A DNA stretch of 54,277 nucleotides from an uncultured bacterium. GTDB taxonomy: Bacteria > Nitrospirota > Thermodesulfovibrionia > Thermodesulfovibrionales > Thermodesulfovibrionaceae. Each line of letters starts with the position of its first letter. The first letter of the stretch is position 1. The translations under genes and the position numbers were made by a program. The notes beneath the pieces were generated by a model. The model searched no databases. It worked only from the letters and a program-made list of their open reading frames with translations, and was not told the DNA's origin. Shown here piece after piece: positions 1 to 54,277 of the stretch. The stretch spans positions 1 to 54,277 of the forward strand of contig CALLBR010000008.1 in NCBI GenBank assembly GCA_937998865.1, in the 5' to 3' direction.

Positions 1-1086
1 TCAATTTTTATAATTGTTCTTTCAATTATAATTGGTTTCTTACTTCCTGTTAGATTTTCACGTGAAACTTGGATGATTCTTATTTCAATTTACTGCTTCA
101 TTGCTTCATCAATTCCTGTATGGATTATTCTTCAACCAAGAGATTTTATTAATTCCTTTTTCCTCTATGGAGGCATTGTAGCACTTATTGTTGCTGCAAT
201 TTTGGGAGGTTTAAAAGGAGTGACAATTATTGCACCAGATTTCAACATATCTGAAGGCTCAGCAAAACTTGGTCCCCTATGGCCTATTCTTTTCATTACT
301 GTTGCCTGTGGTGCTATAAGCGGTTTTCATGCACTTGTGGGAACAGGAACCACAGTAAAGCAAATTTCTCGTGAGTCTGACGCAAGAAAAGTCGGTTATG
401 GTGCCATGTTAGTGGAGAGTATGCTTTCAGTGGGAGTTATTGTAGCTTTAGGCGCTGGGATTGCTTATACAACTTACAAAGAGATAGTTTTCCCCCAGGC
501 TGGAAAAGCAAATCCTGTCCTTGCCTTTTCACTTAGCGCAGGTTTATTAATGGAGAAGACTCTTTCTATCCCCTCATACATTGGCATTATCTTGGGAATA
601 TTAATGATAGAGGGTTTTGTCATTACCACTCTTGATACAGCTGTTAGACTTGGAAGGTTGATTTTGCAAGAGTTTTGGAGAACTTTGTTTAAAAAGCCAC
701 CAAGATTAATTTTTTCTCGCTTTTTTAATTCAGCTATAATGATCGTGTCAATGTTTTTACTTGCCTATAAAAATGGTTTTGCTGTAGTATGGCCTGTTTT
801 TGGTTCAGCAAATCAGCTTATGGCAGCACTGGCACTTATTGCCGTTTCTTTATGGCTTACAATGAAGAAAAAGCCAAGGCTATTTACAACAATTCCGGCT
901 CTATTTATGCTTGCAACTACGATTTACTCCCTGGGTTTTCTTCTAATAAAGAAGTTTATTCCTTCTGGAAACTATCCTTTGGTTGGAATGACCATAATTC
1001 TTTTTTTCCTTGCATGGTCTGTTTTTTTAGTTTCAGCAAAAAAATTTATTCAATATATAAAAGAGTCTCAAGAGGCTAAAGCATGA
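1..1086 (+). CDS. cstA: Carbon starvation protein CstA family transporter, 3' part (partial)
   Basis: The reading frame is open from base 1, so the gene begins outside the window; 361 residues are visible. They form at least seven hydrophobic segments. The stretch WPILFITVACGAISGFHALV followed by GTGTTVKQ is the conserved CstA-family signature. Known members are inner-membrane transporters for peptides or pyruvate induced during carbon limitation. The stop overlaps the next start as ATGA, so it is probably co-transcribed with the oxidase gene downstream. The substrate cannot be told from sequence. A parS-like palindrome lies inside the coding sequence near the left edge. Confidence 0.9.
   Translation, partial: SIFIIVLSIIIGFLLPVRFSRETWMILISIYCFIASSIPVWIILQPRDFINSFFLYGGIVALIVAAILGGLKGVTIIAPDFNISEGSAKLGPLWPILFITVACGAISGFHALVGTGTTVKQISRESDARKVGYGAMLVESMLSVGVIVALGAGIAYTTYKEIVFPQAGKANPVLAFSLSAGLLMEKTLSIPSYIGIILGILMIEGFVITTLDTAVRLGRLILQEFWRTLFKKPPRLIFSRFFNSAIMIVSMFLLAYKNGFAVVWPVFGSANQLMAALALIAVSLWLTMKKKPRLFTTIPALFMLATTIYSLGFLLIKKFIPSGNYPLVGMTIILFFLAWSVFLVSAKKFIQYIKESQEAKA
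54..69. other. parS: parS-like site 1 (ParB binding palindrome)
   Basis: The 16-mer ATTTTCACGTGAAACT matches the bacterial parS consensus TGTTTCACGTGAAACA at 13 of 16 positions, including an intact 13-base core TTTCACGTGAAAC. It lies within cstA, where it codes for ordinary residues (FSRET). Chromosomal parS sites are commonly intragenic. On its own it would be marginal; two stronger sites at 12.1 and 14.3 kb support it. Confidence 0.55.
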
Positions 1087-2288
1087 TTTTAATATGTGGT
1101 GCTGGAATTACAGGACTTTCTGTTGCAAGAGAGCTTTTAAAGAGAGGAATATCTGAAATAACAATCATAGAAAAAGAAAACTGTTTAGGAAAACATGCCT
1201 CGGGAAGAAACAGTGGTGTACTTCACGCAGGAATTTATTACACTGCAGACTCCTTAAAGGCTAAATTCTGCCTCAAGGGTAATATGCTTATGAAGCAATA
1301 CTGTAAGGAAAAAAGGCTTTCCTTAATTGAAACGGGAAAAGTTATTGTTACCAAAAGAGAAGAAGAAATTCCTGTTCTTTATGAACTTTACAAGAGAGCA
1401 AAAAACAACGGAGCTCAGGTAGAAATAATAGATAGACAAGAACTAAAGAAAATAGAACCTTATGCTAAAACTTATGAAAAAGCACTTTATTCTCCTCTTA
1501 CTGCTATAATTAATCCGCAGGAAATTTTAAATACCCTTGAAAAGGAGCTAAAAAGTGCAGGAGTTACGATAAAAAAAGGAGTTACTCTAAAGGGGATAAA
1601 AGAGACAGAACTGTTAACTGACAAAGGCAAAATTTCTTTTGATTTCTTTATAAATGCTGCAGGTGCCCATGCAGACAGGATTGCTCATTTCTTTGGTATA
1701 GCTAAAAACTATAGAATAATTCCATTTAAAGGTTTATACAAAAAGTTGAAATCTTCAAAATCCTATCTTGTAAGGGGTAATATTTATCCTGTGCCTGATA
1801 TAAACAATCCCTTTCTTGGAGTTCATTTTACAAAAATCCATGATGGAACTGTTTATGTGGGACCAACAGCAACTCCTGCAATTGGAAGAGAAAATTACGC
1901 TCTTTTTGATGATTTAGGGTTCGAAACATTGAGTATTCTTTGGAGAGATTTGGCTCTTTTGCTGACTAATAAAAAATTCAGAAATACTGCTTTCGCGGAA
2001 ATAAAGAAGTATCTGAAGGCAAACTTTTATAAAGATGTTAAAGAAATGATTGAGGGTATTGACTCAAAAGACATTATTAATTCAAAAAAAGTAGGCATAA
2101 GGCCACAACTTATAGACATTAACAAAAGGGAGCTTTTAATGGACTTTTTAGTTATAAAGGAATCGAACACTCTTCATATACTTAACGCCATTTCACCAGC
2201 CTTTACATCCGCCTTTGCCTTTGCTGATTATTTGGTAGAGGAATATATATTAGGAGGAAATTATGATAAACTGGGAAGAAAAGCTTAA
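1083..2288 (+). CDS. lhgO: L-2-hydroxyglutarate oxidase-type FAD-dependent oxidoreductase
   Basis: This 401-residue protein of the DAO fold opens with a dinucleotide-binding GAGITG at residues 6-11 and has the family stretch ASGRNSGVLHAGIYY near residues 40-53. That stretch is characteristic of LhgO/L2HGDH proteins, which oxidise L-2-hydroxyglutarate to 2-oxoglutarate with FAD. The length is typical. The start ATG overlaps the cstA stop (ATGA), and the end overlaps the next gene by 26 bases, so the three genes form a translationally coupled run. The substrate is inferred from family membership only; another 2-hydroxyacid is possible. Confidence 0.85.
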   Translation: MILICGAGITGLSVARELLKRGISEITIIEKENCLGKHASGRNSGVLHAGIYYTADSLKAKFCLKGNMLMKQYCKEKRLSLIETGKVIVTKREEEIPVLYELYKRAKNNGAQVEIIDRQELKKIEPYAKTYEKALYSPLTAIINPQEILNTLEKELKSAGVTIKKGVTLKGIKETELLTDKGKISFDFFINAAGAHADRIAHFFGIAKNYRIIPFKGLYKKLKSSKSYLVRGNIYPVPDINNPFLGVHFTKIHDGTVYVGPTATPAIGRENYALFDDLGFETLSILWRDLALLLTNKKFRNTAFAEIKKYLKANFYKDVKEMIEGIDSKDIINSKKVGIRPQLIDINKRELLMDFLVIKESNTLHILNAISPAFTSAFAFADYLVEEYILGGNYDKLGRKA

Positions 2289-3798
2289 TAGAGATTCTTT
2301 TCCCCAGAAACCTTCTAAAATAGAAGTTCTTCAGACTCATATTTCCTATGTTTTTGTAGTTGATGATTTGGTCTACAAAATAAAAAAACCCGTAAATTTT
2401 GGCTTTCTTGACTTTACAAGGCTTGAACAGAGAAAATTTTATTGCGAAAAGGAGGTAGAGCTAAACAGAAGGCTTTGTCCTGAGATTTATCTTGGCGTGG
2501 TACCTATTTCTAAAACTAGCGTAGGCTATACAGTAGAATCAGAGGATGCTCCGGTGGAGTATGCTGTGAAAATGAAAAAGCTTCCTGTTGAGGGAATGAT
2601 GGAAAAGATTATAAAAGAGAGAGCCCTTTTGCAGAAACACATAGACCTTATTATTGATGTTCTTGTCCCCTTTTATGCTAAAGCTCGCACTGGTAAAGGG
2701 ATTGATGAATATGGCTCTATTGAAACGATTTCCTTTAACACAGAAGAAAATTTTACCCAAACAGCAGCCTATGTAGGTAGAGCAATAAATAAATGGAGAT
2801 ACAAAAAGATTATTGAATGGACAAGAGAGTTTATTATTGAAAACAGAAGCTTATTTGAAACTCGCATAAAAGAAGGTTATATAAGAGAAGGGCATGGAGA
2901 TCTTTATTCAGCTAATATATGTTTTGATGACCTAAAAAAAGTATACATCTTTGATTGCATTGAATTTAATGAGAGATTTCGCTCAGGAGATGTAGCAAGC
3001 GATATTGCTTTTTTAAGCATGGATTTAGATTTTCATGACTACAGAGACCTTTCAGGGTACTTTGTAGAGCAATTTATATCAGCATCAAAAGACAAGGATT
3101 TAATGAAAGTTCTTAATTTCTATAAATGTTACAGAGCCTATGTGCGGGGTAAAATTGGCTGTTTTACCTTTGAGGATCCATCAATGTCAGAAGAGCAAAG
3201 AAAAGAAGCTTTAAGAAAGGCTCGCAGATACTTTGATTTGGCTCATCTTTATGCAGGAGGGAAGCCAAAGGTCTTTGTAGTTTTTGGACTTTCAGGTACA
3301 GGAAAATCCACACTGGCAAAAGCCTTAGCAAATCAAATAATTGCTGATTGGATTCCTTCAGACCTAGTGAGAAAAATAATTGCAGGCATGGCACCAACAG
3401 AGCACCGTTTTGAACCCTTTGAAAAAGGAATATACAGTAAAGAGTATACAGAGAAGACTTACTCAAAGATGATTGAAATGGCAAAAGAAAAGCTTACTGA
3501 AGGAAGAGATGTAATACTTGATGCTACTTTCAGAGAAAAAATCTACCGTGAAAAGGTATTGCAGGAGCTTCCTTTTGCTGAGATATATTGGATTTTGTGT
3601 ACTGCTGAGGACAGGGTGGTAAAGGAAAGATTCAACAAAAGGCAATCTTCAGAGGATATCTCTGATGCTCGCTGGGAGATTTATCTATCGCAGAAAGAAA
3701 AATTTGAAGCACCCCAGGAGATAGCCTCACATAGACTTATAATACTTGATACTTCACTGGCCAGAGATTTTACAGAGGAGGTAATAAAACGAATTTGA
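2263..3798 (+). CDS. Phosphotransferase-like / P-loop ATPase fusion protein (COG2187 + COG0645 type)
   Basis: The 511-residue protein has two domains. The N-terminal part (about 1-330) is an aminoglycoside-phosphotransferase-like kinase with HGDLYSAN at 211-218 and a metal-binding Asp in FDCIEF (D231). The C-terminal part (about 335-511) is a zeta-toxin/adenylylsulfate-kinase-like P-loop domain with GLSGTGKST at 342-350 and DATFRE later. Such fusions are widespread and biochemically uncharacterised; a small-molecule kinase role is likely. An AGGAGG at 2252-2257 sets the ATG at 2263, inside the end of the oxidase gene. No partner for a toxin-antitoxin role is visible. Confidence 0.85.
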   Translation: MINWEEKLNRDSFPQKPSKIEVLQTHISYVFVVDDLVYKIKKPVNFGFLDFTRLEQRKFYCEKEVELNRRLCPEIYLGVVPISKTSVGYTVESEDAPVEYAVKMKKLPVEGMMEKIIKERALLQKHIDLIIDVLVPFYAKARTGKGIDEYGSIETISFNTEENFTQTAAYVGRAINKWRYKKIIEWTREFIIENRSLFETRIKEGYIREGHGDLYSANICFDDLKKVYIFDCIEFNERFRSGDVASDIAFLSMDLDFHDYRDLSGYFVEQFISASKDKDLMKVLNFYKCYRAYVRGKIGCFTFEDPSMSEEQRKEALRKARRYFDLAHLYAGGKPKVFVVFGLSGTGKSTLAKALANQIIADWIPSDLVRKIIAGMAPTEHRFEPFEKGIYSKEYTEKTYSKMIEMAKEKLTEGRDVILDATFREKIYREKVLQELPFAEIYWILCTAEDRVVKERFNKRQSSEDISDARWEIYLSQKEKFEAPQEIASHRLIILDTSLARDFTEEVIKRI

Positions 3799-3960
3799 GT
3801 TAAATAAAATTAAATATCTGATTCTTTCTAATATTTCAAAAGTTTTCTCCAAATTCGTTTTGGGAAGAAATAAAATAAATTCTTACCAGCAAATCTAATA
3901 TAAGGTAAAATTATCTAACATAAATTTTTGTACAAAAAATCTGGGAACTATTTTAGAGCC

Positions 3961-3990
3961 TTGCCCTTGAGGGTGACAAATAAGTATAAT
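3961..3990 (+). promoter_or_regulatory. Putative sigma-70-type promoter for the ferritin-like gene
   Basis: TTGCCC (3961-3966) and a perfect TATAAT (3985-3990) are separated by 18 bases. They sit 30 bases before the start at 4020, which has a strong GAGGAGG ribosome site. The 221-bp gap upstream otherwise shows no gene. Confidence 0.5.
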
Positions 3991-4019
3991 TAATAAAATT
4001 CAAAAGAGGAGGTTTATAT

Positions 4020-4313
4020 ATGCTTTCAAAAATTCCTTTTAAAATGGAAAATTTATCGGAAGAAGATATTAACAGAGAGATTTTAAGAATTGGACTAATT
4101 GCTGAGCTTGATGCTATCAATCTTTATGAACAACTTGCTTCCTTAACAAAGGATGAGAAAATTAAGGCTATATTTCTTGATGTTGCAAGAGAGGAAAAAA
4201 CTCATGTAGGAGAGTTTCTTACGCTGCTTCTTATGAATGATGAAGAGCAGGAAGACGAGTTAGAAGAAGGAAAAGAAGAGGTAGAGGAACTTTTGCAAGA
4301 AGAGGAAGAATGA
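4020..4313 (+). CDS. Encapsulated-ferritin-like (EncFtn-type) small protein
   Basis: This 97-residue protein is predicted to be two antiparallel helices carrying half of a ferritin-type iron site: E29 in AELDAINLYEQ and E59-K-T-H62 in VAREEKTHVGEF. The 30-residue gap from E29 to E59 and the ExxH pattern match the iron ligands known for encapsulated ferritins (E32, E62, H65 in Rhodospirillum), which dimerise to complete a ferroxidase centre. Residues 73-97 are almost entirely acidic. From memory it most resembles the ferritin domain fused to encapsulin in Pyrococcus. No encapsulin gene follows: the next gene is convergent with no gap, and I see no typical cargo-loading peptide. Iron storage or oxidation is inferred. 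Confidence 0.75.
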   Translation: MLSKIPFKMENLSEEDINREILRIGLIAELDAINLYEQLASLTKDEKIKAIFLDVAREEKTHVGEFLTLLLMNDEEQEDELEEGKEEVEELLQEEEE

Positions 4314-5321
4314 TTAAAAGGGTTTTGAGATAATTAAAGCATAAATGATATAAAAGGAGCCTGAAAAAATTAATGTAAAGGGGGAGATTCTCTTTCTAAA
4401 GTGAATCTCCCCTAAAATTATTAAGCCTGCCAAAATAGCCAAACAGGCACTTAAAAGGGCATAACCTGTAATATTCCAATCAGTAAAGATTATCCCTACT
4501 GAGACTGGAAAAGTAGACTGAAAAACCATAGCTCCAGTCACATTTCCCATTGCTAAAGTATCTCTTCCTTTAAAAGTCCAGGTGACGGAGTTGAATTTTT
4601 CAGGAAGCTCTGTAGCAACAGGAGCAATTAGAAGGGCAAACAAAAGGGGATCAAAACCAAATTTTTCTGATATATGCTGTAATGCTTTGACGAATCCATG
4701 AGCTCCTTCAATCATTACAAACAGAGCAAAAAGAACTTGAATAAGGGAAAAAATAGTTTTAAACTTACTGACAGGCAAAATTTTACCAAAGATTTTTTCA
4801 AAATAGAGTTTTTCTTCATGAATCATAGATTCACTCTCACCTTTAAAAGTTCTATATAAATAAGCTATATATCCAATAAGAAGTAAGACTGCTACAATAA
4901 AATGATGCTTTATGAAGATGGGTAGAAAAATTCCAAGGGAATACATAATTAAAAAAAAGGTAATGTCTCTCTTTATGGTGGACAGTTCTGCCTTAAAAAC
5001 AAATTTTCTTCTCTTTAATAGATAAGCAAGGCAGACAGTTATTCCTATCAATAAAAAAGCTAAAGTGGCTAGCATAAAAGGAGCTCCTAATATTGCTCCT
5101 ACACCAATTGTATTTCCCACATCTCCTTTGTGAAGAAAAATGGCAACCATGGGCAGAATTGTCTCTGGAAGTGCAGTACCTACTGCAGCAAGTATGCTTC
5201 CTACAACAGCCTGACTAAGGGAAAGCTTTTTACCAAAAACTTCGATGCCATTTGTAAATATCTCTGCACTAAGTAAAATTAACAGAAGACTAAAAATGAG
5301 TAGAAAAAAGTCAACGGTCAT
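4314..5321 (-). CDS. Sodium/calcium exchanger (CaCA) family antiporter
   Basis: The protein has 335 residues and about ten membrane segments. The two alpha-repeats of the CaCA family are visible: GSILAAVGTALPETI near residue 41-55, and APVATELPEKFNSV with GNVTGAMVFQST in the second half. These carry the acidic ion-coordinating residues. Members exchange Ca2+ (or other cations) for Na+ or H+ across the inner membrane. Its stop abuts the stop of the convergent ferritin-like gene. There is no Shine-Dalgarno sequence before the ATG; the upstream promoter-like sequence would give a nearly leaderless transcript. The transported ion is not determinable here. Confidence 0.88.
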   Translation of the reverse strand: MTVDFFLLIFSLLLILLSAEIFTNGIEVFGKKLSLSQAVVGSILAAVGTALPETILPMVAIFLHKGDVGNTIGVGAILGAPFMLATLAFLLIGITVCLAYLLKRRKFVFKAELSTIKRDITFFLIMYSLGIFLPIFIKHHFIVAVLLLIGYIAYLYRTFKGESESMIHEEKLYFEKIFGKILPVSKFKTIFSLIQVLFALFVMIEGAHGFVKALQHISEKFGFDPLLFALLIAPVATELPEKFNSVTWTFKGRDTLAMGNVTGAMVFQSTFPVSVGIIFTDWNITGYALLSACLAILAGLIILGEIHFRKRISPFTLIFSGSFYIIYALIISKPF

Positions 5322-5328
5322 GTTTAAA

Positions 5329-5358
5329 ATTATAAACTAAAGTTTATTCCGCAAACAA
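5329..5358 (-). promoter_or_regulatory. Putative promoter giving a leaderless antiporter mRNA
   Basis: On the reverse strand TTGTTT (5358-5353) and TATAAT (5334-5329) are 18 bases apart. A start about seven bases beyond the -10 would fall at 5321-5323, exactly at the ATG of the antiporter gene, which lacks a ribosome binding site. Confidence 0.4.
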
Positions 5359-5386
5359 CGGTTTTATTTTTTTGGGAGGTAATAAA

Positions 5387-7639
5387 ATGGAAAGAGCAAC
5401 AAAAAAACTCGCTTTGACAAATAATGCAATAGAGGTACTTAAAAGAAGATATTTAAAAAAAGATGAAGAAGGTAGAATAATTGAAACTCCAGAAGAATTA
5501 TTTAGAAGGGTTGCTATAGCAATAGCAGAGATAGACTCTCTCTATGGTAAAAAGGAAGCAGAAATAAATAAAACAAAGGAAGATTTTTATGAGCTTATGA
5601 CTTCCCTTAAATTTTTACCCAATTCACCAACTTTAATGAATGCAGGAACTCCTCTTGGTCAGTTGAGTGCTTGTTTTGTTCTTCCTGTTGAAGATTCTAT
5701 GGAGGGTATTTTCGATGCAGTTAAATATGCTGCCATTATTCATAAATCTGGTGGAGGAACAGGTTTTAGTTTTTCTCGTTTAAGACCAAAAGGTGATGTG
5801 GTGGGTTCTACAAAGGGAATAAGTTCTGGACCAGTTTCTTTTATGGGTGTTTTTGATGCAGCCACAGAGGCAGTTAAACAAGGAGGTCGCCGTAGAGGGG
5901 CAAATATGGGACTTCTTAGAGTGGATCATCCTGACATAATAGAGTTCATAACCTGTAAAGATGATCTTTCGAGATTTACCAATTTTAATATATCCGTGGG
6001 GCTTACAGAAGAATTTATGAGAGCAGTAATTAATGATGAAAAATACGATTTGATAAATCCACGATCTGGAAAAGTTGTAAATCGCATAAGGGCAAAGGAG
6101 GTTTTTGATTTAATCGTCCATCAAGCATGGAAAAATGGGGAACCGGGAATTGTGTTTTTAGACAGGGTAAATGCTGCAAATCCTACTCCTCAAATAGGAG
6201 AAATTGAAGCAACCAATCCTTGTGGAGAGCAACCATTACTTCCCTATGAATCTTGCAATCTTGGTTCTATAAATCTCTCAAAAATGGTTAAAGAAAATAC
6301 TGTTGATTGGGATCTCCTTAGAGATACTGTTTGGAAGGCAGTTCATTTTCTTGATAATGTTATAGATGCCAATAGATATCCTTTGGAACTTATAGAGAGA
6401 AATACAAAGAGCAACAGAAAAATAGGTCTGGGAGTGATGGGCTGGGCAGACCTTTTAGTTCAGTTAAATATTCCTTATAATTCTAAGGAAGCATTATCTT
6501 TAGCAGAAAGCATAATGAGATTTATACTTGAACAAGGGAGATTAGCTTCAGCAGAGCTTGCAAAGGAAAGAGGACCTTTTCCCAACTATGAAAAGAGCAT
6601 TTATTACAACAAAATGCTTCTTAGAAATGCTACAATTACAACAATTGCGCCTACTGGCACATTAAGTATCATTGCAGGCTGTTCCTCAGGCATAGAACCA
6701 CTCTTTGCCATCTGTTTTGTAAGAAACGTGATGGATGGAACAAAGCTTTTAGAGGTTAATCCTTACTTCAGAAAGGCTATGGAGAAACTAGGCTTATGGT
6801 CAGATGAACTTGCACAAAGAATTGCAGAAACAGGTTCTATTCAAGGGATAAAGGAAATACCTGAAGAAATAAAGAGAGTGTTTGTAACTGCCCATGAAAT
6901 TTCACCTTCAGATCATGTTCGCATGCAAGCTACTTTTCAGCAATATGTTGATAATGCTGTCAGTAAAACAGTAAACCTTCCAAAGGATGCCACAGAAGAG
7001 GATGTAAGGGAAGTATATCTTCTCGCTTATCGGTTAGGATGTAAGGGAGTTACAGTTTACAGAGATGGCTCCAGGCAAGGACAGGTAATTCAAAAGGGAA
7101 AAGGGCAAACAGAGACTAGTCATATTAGCCTAAAGCCCAGAAAAAGACCAGAAATTCTTCAGGGTGTTACAAGACTCATGAAAACAGGCTGTGGAAATCT
7201 TTACGTAACAATAAACAAAGATGAGATAAACAAACCCTTCGAAGTATTTACAAATATAGGAAAAGCAGGGGGTTGTGCAGCATCACAAGCAGAAGCTATT
7301 GGCAGGCTTATCTCACTTGCTTTAAGGAGTGGAATAGAACCCCAAGAAATTGTTAAGCAACTAAAGGGGATATCTTGCCATTCACCCGTGTGGTCAAATA
7401 TGGGGAAAATAACAAGCTGCTCTGATGCCATTGCAAAGGCAATTGAAGCAGAAATTAAAGAAGGAAAAGTAACAATAATCGAAAAAATAAATAATAAAAA
7501 TTCTGAATCCAAAGAAGAAAGAGAAAAATCTAACTTAGAGATAGTTCACTATGGCGCATGCCCTGAATGCGGAAGTAGTTTATCCTACGAAGAAGGGTGT
7601 GCTACTTGTCATAGCTGTGGCTTTACTAAATGTAGTTAA
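5387..7639 (+). CDS. nrdJ: Adenosylcobalamin-dependent (class II) ribonucleoside reductase
   Basis: The enzyme reduces ribonucleotides to deoxyribonucleotides using coenzyme B12 and needs no oxygen. The 750 residues contain SPTLMNAGTPLGQLSACFVL near the N terminus (first redox cysteine), the active-site NPCGEQPLLPYESCNLGS, and TGTLSIIAGCSSGIEP near the phosphate site. The C terminus ends in a zinc-ribbon-like CPECGS...CHSCGFTKC that also supplies late redox cysteines. I chose ATG 5387 because GGAGGT at 5375-5380 lies 6 bases upstream; a TTG at 5372 would include that site in the gene. The short leader leaves no room for a cobalamin riboswitch. Confidence 0.96.
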   Translation: MERATKKLALTNNAIEVLKRRYLKKDEEGRIIETPEELFRRVAIAIAEIDSLYGKKEAEINKTKEDFYELMTSLKFLPNSPTLMNAGTPLGQLSACFVLPVEDSMEGIFDAVKYAAIIHKSGGGTGFSFSRLRPKGDVVGSTKGISSGPVSFMGVFDAATEAVKQGGRRRGANMGLLRVDHPDIIEFITCKDDLSRFTNFNISVGLTEEFMRAVINDEKYDLINPRSGKVVNRIRAKEVFDLIVHQAWKNGEPGIVFLDRVNAANPTPQIGEIEATNPCGEQPLLPYESCNLGSINLSKMVKENTVDWDLLRDTVWKAVHFLDNVIDANRYPLELIERNTKSNRKIGLGVMGWADLLVQLNIPYNSKEALSLAESIMRFILEQGRLASAELAKERGPFPNYEKSIYYNKMLLRNATITTIAPTGTLSIIAGCSSGIEPLFAICFVRNVMDGTKLLEVNPYFRKAMEKLGLWSDELAQRIAETGSIQGIKEIPEEIKRVFVTAHEISPSDHVRMQATFQQYVDNAVSKTVNLPKDATEEDVREVYLLAYRLGCKGVTVYRDGSRQGQVIQKGKGQTETSHISLKPRKRPEILQGVTRLMKTGCGNLYVTINKDEINKPFEVFTNIGKAGGCAASQAEAIGRLISLALRSGIEPQEIVKQLKGISCHSPVWSNMGKITSCSDAIAKAIEAEIKEGKVTIIEKINNKNSESKEEREKSNLEIVHYGACPECGSSLSYEEGCATCHSCGFTKCS

Positions 7640-7698
7640 AAATATTAATTTATTTAAAGAGAAGGCTTCTAAAACTGACCTTCAAAGGATGGTTAAAA

Positions 7699-8088
7699 AT
7701 GAAGACTAAGAGAGAATTAATAATAGTAGGAGACAGGGTTCTCATTGAACCTGATGAAAAGGTAGACAAAACAGGAGCAGGACTTTTTTTGCCTCCTACA
7801 GTTAAAGAAAAGGATAAAATTATGTGTGGTAGGATTGTAAAGGTTGGACCTGGCTATCCAGTAAATGATCCCTCCGTAATTCTAGAAGAGCCTTGGAAAC
7901 AAAGGAATACTGAAGCAATAAAATACATTCCCTTACAGGCTCAAGAGGGTGATTACGCTTTTTTTCTAAAAGATGCTTCCTTAGAGATAGAATTTGAAGA
8001 AAAAAAATATTTGATTGTTCCTCATTCAGCTTTGGTAGCCCTAATAAGAACCCAGCTTTTAGAGGATGAGGATGATAGAAGATTTTAA
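7699..8088 (+). CDS. GroES/Cpn10-like protein with an insertion
   Basis: The 129 residues follow the Cpn10 beta-barrel pattern: VGDRVLIEP near residues 10-18, a mobile-loop-like segment with AGLFLPP at 26-33, CGRIVKVGPG at 49-58, then a late EGDYAFF and EKKYLIVPHSALVALI. Ordinary GroES has about 95 residues and a GGIVL loop; here about 30 extra residues lie after the VGPG turn and the loop reads GLFLP. No groEL lies next to it. It overlaps a LOG-type gene by 23 bases. It may be a specialised co-chaperonin or a repurposed Cpn10 fold. Confidence 0.75.
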   Translation: MKTKRELIIVGDRVLIEPDEKVDKTGAGLFLPPTVKEKDKIMCGRIVKVGPGYPVNDPSVILEEPWKQRNTEAIKYIPLQAQEGDYAFFLKDASLEIEFEEKKYLIVPHSALVALIRTQLLEDEDDRRF

Positions 8089-8737
8089 ATCCACTGATAT
8101 ATGGAGAGTTTTCAGAATTCAGTCAGAATTGGTAGAGGGCTTTGAAACACTTCATGGTATAGGTCCAGCTGTTTCCATATTTGGAAGCGCGAGACTGACA
8201 GAGGAGAGTTTTTACTATCAAGAAGCATTTAAAGTGGCAAAGATACTAAGTCAAAATGGCTTTTCTATTATCACTGGCGGTGGTCCTGGAATAATGGAAG
8301 CAGCAAATAAAGGAGCTAAATTGGGTAAAGGTAAATCTATTGGATTAAATATATCTCTTCCCCATGAGCAACATCCTAATAAGTATTTAGATATATCACT
8401 AAATTTTAGATACTTTTTTGTGAGAAAACTTATGTTTGTAAAATATTCCATAGGTTTCATAATATTCCCTGGCGGATATGGCACCTTTGATGAACTTTTT
8501 GAAGCATTAACACTTGTACAAACAAATAAAATTAAAACTTTTCCCATCATTCTCTATGGCTCTGAATATTGGAGAGGTTTGATAGATTGGCTAAAAACCT
8601 CTCCACATTCCATAGGAGCTATAAATCTTGATGACTTAAATTATTTTGTTCTAATTGACAATCCAGAGGCAGTTCATGGTTACTTAAGGAATTACTTAAC
8701 TAGATTAAGTGTTCCTCTCCCAGAATTTCAGTATTAA
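8066..8737 (+). CDS. LOG / TIGR00730-family Rossmann protein
   Basis: The 223-residue protein has the family nucleotide-binding motifs GGGPGIMEAANKGA (near residue 72) and PGGYGTFDELFE (near 134). Characterised relatives hydrolyse nucleoside 5'-monophosphates to base and ribose 5-phosphate (cytokinin-activating LOG, PpnN in enterobacteria). The start lies inside the GroES-like gene; ATG 8066 and ATG 8072 are both possible. Three bases separate it from the rlmN start, so the three genes are probably one operon. The natural substrate is unknown. Confidence 0.85.
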   Translation: MRMIEDFKSTDIWRVFRIQSELVEGFETLHGIGPAVSIFGSARLTEESFYYQEAFKVAKILSQNGFSIITGGGPGIMEAANKGAKLGKGKSIGLNISLPHEQHPNKYLDISLNFRYFFVRKLMFVKYSIGFIIFPGGYGTFDELFEALTLVQTNKIKTFPIILYGSEYWRGLIDWLKTSPHSIGAINLDDLNYFVLIDNPEAVHGYLRNYLTRLSVPLPEFQY

Positions 8738-8739
8738 TA

Positions 8740-9780
8740 ATGCAAAAAGAAAATTTAAAGAAATACAATGAAAAAGAAATAGAAATTCTTTTTAGCAACC
8801 TTTCTCTCCCCTCATACAGAGCCAAACAATTAATTCATTGGATTTATAAAAAGTCTGTTAATTGCATTGATGAAATATCTGAATTTTCAAAATCCTTAAG
8901 GCAAAATCTTTCGGAGAGATACTATATAGGTCAAATAAAGCTAATTGAAAGAACGAAGAGTTCTGACGGCACTGAAAAATTTCTATGGGAATTAGAGGAT
9001 AATGAACAAATTGAAAGCGTTCTTATCCCAGATAAAAACAGATTAACCATCTGCTTGTCAAGTCAAGTAGGCTGCCCTCTTAAATGTAAGTTTTGCCTTA
9101 CAGGGAGAATCGGATTTAAAAGAAATTTAATGGCTTGGGAGATTGTAGATCAGTTTATCCAAGTAAGTAAACTTTTGCAGAGCGAAGAAAGAAAAATCAC
9201 AAATATTGTATTCATGGGCATGGGAGAACCGTTGCTTAACCTTGAAAATTTAGTTGATGCCTTGTGGAGATTTAAAAATTTGATTAATTTTTCTCCCCGA
9301 AGAATTACTATTTCTACAGCTGGAATAATTCCTGCTATTAAAGAATTGCCTCTTAGAGCGCCATCTGTAAAGCTTGCTATTTCATTAAATGCATCTGATG
9401 AAAAAACAAGAAATTATTTGATGCCAATAAATAAAAAATATCCTTTAGTTGAGCTTATAAGGACTCTAAAAGAATATCCTCTTAAGGCAGGCCAGAGAAT
9501 CACTCTTGAGTATGTAATGCTCAAAAATATTAATACCTTTGAAGAGGATGCTTACAGGGTTGCTTCGCTTTTAAAAGGCATTCCTTCAAAAATAAATCTT
9601 ATTCCCTTCAATTCCTGGGAGGGCTGTAAACTTAAAACACCTGATTATGAGGAGATATTTGAATTTCAGAATATTCTGATATCAAAAGGGTTTTCTGTAT
9701 TCGTGCGAAGAAGCAAGGGAAAAGATATTCTTGCTGCCTGTGGTCAGTTAAAAGCTTACTATTCAGAGAAAGAAAAATAG
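8740..9780 (+). CDS. rlmN: Dual-specificity RNA methyltransferase RlmN
   Basis: This 346-residue radical SAM enzyme methylates C2 of A2503 in 23S rRNA and of A37 in some tRNAs. The cluster-binding triad is C112-x3-C116-x2-C119 (CPLKCKFC). The C-terminal AACGQL places the catalytic, transiently methylated cysteine at C334. GMGEPLLN is the conserved SAM-site loop. The length is normal. No clear Shine-Dalgarno sequence precedes the ATG, which fits coupling to the gene before it. Confidence 0.96.
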   Translation: MQKENLKKYNEKEIEILFSNLSLPSYRAKQLIHWIYKKSVNCIDEISEFSKSLRQNLSERYYIGQIKLIERTKSSDGTEKFLWELEDNEQIESVLIPDKNRLTICLSSQVGCPLKCKFCLTGRIGFKRNLMAWEIVDQFIQVSKLLQSEERKITNIVFMGMGEPLLNLENLVDALWRFKNLINFSPRRITISTAGIIPAIKELPLRAPSVKLAISLNASDEKTRNYLMPINKKYPLVELIRTLKEYPLKAGQRITLEYVMLKNINTFEEDAYRVASLLKGIPSKINLIPFNSWEGCKLKTPDYEEIFEFQNILISKGFSVFVRRSKGKDILAACGQLKAYYSEKEK

Positions 9781-10752
9781 ATGAAAAGAAAAATCATACT
9801 CATTGCAATTTTATTTATAATTCTATCAATATTAGCCTTTTTTGTTTTTTTCCCCTTCGAGAGTCTTATCAAAAAAAACATTGAAAATTACTTAGGCAAA
9901 AACATATCAATCAAAAAAATTAAAATTAAATGGAATTATGTTTACGCTGAAGAAATAGTTATGAAAACTCCCTCTGGTGAAGATTTTCTTAAAATAAAAG
10001 AGCTTAAAATTCAGTTATATCTTTTATCGTTATTAAGAAAAAAGTTTGATTTTGGAGAAATTCATTTAGAATCTCCTTATCTTTACCTAAAAAGGAGTAA
10101 AAAGGGTCTTTGGCAAATCCCCATGTTAAAAAAAGAAGAACAAAAAGAACCTGTAAATTTTTACTTTAAAGAATTTAAAGTCACTGATGGAATAATTAGA
10201 ATTGAAGATGAGCTTAAAAGATTTGACCTGCAACTAATAGATTTTAAAATGTCAATAAAAAATCGCTCTTCTTTTGCTGGGGAAATAGATATTTCAGCTG
10301 AAGGCAAATGTAATGAAGGAGGAATTATAAAATTAAAATCAGAGGGTAACCTTAATGAAGAAAATTTCACTGGAAATTTAGTTATAAATGACTTAAATAT
10401 CCAAGTTTTAAGACCCTATATAAGAGGAGATGTGACAATTAAAAAAGGATATTTAAGCCTTAATTCGAACTTTATAGTAAATAAAGGCTATGTAAAAGCT
10501 CCCTCTATTCTGAAGGCAAAGGCCATGGAGATAGAATCAAAAGGTTTTTTTATGGGAATAAGTGCTCCTGTTTTGATTAAACTCTTAGAGAAAAAGGGCG
10601 AGATAGTTATATCTTTTAATATATGGGGGAGATGGGATAATCTTCAGACTGATTTAGAAAAAGCAATAAAAGCAGAGATATCAGAAGAATTAGGCAAAAG
10701 AATCACCTCTCCTATTGGAACTATTATTAAACCCTTAGAAAAAATTTTCTAA
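9781..10752 (+). CDS. AsmA/DUF748-like membrane-anchored protein
   Basis: The 323-residue protein has one N-terminal membrane segment (about residues 4-24) followed by amphipathic beta-strand repeats of the type SISIKKIKIKW ... GEIHLESPYLYLKR ... FKVTDGIIRIED. This is the AsmA/TamB/DUF748 pattern of proteins thought to bridge the periplasm and affect outer-membrane lipids. The start codon directly follows the rlmN stop (TAGATG). Its stop overlaps the stop of the convergent ykgJ-like gene by four bases. Function is inferred from the fold pattern only. Confidence 0.7.
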   Translation: MKRKIILIAILFIILSILAFFVFFPFESLIKKNIENYLGKNISIKKIKIKWNYVYAEEIVMKTPSGEDFLKIKELKIQLYLLSLLRKKFDFGEIHLESPYLYLKRSKKGLWQIPMLKKEEQKEPVNFYFKEFKVTDGIIRIEDELKRFDLQLIDFKMSIKNRSSFAGEIDISAEGKCNEGGIIKLKSEGNLNEENFTGNLVINDLNIQVLRPYIRGDVTIKKGYLSLNSNFIVNKGYVKAPSILKAKAMEIESKGFFMGISAPVLIKLLEKKGEIVISFNIWGRWDNLQTDLEKAIKAEISEELGKRITSPIGTIIKPLEKIF

Positions 10753-11519
10753 GATTTACGCTCTTTTAATTTCAAAGTTTCTTTAATCATCAATAAAAAC
10801 TTTACATAGTCAAAGGCAAAAGTGAGAAGCTCTGTTTCGTCATTTTTGATTTTATTTATTCTTTCTTCTGATACATCAAAAACCTGGAGAAATTTGCTTT
10901 CAAAAACAAATCTTCTAAAGGCATCAATATCATAGCAGGCTGTATAAAAGGCTCTTTGCTTTTTATCATCAAGTTTTTCTGCCTTTAGATTTTTTGTAAA
11001 GAAAAGCTCTCGCCACCCCCTATTCATTTCATCATAGAGGTCAACTCCTTGGTCTTTTCTCCATTCCTCAACTGTCCATTCCTTTTCTTCTTCAAAGCCT
11101 TTGCAGTGAGGCTCCTTTACAAAAAAATAATGCTCTTCTGTAATACCATCAGTAAAGTCAAACTTCTTAAGTGATGCCTTTCCTATGGGATAGTATCTGC
11201 AAGTTGCAGGTCTGTCTTCGTAAACTGAACATCCTCCTTCGTACAGAAAGGGACAGGTTTTTTCTTCATCATCATTCTTATTCAGAAAAACAAAAGGATA
11301 TCCACTTTTGGGCTCTATAAAAACATAAGTATATTTCAATAGAAATTCACCGGATGTGATATTGAATCTATTTTTAAGCCTTAAAATATCATAGGGTGTA
11401 AGCATTATATCAATGTTTTTACAGCAACTTCTGTAGCATGATATTCCAGGATAACAGCGAAACTTAAAGTTTGAATCTAATGTGAGCTCACCAGGAGCTA
11501 TGGCATTAATGTTTAACAT
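10749..11519 (-). CDS. YkgJ-type cysteine-cluster (putative metal-binding) protein
   Basis: The protein has 256 residues. It shows the CxxxC/CC arrangement of the UPF0153 family: CYPGISCYRSCCKN near residue 22-35, then CPFLYEGGCSVYEDRPATCRYYPIG near 89-113. The family is annotated as a zinc- or iron-chelating domain, and no reaction is firmly established. A GAGGAGG site lies before the ATG, within the end of yjbQ. It is the last gene of the reverse-strand dapL-yjbQ-ykgJ run. Confidence 0.8.
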   Translation of the reverse strand: MLNINAIAPGELTLDSNFKFRCYPGISCYRSCCKNIDIMLTPYDILRLKNRFNITSGEFLLKYTYVFIEPKSGYPFVFLNKNDDEEKTCPFLYEGGCSVYEDRPATCRYYPIGKASLKKFDFTDGITEEHYFFVKEPHCKGFEEEKEWTVEEWRKDQGVDLYDEMNRGWRELFFTKNLKAEKLDDKKQRAFYTACYDIDAFRRFVFESKFLQVFDVSEERINKIKNDETELLTFAFDYVKFLLMIKETLKLKERKS

Positions 11520-11924
11520 TTATTCCTCCTCTTTAATAATTTTCATGTAAACTTTTCTTGTTCTTGGACCATCAAACTCGCAGAAAAATATACTCTGCCA
11601 TTGTCCTAAAATTAGTCTCCCCCCTTCTATAAAAATACTCACTGATGAACCAACTAAAGTTGTTTTTATGTGACTGTCAGCATTTCCCTCTGTATGGGCA
11701 TAACCAGCACCGTAGGGTGCTATCTTCTTTAAGGCATTAATTATGTCTTTTTTCACGGATGGGTCTGCTCCTTCATTAATTGTAATGCCTGCTGTTGTGT
11801 GAGGAACATAAAGATAGCAGATACCATTTTTTATTCCACTTTCTTTTATAATCTGTTCCACCTCAGTTCTTATATCAATAAATTCTTCTCGACAAGAGGA
11901 TTTTACTGTTAAGGTTTTTATCAT
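11520..11924 (-). CDS. yjbQ: YjbQ/UPF0047 family protein
   Basis: The 134-residue protein carries the family signature PHTTAGITINEGADPSV near residues 46-62 and the HTEGNADSHIKTTLVGSS block with conserved histidines. E. coli YjbQ has weak thiamine-phosphate synthase activity, which is probably not its main role. Its start overlaps the dapL stop as ATGA, so it is translated coupled to DapL. Confidence 0.88.
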   Translation of the reverse strand: MIKTLTVKSSCREEFIDIRTEVEQIIKESGIKNGICYLYVPHTTAGITINEGADPSVKKDIINALKKIAPYGAGYAHTEGNADSHIKTTLVGSSVSIFIEGGRLILGQWQSIFFCEFDGPRTRKVYMKIIKEEE

Positions 11925-13084
11925 AGCCTAATCCTCCCAATTCTATCCACTGCTTCTTTAATTCTATCCTTTGATTGGGTTAGAGCAAATCTAATATATC
12001 CTTCACCATACTCACCAAAGCCAACTCCTGGAGTGCAAAGAACTTCTGCTTCTTTTAGAAGTTTTCCTGCAAAGTCTATAGAGTTTGTTCCACGTGGAAC
12101 TTTTACCCAAAGATAAAATGTAGCATTAGATTTTTTAACTTCAAAACCTTTAGCTTTTAAACCTTCATATAGAATATCTCGTCTTTGACGGTAAATATCT
12201 CTGATTTCTCTTAAAATATTATCTTCTGTATCAAGAGCAACAATGCTTGCTTCTTGAATTGCTTGAAATACACCAGAGTCAAGATTTGTCTTTACTTTTC
12301 CAAGTCCTACAAGAATCTCTTTATTACCCACAGCATAGCCTATTCTCCAGCCAGTCATATTGTAGGTTTTTGACAGGGAGTGAAATTCTATGCCTACTTC
12401 CTTGGCGCCTTCAAATTCTAAAAAACTTATTGGCTTTTCTTCATAATAAATCTCTGAATAGGCAGCATCATGACAAATTATAATATTATATTTCTTAGCA
12501 AACTCTATTACTTCTTGGAAAAATTCCTTTGGAGCTTCAGCAGAGGTAGGATTATTCGGATAGTTTATAAACATCAACTTTGCTTTTTTGCATATATCTT
12601 CAGGAATGGCTTTAAGTTCTGGAAGGAAGTTGTTTTCCTCTCTAAGGGGCATAAAATAGGGAATTCCTCCTGCAAATTTTGTTCCCACAGGATATACAGG
12701 ATATCCAGGAGAAGGTACTAAGACAATTTCTCCAGGGTCTATGAATGCCAAAGGTATGTGTCCTATTCCCTCTTTTGATCCTATTAGGGATAAAACCTCA
12801 TTTTCAGGATTAAGATCTACATTGAATCTCCTTTTGTACCATCTTGCAACTGCCTCTCTATAGCTTAGCATGCCCTCATAGCTTGGATACCTATGATGCT
12901 CAGCTTTTTCAACTGCTTTTTTCATTGCCTCAACAATATGTTTTGGTGTGGGAATGTCTGGGTCACCTATACTTAGATCAATAAGATCTGCTCCCTTTTG
13001 AAGAGCCTCTCTTTTCATCTGGTCAATGGCTGCAAAAAGATAGGGCGGAAGAGTTCTAATTCTTTCAGCATATTGAATTTGCAT
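11921..13084 (-). CDS. dapL: LL-diaminopimelate aminotransferase
   Basis: This 387-residue class I/II aminotransferase converts tetrahydrodipicolinate directly to LL-diaminopimelate for lysine and peptidoglycan. The PLP lysine is in SLSKTYNMTGWRIGYA; YPNNPTSA and the C-terminal YGEGYIRFALTQ are conserved. DapL rather than a general aspartate aminotransferase is favoured by the N-terminal RTLPPYLFAAIDQMK and by its use in Nitrospirota, but substrate assignment from sequence carries some risk. An AGGAGG lies before the ATG. A parS-like site is embedded in the codons for VPRGT. Confidence 0.85.
   Translation of the reverse strand: MQIQYAERIRTLPPYLFAAIDQMKREALQKGADLIDLSIGDPDIPTPKHIVEAMKKAVEKAEHHRYPSYEGMLSYREAVARWYKRRFNVDLNPENEVLSLIGSKEGIGHIPLAFIDPGEIVLVPSPGYPVYPVGTKFAGGIPYFMPLREENNFLPELKAIPEDICKKAKLMFINYPNNPTSAEAPKEFFQEVIEFAKKYNIIICHDAAYSEIYYEEKPISFLEFEGAKEVGIEFHSLSKTYNMTGWRIGYAVGNKEILVGLGKVKTNLDSGVFQAIQEASIVALDTEDNILREIRDIYRQRRDILYEGLKAKGFEVKKSNATFYLWVKVPRGTNSIDFAGKLLKEAEVLCTPGVGFGEYGEGYIRFALTQSKDRIKEAVDRIGRIRL
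12086..12101. other. parS: parS-like site 2 (strong)
   Basis: TGTTCCACGTGGAACT contains the perfect 14-base palindrome GTTCCACGTGGAAC. It matches the known parS variant TGTTCCACGTGGAACA at 15 of 16 positions. It lies inside dapL, where the reverse strand reads V-P-R-G-T. Confidence 0.8.
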
Positions 13085-13385
13085 ATAAATCCTCCTGAAA
13101 AAGTATATTTATTCAGTTTACAAAAAAGGAGCAAATAATTCCAAATTTAGATTTTTTATCTTCTTTGACTTTGTAATTCTGATCAAACAAACTATTAATT
13201 AAGATGCAGTAGAATTAATCTAAGAAGGGTTTTATTTAAAAACGATTGATTAACGATTTATTTTTCGATTTTGTGACAGTGGATTTTGTTATGAGCAGTT
13301 AATTAGGACCTTTAAGGAATCTATTGCTACTCAAGTTAATGTTATAATATAAAAAGTTTTTATCCTTTCTCCGGGAGGTTTTTTT
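13085..13385. other. Intergenic region between divergent dapL and nuclease-like gene
   Basis: This 301-bp AT-rich gap contains no ORF I can support. On the right, TATAAT at 13343-13348 precedes the GGGAGG ribosome site of the gene at 13386. On the left the reverse strand offers TTGGAA and TAAACT 18 bases apart as a weak dapL promoter. AACGATT occurs twice near 13241-13257. Confidence 0.4.
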
Positions 13386-14060
13386 ATGATGGAGGTAAAA
13401 GAAAGGGTATCAAGACTTGAAGAAGCTATAGAAGAATTCGTAAAAAGTGTGGGTATAGAATTTAACAAGCTTTACAATTCCCAAATGCGCACTGAAGCTG
13501 AGCTAAGAGCTTTCAAAGAAGAGATGAGAGCTTTCAAAGATGAGATGAAGGTTTTTAAAGATGAGATGAAAGTCTTTAAAGATGAGATGAACGCCTTTAA
13601 AGATGAGATGAAGGACTTTAAAGATGAGATGAACAAAAAATGGGGTGATCTTGCAAGAAAGCTTGGCACTGTGGCTGAAGACATAGTAGCTCCAGGTATT
13701 CCTTATGCCATAAAGAAAACTTTTAATCTTGATGTAACCGAAGTATCAGTAAGAAGGAGAAAAAGAATAGATGGCGAAGAAAGAGAGTATGATGTAATTG
13801 CCGTGGCTGGGGAGTATGTTTTTCTAATAGATGTTAAATCAACTTACAGAAAAGGATATTTAGATGAGTTTGAAGAGCTTAAGGGAGATTTTTTTAAATA
13901 TTTCAGGGAATACAAAAGCTTAAGGATTGTTCCAGTGATAGCTTCTTTTAGTTTTAGCGAAGAAATTTTGAAGGCAGCCACCAAGAGAGGATGGTTAGCA
14001 GTACAACTGGGAGGAGATTATTTAGAGTTTATAAATAAGGACAAAGTAAAATTGCCTTAA
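13386..14060 (+). CDS. Coiled-coil protein with PD-(D/E)XK nuclease-like domain
   Basis: The 224-residue protein is uncharacterised. Residues 1-85 are a predicted coiled coil; from 42 to 83 it is six near-identical heptads of the type FKDEMKV. The remainder resembles the PD-(D/E)XK fold: EYDVIAVAGEYVFLIDVKST gives an Asp followed by D-x-K, the usual metal-site spacing, then a helix and RIVPVIASF. Related DUF3782-like proteins occur in many copies in thermophiles and cyanobacteria. Nuclease activity is inferred. GGGAGG lies 6 to 9 bases before two consecutive ATGs. It is flanked by large gaps and is not in an operon. Confidence 0.7.
   Translation: MMEVKERVSRLEEAIEEFVKSVGIEFNKLYNSQMRTEAELRAFKEEMRAFKDEMKVFKDEMKVFKDEMNAFKDEMKDFKDEMNKKWGDLARKLGTVAEDIVAPGIPYAIKKTFNLDVTEVSVRRRKRIDGEEREYDVIAVAGEYVFLIDVKSTYRKGYLDEFEELKGDFFKYFREYKSLRIVPVIASFSFSEEILKAATKRGWLAVQLGGDYLEFINKDKVKLP
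13509..13634 (+). repeat. Six tandem 21-bp repeats (heptad coiled coil)
   Basis: Six 21-base units, each close to TTTAAAGATGAGATGAA plus four variable bases, encode the heptads AFKEEMR, AFKDEMK, VFKDEMK, VFKDEMN, AFKDEMK and DFKDEMN. Near identity at the DNA level suggests recent expansion, so the stalk length may vary between strains. Confidence 0.9.
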
Positions 14061-14545
14061 GTAGTTATGTTTACTCCCCTTTACTAAAGGAGCAATAAAA
14101 ATCATTAGGAGATATCAACTTTGCCATTGCAAGTAGTAATAGCGAAAAAGTAACCAATCTTCTTTTGTTATTGCAAATTTACTATGGCACCTGAAGCAAT
14201 CTTTTTATAATCACCAAATAAAGAAGAGTAGGATTCGATATTTCTTCACATAGGGCATCTGTTTTTAGCCATAAGTATTTTTAAGCGGAGGATGAATTTA
14301 TGGAAATGTTCCACGGGGAACATTTAGCTCTAAGCCTTTCTCTATCTTAAATTTCAAACAGCTAATAAACAAGCCTTTATGATCAGTGATTCTAGCATTT
14401 TTTAAAATTTTAATTCAAAAAATTCTATTACTCTACATTCTTCATCACCACAGACATGGCAATACTTTGATTAAATAATTTGGCATTTAAACATTACTCA
14501 AATAATTTTTTGTTATAATTTAAAAAAACAAGATGGAGGGCTCCC
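14061..14545. other. Non-coding region holding a parS-like site
   Basis: This 485-bp gap is unusually long for the window. I find no supported ORF or RNA gene. It contains the parS-like palindrome at 14307-14322 and, at its right end, TATAAT (14514-14519) with the GGAGGG ribosome site of the next gene. A small hairpin near 14078-14090 lacks a T-run and is not called a terminator. Confidence 0.5.
14307..14322. other. parS: parS-like site 3 (intergenic, strong)
   Basis: TGTTCCACGGGGAACA matches TGTTCCACGTGGAACA at 15 of 16 positions. The dyad continues outward to a 9-base inverted repeat, AAATGTTCC / GGAACATTT (14304-14325). Unlike the other two, it is in non-coding DNA, so coding constraint cannot explain it. 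Confidence 0.75.
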
Positions 14546-15361
14546 ATGCAATTTGATCCTATTATATTTTTTTGGCTTTTCCTTATTATTATAGCTTTAC
14601 AACCTGTCATAAAACAGAGACTTCTTGAGAATGCAAGGATAAAACTTATTGCAGAAATTGAAAAACAAAGAGGAAGTAGAGTGATTCTTCTTGTGCACAG
14701 ACAAGAAACTATGAGTTTTTTAGGTTTTCCTATAATGCGTTTCATAGATATTAACGACTCCGAAGAAGTTTTAAGAGCTATTCATTTAACAGATTCAGAA
14801 ATGCCCATTGATCTTGTAATACATACACCAGGTGGCTTAGCAATTGCAGCCACTCAGATTGCTCGGGCACTTTCAAAACATAAAGGAAAAGTTACAGTAT
14901 TTGTACCTCATTATGCCATGTCTGGTGGAACTTTAATTGCTCTATCTGCAGATGAAATTGTGATGTGTGAACATGCTGTATTAGGACCGCTTGATCCACA
15001 ATTGGGTCAGCTTCCTGCAGTATCAATTCTTAATGCTGTTCAGAAAAAACCTATTAGTGAGATTGATGACAACACTCTCATCCTTGCAGATCAGGCAGAG
15101 AAAGCAATAAAACAAATGAAAAATACTATCGTAGAGATTCTCTCCTCAAATATTCCAAAAGATAAAGCCTTTGAGATTGCTGAAACGCTTGTGTCAGGGA
15201 AATGGACACATGATTATCCCATTAGCGCAGAGGAGGCAAAAGCAATGGGACTACCTGTTTCTCAGAATATGCCTAAGGAAATATTGTTGCTTATGAATTT
15301 ATATCCTCAGCCTGTCAGACACTCTGTTGAATACATTCCTGTTAGGAAAAGCAAGATTTGA
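14546..15361 (+). CDS. Membrane-anchored ClpP-class serine protease (SDH family)
   Basis: The protein has 271 residues. An N-terminal membrane helix lies at about 6-22, followed by a crotonase/ClpP-like domain. HTPGG near 92-96 and the nucleophile-containing HYAMSGGTLIALSADEIVM near 119-137 identify the serine dehydrogenase proteinase (SDH, PF01972) group, related to SppA. Such proteins are thought to act in membrane protein quality control. The ribosome site GGAGGG decides the start. It is convergent with trkH (8-base gap). Confidence 0.85.
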   Translation: MQFDPIIFFWLFLIIIALQPVIKQRLLENARIKLIAEIEKQRGSRVILLVHRQETMSFLGFPIMRFIDINDSEEVLRAIHLTDSEMPIDLVIHTPGGLAIAATQIARALSKHKGKVTVFVPHYAMSGGTLIALSADEIVMCEHAVLGPLDPQLGQLPAVSILNAVQKKPISEIDDNTLILADQAEKAIKQMKNTIVEILSSNIPKDKAFEIAETLVSGKWTHDYPISAEEAKAMGLPVSQNMPKEILLLMNLYPQPVRHSVEYIPVRKSKI

Positions 15362-15369
15362 ATATTTTT

Positions 15370-16815
15370 CTATCTTTTCCAAAAAAAAGGAGTAAAGAGT
15401 ATAAGAACAGTATAATACTCCAGTCTACCTGCAAGCATGCAAAAAATAAGAACCCATTTACCAAAAGTAGGTATGGATGAATAATTACTGGAAGGACCTG
15501 CCTGTCCTAAAGCAGGTCCTACATTATTCATTGCTGAAATAACAGTAGATAGAGCAGTTACTATATCAACGCCTGTGGCAGCCATGGCAATGCTGGATAA
15601 AGCACATAAAAAAAGAGCAAGAAAAACGAATCCCCAAATACTTCCAAGGGTTTCTTTTGTTAAGAATTTTTCATCCAGTTTTAAAGCTAAAACAGCCCGG
15701 GGATGAATGAGTTGATGAAACTCTCTGAATATTTGTTTAATCATCAGGTAAATTCTTACTTGCTTAAGTCCACCAGCTGTTGAACCTATCATTCCTCCAA
15801 CAAACATTATGATCAGTAACACTAATTGAGAGAAAGAGCTCCATTTTATATAATCGGCAGTTGAAAATCCTGTGGTTGTAATTACTGATACGACCTGAAA
15901 AAGTGCAAATCTGAAAGAGTCGGTCATAGAATTATAGTAGTTAAATAAATTAACAGTCAGTAAAATTACCACAAAACAAATCAAAAAGAAATAAAATCTA
16001 AACTCAGCATTTTTTAAAAAAACTTTAAAATTACCTTTCAAGCCATAAAAATATAGAGAAAAATTAACTCCGCCAAGAAACATTCCTAAAGTAGTAACAT
16101 ATTCTATTATGGGATTGCAAAAGGCTCCGATACTTAAGTTTTTTGTTGAAAAACCCCCTGTGGACACAGTACTGAAAGAGTGACATACAGCATCATACAA
16201 ATCCATTCCTGCTGCAAGATATAGGATTATTATAAGAAAAGTTATTCCTATATAGATTAACCAAAGCGCCTTTGCTGTATCTATTATTCGTGGTCTTAAT
16301 TTGTCAACACTTATTTCCGGTACCTCTGCTTTAAAAAGTTGCATACCTCCCGTTCCAATTACAGGAAGCACAGCCAAAGCAAAGACTATGATTCCCATTC
16401 CACCTATCCATTGAGTCATGCTTCTCCAGAAAAGAAGTCCTGCTGGCAGAGATTCTACATCAGCAAAAATACTTGCTCCTGTTGTTGTAAAACCTGACAT
16501 AGATTCAAAAAAAGCATCAGTAAAGGAATTGACAGAACCTGTAAAAACATAAGGTAAACAACCAAAAAAGGTAACACTTAGCCAAGAAAGTGTTACGGTC
16601 ATGAAGGCTTCTCTGTACATAATATCTTCGTGTCTGTATTGCTTAGTTAATGCTATTAATAAGGAGCCACAGAAAAGAGTAGTCAATAGAGAAAAGATTA
16701 TTGCTAAAAGATCTGAAGATTTATTTAAAATTGACACAAAAAGAGGAGCAAACATTAAAATTGACAGAATTACTAGAATAATCCCAACGATGTTAAGGAC
16801 AGCTTTAAAGTTCAT
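15370..16815 (-). CDS. trkH: Potassium uptake protein TrkH
   Basis: The 481-residue protein has four M1-P-M2-like repeats with K+-selectivity-like loops visible as TTTGASIF, STVSTGGFSTKN, VSVITTTGFSTADY and NNVGPALG. It forms the membrane channel/transporter for K+ gated by the cytoplasmic TrkA. Its start overlaps the trkA stop as ATGA, so the two subunits are translationally coupled. Confidence 0.95.
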   Translation of the reverse strand: MNFKAVLNIVGIILVILSILMFAPLFVSILNKSSDLLAIIFSLLTTLFCGSLLIALTKQYRHEDIMYREAFMTVTLSWLSVTFFGCLPYVFTGSVNSFTDAFFESMSGFTTTGASIFADVESLPAGLLFWRSMTQWIGGMGIIVFALAVLPVIGTGGMQLFKAEVPEISVDKLRPRIIDTAKALWLIYIGITFLIIILYLAAGMDLYDAVCHSFSTVSTGGFSTKNLSIGAFCNPIIEYVTTLGMFLGGVNFSLYFYGLKGNFKVFLKNAEFRFYFFLICFVVILLTVNLFNYYNSMTDSFRFALFQVVSVITTTGFSTADYIKWSSFSQLVLLIIMFVGGMIGSTAGGLKQVRIYLMIKQIFREFHQLIHPRAVLALKLDEKFLTKETLGSIWGFVFLALFLCALSSIAMAATGVDIVTALSTVISAMNNVGPALGQAGPSSNYSSIPTFGKWVLIFCMLAGRLEYYTVLILFTPFFWKR

Positions 16816-18152
16816 GAGAAAAGTTTCTCTACCTCTTTAATTGAATCTCTCAAGGTAAAAATAATTAATTTGTCTTTTTCCTTTATAATATCATCTCCCG
16901 TGGGAATAATAATCCTATCTTGTCGTATTATGGCACCAACAATGGAATTTTTTGGAAAAATATTTTCTTTCAATATTCTTCCTGATAGGGAGGTATTCTT
17001 TGTTACTTCAATTTCCATAATTTCTGCTTTATTTTCTGCCATAGCAGTTAGTGAGATAACCTCACCACGTCTGAGATATCTGAGAATAATACTTGCTGTT
17101 AGAAGTCTGGGGCTTAAAACAGATTGGATTCCTAAGTTATGGGCAAGGGATACATAATCTGTTTTATTTACAATAGAAATAACTTTTTTTACTCCCAGTT
17201 TCTTCGCAAGTAAAGATGCCATTATGTTTAATTCATCATTGTTGGAACAGGCAATATAGGTGTCCATGTTACTTATGCTCTCTTCAATTAAAAGCTGTTT
17301 ATCAGTCCCATCTCCATGAAGAACCAAGGCTTTTCCTAAATGCTTACTAAGGAATTTACATCTTTCAGCATCTTTTTCAATTATCTTTACGTCAGCTTTA
17401 TTTTCCATTTTACTTGCTATGTAATAGCCAATTCTTCCACCACCTAAAAGCATTATTCTTCTTGAAGGTTTAATAGTAAATCCGAAACTTTGAACAATTT
17501 CAAGAATGTCCTCCTTTTTTATGGGCATGTAAGCTATATCTCCCTCTTGTAGAATATCTTCTCCAGAGGGAATTATTACTGAATCTTCCTTTTCAATGGC
17601 ACCAATTATAAAGTTTTTATTTATTATAGACCTTAAGGATTTCAGTTTTTTCCCATTTACAGGACTTTCTTTCGGAATTTTAAGTCCAATAACCATTATC
17701 TTGCCCTGTTCAAATTCAATTACTTCACTGGCGAAAGGATTTTCAATTAGACGGATTATTGCCTCTGCTGCTTCAAGTTCAGGATTAATTGCTTGATCAA
17801 TGTCAAGGTTGGAATCTCCAAGAAGTTCTTTGTTAAAGAAATAATCAGGATTTCTGATTCTTGCTATTTTACGCTTTATGTTAAAAAGAGCCTTAGCAAG
17901 AAGGCATGCTATCATGTTAGTTTCATCACTATTTGTCACGGCAATCAACAAGTCTGCGTTATCAGCACCTGCTTCTTTGAAAGCTGAAGGGTCGCTTCCT
18001 TCCGCTTCAATGGTGGCAATATCAAGTTCTTCAGAAATTCTTTTTAGTTTTTCACCATCTCTATCAATAATTACAACATCTACTCCCTCAAAGGTTAAAA
18101 ATTTGGCAATTTGATATCCTACTTCTCCTGCACCAACAATAATTACTCTCAT
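16812..18152 (-). CDS. trkA: Trk system potassium uptake regulator TrkA
   Basis: The 446-residue protein is a tandem of two RCK units, each RCK-N (GAGEVGYQIAKFL at 6-18; GGGRIGYYIASKM near 237-249) plus RCK-C. This is the standard bacterial TrkA architecture that binds NAD(H)/ATP and gates TrkH. It begins 10 bases after the stop of paaK, so trkAH could be read from the same transcript as the iorAB-paaK genes. Only a weak AGAG precedes the ATG. Confidence 0.95.
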   Translation of the reverse strand: MRVIIVGAGEVGYQIAKFLTFEGVDVVIIDRDGEKLKRISEELDIATIEAEGSDPSAFKEAGADNADLLIAVTNSDETNMIACLLAKALFNIKRKIARIRNPDYFFNKELLGDSNLDIDQAINPELEAAEAIIRLIENPFASEVIEFEQGKIMVIGLKIPKESPVNGKKLKSLRSIINKNFIIGAIEKEDSVIIPSGEDILQEGDIAYMPIKKEDILEIVQSFGFTIKPSRRIMLLGGGRIGYYIASKMENKADVKIIEKDAERCKFLSKHLGKALVLHGDGTDKQLLIEESISNMDTYIACSNNDELNIMASLLAKKLGVKKVISIVNKTDYVSLAHNLGIQSVLSPRLLTASIILRYLRRGEVISLTAMAENKAEIMEIEVTKNTSLSGRILKENIFPKNSIVGAIIRQDRIIIPTGDDIIKEKDKLIIFTLRDSIKEVEKLFS

Positions 18153-18162
18153 TTTTGATACT

Positions 18163-19446
18163 CTATGCTTTTTTTCTCTTGTCTACTATTCTAATTGCTT
18201 TACCAGGCATGCGTTGTATTGTTCCTTCAGGAACCACTTGAATTTTACTTCTGAAACCAAGAAAATCATAGAGTTCTAGGTTAAGCTTTTCAATTTCTCC
18301 TTGAGTGATTCCGTTGTCAGCTTTTTCAACTATTATTGTCATGTCATCTTTACCTTTAACTGTTTCAATTACCAGTTGATAATAAGGAGATAGCCCCTTG
18401 TATTTCAGCAAGATCTGCTCTACTTGAGATGGATAGAAGTTTACTCCTTTCACTTTAAGCATATCATCGGTTCTACCCTTTATTCTGTCGACTCTTATAT
18501 GGGTTCTTCCACAAGAACACTTTTCATAGCTAAGTATCTTTGATATGTCCCTTGTTCTATATCTTATTAAAGGAAGCCCCTCTCGGGTAAGAGTTGTAAT
18601 GACCATTTCTCCTTCCTGAAGCAATGAGAGAGGTTTTTCAGTTTCATAATCAATAATCTCCACAATGTAATGATCTTCCCAGACATGAATTCCTGCTTTT
18701 GCCTCACAGTCAATTCCCAGTCCTACTCCTCCAGTCTCTGTAAGACCAATTATATCAAAAGTCTTCACTCCCATCTCTTCTTCTATTCTTTTTCTGTATT
18801 CATCAGACCATGTTTCAGCGCCAAGTATAGCAACTTTGAGTTTTGTATCTCTAAAATCAAAACCGCTCTCTTTTGCCACCTCTATGAGTCTTGCTGGATA
18901 AGAAGCAATGGCACCGAAAGCTGTCACACCTAGGTCTTTTATGAGTTTGAGCTGCATTAATGATCTTCCAGCACCAGCAGGAACGATAAAACAACCAAGG
19001 CGCTCAGCACCATAATGAAAACCAAAACCTCCATTGAAAAGTCCGAAGGAAGGCATTATCTGTATTTTATCCCTATTTGTTAATCCAGCCGTGGCAAGAC
19101 ATCTTGCCATTATTTCTCCCCACTGATTAATATCATTTCTTGTCATCGCATTTATAACAGGCACTCCAGTGGTACCAGAGCTCATATGCATTCTTGCACA
19201 CTCTGAAAGGTCAACGGCTATGTGGTTAAAGGGATAACATTCTCTAAGGTCATCCTTGGTTACAAAGGGAAGATTTTTAAGATCATCAAGGCTTTGGATG
19301 TCTTCGGGTTCTATACCTTTATACTTTTCCTTAAGTTTTGAAGGAGAATTTTTTAGGTATCTTAGAGTCTTTCTTAACCCCCTAAGTTGAATTTTTTCAA
19401 TTTCCTCTCGTGGTAATGTCTCTCTCTCAGGATTAAACATATTCAT
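18163..19446 (-). CDS. paaK: Phenylacetate-CoA ligase family enzyme
   Basis: This 427-residue ANL-superfamily adenylate-forming enzyme has the ATP-binding MSSGTTGVPV near residue 87-96, LTETGGVG in the middle and YRTRDIS near the hinge. The length suits PaaK, which makes phenylacetyl-CoA (or other aryl-acetyl-CoA) from acid, ATP and CoA. The start overlaps iorB by 14 bases. With IorAB it forms the known arrangement that handles arylpyruvates from aromatic amino acids; direction (catabolic or anabolic) cannot be read from sequence. Confidence 0.9.
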   Translation of the reverse strand: MNMFNPERETLPREEIEKIQLRGLRKTLRYLKNSPSKLKEKYKGIEPEDIQSLDDLKNLPFVTKDDLRECYPFNHIAVDLSECARMHMSSGTTGVPVINAMTRNDINQWGEIMARCLATAGLTNRDKIQIMPSFGLFNGGFGFHYGAERLGCFIVPAGAGRSLMQLKLIKDLGVTAFGAIASYPARLIEVAKESGFDFRDTKLKVAILGAETWSDEYRKRIEEEMGVKTFDIIGLTETGGVGLGIDCEAKAGIHVWEDHYIVEIIDYETEKPLSLLQEGEMVITTLTREGLPLIRYRTRDISKILSYEKCSCGRTHIRVDRIKGRTDDMLKVKGVNFYPSQVEQILLKYKGLSPYYQLVIETVKGKDDMTIIVEKADNGITQGEIEKLNLELYDFLGFRSKIQVVPEGTIQRMPGKAIRIVDKRKKA

Positions 19447-19870
19447 ACCCCTTTAAAAAAGATTCTCTGTTTTCTTCATCAAGAATTTTTATGAAATCTT
19501 CCATTTCAAAAAACTTTGCTCTTTTTACAAAAACCCCCAGTAAAAAAATGTTTACAAATCTCATGGAGACTCTCTCTAATGCAGCCTGAATTTCTTCCTT
19601 TTTAAAGGTAAAAACATTATTTCCAAAAGTCTTGGCATAATCTATCAAATCATCACTTAGAAGAATTACTAGATCAGCAGATCCTTTTTTTACAAGGCCG
19701 CACATACCTTGGCCAATCTTCATCTGAATTTCAACAGTACCGCCTTTTTTTGCCATACCTTTTATTTCTGTAGAATAAACAGAAAGACCTCTATTGATTG
19801 CTGCTTGGGCAATAATTCTGGAGAAAAATATTACTCCCTGTCCACCTTTACCTAGTATTACAATCTTCAT
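19433..19870 (-). CDS. iorB: Indolepyruvate ferredoxin oxidoreductase beta subunit (short form)
   Basis: The 145-residue protein has the gamma-type domain of 2-oxoacid:ferredoxin oxidoreductases, with GKGGQGVIFFSRIIAQAA at 7-24 and EIKGMAKKGGTVEIQMKIG near 35-53. Usual IorB subunits are about 180-200 residues; here the middle region after the SDDLIDYAKTF segment is compact. The frame is intact, with no sign of a frameshift. It lies 4 bases after iorA. Confidence 0.85.
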   Translation of the reverse strand: MKIVILGKGGQGVIFFSRIIAQAAINRGLSVYSTEIKGMAKKGGTVEIQMKIGQGMCGLVKKGSADLVILLSDDLIDYAKTFGNNVFTFKKEEIQAALERVSMRFVNIFLLGVFVKRAKFFEMEDFIKILDEENRESFLKGYEYV

Positions 19871-19874
19871 TTGT

Positions 19875-21668
19875 TTATTCTACCAAAACAATTGCTTTTG
19901 TCGGACATATGTGAATACAGCATCCGCATCCGATACATAAGGTATCATTAATCTTTGCTTTTTTTTCCTCATCCTTAAACTCTATAGCAGGACATTCAAA
20001 TTCCAACACACAAACTTTACAGCCTTTACAGAGTTCTTTGGAAATTTTTACACTGTATTTCGGATTTAGTTCTAATCCTTCTTTAGTATTGATGCATAAA
20101 TGTCTGAAAATAATCACTGCTGGTTCAGCCTTTTCCTTTAGGTATTTTTTTGCCTCTTTTAAGGTTTTAATAGAATCCTCAAAATTATAGGGATCAACAG
20201 TTTCAACAAACTTTACTCCAATTCCTTTAACTACATCTTCTATATAAATGGGTGCTGTAGTCTCTCCAAAGGAGCTTTTGTTATCAGAGAGGGTTTTTTG
20301 ATTTCCTGTCATGGCAACACTTTTGTTGTCTAAGATAATTGTTAAAAAAGGGACTCTGTAATGGACAGAATCAATTAAGGGTGGAATGCCAGAATGAAAA
20401 AAAGTTGAATCTCCGATTATTGCTACAAAATCTTGCTGTTTTTCCGCCAAAGAAAAAGCTTTTTTCATTCCAAAAGCAAAAGATACACTTGCTCCCATAC
20501 ACAAAACAGTGTCAGTAACATGAAAGTTAAGAGCAAGGGTATAACAACCAATGTCTCCATTATAGATTGCTTTTTTACCAAAGACTTTTTTAACTGCATA
20601 GAGGGCAATTCTATGTCCACATCCTGGACATAGAGAAGGTCTTTTAAGAGGAGGTGAAGAGCCCCTTTTTTCTCTTTTTATTAGTCCAATTTTTTCTAAA
20701 ATATCTTCGCATACCTCTATAGTTAACTCTCCTTCTTTTGGAACTATGCCGTTTCTCCTACCTTCAGTACATAACTGTAACTCTATAACTGGTGTAGACT
20801 CTTCTATAGTAATTATTCTTTGAAACTTGGGAAAATCAAAATTCTTTAAGGGATAGGGCATGTCAGCTTTTGCAAGAGTCACTTTCTCATGAAGTCCGTA
20901 TTCTTCAATTAATTCATAAAGATATGAAAAGACAGCACCACTGCTGATGAGTAAAAGAGGACCATGGAAGAAAAATTTTAATTCATTTAAGGATTCAATT
21001 TCGGAAATTATCTTATTTAATTTATTGTGAAGCATTAATCTTTGACGAGGAGTTGCAGCATATCGCCAAAGCTTTTTTTCCCAATCCTTAAGGGTTTTAA
21101 ATTGTACTTTTATTGAATCCACAGGCATTGACCCTACAATTTTTACATCTGCTCTTCCATGAGATACACGAGTGCTGCTACGAAGCATGACAGGGATGCT
21201 ATATTTTTCACTTAATTCAACAGCTTTCTTTGCAAATTCATAAGCCTCCTGAATGGTGGAAGGATCAAAAACAGGTATTTTAGCTCCCATGGCAAAAAAG
21301 CGACTATCCTGCTCCGTTTGAGAAGAATGAGGACCAGGATCATCTACACTAATTAACACCATGGCAGAATCAGTGCCCACATAGGCTGAGTTCATAAAGG
21401 GATCCATAGCTACATTCAGACCTACTTGCTTCATAGTTACAGCTGCTTTAATACCACATAGGCTCGCAGCGTAGGCACTTTCATAGGCAACTTTTTCGTT
21501 TACTGCCCAATCAATGAAGGCTTTAATGCCTCTTTCCTTTACAATTTTTTGGGCTGAAGGAATAATTTCACTGGAAGGAGTACCAGGATAACCTGAAATA
21601 AATTTTATCCCTGATTCAATTAAACCATAAGCTATGGCTTCATTACCTGAGATATATAATTTTTGCAT
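19875..21668 (-). CDS. iorA: Indolepyruvate ferredoxin oxidoreductase alpha subunit
   Basis: The subunit oxidatively decarboxylates indolepyruvate and other arylpyruvates to acyl-CoA with ferredoxin. The order is the pyrimidine-binding half (SGNEAIAYGLIESG, YPGTPSSEI), the TPP half with CPGCGHRIALYAVKK and NGDIGCYTL, and two 4Fe-4S motifs at the C terminus (CKGCKVC...CP and CIGCGCCIHICP). I start at ATG 21668 (597 residues) because the conserved domain begins there; a TTG at 21728 would add 20 residues with no homology pattern. No strong Shine-Dalgarno sequence is seen before either. Confidence 0.93.
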   Translation of the reverse strand: MQKLYISGNEAIAYGLIESGIKFISGYPGTPSSEIIPSAQKIVKERGIKAFIDWAVNEKVAYESAYAASLCGIKAAVTMKQVGLNVAMDPFMNSAYVGTDSAMVLISVDDPGPHSSQTEQDSRFFAMGAKIPVFDPSTIQEAYEFAKKAVELSEKYSIPVMLRSSTRVSHGRADVKIVGSMPVDSIKVQFKTLKDWEKKLWRYAATPRQRLMLHNKLNKIISEIESLNELKFFFHGPLLLISSGAVFSYLYELIEEYGLHEKVTLAKADMPYPLKNFDFPKFQRIITIEESTPVIELQLCTEGRRNGIVPKEGELTIEVCEDILEKIGLIKREKRGSSPPLKRPSLCPGCGHRIALYAVKKVFGKKAIYNGDIGCYTLALNFHVTDTVLCMGASVSFAFGMKKAFSLAEKQQDFVAIIGDSTFFHSGIPPLIDSVHYRVPFLTIILDNKSVAMTGNQKTLSDNKSSFGETTAPIYIEDVVKGIGVKFVETVDPYNFEDSIKTLKEAKKYLKEKAEPAVIIFRHLCINTKEGLELNPKYSVKISKELCKGCKVCVLEFECPAIEFKDEEKKAKINDTLCIGCGCCIHICPTKAIVLVE

Positions 21669-21890
21669 CTTATTATGATAAGAAAAAAATCTAATCCCTT
21701 GCAATTGTAAATTAATTAAAAAGTCCAATCTAATAGAAATTTAGACTTTTTTGTAAATTCAAAACTTTGGAAACTCTTCACCTCTTAAGAGCGTTTTTGG
21801 TTTGCCTGACAATTAATGATGTTGAAAATAATTAGACATATCCGAAAACTTAGTCTATAGAAGGGCCTCCAGATTTTTATTAAATTTGAA

Positions 21891-23525
21891 TTAACGTGAG
21901 AACCAGCTTTTTATTTCCTTTAAAGAGATAAATTTTTTAATTGGTCTTCCATGGGGGCAGTGATCAGGATCAGAGGTTTTCTCCAATTCTCTTAATAAAG
22001 TGTTAATTTCGTGAAGAGTTATTTTATTATTTGCCCTCAGGGACTTGTGGCAAGCTATGGTCGAAGCTATTTTTTGTTTAATATCTTTAAAATCTGGTTT
22101 ACCGATTTCCTCTTTCAATGTAACGGCAATACCTTCAATGATGTCCGCTAAATCAGCATCCTTTAGAATCTGAGGAATGCCTCTTACTATTATGGAGTTT
22201 TTACCAAAGTCCTCTGCCTCTATGTGTAGATTATGGAGAAGGGATAAATTTTCCTTTATCAATTGATAATCTTGGGAGGTCAGATTTATAATTTGAGGAA
22301 AAACAAGCTTAGTTACATTTTCAGGCATTCCATTGAGAATTTTTTCAAAGATTACTCTTTCATGACCTGCATGATAATCAATAAACAAAATGCCGTCATT
22401 CCTTTGCAAAGCAACAAGGGCGTCTCCTAATTTAAGAAATTGAAAAAATTCTGGTCCCTGAATTTCATTCTGAGAATCAAAAAAAGACTGTTGACTAAGA
22501 GTACCAGAGGAGACAAAATTTTCTTTCCATACAACAGGAGATTCCTCTACTGTAGAAAGTTTTTGGTTATCTGTCAATTTAAAAATAAGTTGTCGAATAT
22601 GTTGAGGGTCTCTAAATCTTGCCTCCTTTTTCGATGGATGAACATTAAAATCGACGGCCTCAGCAGGAACATTCAAAAAAAGGATAAATTGGGGATGTTT
22701 GTCACCTACCTGGAAAGCTTGATAGAGCAAACTTAAAAGAAGTGGTTCTCTAACAGGCCTTTGATTTATGAAAATTAACTGTTTTGTTCTTTTGCTTCTG
22801 TCTAATTCAGTTACACCCCAGTAAAGTTCTAATCTCCATCTTTCATCTGTAAGATCTCTAAACTTTAACTTTTTAAAAAATTCTATTCCATATAGCTGGC
22901 AAATTCTTTCCTGAATAGAAGAAGAAGGGTGAAGATTTAAAACTTCTACATCATCAATATTAAGATAAAAAGCAATTTTAGGATAGCAAAGGGCATAGTT
23001 TTGAACGGTTTCAATGATATGAGATTTTTCAGTAGCTGGAGATTTAAGAAATTTTTTTCTTACTGGTGTATTAAAGAAAAGATCTCTTACCTCTACTGTT
23101 GTACCTGATGTTATAGCTGGTTTTCTCTCAATAAGTTTTCCTCCTATAGAGTAAACTTCTGTTCCTACTTCTTCTTCTCTATGCTGAGTAATAATTTTAA
23201 GTTTACAAACTCCTGCTATGGAGTAAAGAGCTTCTCCTCTAAAACCAAGGGTTTTTATATTAAAGAGATCTTCTTGCCTTTGTATCTTGCTTGTAGCATG
23301 CCTTTGAAAGGCTAAAATAACATCATCAGAATATATACCTTCTCCATCATCTACTACTTTTATTAGAGCTGTACCATATTCTTTTATAAAAATTTTTATG
23401 GAGTTTGCCCCTGCATCAATGGAGTTTTCAATTAGTTCCTTCACTACAGAGGCGGGTCTTTCTACCACCTCTCCTGCTGCTATTTTAGAGATAAGTTCCT
23501 CAGAGAGTATTTTAATTCTACCCAT
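21891..23525 (-). CDS. mutL: DNA mismatch repair protein MutL
   Basis: The 544-residue protein has the GHKL ATPase motifs IAAGEVVERPASVVKELIENSIDAGA near residues 15-40, DDGEGI near 57-62 and TLGFRGEAL near 91-99. The C-terminal part includes ACHKSLRANNKI and CPHGRP, the metal-binding end of endonuclease-type MutL. A DQHAAHER-like box appears as DYHAGHERVIFEK, so the first metal motif is mostly kept. The start overlaps the slp stop as TAATG. No mutS1 is in the window; MutS2 at 30 kb belongs to another pathway. Confidence 0.95.
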   Translation of the reverse strand: MGRIKILSEELISKIAAGEVVERPASVVKELIENSIDAGANSIKIFIKEYGTALIKVVDDGEGIYSDDVILAFQRHATSKIQRQEDLFNIKTLGFRGEALYSIAGVCKLKIITQHREEEVGTEVYSIGGKLIERKPAITSGTTVEVRDLFFNTPVRKKFLKSPATEKSHIIETVQNYALCYPKIAFYLNIDDVEVLNLHPSSSIQERICQLYGIEFFKKLKFRDLTDERWRLELYWGVTELDRSKRTKQLIFINQRPVREPLLLSLLYQAFQVGDKHPQFILFLNVPAEAVDFNVHPSKKEARFRDPQHIRQLIFKLTDNQKLSTVEESPVVWKENFVSSGTLSQQSFFDSQNEIQGPEFFQFLKLGDALVALQRNDGILFIDYHAGHERVIFEKILNGMPENVTKLVFPQIINLTSQDYQLIKENLSLLHNLHIEAEDFGKNSIIVRGIPQILKDADLADIIEGIAVTLKEEIGKPDFKDIKQKIASTIACHKSLRANNKITLHEINTLLRELEKTSDPDHCPHGRPIKKFISLKEIKSWFSR

Positions 23526-24046
23526 TACCAGGGACCATACTCAAAGATAAAAGGGGGATGTCCATACCAAAACCATAAATATGGCCGCCAATTAGGATAA
23601 TAAGGTGTTCTTTTTTTCCATAAGTAGGTTGCTTCGCATTCCAGTATTGGAAAATTATATGACATTTTGTCTATTTTGCCTTCCTGAAAACCTTTAAGCT
23701 TGCCAATTACTGTTAAATATCTCCCTTTTGTATAAACAGCGCAGTCAAGAAAGTTTTTAGACTTTGCCAGGAATCTTCCTTCAGAAGCATCTGTTTCCAT
23801 AGGATAACCATCTTTTCCAAGGGGTAAATAGAGTAATTCAAATACCGTTCCATCTTCATAATTTATGCAATTAGTAATTTTTCCACCCCAGAGAAGGGAA
23901 ACATTTAAGTATTTATCAGGATTATTTTTCACCATATTAAAGGAAACATCTCTTAAAGCAGGTGTGTCCTGAAGAGGTTTTGGTAAAGAGGCGCAACTGC
24001 ATAGGAAAAGCATCAAAAAAGCTAATATGCCATCCCTCAACTTCAT
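23525..24046 (-). CDS. slp: Slp-family outer membrane lipoprotein
   Basis: The 173-residue protein has a signal peptide ending in a lipobox-like LCSC-AS around residue 15-20. It then has the Slp domain with GGKITNCINYEDGTVFELLYLPL and GRFLAKSKNFLDCAVYTKGRYLTVIGKL. The C terminus is rich in Trp, Tyr and Pro. E. coli Slp is a starvation-induced outer membrane lipoprotein of unclear role. It is coupled to mutL (one-base overlap), which probably reflects shared transcription rather than function. Confidence 0.85.
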   Translation of the reverse strand: MKLRDGILAFLMLFLCSCASLPKPLQDTPALRDVSFNMVKNNPDKYLNVSLLWGGKITNCINYEDGTVFELLYLPLGKDGYPMETDASEGRFLAKSKNFLDCAVYTKGRYLTVIGKLKGFQEGKIDKMSYNFPILECEATYLWKKRTPYYPNWRPYLWFWYGHPPFIFEYGPW

Positions 24047-24109
24047 AATTTCATTATATCAATAATGTGTTAAAATAAAAAATTGTAAAAGACATTTTTG
24101 GAGGTAAGC

Positions 24110-25183
24110 ATGAATAAAGTTCTAATGAAAGGAAATGAAGCTGTAGCTGAAGCAGCAATAAAGGCAGGATTAAAATTCTATGCCGGCTATCCCATAACAC
24201 CTCAAAATGAAATTCCTGAGTACTTATCCAAAAGGTTACCTGAGGTAGGAGGAGTTTTTATTCAGGCTGAAAGTGAGATTGCAGCAATCAATATGATTTA
24301 TGGTGCTTCTGCCTGTGGAGTCAGAGTGATGACATCCTCCAGTTCACCAGGGATTAGCTTAAAACAGGAAGCTATCTCATACATGGCAAGTGCTGAGCTT
24401 CCAGCAGTTATAGTTAATATGATGCGAGGTGGTCCAGGACTCGGAAATATATCGGGTAGTCAGGCAGACTACTTTCAAGCAGTAAAAGGGGGAGGGCATG
24501 GTGATTATCACCTTTTAGTTTATGCTCCCTTTAGTGTACAGGAACTTTGGGATTACACAATTATTGCCTTTGAAAAGGCTGATGAATGGCGAAATCCTGT
24601 TATGATTCTCGGCGATGGAGTGATTGCTCAGATGATGGAACCCATATTACCCATAGTTCCAGAGATGAAAATTTATGATAAGTCTTCATGGGCATTAACA
24701 GGGGCAAAAAACAGACCCTCAAGATTTATAAGGACTCTTTTTATGGGGGAGGGTGAACTTGAGAAACACAACCAAAAGCTACAAGAAAAATATAACCAGT
24801 GGAAAGAAAAGGAAGTAAGATACGCCACTTATTATATAGATGATGCTGAATTTATAATTGTAGCATTTGGCTCTGCTGCAAGAATTTCTTTATCTGCTTT
24901 AAGGAGACTTAGACAAGAAGGTATAAAAGTAGGACTCCTAAGACCCATAACTCTTTATCCTTTCCCAGAGGAAATAATAAGGCAGCTTGCTCAGGAGGTT
25001 GAGAAATTTGTAGTGGTTGAATTTAATGCGGGACAAATGGTTGAAGATGTTAGACTTGCTGTAAATGGCATGGCAGAGGTGTATTTCTACGGTAGACCCG
25101 GTGGCAGCATTGTTACTGCAGATGATATTTATGAAGCCTTATCGCAATATGCATTATCAGAGGGATTATCTCTAAGAATATAG
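24110..25183 (+). CDS. 2-oxoacid:acceptor oxidoreductase alpha subunit (KorA/VorB type), unaccompanied
   Basis: The 357-residue protein has the pyrimidine-binding alpha-subunit pattern: MKGNEAVAEAAIKAGLKFYAGYPITPQNEIPEYL at the start, SSSSPGISLKQE and a C-terminal domain with RPITLYPFP. In 2-oxoglutarate or branched-chain 2-oxoacid ferredoxin oxidoreductases it pairs with a TPP-binding beta subunit. No beta or gamma gene is adjacent; mscS follows at once. GGAGGT at 24100-24105 decides ATG 24110 over an upstream TTG at 24098. It is divergent from slp. Confidence 0.88.
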   Translation: MNKVLMKGNEAVAEAAIKAGLKFYAGYPITPQNEIPEYLSKRLPEVGGVFIQAESEIAAINMIYGASACGVRVMTSSSSPGISLKQEAISYMASAELPAVIVNMMRGGPGLGNISGSQADYFQAVKGGGHGDYHLLVYAPFSVQELWDYTIIAFEKADEWRNPVMILGDGVIAQMMEPILPIVPEMKIYDKSSWALTGAKNRPSRFIRTLFMGEGELEKHNQKLQEKYNQWKEKEVRYATYYIDDAEFIIVAFGSAARISLSALRRLRQEGIKVGLLRPITLYPFPEEIIRQLAQEVEKFVVVEFNAGQMVEDVRLAVNGMAEVYFYGRPGGSIVTADDIYEALSQYALSEGLSLRI

Positions 25184-25190
25184 GGGATTT

Positions 25191-26222
25191 ATGAATTTTG
25201 AAAAATTGATAATATCTCTTATTATATTCATTGTTTCCGGTGGGCTTCTATTTCTTTTGAGATTTTTCTCCTTCAAATCACTTCATAAGTGGGCTAAAAG
25301 GACAAAAAGGGGCTTTGATGATTTAATAATAGATACTATTAAAACTCCTTCTATTTTTTGGTGTATAGGTATCGCTCTTTATATTGGCATTGAAAATTCA
25401 GAAATTCCCTCCAAGTATACTTTTTATATAATAAAAGTCATTCATGTATTGATAATTATCTCTGTAACCATAGCTCTTGCTAATGTTGTTAACAGATTAT
25501 TTTCAAAATTTTTTGAGCGGTCTAATGTATCTATCCAATCAACAGGTCTTCTTAATACACTAATTAAAGGAGCTGTCTACTTAATTGGTCTGATAATAAT
25601 TCTTAACATCTTCGGCATTTCCATAGCTCCACTAATAACTGCCCTTGGAATTGGTGGATTAGCTGTTGCTCTTGCTTTGAAAGATACCTTAGAGAATCTC
25701 TTTGCTGGTGTCAATATTATGGCAGAAAAATCCATAAGAGTTGGAGATTTTGTAAGGCTTGATAATGGTCAAGAAGGTTATGTAGAGGATATTTCATGGA
25801 GAACTACAAGAATAAGAATGCTATCAAATAATCTAATAATCATACCTAACAGCAAGCTTGCTCAGAACATTTTAGTTAACTATTCATTACCAGAAAGTAA
25901 AATGTGTCTTAATATTCCCATAAGTGTTAGCTATTTTTCTGAACCAGATAAAGTTGAAAAAATATTATTAGATGAAGTAAGAAAGGCCATTGAAGAAATT
26001 CCAGGAATTCTAAGTGAACCAGAACCAAGAGTAAGATTTGTCCCCGGATTTGGTGAGAGTTCTCTTGATTTCACAATTCTTTGTTTTATTCAAGACGTTT
26101 CATATCAATATCCTGTCCAGCATTTACTAAGAAAAAGAATATTTAAAAGATTTCAGCAAGAAGGTATTGAAATTCCCTTTCCTCAAAGAGTTGTTTGGCT
26201 TAAAAGTGATTCTTCTACTTAG
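25191..26222 (+). CDS. mscS: Small-conductance mechanosensitive channel (MscS family)
   Basis: The 343-residue protein has about four membrane helices, the pore-lining GIGGLAVALALKDTLENLFAG near residues 155-173, and the beta domain MAEKSIRVGDFVRLDNGQEGYVEDISWRTTRIR. It opens under hypo-osmotic stress to release solutes. Its stop overlaps the convergent xerD stop by 8 bases. Confidence 0.93.
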   Translation: MNFEKLIISLIIFIVSGGLLFLLRFFSFKSLHKWAKRTKRGFDDLIIDTIKTPSIFWCIGIALYIGIENSEIPSKYTFYIIKVIHVLIIISVTIALANVVNRLFSKFFERSNVSIQSTGLLNTLIKGAVYLIGLIIILNIFGISIAPLITALGIGGLAVALALKDTLENLFAGVNIMAEKSIRVGDFVRLDNGQEGYVEDISWRTTRIRMLSNNLIIIPNSKLAQNILVNYSLPESKMCLNIPISVSYFSEPDKVEKILLDEVRKAIEEIPGILSEPEPRVRFVPGFGESSLDFTILCFIQDVSYQYPVQHLLRKRIFKRFQQEGIEIPFPQRVVWLKSDSST

Positions 26223-27099
26223 CTCTTGGATGATACTTAAGATATTCCTTGCGAAGCCTATCCATAGTGATTTTTGTATAAATCTGTGTTGTAGAAATAT
26301 CGCTATGTCCTAACATTTGTTGGAGAGATCTTAAATCAGCACCACCTTCAAGTAAATGAGTAGCAAAGCTATGTCTTAACATATGAGGTGTAACCTTAAT
26401 TCCGGCAATCTTTGCCATGACTTTCAAATTTTGCCAAAATCTTTGCCTTGTCATAGCTTGCCCCCGATTATTAAGAAAGAGGAAATCGGTGGCTCTTTTT
26501 TTCATCAATTTAGGTCTTAGATTGACTAAATATTCTTTCACTCTCTTTAATGTTCTCTGAGCAACAGGAACAATTCTCTCTTTATTTCCCTTTCCCCTTA
26601 CTCTTATAAAGCCTGCTTCAAAGTTTATATCATGAAGTTTTAATTGGACAAGTTCACTAACTCTCAAACCACAAGCATACATAAGCTCTAACATGCTAAT
26701 GTCTCTAAGAAAGTACTTATTTTCTGTCATAACTTGTAGCAATTTTTTAACTTCCTCCAAAGTGATTGCCTTTGGAAGCCTTAGCCAAATTTTTGGAGTT
26801 TTAAAACCCTCTACAGGATCATGTTCTATATGATTGTCATAAATTAGAAATCCGAAGAATTGTTTTAGGGAAGATAAAATTCTTGCAACTGATGCTGAGC
26901 TATAACCTCTCTCTTTTAAGTCTATTAGATATTCCATTATGTGGTTTTTTTCACATTGATCTAAGTTTATTTTTTTTGTATCTAAATATTTCAAGAAAGC
27001 CTTTAAATCATTTTCGTAGGACTTTACAGTGTTCAAGGATAAGGCTTTTTCAGTAAGACAGTAGTTAAGAAACTTTATGAGAAGTTCTTTTTGTTCCAT
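26215..27099 (-). CDS. xerD: Tyrosine recombinase XerD-like
   Basis: The 294-residue protein has the N-terminal SAM-like domain (LLIKFLNYCLTEKALSLNTVKSYENDL) and the catalytic domain with R in ACGLRVSELV, K in RVRGKGNKERIVP, HMLRHSFATHLLEGG and GHSDISTTQIYTK (Tyr nucleophile). Length and context without phage genes fit the housekeeping recombinase that resolves chromosome dimers at dif; whether XerC, XerD or a single XerH-type enzyme cannot be settled here. It overlaps the exonuclease-like gene by 35 bases. Confidence 0.9.
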   Translation of the reverse strand: MEQKELLIKFLNYCLTEKALSLNTVKSYENDLKAFLKYLDTKKINLDQCEKNHIMEYLIDLKERGYSSASVARILSSLKQFFGFLIYDNHIEHDPVEGFKTPKIWLRLPKAITLEEVKKLLQVMTENKYFLRDISMLELMYACGLRVSELVQLKLHDINFEAGFIRVRGKGNKERIVPVAQRTLKRVKEYLVNLRPKLMKKRATDFLFLNNRGQAMTRQRFWQNLKVMAKIAGIKVTPHMLRHSFATHLLEGGADLRSLQQMLGHSDISTTQIYTKITMDRLRKEYLKYHPRAK

Positions 27100-27871
27100 T
27101 ATTTAGATACTCTTCAATTCCTGCCTGTGTACGAAGCATATCATAAAAAATCTTACCAAGCTTAAATAGATTTTCTGTATCTGCTTTATTATAGGAAATG
27201 AGTAGTTCCAAACTTTCAGAATTTCCCTTTAGATAGGAATTCCAGAATTTAACAGCATCATAACCATTAAGTCCTTTAATCTCCTCTTTTCGTTCAATTA
27301 GGAAAAGGGATTCCAGTTTTTTAAGACCTCCTTGAATTCCCAATCTTTTGCCAGCAAAGAAAAGATCAAAATGAGGCAGGTTTTCAATTTTTAGCATAGG
27401 GAATTCTTTTTTTAAAAATGGAATGTCAAAAATGCTTCCATAGAAAGTGATGAGATATTTATACTCTGAAAGAGCTTCTTGAAGGGAGTCCTCTGATAAA
27501 TTTTCTCCTCTTATCAATGCTTTATATCCCCTTATGGAATAAAGTCCTACAACTGTAACATATCCTCCTTTTTCAGGATTAAAACCATTGGTTTCTATGT
27601 CAAGGCATAGGGCATCTTGTAAAAATTCGTCAAATAGTCGCCAATGTTCTCTTTTTTTTAAATTTTTTGAGAAAAATAAAAAATCACCCGCCTCTAAAGC
27701 TTCTAAAGCTTTGTATAAAAATTCATCGTATATCCTCTTCTTTTCTCCATAAATATCTAAAATTTCGCTACAGAGGAAAAAATCCTCCCAGTTTAGTACT
27801 CCTTCTTTCCACAACCTTTTTTCTCTCTTTTCACCAATTCCATCTAGAAGCAAAAAAGTGTTTCTAATCAT
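27065..27871 (-). CDS. RNase H-like (DEDD) exonuclease-fold protein, YprB type
   Basis: The 268-residue protein has a DEDD exonuclease pattern: CLDIETNGFNPEKGGYVTVVGLYS, then TFYGSIFDIPFLKKEFP and HFDLFFAGKRLG, and a late NKADTENLFKL with the last acidic residue. This matches the predicted 3'-5' exonuclease group related to B. subtilis YprB. The N terminus (FLLLDGIGEKREKRLWKEGVLNWEDF) resembles a helix-hairpin-helix. Substrate is unknown. Confidence 0.8.
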   Translation of the reverse strand: MIRNTFLLLDGIGEKREKRLWKEGVLNWEDFFLCSEILDIYGEKKRIYDEFLYKALEALEAGDFLFFSKNLKKREHWRLFDEFLQDALCLDIETNGFNPEKGGYVTVVGLYSIRGYKALIRGENLSEDSLQEALSEYKYLITFYGSIFDIPFLKKEFPMLKIENLPHFDLFFAGKRLGIQGGLKKLESLFLIERKEEIKGLNGYDAVKFWNSYLKGNSESLELLISYNKADTENLFKLGKIFYDMLRTQAGIEEYLNNGTKRTSHKVS

Positions 27872-27890
27872 ACACCTATTATATTAAGCT

Positions 27891-27919
27891 TTAAAAAATT
27901 TAGACAAGAAAAATATATT
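27891..27919 (+). promoter_or_regulatory. Putative promoter for pabC-pabB (near-leaderless)
   Basis: TTAAAA (27891-27896) and TATATT (27914-27919) are 17 bases apart. A start near 27926 leaves only a few bases before ATG 27929, and no Shine-Dalgarno sequence is present there. Confidence 0.35.
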
Positions 27920-27928
27920 AAAATATAA

Positions 27929-28672
27929 ATGATGACTTCTCGTACTTTACTTTTCGGTGAAGGGCTTTTTGAGACAATACTTTGGAGAGGTAAGACAAAT
28001 AAACTTCTTAAACATTATGAAAGATTGAAAAAATCAGCCCAATTTTTTCATCTTTCCTGCCCTGACTTCGAAACTTTCTATAAGGAGATAGAGAAAAGGA
28101 CCAAAGGCAGGATAAATCTCTATGTAAAATTTTGTCTCCTATCCAAAGGAGCCTCCCTTTACTGGAGTCTTCCCAAAAAAGCAGAATACTTAGTATTGGT
28201 GAAATCTTACAAATCCAATAAATTACCTAAAAAAATCTGCCTTTCAAAAATTAGAAGACATACCCAAGACCCCATTGTCTATCACAAAACAATGAATTAT
28301 CTTCCAAATATTATTGTGAAAAGAGAAGCTTTATCAAGAGGTTTTGATGATGCACTAATTCTTAATGAAAAAGATGAGATAACTGAATGTTCTGCCTCCA
28401 ATATTTTTATCATGAAAGATAACAATTTTTTTACACCCTCTCAAAGCTGTGGACTTTTGAAGGGAACCACCATGGAAATTTTAATTGAAAAAATATCCAT
28501 AAAGGAAAAGCCTCTCTTTATAAGTGATATTTACGATGCTTCCTATGTATTCATTACCAATACTTTGATGGGTGTTTGTCCAGTAGTACAATTTGAAGAT
28601 AAGATCTTTAGAATAAATCCTCAGCTTACTGATTATTTAAATTCTCTTATTGAAGAAGAAAACGCTCCTTAA
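27929..28672 (+). CDS. pabC: Aminodeoxychorismate lyase (class IV PLP aminotransferase)
   Basis: The 247-residue class IV aminotransferase-fold protein has the PLP lysine in YHKTMNYLPNIIVKREAL, then ECSASNIFIM and GLLKGTTMEIL. PabC releases pyruvate from aminodeoxychorismate to give 4-aminobenzoate for folate. A branched-chain or D-amino-acid aminotransferase is the alternative, but immediate adjacency to pabB (no gap) favours PabC. Confidence 0.87.
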   Translation: MMTSRTLLFGEGLFETILWRGKTNKLLKHYERLKKSAQFFHLSCPDFETFYKEIEKRTKGRINLYVKFCLLSKGASLYWSLPKKAEYLVLVKSYKSNKLPKKICLSKIRRHTQDPIVYHKTMNYLPNIIVKREALSRGFDDALILNEKDEITECSASNIFIMKDNNFFTPSQSCGLLKGTTMEILIEKISIKEKPLFISDIYDASYVFITNTLMGVCPVVQFEDKIFRINPQLTDYLNSLIEEENAP

Positions 28673-29701
28673 ATGCTTATACTCTCAGGAAGTTGGTTTG
28701 GTAAGTCAGGCTTTTATGAAGCAGAGATTGAAGAGATAAAATTTTACGATTGTCTTTCAAAGGTTGAGAACTTTCAAGCTCAAAGCTTTGTTGTATTTTC
28801 CTTTGACCTTTCCTCTGAACTTCTTAATTTAACCTTAAAAAAAGCTTCTTTACCACCTGTAATTGAAGTGAAAATTAGAAATTTTAGAGAGATTAGAAGT
28901 AAAAAGGCAAAACATAGCCTCTCTTTTATTGGCAGCAGTCTCAAAGCAGAGGAATTTAAGGAAAGAGTTGAAAGGATTCGTAAATATATTGAAGAAGGCA
29001 CTATCTATCAAGTAAATCTTACAAATCGCTTTGATTTTGAGTTCAATGGCGATTCTGAATCTCTATTTTTTCATTTCTATAGAAATCAGCCTGTTCCTTA
29101 TGGATTTTATCTTAAAGCTTTTAATTTTTTTATTATTTCAGGGTCAATGGAGTTGTTTTTAGAGAGAAAAGGTAGCACAATAAGTACCAAGCCCATAAAG
29201 GGTACTTCAAAATCGTTAAAATTTCTTCAGGATAGCTACAAAGACAAAGCTGAAAATCTCATGATCACTGACATGATGCGTAATGATATTGGTAGAATAT
29301 CAAAAATAGGTAGTGTAGTAGTGCCAGAACTCTTTAAAATAACCAAATATCGAACTTTATATCAAATGCATTCCACAGTGAAAGGCATAACAGATTCTGA
29401 TTTTAAGGAAATAATCAAAGCAACCTTTCCTCCTGCATCGGTAACAGGAGCTCCAAAAATAAAAGCTGTGGAAATCATTAATATTCTGGAGCCTCATGCT
29501 CGAGGATACTATTGTGGTTGTGCTGGTTTGATAAGAAATGAAACGGACTTTACTTTTTCTGTGCTTATAAGAACAGCCGTAGGTTTAGATAAGGAGCTTT
29601 CCTATTATGCAGGCTGTGGAATTGTGTGGGATTCCCATCCTGAAAAGGAATTGGATGAGCTTTATTTAAAAATTAAAGCCTTCTACAGAAAAAATTTTTA
29701 G
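28673..29701 (+). CDS. pabB: Aminodeoxychorismate synthase component I
   Basis: The 342-residue chorismate-binding enzyme contains GTIYQVNLTNRF, STKPIKGTSKS, MITDMMRNDIGRI, FPPASVTGAPKIKAVEII and CGCAGLI, all conserved in PabB. It is shorter than typical PabB (about 450) because the N-terminal region is reduced. It makes 4-amino-4-deoxychorismate from chorismate and ammonia. No glutaminase partner (pabA/trpG) is in the window. The Lys in PIKGT, characteristic of PabB, supports the assignment over TrpE. Confidence 0.92.
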   Translation: MLILSGSWFGKSGFYEAEIEEIKFYDCLSKVENFQAQSFVVFSFDLSSELLNLTLKKASLPPVIEVKIRNFREIRSKKAKHSLSFIGSSLKAEEFKERVERIRKYIEEGTIYQVNLTNRFDFEFNGDSESLFFHFYRNQPVPYGFYLKAFNFFIISGSMELFLERKGSTISTKPIKGTSKSLKFLQDSYKDKAENLMITDMMRNDIGRISKIGSVVVPELFKITKYRTLYQMHSTVKGITDSDFKEIIKATFPPASVTGAPKIKAVEIINILEPHARGYYCGCAGLIRNETDFTFSVLIRTAVGLDKELSYYAGCGIVWDSHPEKELDELYLKIKAFYRKNF

Positions 29702-29799
29702 TATTTAAAGATATGGAAAAGATAATTTTATCATATGCAAGAGGGCTAAATTTTGATAAAAAGTGTTAAAATTATGAAATAAAATAAGGAGGTTAAAGA

Positions 29800-30135
29800 A
29801 TGAGAGAAGAAGGAAAAATTTTAGCAGCCTTTTTACTGGGAGGTCTTATAGGTGCAGCTGTGGCGCTTCTTTATGCACCAAAATCAGGTGAAGAAACAAG
29901 GAAAGATATTAAAAAGAAAGCAAAAGAGTTAAAGAAAAAAACTGTAAGGGCAGCAGAAGATCTTTATGAAGAGATAGAAGAACTCTCTGAAATGTTAAAG
30001 GAAAAAATTAATGACATTAAAGAAAAAGGACAAGAACTCTCCTCAGATGCGAAAAAAGAAGTACTTAACCAAATTGAAAAGCTGTCAAAAAGGATTGAAG
30101 AAAAGAAGAAGAAACTATTGGAGAGATTTGATTGA
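29800..30135 (+). CDS. YtxH domain protein
   Basis: The 111-residue protein starts with a glycine-rich membrane helix (ILAAFLLGGLIGAAVALLYAPKSGEETRKDI), the hallmark of YtxH/gas-vesicle-like proteins, followed by a highly charged predicted coiled coil. The role is unknown; relatives are linked to stress or membrane-associated structure. A GGAGG site lies 6 bases before ATG. The stop overlaps the mutS2 start. Confidence 0.85.
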   Translation: MREEGKILAAFLLGGLIGAAVALLYAPKSGEETRKDIKKKAKELKKKTVRAAEDLYEEIEELSEMLKEKINDIKEKGQELSSDAKKEVLNQIEKLSKRIEEKKKKLLERFD

Positions 30136-32474
30136 TAAAAGAGAAAGCTCTTCAGGACTTAGATTATTTTAAAGTTTTAGAGATAATAATTGAATTTTCC
30201 AATTCAGAGGCAACAGCTAAATCAATAAGGCAAATTTACCCTGCTAAAAGCTTAAAAGAAGCTCTGGAACGACTAAGAGAATTTAAAGAAATAAAGGATT
30301 ATATGGACAGGGGAGGAGAGCTTCCTCTCTCTTCCTTCCCTGACATATCACCTTTACTTCAAAGGGCATCAAAAGAAGGAGTTTTTTTTGAGTCTTGGGA
30401 GTTAACTAATTTTCTAAAGGTATTAAGAGTATTAGATAGAATTTCTATCTGCACTGAAGAATTATTAAATTTTCCAAATTTAGGCAAGAAAATAAAAGAT
30501 ATTCTCGGTTCTTATCTTACAGTAGGTCAGCCCTATTTACTTCAAAAGCTTGAAAATACAGTAGATGAAGAGGGCAACATCCTTGATACAGCCTCTACCA
30601 TGCTTAAATATCTTAGAAAACAAATAAAGCTTACAGAGGAGAGAATAAGGGAAAAACTTGAAGAACTTATCAATCGTAAAGAAATAAATATTTTTCTTCA
30701 GGACAGATTTATAACGAAAAGAAAAGACCGATGGGTTATACCTGTTAGAATGGATTCAAAGGGACAGATTAAGGGTAAAGTTCATGATGTTTCCCGTTCA
30801 GGAGAGACTGCTTTTGTAGAGCCTGAGGAAATAGCTCATCTGTCTAAAAAACTTGAAGAATTAAAAGTTGAGGAACAACTAGAGGAGATAAGAATTCTAA
30901 GGGAATTATCGGATGATATTCATCAAATCAGAAGCACCCTGGAAAAAGAATTTCAACTTCTTATATATCTTGATAAACTCAAGGCGATAAATTTATTTGC
31001 GAAAAAGTTTAATGCCCATATTACTTACTTAAGTGAAAATAAACACATAAGCTTTATTGATGCAAAGCATCCTCTTCTTATACTATCCAGCCAAAAGGTT
31101 GAGCCCCTTAGCTTTGAGCTTAAAGATAAAAATGTATTAGTTATTACAGGACCAAATGCTGGAGGTAAAACCGTTGCCATAAAAACCATAGGGCTTCTTA
31201 CAGCTATGGCAAATGCAGGATTACCTGTGCCAGCAAGTCCTTCGTCAGCAATTCCTTTTGTCAAGTCCATATATGTGGACCTTTATCATGAGGGCTCTAT
31301 TGAGGAGCATCTCTCAAGCTTTGCATCTCATGTAGTAACTCTTAAAGAAATAATTGAAGAGGCAGACAGTGAAAGCCTCATTCTTCTTGATGAGATTGGA
31401 ACAAACACTGATCCAGAGGAAGGTTCTGCTATTGCTTGTGCAATAATTGAGGAGTTAAGAAACCGAGAAGCCCTTACTTTTGTTACAACTCATCTAAGTA
31501 AATTAAAACTCTTTGCTCTTGGTCAAGAAGGGATGGAAGTGGCAGCTATGTTATTTGATGAAAGGACCATGTCTCCTCTTTACAGATTAAATATAGGAAT
31601 CCTTACTACTTCCTATGCACTGGAAGTAGCTAAAAAATACGGTTTTCCAGAGAGACTTATTAGGAGAGCTTATGAACTTAAGGGCACAGATGACAGAAAG
31701 CTTTATGAACTAATGAAGGAACTGGAAATAGCTAAGGAGCAATATTTACTGAAAACAGAAGAATTAGAAAAAGCAAAAGAACAACTTTTATATGAAAAAG
31801 AAAGGCATGAAAAGGAACTTCTAAAGATTGAAGAAATAAAAAGGAAAGCCCTTCAAGAAGCTAAAAAGGAAGCCTTCAGCATGATTCATAAATTAAAAAA
31901 AGAAATAAACATCTTATATGAAGAGGCTAAAAAGGCAGATAAACAGAAGCTTAAGGAGATTTCTAAGAAAGTTTCAGAGATGGCAAAGACAATCGAGCCT
32001 GAAGAGAGAAAAATTTCAGAAGAAATTAACATAGGTGATTTTGTAATGGTAAAAAGTCTTAATCTCTCAGGAAAAGTCATAGCCCTTGATGATGGCAGAG
32101 CAAAAGTTAAGACAGATACTGCACAACTTGAAGTGTCCCTTGAGGAACTTAAAAAGTTAGAACATATAGAGTCCTCAAAGCAAATCCTTTCAGTGAAAAA
32201 ACAATTAACTAATGAAAATGATTCAGAATCTATCAATAAAAGGCTTGATATTAGGGGAATGAGAGTAGATGAAGCAATTCCTTTAGTGGAGAGATATTTA
32301 AATGAGCTTTCTCTTGATGAATCCTCAAAGGGCATAATAATTCATGGTATCGGAAAAGGAATCCTAAGAGACAGTATAAGGGATTACTTGAAAGACCATC
32401 CTGCAGTAGAAAGTTTTAGAAAAGGCAATCCCCATGAAGGCGGAGATGCTGTAACAGTGGTGAAGTTGAAATGA
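30132..32474 (+). CDS. mutS2: Endonuclease MutS2
   Basis: The 780-residue protein has the MutS core without the mismatch-reading domain: Walker A GPNAGGKTVAIKT near residue 340, Walker B LILLDEIGTNTDPEEG near 416, then a long coiled coil (about 515-640), a KOW-like linker and a C-terminal Smr nuclease domain (LDIRGMRVDEAIPLVERYL, IHGIGKGILRD). MutS2 acts on recombination intermediates or collided ribosomes. It begins with TTG, supported by GGAGAG upstream and by overlap with ytxH. Confidence 0.95.
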   Translation: MIKEKALQDLDYFKVLEIIIEFSNSEATAKSIRQIYPAKSLKEALERLREFKEIKDYMDRGGELPLSSFPDISPLLQRASKEGVFFESWELTNFLKVLRVLDRISICTEELLNFPNLGKKIKDILGSYLTVGQPYLLQKLENTVDEEGNILDTASTMLKYLRKQIKLTEERIREKLEELINRKEINIFLQDRFITKRKDRWVIPVRMDSKGQIKGKVHDVSRSGETAFVEPEEIAHLSKKLEELKVEEQLEEIRILRELSDDIHQIRSTLEKEFQLLIYLDKLKAINLFAKKFNAHITYLSENKHISFIDAKHPLLILSSQKVEPLSFELKDKNVLVITGPNAGGKTVAIKTIGLLTAMANAGLPVPASPSSAIPFVKSIYVDLYHEGSIEEHLSSFASHVVTLKEIIEEADSESLILLDEIGTNTDPEEGSAIACAIIEELRNREALTFVTTHLSKLKLFALGQEGMEVAAMLFDERTMSPLYRLNIGILTTSYALEVAKKYGFPERLIRRAYELKGTDDRKLYELMKELEIAKEQYLLKTEELEKAKEQLLYEKERHEKELLKIEEIKRKALQEAKKEAFSMIHKLKKEINILYEEAKKADKQKLKEISKKVSEMAKTIEPEERKISEEINIGDFVMVKSLNLSGKVIALDDGRAKVKTDTAQLEVSLEELKKLEHIESSKQILSVKKQLTNENDSESINKRLDIRGMRVDEAIPLVERYLNELSLDESSKGIIIHGIGKGILRDSIRDYLKDHPAVESFRKGNPHEGGDAVTVVKLK

Positions 32475-32914
32475 AGGCAGTGGGAGTAATAGGAGCTGGG
32501 AAAGCTAATGAGGAATTACTAAAGATTGCAGAAGAAGTAGGAAGATTATTGGCAAAAGAAGGTTTTTTAGTTATTACAGGTGGCTTAGGTGGAGTTATGG
32601 AAGCAGCCTCTAAAGGAGCATACCTTCAAGGAGGACTCACCATAGGGATACTTCCCACTCTCAGGAAAGAAGATGCTAATCCCTATGTAAAAATTCCCAT
32701 CACCACAGGCATGGGAGAAATGAGAAATGCCCTAATTGTAAGGGCTTCCGATGCCTTAATCGCCATTGGTGGAGAGTATGGCACATTAAGTGAGATAGCC
32801 TTCGCATTAAAGACAGGCAAAAAAGTTATTGGAATAAAAACATGGAATATCAATGGATTAATTGAGGCTAAAAATGCACAAGAGGCAATAGATATACTCT
32901 TACAAGAGAGCTAA
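32471..32914 (+). CDS. TIGR00725-family Rossmann protein
   Basis: The 147-residue protein of the LOG/MoCo-carrier superfamily has GAGKANEELLKIAEEVG, ITGGLGGVMEAASKGA near 37-52 and IGGEYGTLSEIAFAL near 97-111. It is a second, shorter relative of the LOG-type protein at 8.1 kb. Family function is unproven. The start overlaps the mutS2 stop as ATGA. Confidence 0.85.
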   Translation: MKAVGVIGAGKANEELLKIAEEVGRLLAKEGFLVITGGLGGVMEAASKGAYLQGGLTIGILPTLRKEDANPYVKIPITTGMGEMRNALIVRASDALIAIGGEYGTLSEIAFALKTGKKVIGIKTWNINGLIEAKNAQEAIDILLQES

Positions 32915-32921
32915 CTTATAG

Positions 32922-32955
32922 TTTTTTGAACATTTTATAAGGATAACATTACTAA
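32922..32955 (+). promoter_or_regulatory. ECF-type promoter motif P1 (at the sigma gene)
   Basis: TTTTTTGAAC (32922-32931), 18 bases, then TACTAA (32950-32955). It shares the layout of P2 and P3. GAAC-N18-hexamer is the spacing of RpoE-type promoters (GGAACTT-N15/16-GTCTAA). The -10 overlaps the annotated ATG of the sigma gene, so a transcript from P1 would begin just inside the ORF; its use for full-length sigma is therefore uncertain. Confidence 0.5.
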
Positions 32956-33503
32956 TGGATGAAGAACAGAAACTGATAAAACAAATTTCAAAAGGTGATG
33001 AAGAGGCTTTTAGGAGGCTTTATGATTTCACATCAAGGAGTGTTTATCAATACATATACAGTTTTGTTAACAATCATGAAACAGTAGAGGATCTGATGAT
33101 TGAAACCTATATGCAAGTATGGTTGTCCGCTAAAAGATTTAGAGGAGACTCAAAAGTTTTAACTTGGATTTTTGGAATTGCTCGGAATTTAACAATGAAT
33201 GAAATAAAAAAGAAAGAGTATAGATATAGTGAATTAACAAATTTAGAAAGTCAAAAAGCTGAACAATTTAAATTAATATCAAAAAACGAGAGTGATTATC
33301 TCATAACAATGGCATTGAAAAAACTTTCAATAAAACACAGAGAAATTTTAGATTTGCTATTCATCCATGAATTAACCTATGAAGAAGTGGCAAAAATACT
33401 GAATATTCCTTTAAATACAGTGAAAACAAGAATTTTTTATGCAAAGGAAAAGTTAAGAGAAATTCTTGAGAATATGGGGGTCAATAAAGATGCCTTTTTC
33501 TAA
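32955..33503 (+). CDS. ECF-family RNA polymerase sigma factor
   Basis: The 182-residue protein has region 2 (EEAFRRLYDFTSRSVYQYIYSF, ETVEDLMIETYMQVWLSAKRFRGDSKVLTWIFGIARNLTMNEIKK) and region 4 (LSIKHREILDLLFIHELTYEEVAKILNIPLNTVKTRIFYAKEKLREIL), with no region 1 or 3. It directs RNA polymerase to a dedicated promoter set. A weak AAGGA lies 12 bases before the ATG. It overlaps the anti-sigma gene by 14 bases. The likely regulon is the flanking set of exported proteins, since three matching promoter motifs lie only here. Confidence 0.95.
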   Translation: MDEEQKLIKQISKGDEEAFRRLYDFTSRSVYQYIYSFVNNHETVEDLMIETYMQVWLSAKRFRGDSKVLTWIFGIARNLTMNEIKKKEYRYSELTNLESQKAEQFKLISKNESDYLITMALKKLSIKHREILDLLFIHELTYEEVAKILNIPLNTVKTRIFYAKEKLREILENMGVNKDAFF

Positions 33504-34098
33504 AAGATTGGAAGAGATTAAGGTAATTTTGCCTTTATATTCTAAAAGATTAATTGAAAAGGAGAAAGTTAAAGAAATTGAAAAAATATTACAATCTGAA
33601 CCAGCCCTTCAAGAAGAATTGAAATTTTGGGATACTGTAAAAAAAGGCTATGAAAAAATAAAGAGTGATTTGCCAGAACCTTCTTACCACATATACCAAA
33701 AAATAATCAGAAGAATTGAAGGCAAGGAGAGGATCCAAAACAAACTATGGAATTTTATAAGCTTGAAGCCAAAATTTTCTTTTGGCTTTATTATGTTCCA
33801 ATTTTTGGTTATAATTGTCATGTTTTTTTATATCTTAAATTTAAAATATGGCTATCAAACCCTCTCTACCACAGATATTAGGGCTGAGACATCTTATGTA
33901 ATCAATGTAGTCTTTAAAGAGAATGCCAAGGAAAGTGATATTAGAGAACTTTTAACAAAAATTGATGGAAGAATAGTTGATGGTCCTTATAGAACAGGTC
34001 TATATGTAGTTGGAATAAAAGACAAAGAAAAAAAGGATCAGATTTTAGATACATTAAGACAAAGTAATATTATTGTGTTTGCTGAACCTGCCAAATAA
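33490..34098 (+). CDS. Membrane anti-sigma factor with prodomain-like periplasmic tail
   Basis: The 202-residue protein has a cytoplasmic helical part (about 1-90, without the zinc HxxxCxxC motif), one membrane helix (about 98-117) and a periplasmic domain (about 135-202). The tail reads INVVFKEN...DIRELLTKIDGRIVDG...TGLYVVGIKD...ILDTLRQSNIIVFAEP, the pattern of subtilase prodomains (I9/fervidolysin type) and similar to residues 361-434 of the S8 protease encoded at 37.8 kb. I start at ATG 33490 with GGGGGT upstream, not TTG 33466. The anti-sigma role is inferred from position and topology. Confidence 0.75.
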   Translation: MPFSKRLEEIKVILPLYSKRLIEKEKVKEIEKILQSEPALQEELKFWDTVKKGYEKIKSDLPEPSYHIYQKIIRRIEGKERIQNKLWNFISLKPKFSFGFIMFQFLVIIVMFFYILNLKYGYQTLSTTDIRAETSYVINVVFKENAKESDIRELLTKIDGRIVDGPYRTGLYVVGIKDKEKKDQILDTLRQSNIIVFAEPAK

Positions 34099-34109
34099 AT
34101 TTCCAAAAA

Positions 34110-34143
34110 TTTTTTGAACAAAATTCTATTTTAAATTGACTAA
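34110..34143 (+). promoter_or_regulatory. ECF-type promoter motif P2 (exported-protein operon)
   Basis: TTTTTTGAAC (34110-34119), 18 bases, then GACTAA (34138-34143). A transcript would start near 34150, with GGAGG at 34159-34163 and ATG at 34169, a well-formed promoter and leader. Confidence 0.65.
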
Positions 34144-34168
34144 TTAAAAAAAAATATTGGAGGAACAG

Positions 34169-35098
34169 ATGAGAAAAAATTTTGCTTTTATTTCTATGAG
34201 AGTTTTTGTAATTTTCCTGTCTTTTCTTTTTGCTTCTTTTGCTAATGCTGAAAGTGGACCCATGACTCATAAGCCTAAAGGAGAAGCACCACCAACAAAA
34301 GTGGATCAGATGCGAGAATTGTTGCCTGATTTAGTTGTTTCAGAGATTTTTGAAGATAGCGCAGGCAATATCATAGTTAAGATAAGAAATATCGGAAGGG
34401 GATACATAAACGAATCAGCTTATGTAAGCCCTGATAAATATGCTTTAATTTTATTAGAGATTAATAAAAATGGACAAAAAATTCCTCTTGCCACAATTGA
34501 TTCTTCCAAAGCATTATGCCGTCCCGGCGGAGAGGTAATATGGAATACAGGTAAAAAAACAGAGGGAAATAGGACAGAAGTTATTGTTAGGCTTGATATT
34601 ACGAATGTAATTAATGAGTCAGCGGAATCGAACAATCAATTAAGTCGGATTTTTGAAAAACTCGGAATGGTAGGGATTGACCTTGTCATCGTTGATTTAA
34701 AAAAGAATAGCAATGAATATTCTTATTATGCCCAAATCCAGAACAAGGGCAACAGGAGTTTCAATGGAACGATTCATTTTGAAGTATGGTTTAAGGATTA
34801 TGCTCATGGTAATACCTGGAAAAGAGTTCAACCACCATATGTTTCGCTGATAAATTCTAATAATGTTTTTGATAGTAAACTTGAAATACCGGCGATGGTG
34901 ATAACTTGTAGAAATGTGTCAATTCCTCCTCATGAAATTTTTAGCACGAATGCTATAAGTCCATGTGGTGTAAACTATCTTTTTAAAGTAACACCTCAGC
35001 CATCTGATATTGGAGTGGAGGTAAAAATAAAATTTTCTACTGATAGTGCAACTGAAAATAAGGCAAACAATGAATTTATCATGCATATAAGGAGATAA
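34169..35098 (+). CDS. Exported protein with two CARDB-like Ig domains
   Basis: The 309-residue protein has a clear Sec signal peptide (RKNFAFISMRVFVIFLSFLFASFANA, cut before ES). Residues about 47-160 follow the CARDB adhesion/Ig pattern: LPDLVVSEIFEDSAGNIIVKIRNIG...ESAESNNQ. A second weaker unit follows (IDLVIVDLKKNSNEYSYYAQIQNKGNRSFNG...ATENKANNEF). CARDB domains are found in surface and secreted proteins and usually mediate binding. GGAGG sets ATG 34169; the TTG at 34157 is rejected. It is the first gene after promoter P2. Confidence 0.8.
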   Translation: MRKNFAFISMRVFVIFLSFLFASFANAESGPMTHKPKGEAPPTKVDQMRELLPDLVVSEIFEDSAGNIIVKIRNIGRGYINESAYVSPDKYALILLEINKNGQKIPLATIDSSKALCRPGGEVIWNTGKKTEGNRTEVIVRLDITNVINESAESNNQLSRIFEKLGMVGIDLVIVDLKKNSNEYSYYAQIQNKGNRSFNGTIHFEVWFKDYAHGNTWKRVQPPYVSLINSNNVFDSKLEIPAMVITCRNVSIPPHEIFSTNAISPCGVNYLFKVTPQPSDIGVEVKIKFSTDSATENKANNEFIMHIRR

Positions 35099-35120
35099 CC
35101 ATATTAAATGGGGATTTAAG

Positions 35121-35663
35121 ATGGAGGGATTGAGGTTTTTATTAATTTCAATTTATTTTCTTTGTTTTATAGCCTCAGCATATTGTCAGACTGATAGAAT
35201 TCAGAGTCCTAAATTTCAACCTCACTATACTACTTCTCAAAATCCTCCTGTATCATCCAATTCTCAACCAGAAGATTTAAGAGGTAGTAAACCAGCCTTA
35301 CAAAGTAGCTTAAATATAATTAACTTTTCAACTTCATCAAATACTATAAATTATGGAGATGAGGTTATTCTTAGATGGACAATAAAGGGGTATAATGTTT
35401 CAAATTTAAGACTTGAAATAAAACCAGATGTTGGCATAATTCCTCTTTCACGGACAGACTATAGAAATGAAAACTTTAAGATTGAAGGTTCTAAAACAAT
35501 AAAATCCTTTAAAAGTGATACATATACATTGCAAATAATAGCTTCAGAGCCAGTGAAATTAGATTTAGATAAATATGGTAGCCCTCTCCAAAGTATGTTA
35601 CAAAAAATTAAGGTGGCCAGCATAAATGTAGAGAAACCAAAAATAGAGAATATGAAGCCTTAG
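35121..35663 (+). CDS. Exported Ig-like protein, probably truncated
   Basis: The 180-residue protein has a signal peptide (LRFLLISIYFLCFIASAYC) and a Ser/Pro/Gln-rich linker to about residue 65. One beta-sandwich-like segment follows (IINFSTSSNTINYGDEVILRWTIKGYNVSNLRLEIKP). The frame ends at a TAG just where a CARDB-like sequence continues in another frame, so it is probably the front part of a longer disrupted gene. It lies in the P2 transcript, 22 bases after the preceding stop. Exact function is not recognised. Confidence 0.7.
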   Translation: MEGLRFLLISIYFLCFIASAYCQTDRIQSPKFQPHYTTSQNPPVSSNSQPEDLRGSKPALQSSLNIINFSTSSNTINYGDEVILRWTIKGYNVSNLRLEIKPDVGIIPLSRTDYRNENFKIEGSKTIKSFKSDTYTLQIIASEPVKLDLDKYGSPLQSMLQKIKVASINVEKPKIENMKP

Positions 35664-35792
35664 TTGATAAGGAAACAATGAAGATAAAATTTATAGTTAA
35701 AAATATTGGAGCTGGAGACTTTCTATCAAGTCCAAATAGTAGATGTAAAGACTGAGGGCGATAACATTTTGATTGAATATTTGCCTAAATAA
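35648..35792 (+). pseudogene. Decayed CARDB-like fragment, two frames
   Basis: From 35648 one frame reads YEALVDKETMKIKFIVKNIG and continues to GAGDFLSSPNSR before a TGA at 35753. A second frame then reads QIVDVKTEGDNILIEYLPK and stops at 35792. KIKFIVKNIGAGDFLSSPN resembles KVRITGVVKNIGMESYISGPN in the CARDB protein at 41 kb. The pieces appear to be the shortened, frameshifted tail of the gene at 35121. Confidence 0.6.
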
Positions 35793-35832
35793 ATATATAA
35801 TTAGTAGGTTGTCCAAGGTATAAATGGTAATT

Positions 35833-35897
35833 GGAAAACCATTTGTGCTCAAAGATAACCAAAAAAAATTAAGGAGGATGAGCGCAAATGGTTTTCC
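35833..35897 (+). promoter_or_regulatory. Long RNA hairpin enclosing the RBS and start codon of the barrel gene
   Basis: Arm 1 is 35833-35851 and arm 2 is 35879-35897. They pair over 19 positions in RNA: 18 Watson-Crick pairs and one G-U wobble (35846 with 35884). The 27-base loop carries AAGGAGGA at 35871-35878. The ATG at 35888-35890 lies in the stem, paired with CAU at 35840-35842. A third copy, AAATGGT at 35822-35828, can pair with ACCATTT in arm 1 as an alternative 7-bp hairpin. No T-run follows, so a terminator is unlikely. Confidence 0.7.
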
Positions 35898-37813
35898 TTG
35901 TTCTTATGGGTTCTTTAATATTCATTTTTTTTCATGTTCCTTTATGCGCATCAGAGATGAAAGAAGAATTATTCAAAGTCCTATATCCTCAAGAAGGCTC
36001 AGAAATCATAGCAAAGAAGCCTAATATTAAAGTGGAGTTTGATGAAAAAGTGAAGAAAGAAACAATCGTTGTTTTATTTGACGGAACAGATGTTACTCAA
36101 TTAGTTAATTTCACTGAAAAGGGCTTTGAGTTAAAACCTTTTATGGTAGTTTCTCCGGGGTCTCATACAGTTAATATTTCAGCTCAAGATAAAGAAGGGA
36201 ATCAAATTGAAAAGACTCTATCCTTCCAAACTAGACACACAGAAGTATTCGATGAAGCCTTGTCAAATAATAATGCAACCATAATTTATGAGGGAGTTCT
36301 TAAAAAATCTGATAAACTTGGGAATCTTCCCTATTCAAAGATAGAGGGAAATTTAAGTTCTAATACGAGGTTAAAAAATCAGACATGGGAATTCACATTC
36401 AATACTAATCTTAGATATTTTGACCAGAATGAACCGCTTACACTACCGCAGAAAAAAGGATTGGATATAGTTAACTGGACATTTACTGGAAATTATACAA
36501 AAGATTTATTAAAGGTAAAAACAAACATTGGTGATATACAAATTACAGAATCACCTTATACTATTTCAGGGCTTAGTCGAAAAGGTGGCTTATTTAATAT
36601 TGAATACGATATATTTCAGCTTAATGCCTTTACAGTAAAAAGTGAAGCTCTTTATGGTTCAAGGGGCGGAACAGGAATTGAAACTTCCAACCATGACCAT
36701 ATAATGGGTTTATCAGCAGCCTTGAAACTTTTTGATAGAAAGATGGAGTTTAAAACCCTTTATGTAACGGGTGGTGAACCATCAACAGGATTTGGTATTT
36801 CTTCTTTTGGCGGCAATAGACAAGGAGATGTTCTAGGTTTTTTGGTAAATTCGTATTTTTTTGAAAACAAATTAAATACAGATTTTGAAATTGATTTTTC
36901 CAAATATGATCCTGATACATCTGACGAATTTGCTAAAGATAGTGATAAGGCATACAGGGCAAAGATTTATGGCGCAATAGACAAGTACAACTATGAAGCC
37001 ATGTATGAATATATAGGAAGAGATTATCAGATAGTGGGAAACACTATTCAAAAAGATCGTCAAGGATATAGTTTAAGAGGTGGAGCTAACTGGGATTGGC
37101 ATTCATTGAATTTATCTTTTTCAAGATATAACGATAATGTAAGAGGCGATGAAATTTTTCCGAGAATATATAATACTCAAATGGCTTTGGATTATTCCTT
37201 TAATAAAATTCCAGAGCTTCCTTTGGGATTAATTTATCAAAAATCAATTCAGAAAAGTACTAATGAACAAGAGGAAACTAACAAGATAAATATAGAAACC
37301 GATACCATATCAGGGAGGATTAACTATGTAAAGGATAAAATAAACATAGGCTTTACAACAGCTTATTCTTTCTTGAATGATAAAACAGCGGCTAATAATG
37401 ATACGACCTCTATAACCTATACTCTCACTCCTGTTTATACTGATGTCAACTTTTCTTTTAGTACAAGTTTTGCCCTTAATCAATCAAAAATAAAGCTTAC
37501 AGGTGCAAGAACTGATACTTATACTGCAAATCTTGATTTTAGAACCAAATTTTTGAATCAAAAAGCTACTTTTGATATAGCTGGAACTTATACAATTACA
37601 AAGGCAAATGATGGCTCAACCAATACAAGAAACTTAAATGGAGCAGTTCAACTTGCCTATGATCTTGCGAAATTTGTCAAGGACTATGCAAAACCTGTTA
37701 TAGCCTTAAAAGCAACTTATTCAAAAATAACCGATAAGATAAACGCCCTCTCAGATAGGGATGAATTTGTGCTTTATCTTGTATTTACCACAAATATGCC
37801 ATTTTCATTTTAA
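35888..37813 (+). CDS. Outer membrane beta-barrel protein with N-terminal Ig-like domain
   Basis: The 641-residue protein has a signal peptide (about 1-22, ending LCAS). An Ig-like domain lies at about 30-118 (PQEGSEIIAKKPNIKVEFDEKV...GSHTVNISAQDKEGNQ). The rest, about 500 residues, is rich in alternating aromatic/polar strands (WEFTFNTNLRYF, LNLSFSRYNDNV) and ends in Phe (NMPFSF), as barrels inserted by BamA do. No TonB plug is visible. Translation may be limited by the hairpin around its start. The S8 protease gene follows after 12 bases. Confidence 0.8.
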   Translation: MVFLVLMGSLIFIFFHVPLCASEMKEELFKVLYPQEGSEIIAKKPNIKVEFDEKVKKETIVVLFDGTDVTQLVNFTEKGFELKPFMVVSPGSHTVNISAQDKEGNQIEKTLSFQTRHTEVFDEALSNNNATIIYEGVLKKSDKLGNLPYSKIEGNLSSNTRLKNQTWEFTFNTNLRYFDQNEPLTLPQKKGLDIVNWTFTGNYTKDLLKVKTNIGDIQITESPYTISGLSRKGGLFNIEYDIFQLNAFTVKSEALYGSRGGTGIETSNHDHIMGLSAALKLFDRKMEFKTLYVTGGEPSTGFGISSFGGNRQGDVLGFLVNSYFFENKLNTDFEIDFSKYDPDTSDEFAKDSDKAYRAKIYGAIDKYNYEAMYEYIGRDYQIVGNTIQKDRQGYSLRGGANWDWHSLNLSFSRYNDNVRGDEIFPRIYNTQMALDYSFNKIPELPLGLIYQKSIQKSTNEQEETNKINIETDTISGRINYVKDKINIGFTTAYSFLNDKTAANNDTTSITYTLTPVYTDVNFSFSTSFALNQSKIKLTGARTDTYTANLDFRTKFLNQKATFDIAGTYTITKANDGSTNTRNLNGAVQLAYDLAKFVKDYAKPVIALKATYSKITDKINALSDRDEFVLYLVFTTNMPFSF

Positions 37814-37825
37814 GGAGGAGTATAC

Positions 37826-39931
37826 ATGAGAAGAAGCATTTTTCTAATTATAGTTGTTTCATTAATGTTTTTTCAGGCAATATCTTATGCAGGAGTGACA
37901 GTTACGGCAAGTAAGACGAATATACCTCGTGGTCAAACAAACACAGTCACATTAAATTACAAATTAACAAATCCTTATAATCCTTCATGTTCTGCAAAGT
38001 CAAATTTAGGGGAATTTGTGATTGGAAATACTATAATTGGCACTGTTCAAAAAACAATCACTATAAATGTAGCAGGCAATAATGCCACAGCAGTTGAAGT
38101 TTTAAATATACCCTTAAGCGTTACTGAAAGAGCAATAAAAATGAGGGAAAACAAAATAGAATTTAGAAGAAATTTTTTAGTTCTAAACTGCTCTTCCACA
38201 TATTACCAATATTACCAATTAGTCTCCTTAATTTTTTACATTACAACAGAGGCAGCTGCTGAGTTTGATATAAAAAGAATAGAGCTTTATTTTGAAAATG
38301 GCCGTGCTGAGATTACTGTTCCAAAGAATTATAAAGGACTTAAAGCTTTTGCAGATATTAAATTTACAGGTTCTGGACTTCTTAGAGGTTATTGGGAAGT
38401 GGATGGGAGAATACTTTCTCATGTAAATCAGCATATAACCTATGGGAAAACAACTACTTTTCAAACACCTGATATTCCACCTCTTCCTACCTTTGAAACT
38501 GGAACACACATACTTAGATTTGTCGTTACAAATCCATCTGTTGAAATTCCTTTACCTTCTGCCATTTATTTTGTAAGATCAGAGGAAGTAAAAGAATTTT
38601 TGAAGATAAACCTTTTATCTCCTCAAAATAATTCAGAATTTGACTATGCTTCTCAGAAATTCACCTGGGAAAATCTTGATGGAACAATGATGTATCTGGT
38701 TCAATTTTTTGAAAACAGAGATTCCAAGCCTATTTTTTCTGCCTATACCAAGGAATCGTATTATAATTTGCCAGATTCTATTGTGAAGAAAATTTTTCAA
38801 CAGGGAAAAACTTATTACTGGAGAGTAATAGGTTTTGATGAAAAAAACAATTCAGTAGGTGAAAGCGATATTTGGAAGTTTTCTTTTAGGTCCCAAAGTT
38901 TCATTCCGGGACATATCATTATAGCTCTTTCAACAACTGACTTTTCTAAGGATTTTATTGAAAGATTAAAGGTCAAATATGGATTGGAGATTATTGAATT
39001 TTTCAATTTAGAGACTTTAAACACAGTGGTTGTTTTATTTAAGTGTAATGAAAACATCTTAGATAAGATAGAACTGATAAAATCAGAAGAAAAAATTATT
39101 CTTGCACAACCTAATTTTATATTTCAAACCCTTTCAGAACCATTGAGAAAATTTCAGTACGCCCTTGACATTATGAAGATTGAAAAAATACATAACCTTT
39201 ATAAAGGTAAAGGTGTTAAGGTGGCAGTCATTGATACAGGTGTGGATTATGAACACAGGGATTTGAAGGAAAGGGTTGTCCTTTCAAAAAATTTTGTCAG
39301 AGCAGAAACCTATAAAAAAGAGATTCACGGAACAGCTGTGGCAGGTGTAATTGGAGCAAGTATTAATGGTTTTGGAATAGCAGGAGTTGCTCCAGAGGCT
39401 AAAATTTATTCTCTGCGGGCATGTACTCAGATAGGTGATACAGCTAAGGGGCTATGTGAGAGTTTTAATATTCTAAAAGCACTGGATGAGGCAATTAAAA
39501 GAAATATAAGAGTTATCAATATGAGCTTTGGCTCATTAAATTATGATAGACTTTTAAGTGCGCTAATTGACAAAGCAGTGCAGAGGGAGATTTTTATAGT
39601 TGTGCCTTTATCAATCATCGGAAATTCAATCACTTTTCCTGCCTCCCATCCAGATGTAATTTCAGTGGGAGGAATGGATGAAAAGGAAAACCCCTATCCT
39701 TCAAAGGATATTGTTAATAAAGCAAAAGTTTTAGCTCCTGCTGACAAAATAATTACCACTTTTCCAGATAACAGACACAATTTCATTTCAGGAACTTCAT
39801 TGTCTTCTGCTTATGTGAGTGGACTTTTAGCATTATACATTCAAATGGGTGATAAAAGAAATCTCCCATCCTTCAAAGGTGATTTATATAAATGGGAAAA
39901 GGAGATTTTTGGAATATTCCCAGGGGAGTAA
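37826..39931 (+). CDS. Exported subtilisin-like (S8) serine protease
   Basis: The 701-residue preproprotein has a signal peptide (1-22), a beta-rich region (23-255) and a fibronectin-like domain (about 260-355, ending TYYWRVIGFDEKNNSVGESDIWKF). A prodomain-like segment follows (361-434, PGHIIIAL...AQPNF), then the catalytic domain with D470 (VIDTGVD), H501 (HGTAVAG), oxyanion N600 and S658 (SGTSLSS). All catalytic residues are present. The large N-terminal region is unusual for a simple secreted subtilase and may anchor it or recognise substrate. RBS AAGGAGGAG precedes ATG. Confidence 0.9.
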   Translation: MRRSIFLIIVVSLMFFQAISYAGVTVTASKTNIPRGQTNTVTLNYKLTNPYNPSCSAKSNLGEFVIGNTIIGTVQKTITINVAGNNATAVEVLNIPLSVTERAIKMRENKIEFRRNFLVLNCSSTYYQYYQLVSLIFYITTEAAAEFDIKRIELYFENGRAEITVPKNYKGLKAFADIKFTGSGLLRGYWEVDGRILSHVNQHITYGKTTTFQTPDIPPLPTFETGTHILRFVVTNPSVEIPLPSAIYFVRSEEVKEFLKINLLSPQNNSEFDYASQKFTWENLDGTMMYLVQFFENRDSKPIFSAYTKESYYNLPDSIVKKIFQQGKTYYWRVIGFDEKNNSVGESDIWKFSFRSQSFIPGHIIIALSTTDFSKDFIERLKVKYGLEIIEFFNLETLNTVVVLFKCNENILDKIELIKSEEKIILAQPNFIFQTLSEPLRKFQYALDIMKIEKIHNLYKGKGVKVAVIDTGVDYEHRDLKERVVLSKNFVRAETYKKEIHGTAVAGVIGASINGFGIAGVAPEAKIYSLRACTQIGDTAKGLCESFNILKALDEAIKRNIRVINMSFGSLNYDRLLSALIDKAVQREIFIVVPLSIIGNSITFPASHPDVISVGGMDEKENPYPSKDIVNKAKVLAPADKIITTFPDNRHNFISGTSLSSAYVSGLLALYIQMGDKRNLPSFKGDLYKWEKEIFGIFPGE

Positions 39932-39934
39932 AAA

Positions 39935-39968
39935 TTTTTTGAACAAATTAAAGGTGAAAACATACTTA
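39935..39968 (+). promoter_or_regulatory. ECF-type promoter motif P3 (repeat-protein operon)
   Basis: TTTTTTGAAC (39935-39944), 18 bases, then TACTTA (39963-39968). The preceding AAAAA also matches P2, giving AAAAATTTTTTGAACAAA in both. A start near 39975 gives a leader of about 87 bases before the TTG at 40062. Confidence 0.6.
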
Positions 39969-40061
39969 TTGTTAACTTGTAAAGTTGAGATTTTTGAGTG
40001 AGATTTAATGGTAGGTGCAAAGAAAAGAAAGTCTCAAAAATAAAAAAAGAGGAGGTGAATA

Positions 40062-40562
40062 TTGAGAGTAAAGTTATTTTTTTTGTGTGCTTCCTTACTG
40101 ATTGTTTTTGTCTTTGCAGCAGATACTAATGCTGATCCTTTAAAGAATCTTAAAAGACCAACTATTAATGAAAATCAACAAAATCAAAAATCTCCTACAG
40201 TACTTCCACCACAGGTTAATGAAAATATTCCTAAACAACAACCGCCGCCTACAGCACCCAATAGGGAATTTACCAATATTGACTTTGAGGGAATACTTCA
40301 CGCTAAGAGTCGGGAATTTACCAATATTGACTTTGAGGGAATACTTCATGCTAAGAGTCGGGAATTTATCAATATTGACTTTGAGGGAATACTTCATGCT
40401 AAGAGTCGAGAATTTATCAATATTGACTTTGAGGGAATACTTCACGCTAAGAGTCGGGAATTTATCAATATTGACTTTGAGGGAATACTTCACGCTAAGA
40501 GTCGGGAATTTATCAATATTGACTTTATAGGAGTAAAGATTCTTGATTTACAGAAAAATTAA
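40062..40562 (+). CDS. Exported tandem-repeat protein (16-residue repeats)
   Basis: The 166-residue protein begins with TTG, supported by GGAGGT at 40051-40056; no ATG fits. A signal peptide (about 1-25) is followed by an Asn/Gln/Pro-rich segment to residue 67, then five units of REF(T/I)NIDFEGILHAKS and a final REFINIDF that runs into IGVKILDLQKN. No family is recognised. The repeats alternate hydrophobic and charged residues and could form a beta-solenoid or amyloid-like stack, or be cut at the basic KSR junctions. It lies downstream of promoter P3. Confidence 0.75.
   Translation: MRVKLFFLCASLLIVFVFAADTNADPLKNLKRPTINENQQNQKSPTVLPPQVNENIPKQQPPPTAPNREFTNIDFEGILHAKSREFTNIDFEGILHAKSREFINIDFEGILHAKSREFINIDFEGILHAKSREFINIDFEGILHAKSREFINIDFIGVKILDLQKN
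40263..40526 (+). repeat. 48-bp tandem repeat, 5.5 copies
   Basis: Units start at 40263, 40311, 40359, 40407 and 40455, with a 24-base half unit at 40503-40526. Copies differ at only a few bases (ACC/ATC for Thr/Ile, CAC/CAT for His, AGG/CGG/CGA for Arg). Because 48 is divisible by 3, other frames are also open across the array; these are shadows, not genes. Confidence 0.97.
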
Positions 40563-40583
40563 AAAATTTTAAAGGGAGGAAAA

Positions 40584-41000
40584 ATGAAAGTATTAGAAAT
40601 TAAGGTTTTTCTTAAGCTAGTGCTCATTGTGGCTGTTTTATTAATTTTCAATAATTCCCTTTTTGCTCACCCATCTTCACAAACACCTTACCCATCTGTA
40701 GGTCACTTTGATGTTTATGGTAAAATAACTGCACCTAATGGTTCTGTTTTACCTTTACCTTCAGAGGCAAAAGTAACGGCTAATACAAGAGAGTTAGTTG
40801 GTAACATTATGCCTAGCCATTGTTTAGTCAATAATGAAGCTTCTTCATCTATTAATCCTACTACTGGAGAGTATCATTTAATAATTTACATTGCAACACA
40901 CCTTCCAGAATGCAGAGAAGCTTTTAATAAACCACCTATATTAACCGACAAGATAAAAATAACAGCACCTGGCTATTATTTCAAGAGAAAAGGTCAATAA
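40584..41000 (+). CDS. Exported protein of unknown function
   Basis: The 138-residue protein has a signal peptide (about 1-28, ending SLFA before HPSS). The mature part contains HFDVYGKITAPNGSVLPLPSEAKVTAN and GEYHLIIYIATHLPECRE...KIKITAPGYYFKRKG, a pattern reminiscent of a small carboxypeptidase-regulatory-like or transthyretin-like beta-sandwich. Two cysteines (near 79 and 112) could form a disulfide. GGGAGG precedes ATG. It lies between the repeat protein and a CARDB protein in the P3 transcript. Confidence 0.7.
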   Translation: MKVLEIKVFLKLVLIVAVLLIFNNSLFAHPSSQTPYPSVGHFDVYGKITAPNGSVLPLPSEAKVTANTRELVGNIMPSHCLVNNEASSSINPTTGEYHLIIYIATHLPECREAFNKPPILTDKIKITAPGYYFKRKGQ

Positions 41001-41012
41001 AAGGAGAATAAA

Positions 41013-41585
41013 ATGAAAAAGTTAACTTTTTTAACTCTTTTTTTAGGATTAATCTTCTCACTATTCCTTCTAACCTATGTTTATGCAGAAACACCACCGC
41101 AACCAAAGGATCAACTTAAGTCGCCCGTTGATGATAAGTTAAGACAAATTAAACCAATTCCCATAAAAAAATGTCCTGATCCTGCGGTTCAGAGAATTGA
41201 CTTTTCTATAATTTCAAGGACAAGTCAATTCTCAGGTAAGGTAAGAATAACAGGTGTAGTTAAAAACATAGGAATGGAGTCTTATATTTCAGGACCAAAT
41301 CAGCAAGAGATTTTTTTGTATGAAGGTCCAATGGGTGGAACAGCTAACCTCGTTGCTCGAAAAAAATTCCAAAACTTAAATCCTGGACAGGAAGTTACAA
41401 TATCCTATGAACGGCAATGGGATGCTTCCTCTCCTTCAGAGGGCGAATTTCCACCCTCTTATAAAGTTATCATTGTCTATGACCCAGATATAAGATTAGA
41501 CGGAAATCCTAACAATGACGACTGTAACATGAATAACAATCAAAAGGAAAGAAGTGGCACAGGGATAAACGCTCTGTTTAGGTAA
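41013..41585 (+). CDS. Exported CARDB-like protein
   Basis: The 190-residue protein has a signal peptide (about 1-25, ending VYA before ETPP), a Pro/Lys-rich linker and one CARDB-type domain from about residue 58: DFSIISRTSQFSGKVRITGVVKNIG...LNPGQEVTISYER...DIRLDGNPNNDDCNMNNNQ. Cys54 and Cys175 flank the domain. The end of the gene is followed by a strong hairpin terminator. It is paralogous in pattern to the first CARDB gene at 34.2 kb and to the decayed fragment at 35.7 kb. Confidence 0.8.
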   Translation: MKKLTFLTLFLGLIFSLFLLTYVYAETPPQPKDQLKSPVDDKLRQIKPIPIKKCPDPAVQRIDFSIISRTSQFSGKVRITGVVKNIGMESYISGPNQQEIFLYEGPMGGTANLVARKKFQNLNPGQEVTISYERQWDASSPSEGEFPPSYKVIIVYDPDIRLDGNPNNDDCNMNNNQKERSGTGINALFR

Positions 41586-41592
41586 GAGAAAT

Positions 41593-41628
41593 ATTTTTGC
41601 AGGAAGATTCTACTCTTCCTGCAAAAAT
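41593..41628. terminator. Bidirectional intrinsic terminator
   Basis: A perfect 15-base inverted repeat (41593-41607 and 41614-41628) has a 6-base loop. The arms begin with ATTTTT and end with AAAAAT, so a U-tract follows the GC-containing stem in both directions. It lies between the end of the exported-protein operon and the convergent sensor kinase gene. Confidence 0.85.
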
Positions 41629-41667
41629 AAGAAAAATTACGAGTTAATTTTTAGAGCTTTCTCAGTA

Positions 41668-43881
41668 TCATTTAACTAAGGGAAGATAAATTTTGAATGT
41701 GGAACCTTTACCGGGTTCGCTTTCCACTTCTATAAAGCCTTCATGGTCTTTTATGATTTTATAAACAATGGAAAGTCCCAGTCCTGTTCCAGCTGCTCCT
41801 TTTTTGGAAAAGAAAGGCTCAAAAGCTCTCTTTTTAGTCTCTTCATCCATCCCAACTCCTGTGTCTGATAAGGAAAAGAGAGCAAAATTTTTATCTAAAA
41901 AAGTAGCGATTTCAGTTTTTATTTTTAATGTACCACCTTTTGGCATAGCATCTTTTGCATTTGATAGTAAATTATTCATAACTTCGTCAAAGGCTTTAAC
42001 ATCAACTTTTACATTGATAGGCTGATCTTGAGTTTCAAAAAATACTTCTATGGATTCTCCCATAAAAGCCTGAATTTTTGATTTAATTGAGAGTATTAAG
42101 GCTTTTAAATCAACTATTTGCATATCGTATTTTCTTTCACTTGTTACAGTTAAAAGTTCTTTAGTTAAATAAATTGCTCTTTTTGAAGCATTCACTATCT
42201 GGTCTAAGGCATTTTTAACAAATTCGTTTGTCTCTTTTGACTGAGCAATGGTAGCAAAGCCATGAATAACATTTATTAAGTCTTTAAATCTGTGCACTGC
42301 TTCTCCTAAGGAATTTCTTACGGTTTCAAACTGTTCAGCTTCTTTGATTTTTCTATCCATTTTTCTTAATTCTGTAATATCATCAGCAGACATAAGTATG
42401 TATGATTTATCTTTAAAGATTAATTTTATAGCTTTAATTCTAAATTCAAGGTTGTTGCCCTTTTTATCAGAAACATTACATAGGCTTTCAATGCTTTCTT
42501 TTTGTCTGATTTCTCTTATCTCCTTCAAGGTTTCTAAGGGGAAAATATCACCCAAGGTTTTTTCTTTTAGTTCATCTAAGGAATAACCAAGCATTGAAAG
42601 TCCTGTAAAGTTAGCTTCAATAAATTTTTCAGTATCATAGTCAATGAGATATATTCCAACAGGAGCTAAATTTGATATTGTTCTACATTTTTTTTCTGAT
42701 TCTTCCAGCATCCTTTTTGATTCTAAGATTTCTGAAGAAGCTTGCGAAAAGGATTTACTTAAAATTCCTATTTCATCAGTTCTTTGGGTAAGATTTTTTA
42801 GAGTTATTTCTTTTATGCCAAAATTTTTTACGCTTCGGGAAATATCTATTAAAGGATTCATGTATTTTTTAGTTATATAAAGAAGTATCAAAAATGATAG
42901 AAACATAGACACAAGCAATTGATAAAAAAGATAAAGTCTTAGCTCTTTTGTGATGACAACTTTTGGTAAAATTATCAAAATTGATAATTCTCTCTTACCC
43001 AGAATTAATTTTTCTCTTTTGGCAATCCATGTCTGTCCGCTAAAATCAAAGTAATAGATCTCTCCGCCATCCTTGATATTTAACAGGGCATTGTAAAGTA
43101 AAGGAAAGTCTTCCTGAGTTATTGAATATATTTTGCCAGGCTTAAAAGATGTTTTATCTGTGGAGGCAATTACATGTTTGTCAGAAAAAACATAAAGGAA
43201 GGTATCCTTATAAGGATTTTTTTCTCTAATTTTCTCTAAAATATTGGAAAAGTCTTTTATCATAATATCAACTCCCACTACTTTTTGTTCTTCCAGACAT
43301 AAAACTGAGGATGCAGTTATACCAGGATCTTTTGTTGTGCGAAATAAATACTCTTCACTCCAATGAATCCCTTGATTTTTTATTGCCTCTTTGTACCATA
43401 CAGTCTCTCTTGGGTCATAAGAGTCCTTAATTTTTCGAGTATTTATGATTTTTCCATTACTGTTTATTTCATGCCAAGTTACAAAATCCCTATCTACCTC
43501 TTTTTTTATTCTATTTAGCCATTTGCCTCTGTCATTTAAAATTAGGTAGCCGTTACCTTTTTTATCTCCATAGTTAATTGATGTTACATAGGGATATTTA
43601 TTCATAAAATTCATTAAAAACTGATTGGTTTTCTCAATATCTTTGAAATCCAAAATGTTGCAGCAAAGTAAGGCTTGCATATTGTAAATAAAACTTTCAA
43701 TAGGTTTTATTATGTTTTCTATCTCTCTTTGAAATAGAGAAGATAGAGTAGAAAAATGTTGATTTAAATGTCTTTCATGAATTCTATAAGAGAATAAAAA
43801 ATTGATTAAGGATATTCCTATTGCCACTATGAGAATAAGCAATACAAAAAGCCATTTAATGCTCAGTGTAAATTTTTTCAT
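41668..43881 (-). CDS. Sensor histidine kinase with extracytoplasmic sensor and PAS domain
   Basis: The 737-residue protein has membrane helices near 10-30 and 312-338, enclosing a Cache-like sensor (PYVTSINYGDKKGNGYLIL, DPRETVWYKEAIK, ITASSVLCLEEQKVVGVDIMIKD). A HAMP-like linker and a PAS domain (about 395-510) follow. The phosphoacceptor box is GEAVHRFKDLINVIHGFA, and the ATPase boxes are NNLLSNAKDAMPKGG, DTGVGMDEETKKRAFEPFFSKK and GTGLGLSIVYKI. No response regulator is adjacent, so it is an orphan kinase here. The ligand is unknown. Confidence 0.9.
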   Translation of the reverse strand: MKKFTLSIKWLFVLLILIVAIGISLINFLFSYRIHERHLNQHFSTLSSLFQREIENIIKPIESFIYNMQALLCCNILDFKDIEKTNQFLMNFMNKYPYVTSINYGDKKGNGYLILNDRGKWLNRIKKEVDRDFVTWHEINSNGKIINTRKIKDSYDPRETVWYKEAIKNQGIHWSEEYLFRTTKDPGITASSVLCLEEQKVVGVDIMIKDFSNILEKIREKNPYKDTFLYVFSDKHVIASTDKTSFKPGKIYSITQEDFPLLYNALLNIKDGGEIYYFDFSGQTWIAKREKLILGKRELSILIILPKVVITKELRLYLFYQLLVSMFLSFLILLYITKKYMNPLIDISRSVKNFGIKEITLKNLTQRTDEIGILSKSFSQASSEILESKRMLEESEKKCRTISNLAPVGIYLIDYDTEKFIEANFTGLSMLGYSLDELKEKTLGDIFPLETLKEIREIRQKESIESLCNVSDKKGNNLEFRIKAIKLIFKDKSYILMSADDITELRKMDRKIKEAEQFETVRNSLGEAVHRFKDLINVIHGFATIAQSKETNEFVKNALDQIVNASKRAIYLTKELLTVTSERKYDMQIVDLKALILSIKSKIQAFMGESIEVFFETQDQPINVKVDVKAFDEVMNNLLSNAKDAMPKGGTLKIKTEIATFLDKNFALFSLSDTGVGMDEETKKRAFEPFFSKKGAAGTGLGLSIVYKIIKDHEGFIEVESEPGKGSTFKIYLPLVK

Positions 43882-43899
43882 ACTAAATCAATGAGTAAT

Positions 43900-44715
43900 T
43901 TAATAGTATTTTTTAGCTACAGAGTGAATTTGGAGTAGTTCCTCCAGTAGAACTTTAAAATCACTTAAGTAGAGCATATTAGGTCCGTCGCAAAGGGCTT
44001 TTTCAGGGTTTGGATGGACTTCGAAAAAGAGGCCATCTACACCGCAGGCTACTGCGGCTCTTGAAAGATAAGGCACGAATTCCCTTTGTCCTGTTGAACA
44101 ACTACCAGCACCACCAGGAAGTTGCACAGAATGAGTAGCATCAAAGACAATAGGCACTCCCATTGAACGTATGATAGGAAAGCTTCGAAAATCAACAACT
44201 AGATTATTATAACCAAAAGTTGTTCCTCTTTCAGTAATGATGATTTTCTCATTGCCTGTGGACTTAAATTTTTCAACTATGTTCTTTACATCCCAAGGTG
44301 CAAGAAACTGACCTTTCTTTACATTTACAGGTTTACCTGTTTTTCCTGCCTCCAGGATCAAATCTGTTTGTCTACATAAAAAAGCAGGAATTTGTATTAC
44401 ATCAAGAACATCTCCTGCAATTTTAATTTCCTCTACTGAATGGACATCGCTTAAAATAGGGATATTAATTTTCTCTCTTACTTTTTTTAAAATTTCCAGA
44501 CCTTTATGAATTCCGGGTCCTCTATAAGAATGAAGGGATGAACGATTTGCTTTATCATAGGAAGATTTAAAAATTATGGGAATTTTTAAGGATTTTTCTA
44601 TTTCCTTAAGAGTTTCAGCAGTACTGTAAAGAACCTCTTCATTTTCAATTACACAAGGTCCTGCAATAATAAATAATTTGCCCCTTTGTAATTCAAAATT
44701 GCCGATTTTAAACAC
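43900..44715 (-). CDS. kdsA: 3-deoxy-8-phosphooctulonate synthase
   Basis: The 271-residue enzyme condenses phosphoenolpyruvate with arabinose 5-phosphate to give Kdo-8-phosphate for lipopolysaccharide. The motifs are IAGPCVIEN near residue 17-25, FKSSYDKANRSS, RGPG, VNVKKGQFLAPWDV, TERGTTFGYNNLVVD and FDATHSVQLPGG. It starts with GTG at 44715, which overlaps the preceding stop as TAGTG. Its presence implies a Kdo-containing outer membrane. Confidence 0.95.
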   Translation of the reverse strand: MFKIGNFELQRGKLFIIAGPCVIENEEVLYSTAETLKEIEKSLKIPIIFKSSYDKANRSSLHSYRGPGIHKGLEILKKVREKINIPILSDVHSVEEIKIAGDVLDVIQIPAFLCRQTDLILEAGKTGKPVNVKKGQFLAPWDVKNIVEKFKSTGNEKIIITERGTTFGYNNLVVDFRSFPIIRSMGVPIVFDATHSVQLPGGAGSCSTGQREFVPYLSRAAVACGVDGLFFEVHPNPEKALCDGPNMLYLSDFKVLLEELLQIHSVAKKYY

Positions 44716-45710
44716 TATTTTTTCTGTTGTAATTCAAAGGCTTTTTTGGCAGCTTCAGCAGCTTTTTTAGCTTCCTCCGCAGCTTTTCTTGCCTCTTCAG
44801 CAGCTTTTTTAGCTTCCTCTGCTTCTTGAGCTTTTGATTGTTCCACTATTTTAATTTTTTTCACTGTTGGTGTGGTGGTTGTAAGTTTATAATTTTTATT
44901 ATCCTCTGAAGCCCTTGTCCAGTCACTTAGAACCAGGATTTTACCAGAATTTCTATCAGATACCCATATTTTTTCGTTTATCCATACCATTGCTGTTGGC
45001 AAAGATAGTTCTTTTAAATGTATGGTGAAATGCTTGGGAATAAATATAGTAGCAACAACTTTTCCACTTTCAGGATCAAGCTTTACTATCTCTACATTTT
45101 CTGAAGAGTTCTTAATGAATTTATCATCTTTAATTCCTGCTATGAGCAAATATTTTCCATCCCAGGCTAAAGCTGTAGGTATAGTAATAGGTGAGAGATA
45201 TTCTGATAAAGTACTTCCGTCAATAGGGCTTAGTTTGAATATTTTCTTTCTTTTTGAGTCTGCTACCCATAGATTTTCACCATCAAAGGTTATATCTTCG
45301 GGATATATGGTAAGATTTATTGTTCTTATTACATCACCCTTTGGAGTAATTTTCAAAATTTTTCTGTTTGCTCCATCAGCTACCCATATATATCCGCTAT
45401 CTACTGAGGCTTTTTCCCAAGCAAGACCAGTTATAAAAGCCGATATTTCTTTAGATTTTATAGTAATGGGATAACGATCAAAAAAGTAATGTCCAACATA
45501 GTTATAAATTGACCCAGTAGCTGCAGTGTCAATGTTATCTAAAAAGGCAATTAGTCCTTCCTTTGCCATTATTAAATTTTTCCCATCCCAGGCTAAAGCT
45601 GACGGTCCTGTTGCCTCAGTCTCTCCTAAGCCAGCCACATCAACCTTTATCTGTTCTGTACAGGCAGTTAGTATAAATAAGGCAAAAATTATTGATATGA
45701 ACTTAAGCAT
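44715..45710 (-). CDS. Propeller lipoprotein with Ala/Glu/Lys coiled-coil tail
   Basis: The 331-residue protein has a lipoprotein signal ending in LTAC (Cys17). Blades of an NHL/SMP30-type beta-propeller follow, with repeated motifs SALAWDGKNLIMA, GYIWVADGANRKILKI, GENLWVADSKRKKIFKL, TALAWDGKYLLIAG and EKIWVSDRNSGKILVL. Residues about 298-326 are a run of AAEEAKK-type repeats, like the TolA domain II helix. It may span or bind the cell wall from the outer membrane. It is coupled to kdsA by a one-base overlap. AAGGAGG precedes ATG. Confidence 0.8.
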   Translation of the reverse strand: MLKFISIIFALFILTACTEQIKVDVAGLGETEATGPSALAWDGKNLIMAKEGLIAFLDNIDTAATGSIYNYVGHYFFDRYPITIKSKEISAFITGLAWEKASVDSGYIWVADGANRKILKITPKGDVIRTINLTIYPEDITFDGENLWVADSKRKKIFKLSPIDGSTLSEYLSPITIPTALAWDGKYLLIAGIKDDKFIKNSSENVEIVKLDPESGKVVATIFIPKHFTIHLKELSLPTAMVWINEKIWVSDRNSGKILVLSDWTRASEDNKNYKLTTTTPTVKKIKIVEQSKAQEAEEAKKAAEEARKAAEEAKKAAEAAKKAFELQQKK

Positions 45711-45727
45711 TTTAAGTTTCCTCCTTT

Positions 45728-47092
45728 TTACAAAGTTACTTCAATTATACAATTTTTTATGACATGAAGCAATCTCTCAAGATTATCCTCTGAAATAATA
45801 AGTGGAGGCATGATTACAATTGTATCACCCAGGGGTCTTAACCATACACCATACTTTCTTGCAGCTTTAACCACTTTCCATCCAGTCTGCTCTTTCCAAG
45901 GAAAGGGTTCTTTAGTCCCCTTATCCTTTACAATTTCTATCCCAGCAATCATTCCCTTTTGACGAACATCCCCTACATGGAGAAGTTTCTCAATCTCTGA
46001 AAGCTCTTCTTTTAAGAGTTCTATCTTAGGTGGAAGGCTCTCCAGTGTTTTATCTTTTTCAAAGATTTCAAGATTTGCTATAGCTGCAGCACAAGCTAAG
46101 GGATTTCCAGTGTAAGAGTGTCCATGATAGAAGGTCTTTCTTTCCTCAAGTTCACCTAAGAAGGCATTAAAAATGTTATCATTAGTAGCAGTTACAGCCA
46201 AAGGCATGTAACCATTTGTTATTCCTTTGCTTAAGCAAAGTATGTCAGGAGTAACCTCTTCATGTTGACAAGCAAACATTTTTCCAGTTCTTCCAAATCC
46301 TGTGGCTACTTCATCGGCAATAAGAAGGACTTCATATTTGTCACAAATCTCTCTTAATCCTTTGAGATAGCCTTGAGGCCAAACAATTATGCCACCAGCA
46401 CACTGAACAAGGGGTTCCACAATTATAGCAATAATTTTTTCCTGATTTTTTTTAATAATCTGCTCCATCTCACTTAAGCAAGCTAATCCGCAGGAAGGAT
46501 AATTTAGCTTAAGTTCACAACGATAGCAATAGGGAGCAGGAGCTTGAATTGCTTTGTTTAGGAGGGGTTTGTAGATTTCATGAAAAAGTTCCACTCCTCC
46601 CACACTTACTGCACCAATTGTATCTCCATGATAGCCCTCTTTTAGGCTTACAAAGGTATCTTTTCCCTTTATTCCTATATTTATCCAGTATTGATAAGCC
46701 ATTTTCAAAGCAATCTCTACTGCAGTGGAGCCATTGTCAGAGTAGAAAATTTTTGTAAGAGGCTTTCCCCAGGGCAGAGTTTCATATAGTAAAGAAGACA
46801 ATTTCTTTGCAAGGACAATACTCGGTTCATTGCAAGCTCCTAACAGTGTTGAATGGGCAAGTTTATCAAGTTGAGCTTTTATTGCCTCATCAATTTCAGC
46901 CCTTCTATGTCCATGAATATTTACCCAGAGAGATGATACTCCGTCAAGATACCATTTTCCATCCATGTCTTTGAGAAAGCAATCTCTGCCTTCTGTAAAA
47001 ATAGTCGGTTCCTCTTCAAACCAAAGCTTCATTTGAGTAAAGGGATGCCATAGGTGTTCTTTGTCCCACTGAACAAGAGTTTCTTTATCCAT
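45728..47092 (-). CDS. bioA: Adenosylmethionine-8-amino-7-oxononanoate aminotransferase
   Basis: This 454-residue class III aminotransferase makes 7,8-diaminopelargonate in biotin synthesis. HLWHPFTQMK near the start, YHGDTIGAVSVGG, DEVATGFGRTGKMFAC and the PLP lysine in LCLSKGITNGYMPLA fit BioA. I choose ATG 47092, which has GGGAGGC upstream, over a longer frame start at 47197 that would overlap the neighbouring gene. Other biotin genes are absent here, but two biotin-dependent carboxylase subunits lie 3 kb away. Confidence 0.93.
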   Translation of the reverse strand: MDKETLVQWDKEHLWHPFTQMKLWFEEEPTIFTEGRDCFLKDMDGKWYLDGVSSLWVNIHGHRRAEIDEAIKAQLDKLAHSTLLGACNEPSIVLAKKLSSLLYETLPWGKPLTKIFYSDNGSTAVEIALKMAYQYWINIGIKGKDTFVSLKEGYHGDTIGAVSVGGVELFHEIYKPLLNKAIQAPAPYCYRCELKLNYPSCGLACLSEMEQIIKKNQEKIIAIIVEPLVQCAGGIIVWPQGYLKGLREICDKYEVLLIADEVATGFGRTGKMFACQHEEVTPDILCLSKGITNGYMPLAVTATNDNIFNAFLGELEERKTFYHGHSYTGNPLACAAAIANLEIFEKDKTLESLPPKIELLKEELSEIEKLLHVGDVRQKGMIAGIEIVKDKGTKEPFPWKEQTGWKVVKAARKYGVWLRPLGDTIVIMPPLIISEDNLERLLHVIKNCIIEVTL

Positions 47093-47120
47093 AATCTTGC
47101 CTCCCTCAAGTAAGATATTT

Positions 47121-47567
47121 TTAAGAGAGTTCCTTGGAGAGATTATAGAGATATTTCTCCATATCTTTTGGAGAGAGACTTCCAGTAAGAGGCTCATTTA
47201 AGAGCATCGCTCTAAACATTTTTTTTAGGAGTTCCTTTGGTGCAAATTCACTTATTTTTTTGCTCAATTCTTCAGTGTAGTTGTGAATTAAGAAAGATTC
47301 TGTATACCAGAGGTCTTCTTTTAATGGTTTAAATTGGAGACAAGATAAATTTTTGATTGTTTCAGGTGTAGCGTTATTTTCTATTAAAATAGCCCTTATG
47401 TCATTGTTAAGAGTTTGAAGTCCTTTGACTGCAGGATTCTGTCCCAGCCTGTGTCTGCCTTTTGTAATAGGAGAAAACTTTGTAAGATTTACTCCTGAGC
47501 AATAGATATGCTTTTTCCCCTCTAATGGTTTAATAACAAAATACATAAAATCGTTAATGTATTCCAT
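47121..47567 (-). CDS. Protein of unknown function between bioA and a ThiF-like gene
   Basis: The 148-residue soluble protein has no signal peptide or membrane helix. I do not recognise its family. Visible features are GVNLTKFSPITKGRHRLGQNPAVKGLQTLNNDIRAILI in the first half and a helical, Lys/Leu-rich second half (LSKKISEFAPKELLKKMFRAMLLNEPLTGSLS). AAGGAG sets ATG 47567; an earlier ATG at 47588 would overlap the upstream gene by 20 bases. Its place after a ThiF/MoeB-type E1 enzyme and before bioA suggests a cofactor or sulfur-transfer role, which is only a guess. Confidence 0.7.
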   Translation of the reverse strand: MEYINDFMYFVIKPLEGKKHIYCSGVNLTKFSPITKGRHRLGQNPAVKGLQTLNNDIRAILIENNATPETIKNLSCLQFKPLKEDLWYTESFLIHNYTEELSKKISEFAPKELLKKMFRAMLLNEPLTGSLSPKDMEKYLYNLSKELS

Positions 47568-47568
47568 T

Positions 47569-48288
47569 TTATTCTCCTTTACATACAAGACAGGATGGAT
47601 CTTTGTGAGCTTTAAAGGTCTTAAATTCTCCCTTCAGTCCATCCCAAAAGAGTAATTTACTTTTAAAAAGTTTGCCAAAGCCAACAAGGTATTTTATTGC
47701 CTCTAAGGCTTGCAATGTTCCAATTACTCCAGGAGTTGCACCTACAACTGGAAAGATTTCTTTAGGAGGTGCTTCAGGAATTAGGCATTTAAGACATGGA
47801 GTTTCAGGTGGATGAATAAAACTAAGCATACCTTGCGTTCCATAAATAGCGCCAAAGACAAGGGGAATGCCCTTTTTAAAAGCTACTTCGTTAAGAATAT
47901 ATCTTGTCTCGAGATTGTCCATGCAGTCTATTATTATATGAGCATCATCTATGAGTTTTTCGGCATTCTCTGGGGTAATTTTTTCAGTAATTGGAAATAC
48001 TTCCACATCAGGATTAATAGCAGTAAGGGTGATTTTTGCTGAAATTGCTTTATTTATGCCAATTCTTGTAGGACTATGGAGTATCTGTCTGTTAAGATTA
48101 GTTATTTCTACTGAGTCAAAGTCGCAAATTGTAATTTTACCAACTCCTGCCACAGCAAGATATATGGATACAGGGCTTCCAAGACCGCCTGCACCTGCGA
48201 TAAATACTTTTGAATTTCTTAATTTTTTCTGTCCTTCTTCTCCCCATCCATCAATAAGCATTTGACGGTTATATTTTACGAAATCCAT
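47569..48288 (-). CDS. ThiF/MoeB/HesA-family adenylyltransferase
   Basis: This 239-residue E1-like enzyme has the nucleotide-binding GAGGLGSPVSIYLAVAGVG near residues 31-49, DFDSVEITNLNRQIL and two zinc-binding pairs, CLKC (about 167-170) and CLVC near the C terminus. Relatives adenylate the C-terminal glycine of a ubiquitin-like sulfur carrier (ThiS, MoaD or others). No sulfur carrier gene is adjacent, so the pathway (thiamine, molybdopterin or cysteine) is unresolved. It overlaps trpS by 13 bases. Confidence 0.88.
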   Translation of the reverse strand: MDFVKYNRQMLIDGWGEEGQKKLRNSKVFIAGAGGLGSPVSIYLAVAGVGKITICDFDSVEITNLNRQILHSPTRIGINKAISAKITLTAINPDVEVFPITEKITPENAEKLIDDAHIIIDCMDNLETRYILNEVAFKKGIPLVFGAIYGTQGMLSFIHPPETPCLKCLIPEAPPKEIFPVVGATPGVIGTLQALEAIKYLVGFGKLFKSKLLFWDGLKGEFKTFKAHKDPSCLVCKGE

Positions 48289-49262
48289 CCAATAACCTCC
48301 TTCATCTCTTTAAGAGTTTGCTGGGCTACCTTTTTTGCCTTTTCTGAACCTTCTTTTGCAATTTCAATAAGAAGGTTTGGATTATCAATCAGTTTTTGTC
48401 TTTTATCCCAGAGGGGAGTTAAAGTGTCAATTACATGTTTTATTAGGATTTTTTTACAATCAATACAGCCAATACTTGCTGTGGTGCATCCAGCAATTAC
48501 TTCTTTTTTTTCTTCTTCTGTGGAAAATATTTTATGGAGATCAAAAACAGGGCATTTTTGAGGATCTCCTTTGTCTGTTCTTCTTTTTCGAGCTGGATCT
48601 GTTATCATTGTTCTTAGTTTATCGGTCACAGTTTTTTCATCATCACTTAGATATATGGCGTTTCCATAGCTTTTTGACATTTTTCTTCCATCAGTGCCTG
48701 GTACTTTTGGAAACTCTGTAAGCAAAGCTTCTGGTTCTGGAAAAAATTCCTTTCCATAGAGGTAGTTGAACCTTCTTGCAATTTCACGGGAAATCTCCAA
48801 ATGAGGAACTTGGTCAATTCCTACAGGCACATATTTAGCTCTATAAATGATAATGTCAGCTGTTTGAAGCACAGGATATCCTAAAAATCCGTAGGTATCA
48901 AGGTCTTTATCTTTAATTTGTTCCTTTTTTTCTTTGTATGTAGGCACTCTTTCAAGCCACCCAAGAGGAGTAAGCATACTTAAAAATACATGAAGCTCTG
49001 CATGCTCAGGAACTTGAGACTGGATAAATACAGTAGATTTCTCAGGATCAAGCCCTGCTGCAATAAAATTTATGAGAAGGTCTAAGGTATATTCTTTGAT
49101 TTGTGAGGGATTTGCATAGCCAGTTGTTAGGGCATGCCAATCAGCCACAAAAAAGTAACATTCATATTTATCTTGAAGCCTTACCCAATTTGAAAGTGCT
49201 CCAATTAGATTTCCTAAGTGAAGTGGTCCGCTTGGTTGCATACCGCTAAGAACTCTATCCAT
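48276..49262 (-). CDS. trpS: Tryptophanyl-tRNA synthetase
   Basis: This 328-residue class I synthetase has the HIGH-type motif GPLHLGNL near residue 12-19 and the KMSKS motif GRKMSKSYGN near 196-205. It charges tRNA-Trp. The length and the SGMQPSG N terminus are typical of the bacterial form. AGGAGG precedes ATG. Confidence 0.96.
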   Translation of the reverse strand: MDRVLSGMQPSGPLHLGNLIGALSNWVRLQDKYECYFFVADWHALTTGYANPSQIKEYTLDLLINFIAAGLDPEKSTVFIQSQVPEHAELHVFLSMLTPLGWLERVPTYKEKKEQIKDKDLDTYGFLGYPVLQTADIIIYRAKYVPVGIDQVPHLEISREIARRFNYLYGKEFFPEPEALLTEFPKVPGTDGRKMSKSYGNAIYLSDDEKTVTDKLRTMITDPARKRRTDKGDPQKCPVFDLHKIFSTEEEKKEVIAGCTTASIGCIDCKKILIKHVIDTLTPLWDKRQKLIDNPNLLIEIAKEGSEKAKKVAQQTLKEMKEVIGWIS

Positions 49263-49272
49263 TTATTGCCTC

Positions 49273-49929
49273 CTAAAAAAGTGAAAGTAAAGAATAGAAG
49301 AACTTTACCAAAGGTAATACAAAAAGCCTCGTTAAACCTGTGACAATTAGAAGAATTACAATGAAAGATCCGTAAGGCTCAATTCTCTCCATAAATTCCG
49401 AGTATTTGAGGGGGAGTAATCCTGTTAATATTCTTCCGCCATCAAGGGGTGGAATAGGAATTAGATTAAATGCCGCAAGAACTATGTTTATCATGATTGT
49501 AGATTTTAAAACTAAAATTAAAGGATCAAATATGAAGTAAGGCACAACTCCCATGAGGGGGAGTAAAATCCATTTAATAATTATTGTACAGAATATAGCT
49601 ACTATAAGGTTTGCAGCAGGTCCACCCGCAGCACATAATGCCATCCCTAAGCGAGGATTTTTAAAATTATAAGGATTAACTGGTACGGGTTTTGCATAAC
49701 CAAAAACCCACTGTCCACTTGTAAGGATGAGTAATAAAAAGGGCATTATTATTGTGCCAAAGGGATCTATGTGAGAGATGGGATTAAGAGTTAATCTTCC
49801 TTCCAATTTAGCTGTGGGATCCCCAAGTTTGTTAGCAACCCATCCATGAGCAAGCTCATGGAAAACTATGGCAATTAATATTGCTGGGGCAGAAATAATG
49901 ATTTGTCTTATTATCTGAAGAAAATCCAT
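49273..49929 (-). CDS. Site-2 protease family (M50) membrane metalloprotease
   Basis: The 218-residue protein has about five membrane segments. The zinc motif HELAH is near residue 24-28 and the second motif is NLIPIPPLDGGRI. It is the compact Rip3/YwhC-like subgroup without PDZ domains. Intramembrane proteases of this clan often release sigma factors by cutting anti-sigma factors; nothing ties this one specifically to the ECF system at 33 kb. It is coupled to pycB (TAATG). Confidence 0.88.
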   Translation of the reverse strand: MDFLQIIRQIIISAPAILIAIVFHELAHGWVANKLGDPTAKLEGRLTLNPISHIDPFGTIIMPFLLLILTSGQWVFGYAKPVPVNPYNFKNPRLGMALCAAGGPAANLIVAIFCTIIIKWILLPLMGVVPYFIFDPLILVLKSTIMINIVLAAFNLIPIPPLDGGRILTGLLPLKYSEFMERIEPYGSFIVILLIVTGLTRLFVLPLVKFFYSLLSLF

Positions 49930-51749
49930 TATCTTATCCTTATCATAACTTCATCGGGATTGACCATATCACCCTCTTTAATAAATATCTCCTCCACCGT
50001 GCCATCTACTGGTGAGTGAATTTCATTCTCCATTTTCATGGCTTCAACAATAACAACTGTATCGCCTGCTTTCACTTTTTCTCCTTTCTTAACCTTTATT
50101 TTTACTACTGTACCCGGCATTGGAGAAGTTATATCTCCAGGTTCTGTGGGTCGAGGTCTTACGGACTCTTTTGGTTTTAAGTCAACTTTGCCCTCTTCAC
50201 TAGGAACAACCTCTTGTAAAGGTTCAACAATTACCTCTACCAGTTGATTGTTTACATAGAGGAAATAAGGCCTTTTGCCATCAACTTTATGCCCTTTACC
50301 TCCTACTTTAACATGATAAGATTCTCCATAGAGATTTATGATAAACTCAGTGGGAGCAAGGCTTGGTGCAGGTTTAGCCTCCTGTGGTTTTGGAGCAGGC
50401 ATCTCTTCCTTGACACCTTTCTCTTTTGCCTCAAGAAATTCAAGAAATACCTTTGGGAAAAGGCAATAACTAAGAACTTCTTCCTCAGAACTGACTTTAT
50501 CTGCAATTTCTGCTTTAGCTTTCTCAAACTCTGGTTCTAATAAATCAGCTGGTCTTACGGTAATAAACTCTTCATCACCAAGAATTTTTTTTCTCACTTC
50601 TTCATTTACTGGCGCTGGTGGTCTTCCATAAAGTCCTTTAAAATAATTCTTTGTCTCAGTTGTTACCATTTTATATCTCTCACCTGTAAGAACATTTAGA
50701 GTTGCTTGAGTTCCCACAATTTGGCTTGAGGGTGTTACTAAGGGAGGGAATCCAAAATCTTCTCTCACATTAGGAATTTCTTCCAAAACATCTTTTATCC
50801 TGTGTAAAGCATTTTGTTCCCTTAATTGATTTACAAGATTGCTTAACATCCCTCCAGGTACTTGATAAAAGATTACCTTGGGGTCTGGTCCAATGTATTC
50901 GCTTTCAAGATTCTTATATCTCTTTCTTACCTCATAAAAGTAATCAGCAATTTCATCAAGAAGCTCCATATTGAAATGAGGATCTCTTTCAGTGCCTTTG
51001 AGGATGTGACAAATTGTTTCTAAAGGAGGTTGAGATGTACCTCCTGCCATAGTTGAAATAGCGGTATCAACAATATCTACTCCAGCTTCAATAGCTTTAA
51101 TTGTTGTGGCCACTGCCATACCTGCAGTATCGTGGGTGTGAAGATGAATTGGTAGGTCAATCTCCTCTTTAAGTCTTTTTATTAATTCATAAGCTGTATA
51201 GGGATCAAGAAGTCCTGCCATGTCTTTTATACATATTATATGAGCTCCCATATCCCTTAGATTTTTTGCCAAACCAATGAAATAATCTATTGTATAAATT
51301 GGTCCAATGGTGTAACAAAAGGCTGCTTCAACGATTCCTCCATACTTTAAAGTGGCTGATATGGAGCGTTCCATGTTCCTTAAGTCATTTAGGGCGTCAA
51401 AAATTCTTAATATGTCAATACCGTTTGCTATGGTTTTTTCAACAAATTTTTCAACCACATCATCAGCATAGTGTCTGTATCCCACAAGGTTTTGTCCTCT
51501 AAGAAGCATTTGAAGTTTCGTTTTCTTTACTAGGCTTCTTATAGTTCTTAGTCTTTCCCAGGGATCTTCTCTTAAAAATCTAAGACAACTATCAAAAGTA
51601 GCACCACCCCATACTTCAAGAGAATGAAAACCTACCTCATCCATTTTTTCAGCAATAGGAACTATATCTTCAAGCTTAAGTCTTGTGGCATGTAAACTTT
51701 GGTGTGCATCTCTAAAAGTAGTATCCATTATTTTAATGGGTTTTGACAT
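49929..51749 (-). CDS. pycB: Pyruvate carboxylase subunit B / oxaloacetate decarboxylase alpha-type
   Basis: The 606-residue protein has a carboxyltransferase domain of the HMGL-like TIM barrel (DTTFRDAHQSLHATRL at 10-25, LRGQNLVGYRHYADD), a conserved carboxylase domain (about 300-420), and a proline-rich linker. The C-terminal biotinyl domain has the biotin lysine in EAMKMENEI. With the adjacent biotin carboxylase it most likely forms two-subunit pyruvate carboxylase making oxaloacetate; sodium-pump oxaloacetate decarboxylase is less likely because no beta or gamma membrane subunit is present. Confidence 0.9.
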   Translation of the reverse strand: MSKPIKIMDTTFRDAHQSLHATRLKLEDIVPIAEKMDEVGFHSLEVWGGATFDSCLRFLREDPWERLRTIRSLVKKTKLQMLLRGQNLVGYRHYADDVVEKFVEKTIANGIDILRIFDALNDLRNMERSISATLKYGGIVEAAFCYTIGPIYTIDYFIGLAKNLRDMGAHIICIKDMAGLLDPYTAYELIKRLKEEIDLPIHLHTHDTAGMAVATTIKAIEAGVDIVDTAISTMAGGTSQPPLETICHILKGTERDPHFNMELLDEIADYFYEVRKRYKNLESEYIGPDPKVIFYQVPGGMLSNLVNQLREQNALHRIKDVLEEIPNVREDFGFPPLVTPSSQIVGTQATLNVLTGERYKMVTTETKNYFKGLYGRPPAPVNEEVRKKILGDEEFITVRPADLLEPEFEKAKAEIADKVSSEEEVLSYCLFPKVFLEFLEAKEKGVKEEMPAPKPQEAKPAPSLAPTEFIINLYGESYHVKVGGKGHKVDGKRPYFLYVNNQLVEVIVEPLQEVVPSEEGKVDLKPKESVRPRPTEPGDITSPMPGTVVKIKVKKGEKVKAGDTVVIVEAMKMENEIHSPVDGTVEEIFIKEGDMVNPDEVMIRIR

Positions 51750-51771
51750 TTCATACTCCTCTCAAATTTAT

Positions 51772-53187
51772 TTAAACCCTACTGTGGGCTACAATAGCAG
51801 CTGATAAAATTACAGCTAAATCAAAGGGATCTCTTTCTTCCTCATAAAGAAGGCTGCTAAGCTTTTCCTCAATGTATTTTGTACTAAAGTTTCCTCTGAG
51901 AAAATCTTCATCTTCCATGATCTTGATATAGAGAGGTATTGTTGTTTTAACTCCTCTTATAATGTACTCACTGAGAGCACGATGCATTCTTCTTACAGTC
52001 TCCTCCCATGTTCTTCCTCTTGCAATAAGTTTTGCTAATAGAGAATCGTAATAAGGTGGAACATTGTAACCTTCAGTTACATGCCCATCAATCCTTATCC
52101 CAAATCCACCAGGTGAATAATAGGCAGTGACAATGCCTGTAGAGGGTAGAAAGTCATTTAAAGGATCTTCGGCATTTATTCGGCATTGAATAGCGTATCC
52201 GTTAAGAGTAACTTCATATTGTTTTATATCAATAGGCTCACCATAAGCAATTTTTATCATGTTTTGTACGAGATCAATTCCTGTTATCTCTTCCGTGATG
52301 GTATGCTCCACTTGAATTCTAGTATTCATCTCAAGAAAGTAATAGTTTAGATTTTCATCCACTAAAAACTCTACTGTTCCTACATTGTCATAACCCACTT
52401 CATAAGCAATTTTTTTCGCTGCTTCTCCCATCTGAGCTCTTACTTTTTCAGTAAGCAATAAAGAGGGAGCTATTTCAATAAGTTTTTGATGTCTTCTCTG
52501 AATTGAGCAATCTCTTTCTCCTAAATGGATAATATGACCATACTTGTCAGCCATTATCTGAATTTCAATGTGATGTGGTCTTTCAAGATATTTTTCAATG
52601 AAAAGCCTCTCATCGCCGAAGGCTTTTTTTGCCTCTGACATGGCGATGGGAATAAGCCTACGAAGAGACTCTTCATCATAGCAAATTCTTAAACCCCTAC
52701 CTCCACCTCCAGCAACAGCTTTTACCATAACAGGATAACCAATTTCTTTTGCTGCTTCAATGGCTTCTTCAGTATTGTTTATGGGAGGAGTACCCGGTAG
52801 CAATGGAATTCCCAGTTTCTGAGCAATTTTTCTAGCTTCATTCTTAAGCCCCATCATCCGAATAGCCTCAGGATTTGGTCCGATAAAAGTTATTCCTGCT
52901 TGTTTGCAGGCTTCTGCAAACTGAGGGTTTTCAGCTAAGAAACCATACCCGGGATGAATAGCATCGGCTCCTACATTTTTTGCAAGCTCTACAATACCGT
53001 AAATATTAAGATAGCCTCTAAGAGGTCCTGGAGTGACAAGATAAGCTTCATCAGCCTTTTTTACATATCTTGCTGTGGCATCAGGTTCACAGTAAATGGC
53101 TACTGTTCTTATCCCCAGCTCTTTGCAAGCTCTGATAATTCTTAAGGCAATTTCTCCTCTGTTTGCAATTAAAACCTTTTTAAACAT
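51772..53187 (-). CDS. pycA: Biotin carboxylase subunit (pyruvate carboxylase subunit A)
   Basis: This 471-residue ATP-grasp enzyme carboxylates biotin. It has LIANRGEIALRIIRACKELGI at the start, HPGYGFLAEN, the ATP loop KAVAGGGGRGLRI and EMNTRIQVEHTITEEITGIDLV. AccC is the close alternative; adjacency to the pyruvate carboxyltransferase subunit favours PycA, though the same subunit may also serve acetyl-CoA carboxylase. GAGGA precedes ATG, and a good promoter lies upstream. Confidence 0.9.
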   Translation of the reverse strand: MFKKVLIANRGEIALRIIRACKELGIRTVAIYCEPDATARYVKKADEAYLVTPGPLRGYLNIYGIVELAKNVGADAIHPGYGFLAENPQFAEACKQAGITFIGPNPEAIRMMGLKNEARKIAQKLGIPLLPGTPPINNTEEAIEAAKEIGYPVMVKAVAGGGGRGLRICYDEESLRRLIPIAMSEAKKAFGDERLFIEKYLERPHHIEIQIMADKYGHIIHLGERDCSIQRRHQKLIEIAPSLLLTEKVRAQMGEAAKKIAYEVGYDNVGTVEFLVDENLNYYFLEMNTRIQVEHTITEEITGIDLVQNMIKIAYGEPIDIKQYEVTLNGYAIQCRINAEDPLNDFLPSTGIVTAYYSPGGFGIRIDGHVTEGYNVPPYYDSLLAKLIARGRTWEETVRRMHRALSEYIIRGVKTTIPLYIKIMEDEDFLRGNFSTKYIEEKLSSLLYEEERDPFDLAVILSAAIVAHSRV

Positions 53188-53530
53188 GTTTTATTCCTCG
53201 TAAGGTAAATATAAAAATTTTAAATAATATCTTAAAATAAATCAATCCTGTTCGAGGATGTTCCGAAAATTTAAATTTAAACTTTCTATGAAACCCTAAA
53301 AAACCTTAACCTTCTCTCACACAAGGACATTTCCTCCTTTGTTATTTATTCAAAGAAAATCATCCACAAAATCAAAAAAAAGGAAAACCAAAAAATACAC
53401 CGAATAACTCATAATACTTTTGCTTCTTTAAAAAAGTCTTAATAGTATTGTAGGAGCTGGGCTCGAAAAGCCTATATGTCTTAATCGTAAAGTGAATTCC
53501 AGAATTTCGGCTATTGTTGGTGTTACTCCC
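53188..53530. other. AT-rich intergenic region between hsdS and pycA
   Basis: The 343 bases hold the pycA promoter. I find no other ORF, RNA gene or clear terminator. It marks the border between the housekeeping block and the restriction-modification gene, which looks different in base composition. Confidence 0.4.
53217..53245 (-). promoter_or_regulatory. Sigma-70-type promoter for pycA
   Basis: On the reverse strand TTGATT (53245-53240) and TAAAAT (53222-53217) are separated by 17 bases. The transcript would begin near 53210, about 22 bases before the ATG at 53187. Confidence 0.55.
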
Positions 53531-54277
53531 TTACAATTCTCCGAGAAAGGCTTTTTCTAATATGGATTGTTCCAATCTTTTAAGCTCCTCTTCTGTTTCT
53601 TTTTGGGCTTCTTTGAGGGCTTTTATTTTGTCCTGTAGTGCTTCTAATTGGTTTACTATGCGCTTTTGTTCGGAAAGTGGGGGGAGGGGGATGATAATGT
53701 TTGATAAGCGGTCTTGATTAATATGCGTTGCAGTTGAAGTACCTCCTAATTTTTTCAGTTCATCTCCAAGACATAGCAAGGTATATCCAAAAAAGAGGGG
53801 ATCAAGCAATTCCTCCTTACACACAATACCAGTTATTTGTTGGTTAGCAAAAACTTCAGTTTGAGCTATTCCAACCTTTCCAATAGTCGCAGTAGTGCTT
53901 AGCATTACGGTTTTTGGTGGAAAAAGTTTGCCTCCCTTTGATTGCAGACCCATACGGGAAATCATTCGTTTGCTCTTTGTTATTCTCGTAATTTCTCCCT
54001 TTTCCAAATCTTCTGGCGTTACCCAAACAATCTCTAGAGGATACCAATATTCAGCTATTTCAGTTTTAGGTGTGCCACCCATCCTATGAACAGCCACCTC
54101 CCCCAAATTCACCCATTTCCAACCCTTAGGGAGGTCGGCTCCAGGGCGTGGGAAGGTTTCGGCAAGGGCAGATTGCCAAAGTTTTTCTGTATCCCTTTTT
54201 GTTTCCTCCCTTAGCTTTTTTGCCCTTCTTATCCTTTCCATTAGTGCTTCTATCTTTGCTACTATGCGCTTTTGCTC
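53531..54277 (-). CDS. hsdS: Type I restriction-modification specificity subunit, C-terminal part (partial)
   Basis: The frame is open to the right edge, so the visible 248 codons are the 3' part of hsdS. Visible order: the end of the central conserved helix (EQKRIVAKIEALMERIRRAKKLREE), the second target recognition domain (LPKGWKWVNLGEVAV...NQQITGIV...HINQDRLSNIIIPLPPLSEQKRIV), then the distal helix LEALQDKIKALKEAQKETEEELKRLEQSILEKAFLGEL. The subunit gives DNA sequence specificity to HsdM/HsdR, which must lie outside. Parts are more GC-rich than the rest of the window, a sign of horizontal transfer. Confidence 0.92.
   Translation of the reverse strand, partial: EQKRIVAKIEALMERIRRAKKLREETKRDTEKLWQSALAETFPRPGADLPKGWKWVNLGEVAVHRMGGTPKTEIAEYWYPLEIVWVTPEDLEKGEITRITKSKRMISRMGLQSKGGKLFPPKTVMLSTTATIGKVGIAQTEVFANQQITGIVCKEELLDPLFFGYTLLCLGDELKKLGGTSTATHINQDRLSNIIIPLPPLSEQKRIVNQLEALQDKIKALKEAQKETEEELKRLEQSILEKAFLGEL

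Follow-up and report, generated by a model that had tools for sequence, protein, structure and literature searches.

The known site-1 proteases of anti-sigma factors are DegS, DegP, SipS/SipT, and Prc; S8 and C14 peptidases are not among them (PMC7593790). In the RseA-DegS-RseP system (sigma-E) and in other anti-sigma factors controlled by RIP, a membrane anti-sigma factor with a periplasmic tail undergoes site-1 and then site-2 cleavage. The locus described here likewise has a membrane anti-sigma factor with a periplasmic tail, and the same two cleavages are presumed. Unlike RseA-DegS-RseP, this type of locus co-encodes an S8 or a C14 protease, and the tail forms a putative docking domain that originates from the prodomain of a subtilase.

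Subtilase and CHAT (caspase-like) genes occur in the context of ECF54 from Actinobacteria, for which proteolytic control has been proposed (PMC8999054). The locus shares with ECF54 the nearby subtilase or caspase-like genes. However, the mode of action proposed for ECF54 involves no anti-sigma factor (PMC8999054), whereas here one is present and bears both the tail and a linker motif. Likewise, sigma-70 genes were noted in 2012 in metacaspase operons of Myxococcus, Anaeromyxobacter, Ralstonia, and others (PMC3501461). The adjacency of sigma-70 and metacaspase genes is the same as in our loci; the excerpted part of that report mentions no anti-sigma tail or cleavage motif.

The stand-alone propeptide inhibitors of subtilases (POIA1, YIB2, SPI-1, SUB1-ProM, and TgMIC5; MEROPS I9) also carry the prodomain fold apart from its protease, and in Plasmodium the gene lies close to that of a subtilase (PMC6993865). 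These inhibitors extend into the active site, whereas the tail studied here is truncated and belongs to a membrane anti-sigma factor. In the SREBP pathway, the release of a transcription factor from the membrane begins with a cut by a subtilase, the site-1 protease MBTPS1. The likeness to our locus is an analogy only, and SREBP is not known to have a prodomain-like docking domain. In the open-access literature we found no anti-sigma factor with a subtilase-prodomain tail, in line with the preliminary description of this DNA, which knew of no such system.

The window, that is, the whole stretch of DNA analysed (54,277 nucleotides), has a GC content of 34% and contains an operon-like run of genes on the + strand. 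The open reading frames and coordinates given earlier for the sigma factor, the anti-sigma factor, and the S8 protease are correct. The features are as follows.

32955-33503, + strand: ECF sigma-70 factor, 182 aa (Pfam Sigma70_r2, r4, and r4_2 over the cut-off; TIGR02937)
33490 (ATG)-34098, + strand: anti-sigma factor of the membrane, 202 aa (helices in the cytosol, a single TM, linker, and prodomain-like tail)
33853-33867, + strand: juxtamembrane linker motif YQTLS, residues 122-126, candidate subtilase site (motif comparison)
33895-34095, + strand: prodomain-like tail of the anti-sigma factor (PF22148, AF2, Foldseek/VIA)
34157-35098, + strand: secreted CARDB-like operon protein (sub-threshold CARDB match; kept in congeners)
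35121-35663, + strand: operon protein, 180 aa (ORF and comparison with congeners)
35888-37813, + strand: predicted outer-membrane barrel-like protein (weak NF047446 match)
37826-39931, + strand: secreted S8 subtilase, 701 aa (Peptidase_S8, E 8.4e-33)
38894-39115, + strand: S8 prodomain, residues 357-430 (PF22148, 20.9 bits in the genome scan; AF2)

The sigma open reading frame overlaps the start of the anti-sigma gene by 14 nt. The 202-aa protein was classed as an anti-sigma factor from three features: it adjoins an ECF sigma gene, its N-terminal domain is predicted to be cytosolic, and it has one predicted TM (about residues 96-117), followed by the linker and the tail. Residues 8-88 show a weak match to PRK13920 (putative anti-sigmaE). 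The Pfam scan found no zf-HC2 (ZAS) domain in this protein, although the domain is found in distant relatives (L027 and L028). In all 44 relatives, the tail comes after a hydrophobic segment. Directly 5' of the sigma gene, a TGAAC at about 32915-32925 is conserved in five congeners. It resembles an ECF -35 element, yet it lies very close to the start codon, and a search for an ECF promoter upstream of sigma gave no convincing -10 element beside it.

Within the genus, in family f8, and in Desulfobacterota, S8-type loci have a homologue of the barrel gene at the same position, and we infer that its product is an outer-membrane barrel. The product of 35121-35663 has 180 aa versus 467-553 aa in congeners (L035, L023, and L024), and the gene looks shortened by deletion. 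On the 3' side of the S8 gene, 40062-40562 encodes a secreted protein with six near-identical 16-aa repeats (REFxNIDFEGILHAKS), also kept in congeners.

The S8 subtilase consists of a signal peptide, N-terminal domains, the prodomain, and the catalytic domain. Its assignment to S8 comes from the Pfam match and from an intact triad (D470, H501, and S658). Pro-subtilisin E is its best AF2/Foldseek match; the predicted prodomain orientation is unlike that of pro-subtilisin (whole-chain rmsd about 17 Å). The protease has a signal-like N-terminus, read as a signal peptide, so it should reach the compartment of the anti-sigma tail. The alignment indicates that the oxyanion-hole Asn is replaced in the window (39206-39844; VVPLSIIGNS versus VAPVGNMPDQ in L025). 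The same is seen across the genus and in two sphingomonads, while family f8 and several Desulfobacterota keep this residue. Because of the replacement, the window protease may be slow or altered. If it were inactive, the locus would work differently.

The preliminary description had proposed that residues 136-202 of the anti-sigma factor and 361-434 of the protease share a letter pattern and the subtilase prodomain fold. Both ranges were well chosen. In full-length scans, PF22148 (Fervidolysin N-terminal prodomain) matches anti-sigma residues 138-200 (19.0 bits, E 0.0018) and S8 residues 357-430 (17.0 bits, E 0.008), both scores being below the cut-off of 21 bits. The isolated tail reaches 22.0 bits, which is over this cut-off. 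Nowhere else in the genome does PF22148 have a match. Among 22 tails, 14 match PF22148 (E up to 0.1), and the next family matches three.

The predicted folds of the two segments agree, a check that had been set beforehand. Structure predictions covered the window sequences and those of related loci. AF2 gives βαββαβ for the tail (strands 136-142, 160-164, 171-176, and 195-200; helices 148-157 and 179-191; pLDDT 74-89) and for the S8 prodomain (in segment numbering, strands 2-15, 33-41, 46-53, and 70-80; helices 21-31 and 57-65). Subtilisin prosegments are among the best matches of the tail by Foldseek/VIA-align (1scj_B, TM 0.68; 1spb_P, Z 8.1; 3whi_B; 2z2y_B). Other ferredoxin-like folds (ACT and ribosomal S6) score equally well against the modelled tail, so its resemblance to prosegments does not discriminate between these folds.

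The shared letter pattern is not significant for the single pair. BLASTP of the tail against its own S8 prodomain gave E 2 in the wrong register, and a shuffle test gave p 0.41, not above chance. Similarity does appear at the level of family profiles. S8-partnered tails against their partner prodomains gave an hhalign score of 28.5 (P 2.9e-5), and none of 100 column shuffles exceeded 14.7. Shallow hhalign alignments of tails and prodomains gave nothing, the similarity emerging only with deeper profiles. The tail profile had no meaningful match among PDB sequences. The likeness of tail and prodomain is thus one of fold and profile and not of individual pairs.

The tail does not contain a complete prodomain. 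Residues 135-202 align end to end with residues 5-64 of 3a3o_B, from a solved complex of subtilisin with a Tk-propeptide that lacks the last five residues. The end of the tail (residue 202) corresponds to Tk-propeptide residue 64 and to residue 72 of the 77 in the BPN' prosegment (1spb_P). MEROPS I9-like inhibitors are recognized by C-terminal residues occupying the S4-S1 sites, and these are absent. With about five residues missing up to the active-site plug, the tail looks less like an inhibitor than like a docking domain. Judged from the alignment, it has the part that lies on the protease surface and lacks the peptide for the cleft. The inhibitor-like character attributed to it earlier is therefore doubtful. 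The tail C-termini (34080-34095 in the window) are also group-specific: many of the S8/barrel type end in AY, and those of the C14 type end in P. It may be important to the partner that this C-terminus is free.

The tail could also be a tethered inhibitor or parking site that holds the exported S8 protease inactive at the inner membrane. The fold of the tail and its linkage to S8 genes agree with this, and stand-alone prodomain-like proteins are potent subtilase inhibitors (PMC6993865). Nevertheless, the missing active-site peptide argues against it, as does the strong change in potency when the last six residues of prodomain-type inhibitors are replaced (PMC10580911). We consider such a parking site improbable. 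The same low probability applies to its regulatory extension, where loss of S8 by export through the barrel or by saturation would alter the anti-sigma conformation and free sigma uncut.

We searched for the tail in about 400 Nitrospirota genomes, 400 Desulfobacterota genomes, and plasmids; the other Pseudomonadota were sampled by two plasmids. The tail search of genome contigs gave only four loci. Tailed sigma/anti-sigma pairs are present in Thermodesulfovibrio-like genomes and several further families of Nitrospirota, Nitrospira-like ones among them, in several Desulfobacterota groups, and in two sphingomonads (Alphaproteobacteria). A peptidase gene is adjacent in about 41 of the 42 loci with enough contig, spread over these three phyla. 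The neighbour is an S8 gene in 22 loci, with three more added later, and a C14 (metacaspase-type) gene with DUF4384 in 16 loci from Nitrospira and its kin. Two genomes (G546 and G510) have both locus types. Because the loci are related by descent, these counts overstate their independence. The association of tail and S8 predicted from the window thus recurs in all three phyla; its exclusiveness does not, given the C14 partners in Nitrospira and kin.

The exception (G205) has a pair with no adjacent protease; an S8 gene of the same subfamily, with one in-frame stop, lies elsewhere in its genome. Where the contig ends within the locus (five genomes: G194, G093, G154, G697, and G311), the same S8 subfamily is also encoded elsewhere in the genome, so that all six of these genomes without an adjacent S8 carry it. 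No S8 of that subfamily was found elsewhere for one further cut locus (G006) and for one with a frameshifted tail (G133). Within the genus, S8 is present in 5/5 tailed genomes, and none of six complete (99% or more) tail-less congeners has a match. Tail and S8 were gained or lost together there. The neighbouring S8 is the only S8 gene of the genome in 11 of 18 genomes checked. In three loci (L065, L066, and L068) it lies upstream of sigma, so the linkage survives rearrangement.

These results bear on whether the tail and the prodomain merely converged on a common fold, with chance motif similarity and no functional link. Such convergence would account for the pairwise scores and for the full-length Pfam scores. 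It would not account for the profile-level similarity, or for the finding that in three phyla nearly every locus has an adjacent protease gene, in many cases the genome's only S8. Given the linkage, convergence without a functional link is very unlikely, and we assign it only a slight probability.

On the sigma tree, which gives only an outline of phylogenetic independence, the S8 type is broad and the C14 type clusters in Nitrospira and its kin. The partner type changes twice, versus 13 times when shuffled. As the tail pairs with C14 too, the prodomain fold is not needed for pairing. This shows that the partner of the tail is not fixed by the fold of the tail.

The linkers differ between the two types. 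The motif [FYW]x[TA][LM][STAG] is present in 24 of 29 S8-type anti-sigma factors, a count that includes a few contig-end loci assigned to S8 by kinship only, and in none of 16 C14-type ones. Conversely, R[SG][ILV] is present in 16/16 C14-type and 0/29 S8-type linkers. Fisher p values, uncorrected for kinship, are 3e-8 (S8 motif) and 2e-12 (C14 motif). Shuffled linkers reached at most 5/29 and 6/16, respectively. The remaining five S8-type linkers have Leu followed by a small residue. All five S8-type loci found later have the S8 motif.

Subtilisin prefers a large hydrophobic residue at P1 and an aromatic one at P4. The S8-type motif fits its subsites, with the aromatic residue at P4, Leu/Met at P1, and a small residue at P1'; YQTLS in the window offers Tyr, Leu, and Ser at these positions. 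Orthocaspases are described as cutting after basic residues (PMC6426788). The C14 partners carry SGHG and DSCHSG, and the C14-type motif fits a metacaspase-type cleavage site. A cut is likely in the linker (YQTL|S, residues 122-126) and not in the tail. A tethered inhibitor would leave both the partner-specific motifs and the C14 pairing unexplained.

Alternatively, the protease might be only an effector, a member of the regulon. The ferredoxin-like tail would then sense something else, and the linkage would reflect a shared operon. Ferredoxin-like folds are common, S8 and C14 differ while the tail is alike, and the operons also hold the barrel and CARDB-like genes, all of which suit this reading. 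In contrast, it does not explain why the tail best matches the subtilase-prodomain family, why the linker motif switches along with the protease class, or why the linkage persists with changed gene order and in different operon contexts. An effector-only role is unlikely, though it is less so than the parking site.

We favour, as the probable reading, an ECF sigma/membrane anti-sigma pair for which the co-encoded secreted S8 is a dedicated site-1 protease that docks on the tail. Nearly every tailed sigma/anti-sigma locus has an adjoining protease gene, and the linker resembles a cutting site, so the protease probably frees sigma. From the domain identity, fold, genomic linkage, and partner-specific motifs, we infer the docking, the cleavage, and the site-2 step. 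The mature secreted S8 would dock on the tail, a C-terminally shortened subtilase prodomain. Lacking the last ~5 residues, the tail would leave the cleft free for the linker, and the docked protease would cut YQTL|S just outside the membrane. The short stub would then undergo intramembrane (site-2) proteolysis, and sigma would be released. The freed sigma probably drives its own operon. How the protease becomes active might involve competition between its own prodomain and the tail, as one possibility. In Nitrospira and kin, a metacaspase-type protease would have taken the place of the S8 partner, while the tail was kept and the linker changed to R|[SG][ILV]. The earlier suggestion that the protease binds or cuts the anti-sigma factor, and thereby controls sigma release, is well supported by the comparison of loci, with binding and cleavage themselves at the level of prediction.

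There is perhaps an even chance of a more general, modular form of ECF signalling. The anti-sigma factor would carry a protease-specific cartridge, a docking domain of subtilase-prodomain origin with a linker site matched to the co-encoded site-1 protease, and this protease could be either a subtilase or a metacaspase, one replacing the other. As a natural experiment, the exchange of partners makes for a sharper cleavage prediction. Our proposal adds S8 subtilases and metacaspases as candidate anti-sigma site-1 proteases and, for each of them, specifies the docking domain and the bond that is probably cut. For the secreted metacaspases of bacteria, about whose roles little is known, it offers a function that can be tested directly. 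If true, both protease classes would have a defined sigma-releasing role in bacteria, parallel to the eukaryotic subtilase that frees a membrane-held transcription factor.

Tail-like domains are also found outside sigma loci. One weak tail match (G313) was SecF and was rejected as a chance or fold-level match. Proteins of ~440 aa with the tail domain at the C-terminus are common in Nitrospira-like genomes (L101:9625-10947, L102, and L123); they have no known N-terminal domain and no adjoining sigma gene. In Nitrospirota, GspD-type secretins end in a PF22148 prodomain-like domain (L103:9628-11844, L106:2243-4543, and also L104 and L107), with E values of 1.4e-7 and 1.5e-19; one would not expect the prodomain fold of a protease there. 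Finally, a protein of 345 aa that ends in a prodomain-like tail is encoded directly 5' of a 1028-aa S8 protease with dockerin and other domains (L122:6933-11057). This pair is possibly a sigma-free version of the tail/S8 pair.

Follow-up and report, generated by a model that had tools for sequence, protein, structure and literature searches.

Comparative sequence evidence for a start-codon helix and a candidate two-fold translational brake in the leader of a predicted outer-membrane barrel gene in Thermodesulfovibrio

RNA thermometers of the start region, such as ROSE and fourU, rely on a leader hairpin that occludes initiation. In the MS2 maturation-gene leader, as outlined in PMC6733600, a transient fold permits translation before a stable closed fold is reached, and in the hok/aapA type I toxin mRNAs, by the same outline, metastable hairpins with a masked Shine-Dalgarno (SD) sequence keep translation off. 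The rpsO leader of E. coli, in the part of PMC3858243 that deals with it, forms a pseudoknot made of a hairpin and a loop that pairs to the start region.

The leader considered here precedes a predicted outer-membrane barrel gene in the window, that is, the whole stretch of 54,277 nucleotides that was analysed, from a genome of 1.75 Mb. With moderate confidence, we read its approximately 80 nucleotides as a cis-acting translational brake with two mutually exclusive predicted folds, namely a helix on the start codon (S) and a 5' hairpin (P1/P2). As in the MS2 maturation leader, a transient fold would precede a stable, start-blocking one and timing would control translation; unlike the MS2 leader as outlined, the stable fold here is a simple long hairpin on the start codon itself, the gene is a bacterial chromosomal one, and the kinetics are only inferred. 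With the hok/aapA mRNAs the leader would share a metastable 5'-terminal hairpin that excludes a more stable fold; so far as that outline goes, the locus differs from them in that neither an antisense RNA nor 3' processing is seen and the product is a predicted outer-membrane barrel. As in rpsO, P1 and S together would make a pseudoknot of the H type whose helices do not include the SD; unlike rpsO as described, the regulated gene is not a ribosomal-protein gene, and the hallmark of rpsO-type autoregulation, a ribosomal-protein product that binds its own leader, is not seen for this predicted barrel. The S helix is, moreover, much larger than that of rpsO. The hairpin would occlude the start as those of ROSE and fourU do, and unlike them its stability keeps it from melting over the growth range, and it holds the SD in its loop and not in its stem. 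The features are collected in Table 1.

Table 1. Coordinates of the barrel leader, its predicted elements and the flanking genes (positions in the window)
Feature	Position	Strand	Basis
Upstream-gene remnant: 180-aa ORF, then frameshifted tail bearing the promoter	35121..35790	+	comparison with G009
Predicted sigma-70 promoter, TTGAAT-17 nt-TATAAT	35773..35801	+	10/12 consensus positions; start predicted about 35807-35808
P1 5' strand (GGUUGUC), predicted mRNA 5' end	35807..35813	+	minimum-energy fold; 2/7 pairs doubly changed
P2 5' strand: decoy, repeats AAATGGT of the start region, rivals for arm 1	35817..35828	+	minimum-energy fold
Possible upstream ORF from decoy AUG, 66 aa, overlapping the barrel gene out of frame	35824..36024	+	ORF listing
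Arm 1 of S (anti-start arm)	35833..35851	+	sequence, covariation, mutation trials
P2 3' strand, within arm 1	35838..35849	+	minimum-energy fold, alignment
P1 3' strand (GAUAACC)	35854..35860	+	minimum-energy fold; covariation as for P1 5' strand
Shine-Dalgarno AAGGAGGA, in 27-nt S loop	35871..35878	+	sequence
Arm 2 of S: spacer, start codon, first codons	35879..35897	+	sequence, covariation
Barrel gene, 641 aa: signal-like N terminus, CopC-like region, predicted outer-membrane beta-barrel	35888..37813	+	ORF, Pfam, model

The CopC-like region of the product scores just over the Pfam cut-off, and the structure model of the barrel is of low confidence (pLDDT 62.9); the 50 PDB matches listed have low TM-scores and, a few uninformative titles aside, bear the titles of outer-membrane barrel proteins or of complexes containing one. 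The gene belongs to a variable block (32955-39931) that comprises an ECF sigma factor, a likely anti-sigma factor, a CARDB-like gene, p562, the barrel gene and an S8 protease, and in the stretches of G003, G012, G002 and G013 that were read, the corresponding site showed none of the block genes, the G003 stretch stopping at a contig end. Both the anti-sigma-like protein (33466-34095) and the S8 protease (37826-39931) give weak matches, below the Pfam cut-off, to the Fervidolysin N-terminal prodomain, which hints at a domain common to the two. Further along, at 40264-40526, a 48-bp unit stands in 5.5 tandem copies (97% match), which give a small, secreted-looking protein its repeats of ~16 residues (EFTNIDFEGILHAKSR-like).

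In the window, arm 1 (GGAAAACCATTTGTGCTCA) can pair with arm 2 (TGAGCGCAAATGGTTTTCC) over 19 positions, as 18 Watson-Crick pairs and one U-G (35846/35884), across a loop at 35852-35878; the barrel ATG (35888-35890) lies within the stem, and the first-pass annotation, which had described this pairing with its single G-U, the SD in the loop and the AUG in the stem, was exact on each point. The pairing is far beyond chance. The duplex of leader and start region reaches -32.3 kcal/mol, where shuffled leaders average -11.9, and ranks first among the 48 gene starts in the window, with the runner-up at -16.4 kcal/mol. When one rule was applied to 111 predicted starts from the window and eight neighbouring loci, with genes chosen mechanically from ORFs and not annotated, the three barrel genes that carry S took the first three ranks (-32.3, -27.8 and -27.8), the next start following at -16.6 kcal/mol. 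Shuffles of a carrier's own leader were as good in 0/1000 trials for the window's genome (G000) and for G009 and in 1/1000 for G005. Moreover, the pattern AACCATTTG-N(18-48)-CAAATGGTT occurs in 2 of the 16 genus genomes, and there at the barrel-gene locus only.

The barrel gene itself is present in five of these 16 genomes (G000, G009, G004, G005 and G008); a wider search of genome contigs gave eight loci, among which L012-L015 match G009, G004, G005 and G008, and a search of viral contigs gave none. A second DNA match in the window's genome (L002) lies inside another gene and was taken as chance. Helix S is found in three of the five (G000, G009 and G005) and is absent from G004, whose gene starts with TTG, and from G008, the duplexes of these two being no better than chance (750/1000 and 201/1000 shuffles as good). 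The helix is thus not universal for the barrel gene. In the protein tree of the five, G008 is outermost, and the order of G004, G005 and the G000/G009 pair is not settled, so that S may have been lost or replaced in G004, or may have arisen after G008, and perhaps G004 too, branched off.

How the pairing was kept is best seen in G005, the most distant carrier compared with the window. Its arms are identical to those of G000 at 23/38 positions, 15 having changed, and the rest of the leader at 30/63. In the three-row alignment (A3), 93% of the 57 cells are paired, and both sides have changed in 5/19 pairs (35833/35897, 35834/35896, 35838/35892, 35847/35883 and 35849/35881), a covariation that stands on three distinct sequences only; controls in which the partner was slid by 1-3 columns give 0-2 doubly changed pairs. 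RNAalifold selects S unprompted. The unpaired cells in the A3 register number three in G005 and one in G009, and a bulged A allows the G005 helix to run on with no other breaks. When sequences were substituted at random to the same distance, a duplex at least as strong as that of G005 (-26.6) was obtained in 2/20000 trials and one at least as strong as that of G009 in 573/20000; counting pairs in place of energy is weaker (P 0.018 for G005 and 0.23 for G009). The covariation proposed as a check in the first-pass annotation thus comes out in favour of a pairing kept via compensatory change. As judged from these alignments, the arms of S have changed jointly since before the split of G000 and G005, and S is a real, conserved start-codon helix, which probably acts as a translational brake.

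The leaders of the three carriers were made into a covariance model, which was run against the 16 genomes and recovered only those three at E < 1e-15; next came the window's inverted repeat read on its reverse strand (E 0.0056) and sites at chance level (E 0.14 and worse). Among the distant homologues L008-L010 and L016-L019, inspected by eye only, no similar leader was seen. Rfam 15 gave four weak matches, up to E 5, in the window stretch, none of them bacterial regulatory and none at gathering score, and for loci L003-L007 one weak unrelated match and no fitting family. The literature searched held no title or abstract opening on a leader of this genus, which does not prove absence from print.

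The promoter scan is weak alone, with 3 sites found against 2.6 in shuffles, and few columns in the alignment of five leaders (A4) are as well conserved as those of the promoter block. With a predicted start near 35807, the leader would be about 80 nt long and would include both S arms; the transcript start between 35851 and 35879 that the first-pass annotation had named as fatal to its reading is not predicted. The promoter lies within the last codons of the upstream gene, which may be why those codons persist, out of frame, in the window.

From this predicted 5' end, the minimum-energy fold at 37 C is not S; it is a hairpin of P1 and P2 that uses arm 1. As the P2 3' strand lies inside arm 1, P2 and S are mutually exclusive, and the third element that had been suspected of rivalling for arm 1, AAATGGT at 35822-35828, proves to be part of the P2 5' strand, the hairpin having been only partly noticed. 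For P1 and S to coexist, the RNA would have to form an H-type pseudoknot, in which two bases of the window leader stay unpaired between arm 1 and the P1 3' strand. As far as the SD, the nascent leader is more structured than shuffles in the carriers (z -4.7 in G000, -3.6 in G009 and -2.9 in G005), with z +0.5 in G004. Doubly changed pairs between carriers number five in S, two in P1 and none in P2. Random substitution equals the P1 energy of G005 in 745/20000 trials (0.48 by pair counting), so that support for P1 is modest, and matches the energy of the whole G005 hairpin in 196/5000; for P2, which shows no compensatory changes and is weakened in G009 and G005, it is as good in 8272/20000. The G008 barrel leader (L015), for its part, has a strong 5' hairpin (z -5.3) without the anti-start helix; the 3'-strand motif AUGAUA of this hairpin recurs at the start codon, so the 5' strand could pair with either.

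The balance between S and P1/P2 is close in the window leader at 37 C, and the value computed for the share of S depends on the ends folded (0.377, 0.25, 0.99, and 0.15-0.83 for 3' ends from 35905 to 36000). With heat, the S share climbs in G000, and up to 70 C it does not fall below 0.98 in G009 and G005; at 60-65 C the computed probability that leader and start codon are paired is 0.94-0.97 in G000 and 0.99 in G009 and G005, in keeping with the earlier proposal that the helix would limit initiation. The genus grows at 40-75 C and Thermodesulfovibrio sp. N1 at 45-74 C with an optimum of 65 C, by the growth data given in PMC5165239. In growing transcripts of G000, folded to equilibrium at each length and hence without kinetics, P1/P2 is present by 35862 and the shift to S falls around 35890-35894, at both 37 and 60 C. 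This equilibrium folding and the nascent z-scores describe a candidate bistable leader, with two exclusive folds of which P1/P2 is the earlier on nascent RNA. Forbidding S in the window leader leaves the SD largely bound to the first codons (unpaired 0.25-0.30); the alternative fold is thus not clearly an open one, which argues against a simple on/off reading.

These observations suggest how a brake with two folds might work. P1/P2, starting from the predicted transcript start, would take arm 1 and be complete at about 35862, before arm 2 of S exists; S would displace it once the start region emerges, and by computation would be dominant at growth temperature. A new transcript would then have a brief window for initiation, or would depend on a factor that holds P1/P2 or opens S, and the message would be largely shut after S forms. 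The SD in the S loop may give the 30S subunit a place to wait. A two-fold switch of this kind is plausible and supported only in part.

A plainer account is that S does no more than hold a costly membrane protein at a low level of translation, and that the 5' hairpin plays no part in switching. The support for S is far above that for P2, with its lack of compensatory change, and the dominance of S at 60-70 C in all three carriers suits a static brake well. The nascent hairpin, on the other hand, beats shuffles in each of the three, the whole hairpin is better kept in G005 than under random substitution, and a decoy AUGG faces the same arm in both G000 and G005. We regard this account as possible, at well below an even chance.

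It has also to be asked whether ribosomes open the helix. The first-pass annotation had suggested coupling to translation of the upstream gene, and this is not supported by the gene's own structure: the window copy lacks about 970 bp relative to the intact gene of G009 (562 codons stop to stop), the ORF of the remnant stops at 35663, 225 nt before the barrel ATG, and the G009 gene stops about 100 nt upstream, before the leader. Neither in the window nor in G009 does an upstream stop lie in or beside the occluding helix. Alternatively, ribosomes that translate a short ORF from the decoy AUG could enter arm 1 and melt S, releasing the barrel start. All three carriers have the decoy AUG at the same aligned position and every ORF crosses arm 1, the ORF stops between P1 and the SD in G009 and G005, and AAGG precedes the AUG in G000 and G009. 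However, the peptides (66 aa in the window, 13 aa in G009 and 12 aa in G005) differ in sequence, so that the conserved short peptide of a leader-peptide attenuator is not found; the window ORF has no stop ahead of the barrel gene, and G005 has no SD at the decoy AUG. Coupling through a leader peptide is therefore unlikely.

Complementary arms can also be maintained by templated correction, without selection on RNA. An inverted repeat acting at the DNA level, through templated copying of the arms, as a protein site or as a cruciform, with no RNA role, could thus preserve the arms by correction alone. The departures from Watson-Crick pairing that still pair in S are, however, all G-U on the mRNA strand, with no A-C; this speaks modestly, as about five events are concerned, for a role in RNA and against a DNA-level repeat. 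In every carrier, moreover, the arms fall precisely on the start codon, and no terminator-like site was found. A purely DNA-level role appears quite unlikely, and an invertible switch was set aside because the loop orientation is identical in the three carriers.

An RNA thermometer, in which heat would open S and turn translation on, as the first-pass annotation had proposed, has the layout of start-region hairpins that occlude initiation and a thermophilic host in its favour, and is nonetheless very improbable, since the energy of S, -14.7 kcal/mol at 65 C, is still -9.7 at 75 C, the top of the genus range, so that heat does not open the helix; its share rises with temperature in G000 and holds up to 70 C in G009 and G005. 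Cold activation is conceivable for G000 only. For the two-fold brake, we think that control by a timer or by a factor in trans is likelier than control by temperature. It is a more doubtful proposition that Thermodesulfovibrio has here a new class of leader with a sensory or timing function, in which P1 would be a constant stem, arm 1 would swap between the start-mimicking decoy and the start site, and the choice between the hairpin (on) and the start-codon pseudoknot (off) would fall to a ligand, to a protein or to transcript age.

Finally, promoter, decoy, anti-start arm and target are contained in about 125 bases, small enough for testing whether a 5' hairpin sets a time limit on translation. 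If the proposed brake is true, it would be one on the start codon and not on the SD, kept by compensatory evolution in thermophiles, where RNA hairpins might seem too weak, and it would show how an envelope protein found in only five of the 16 genus genomes is held down.
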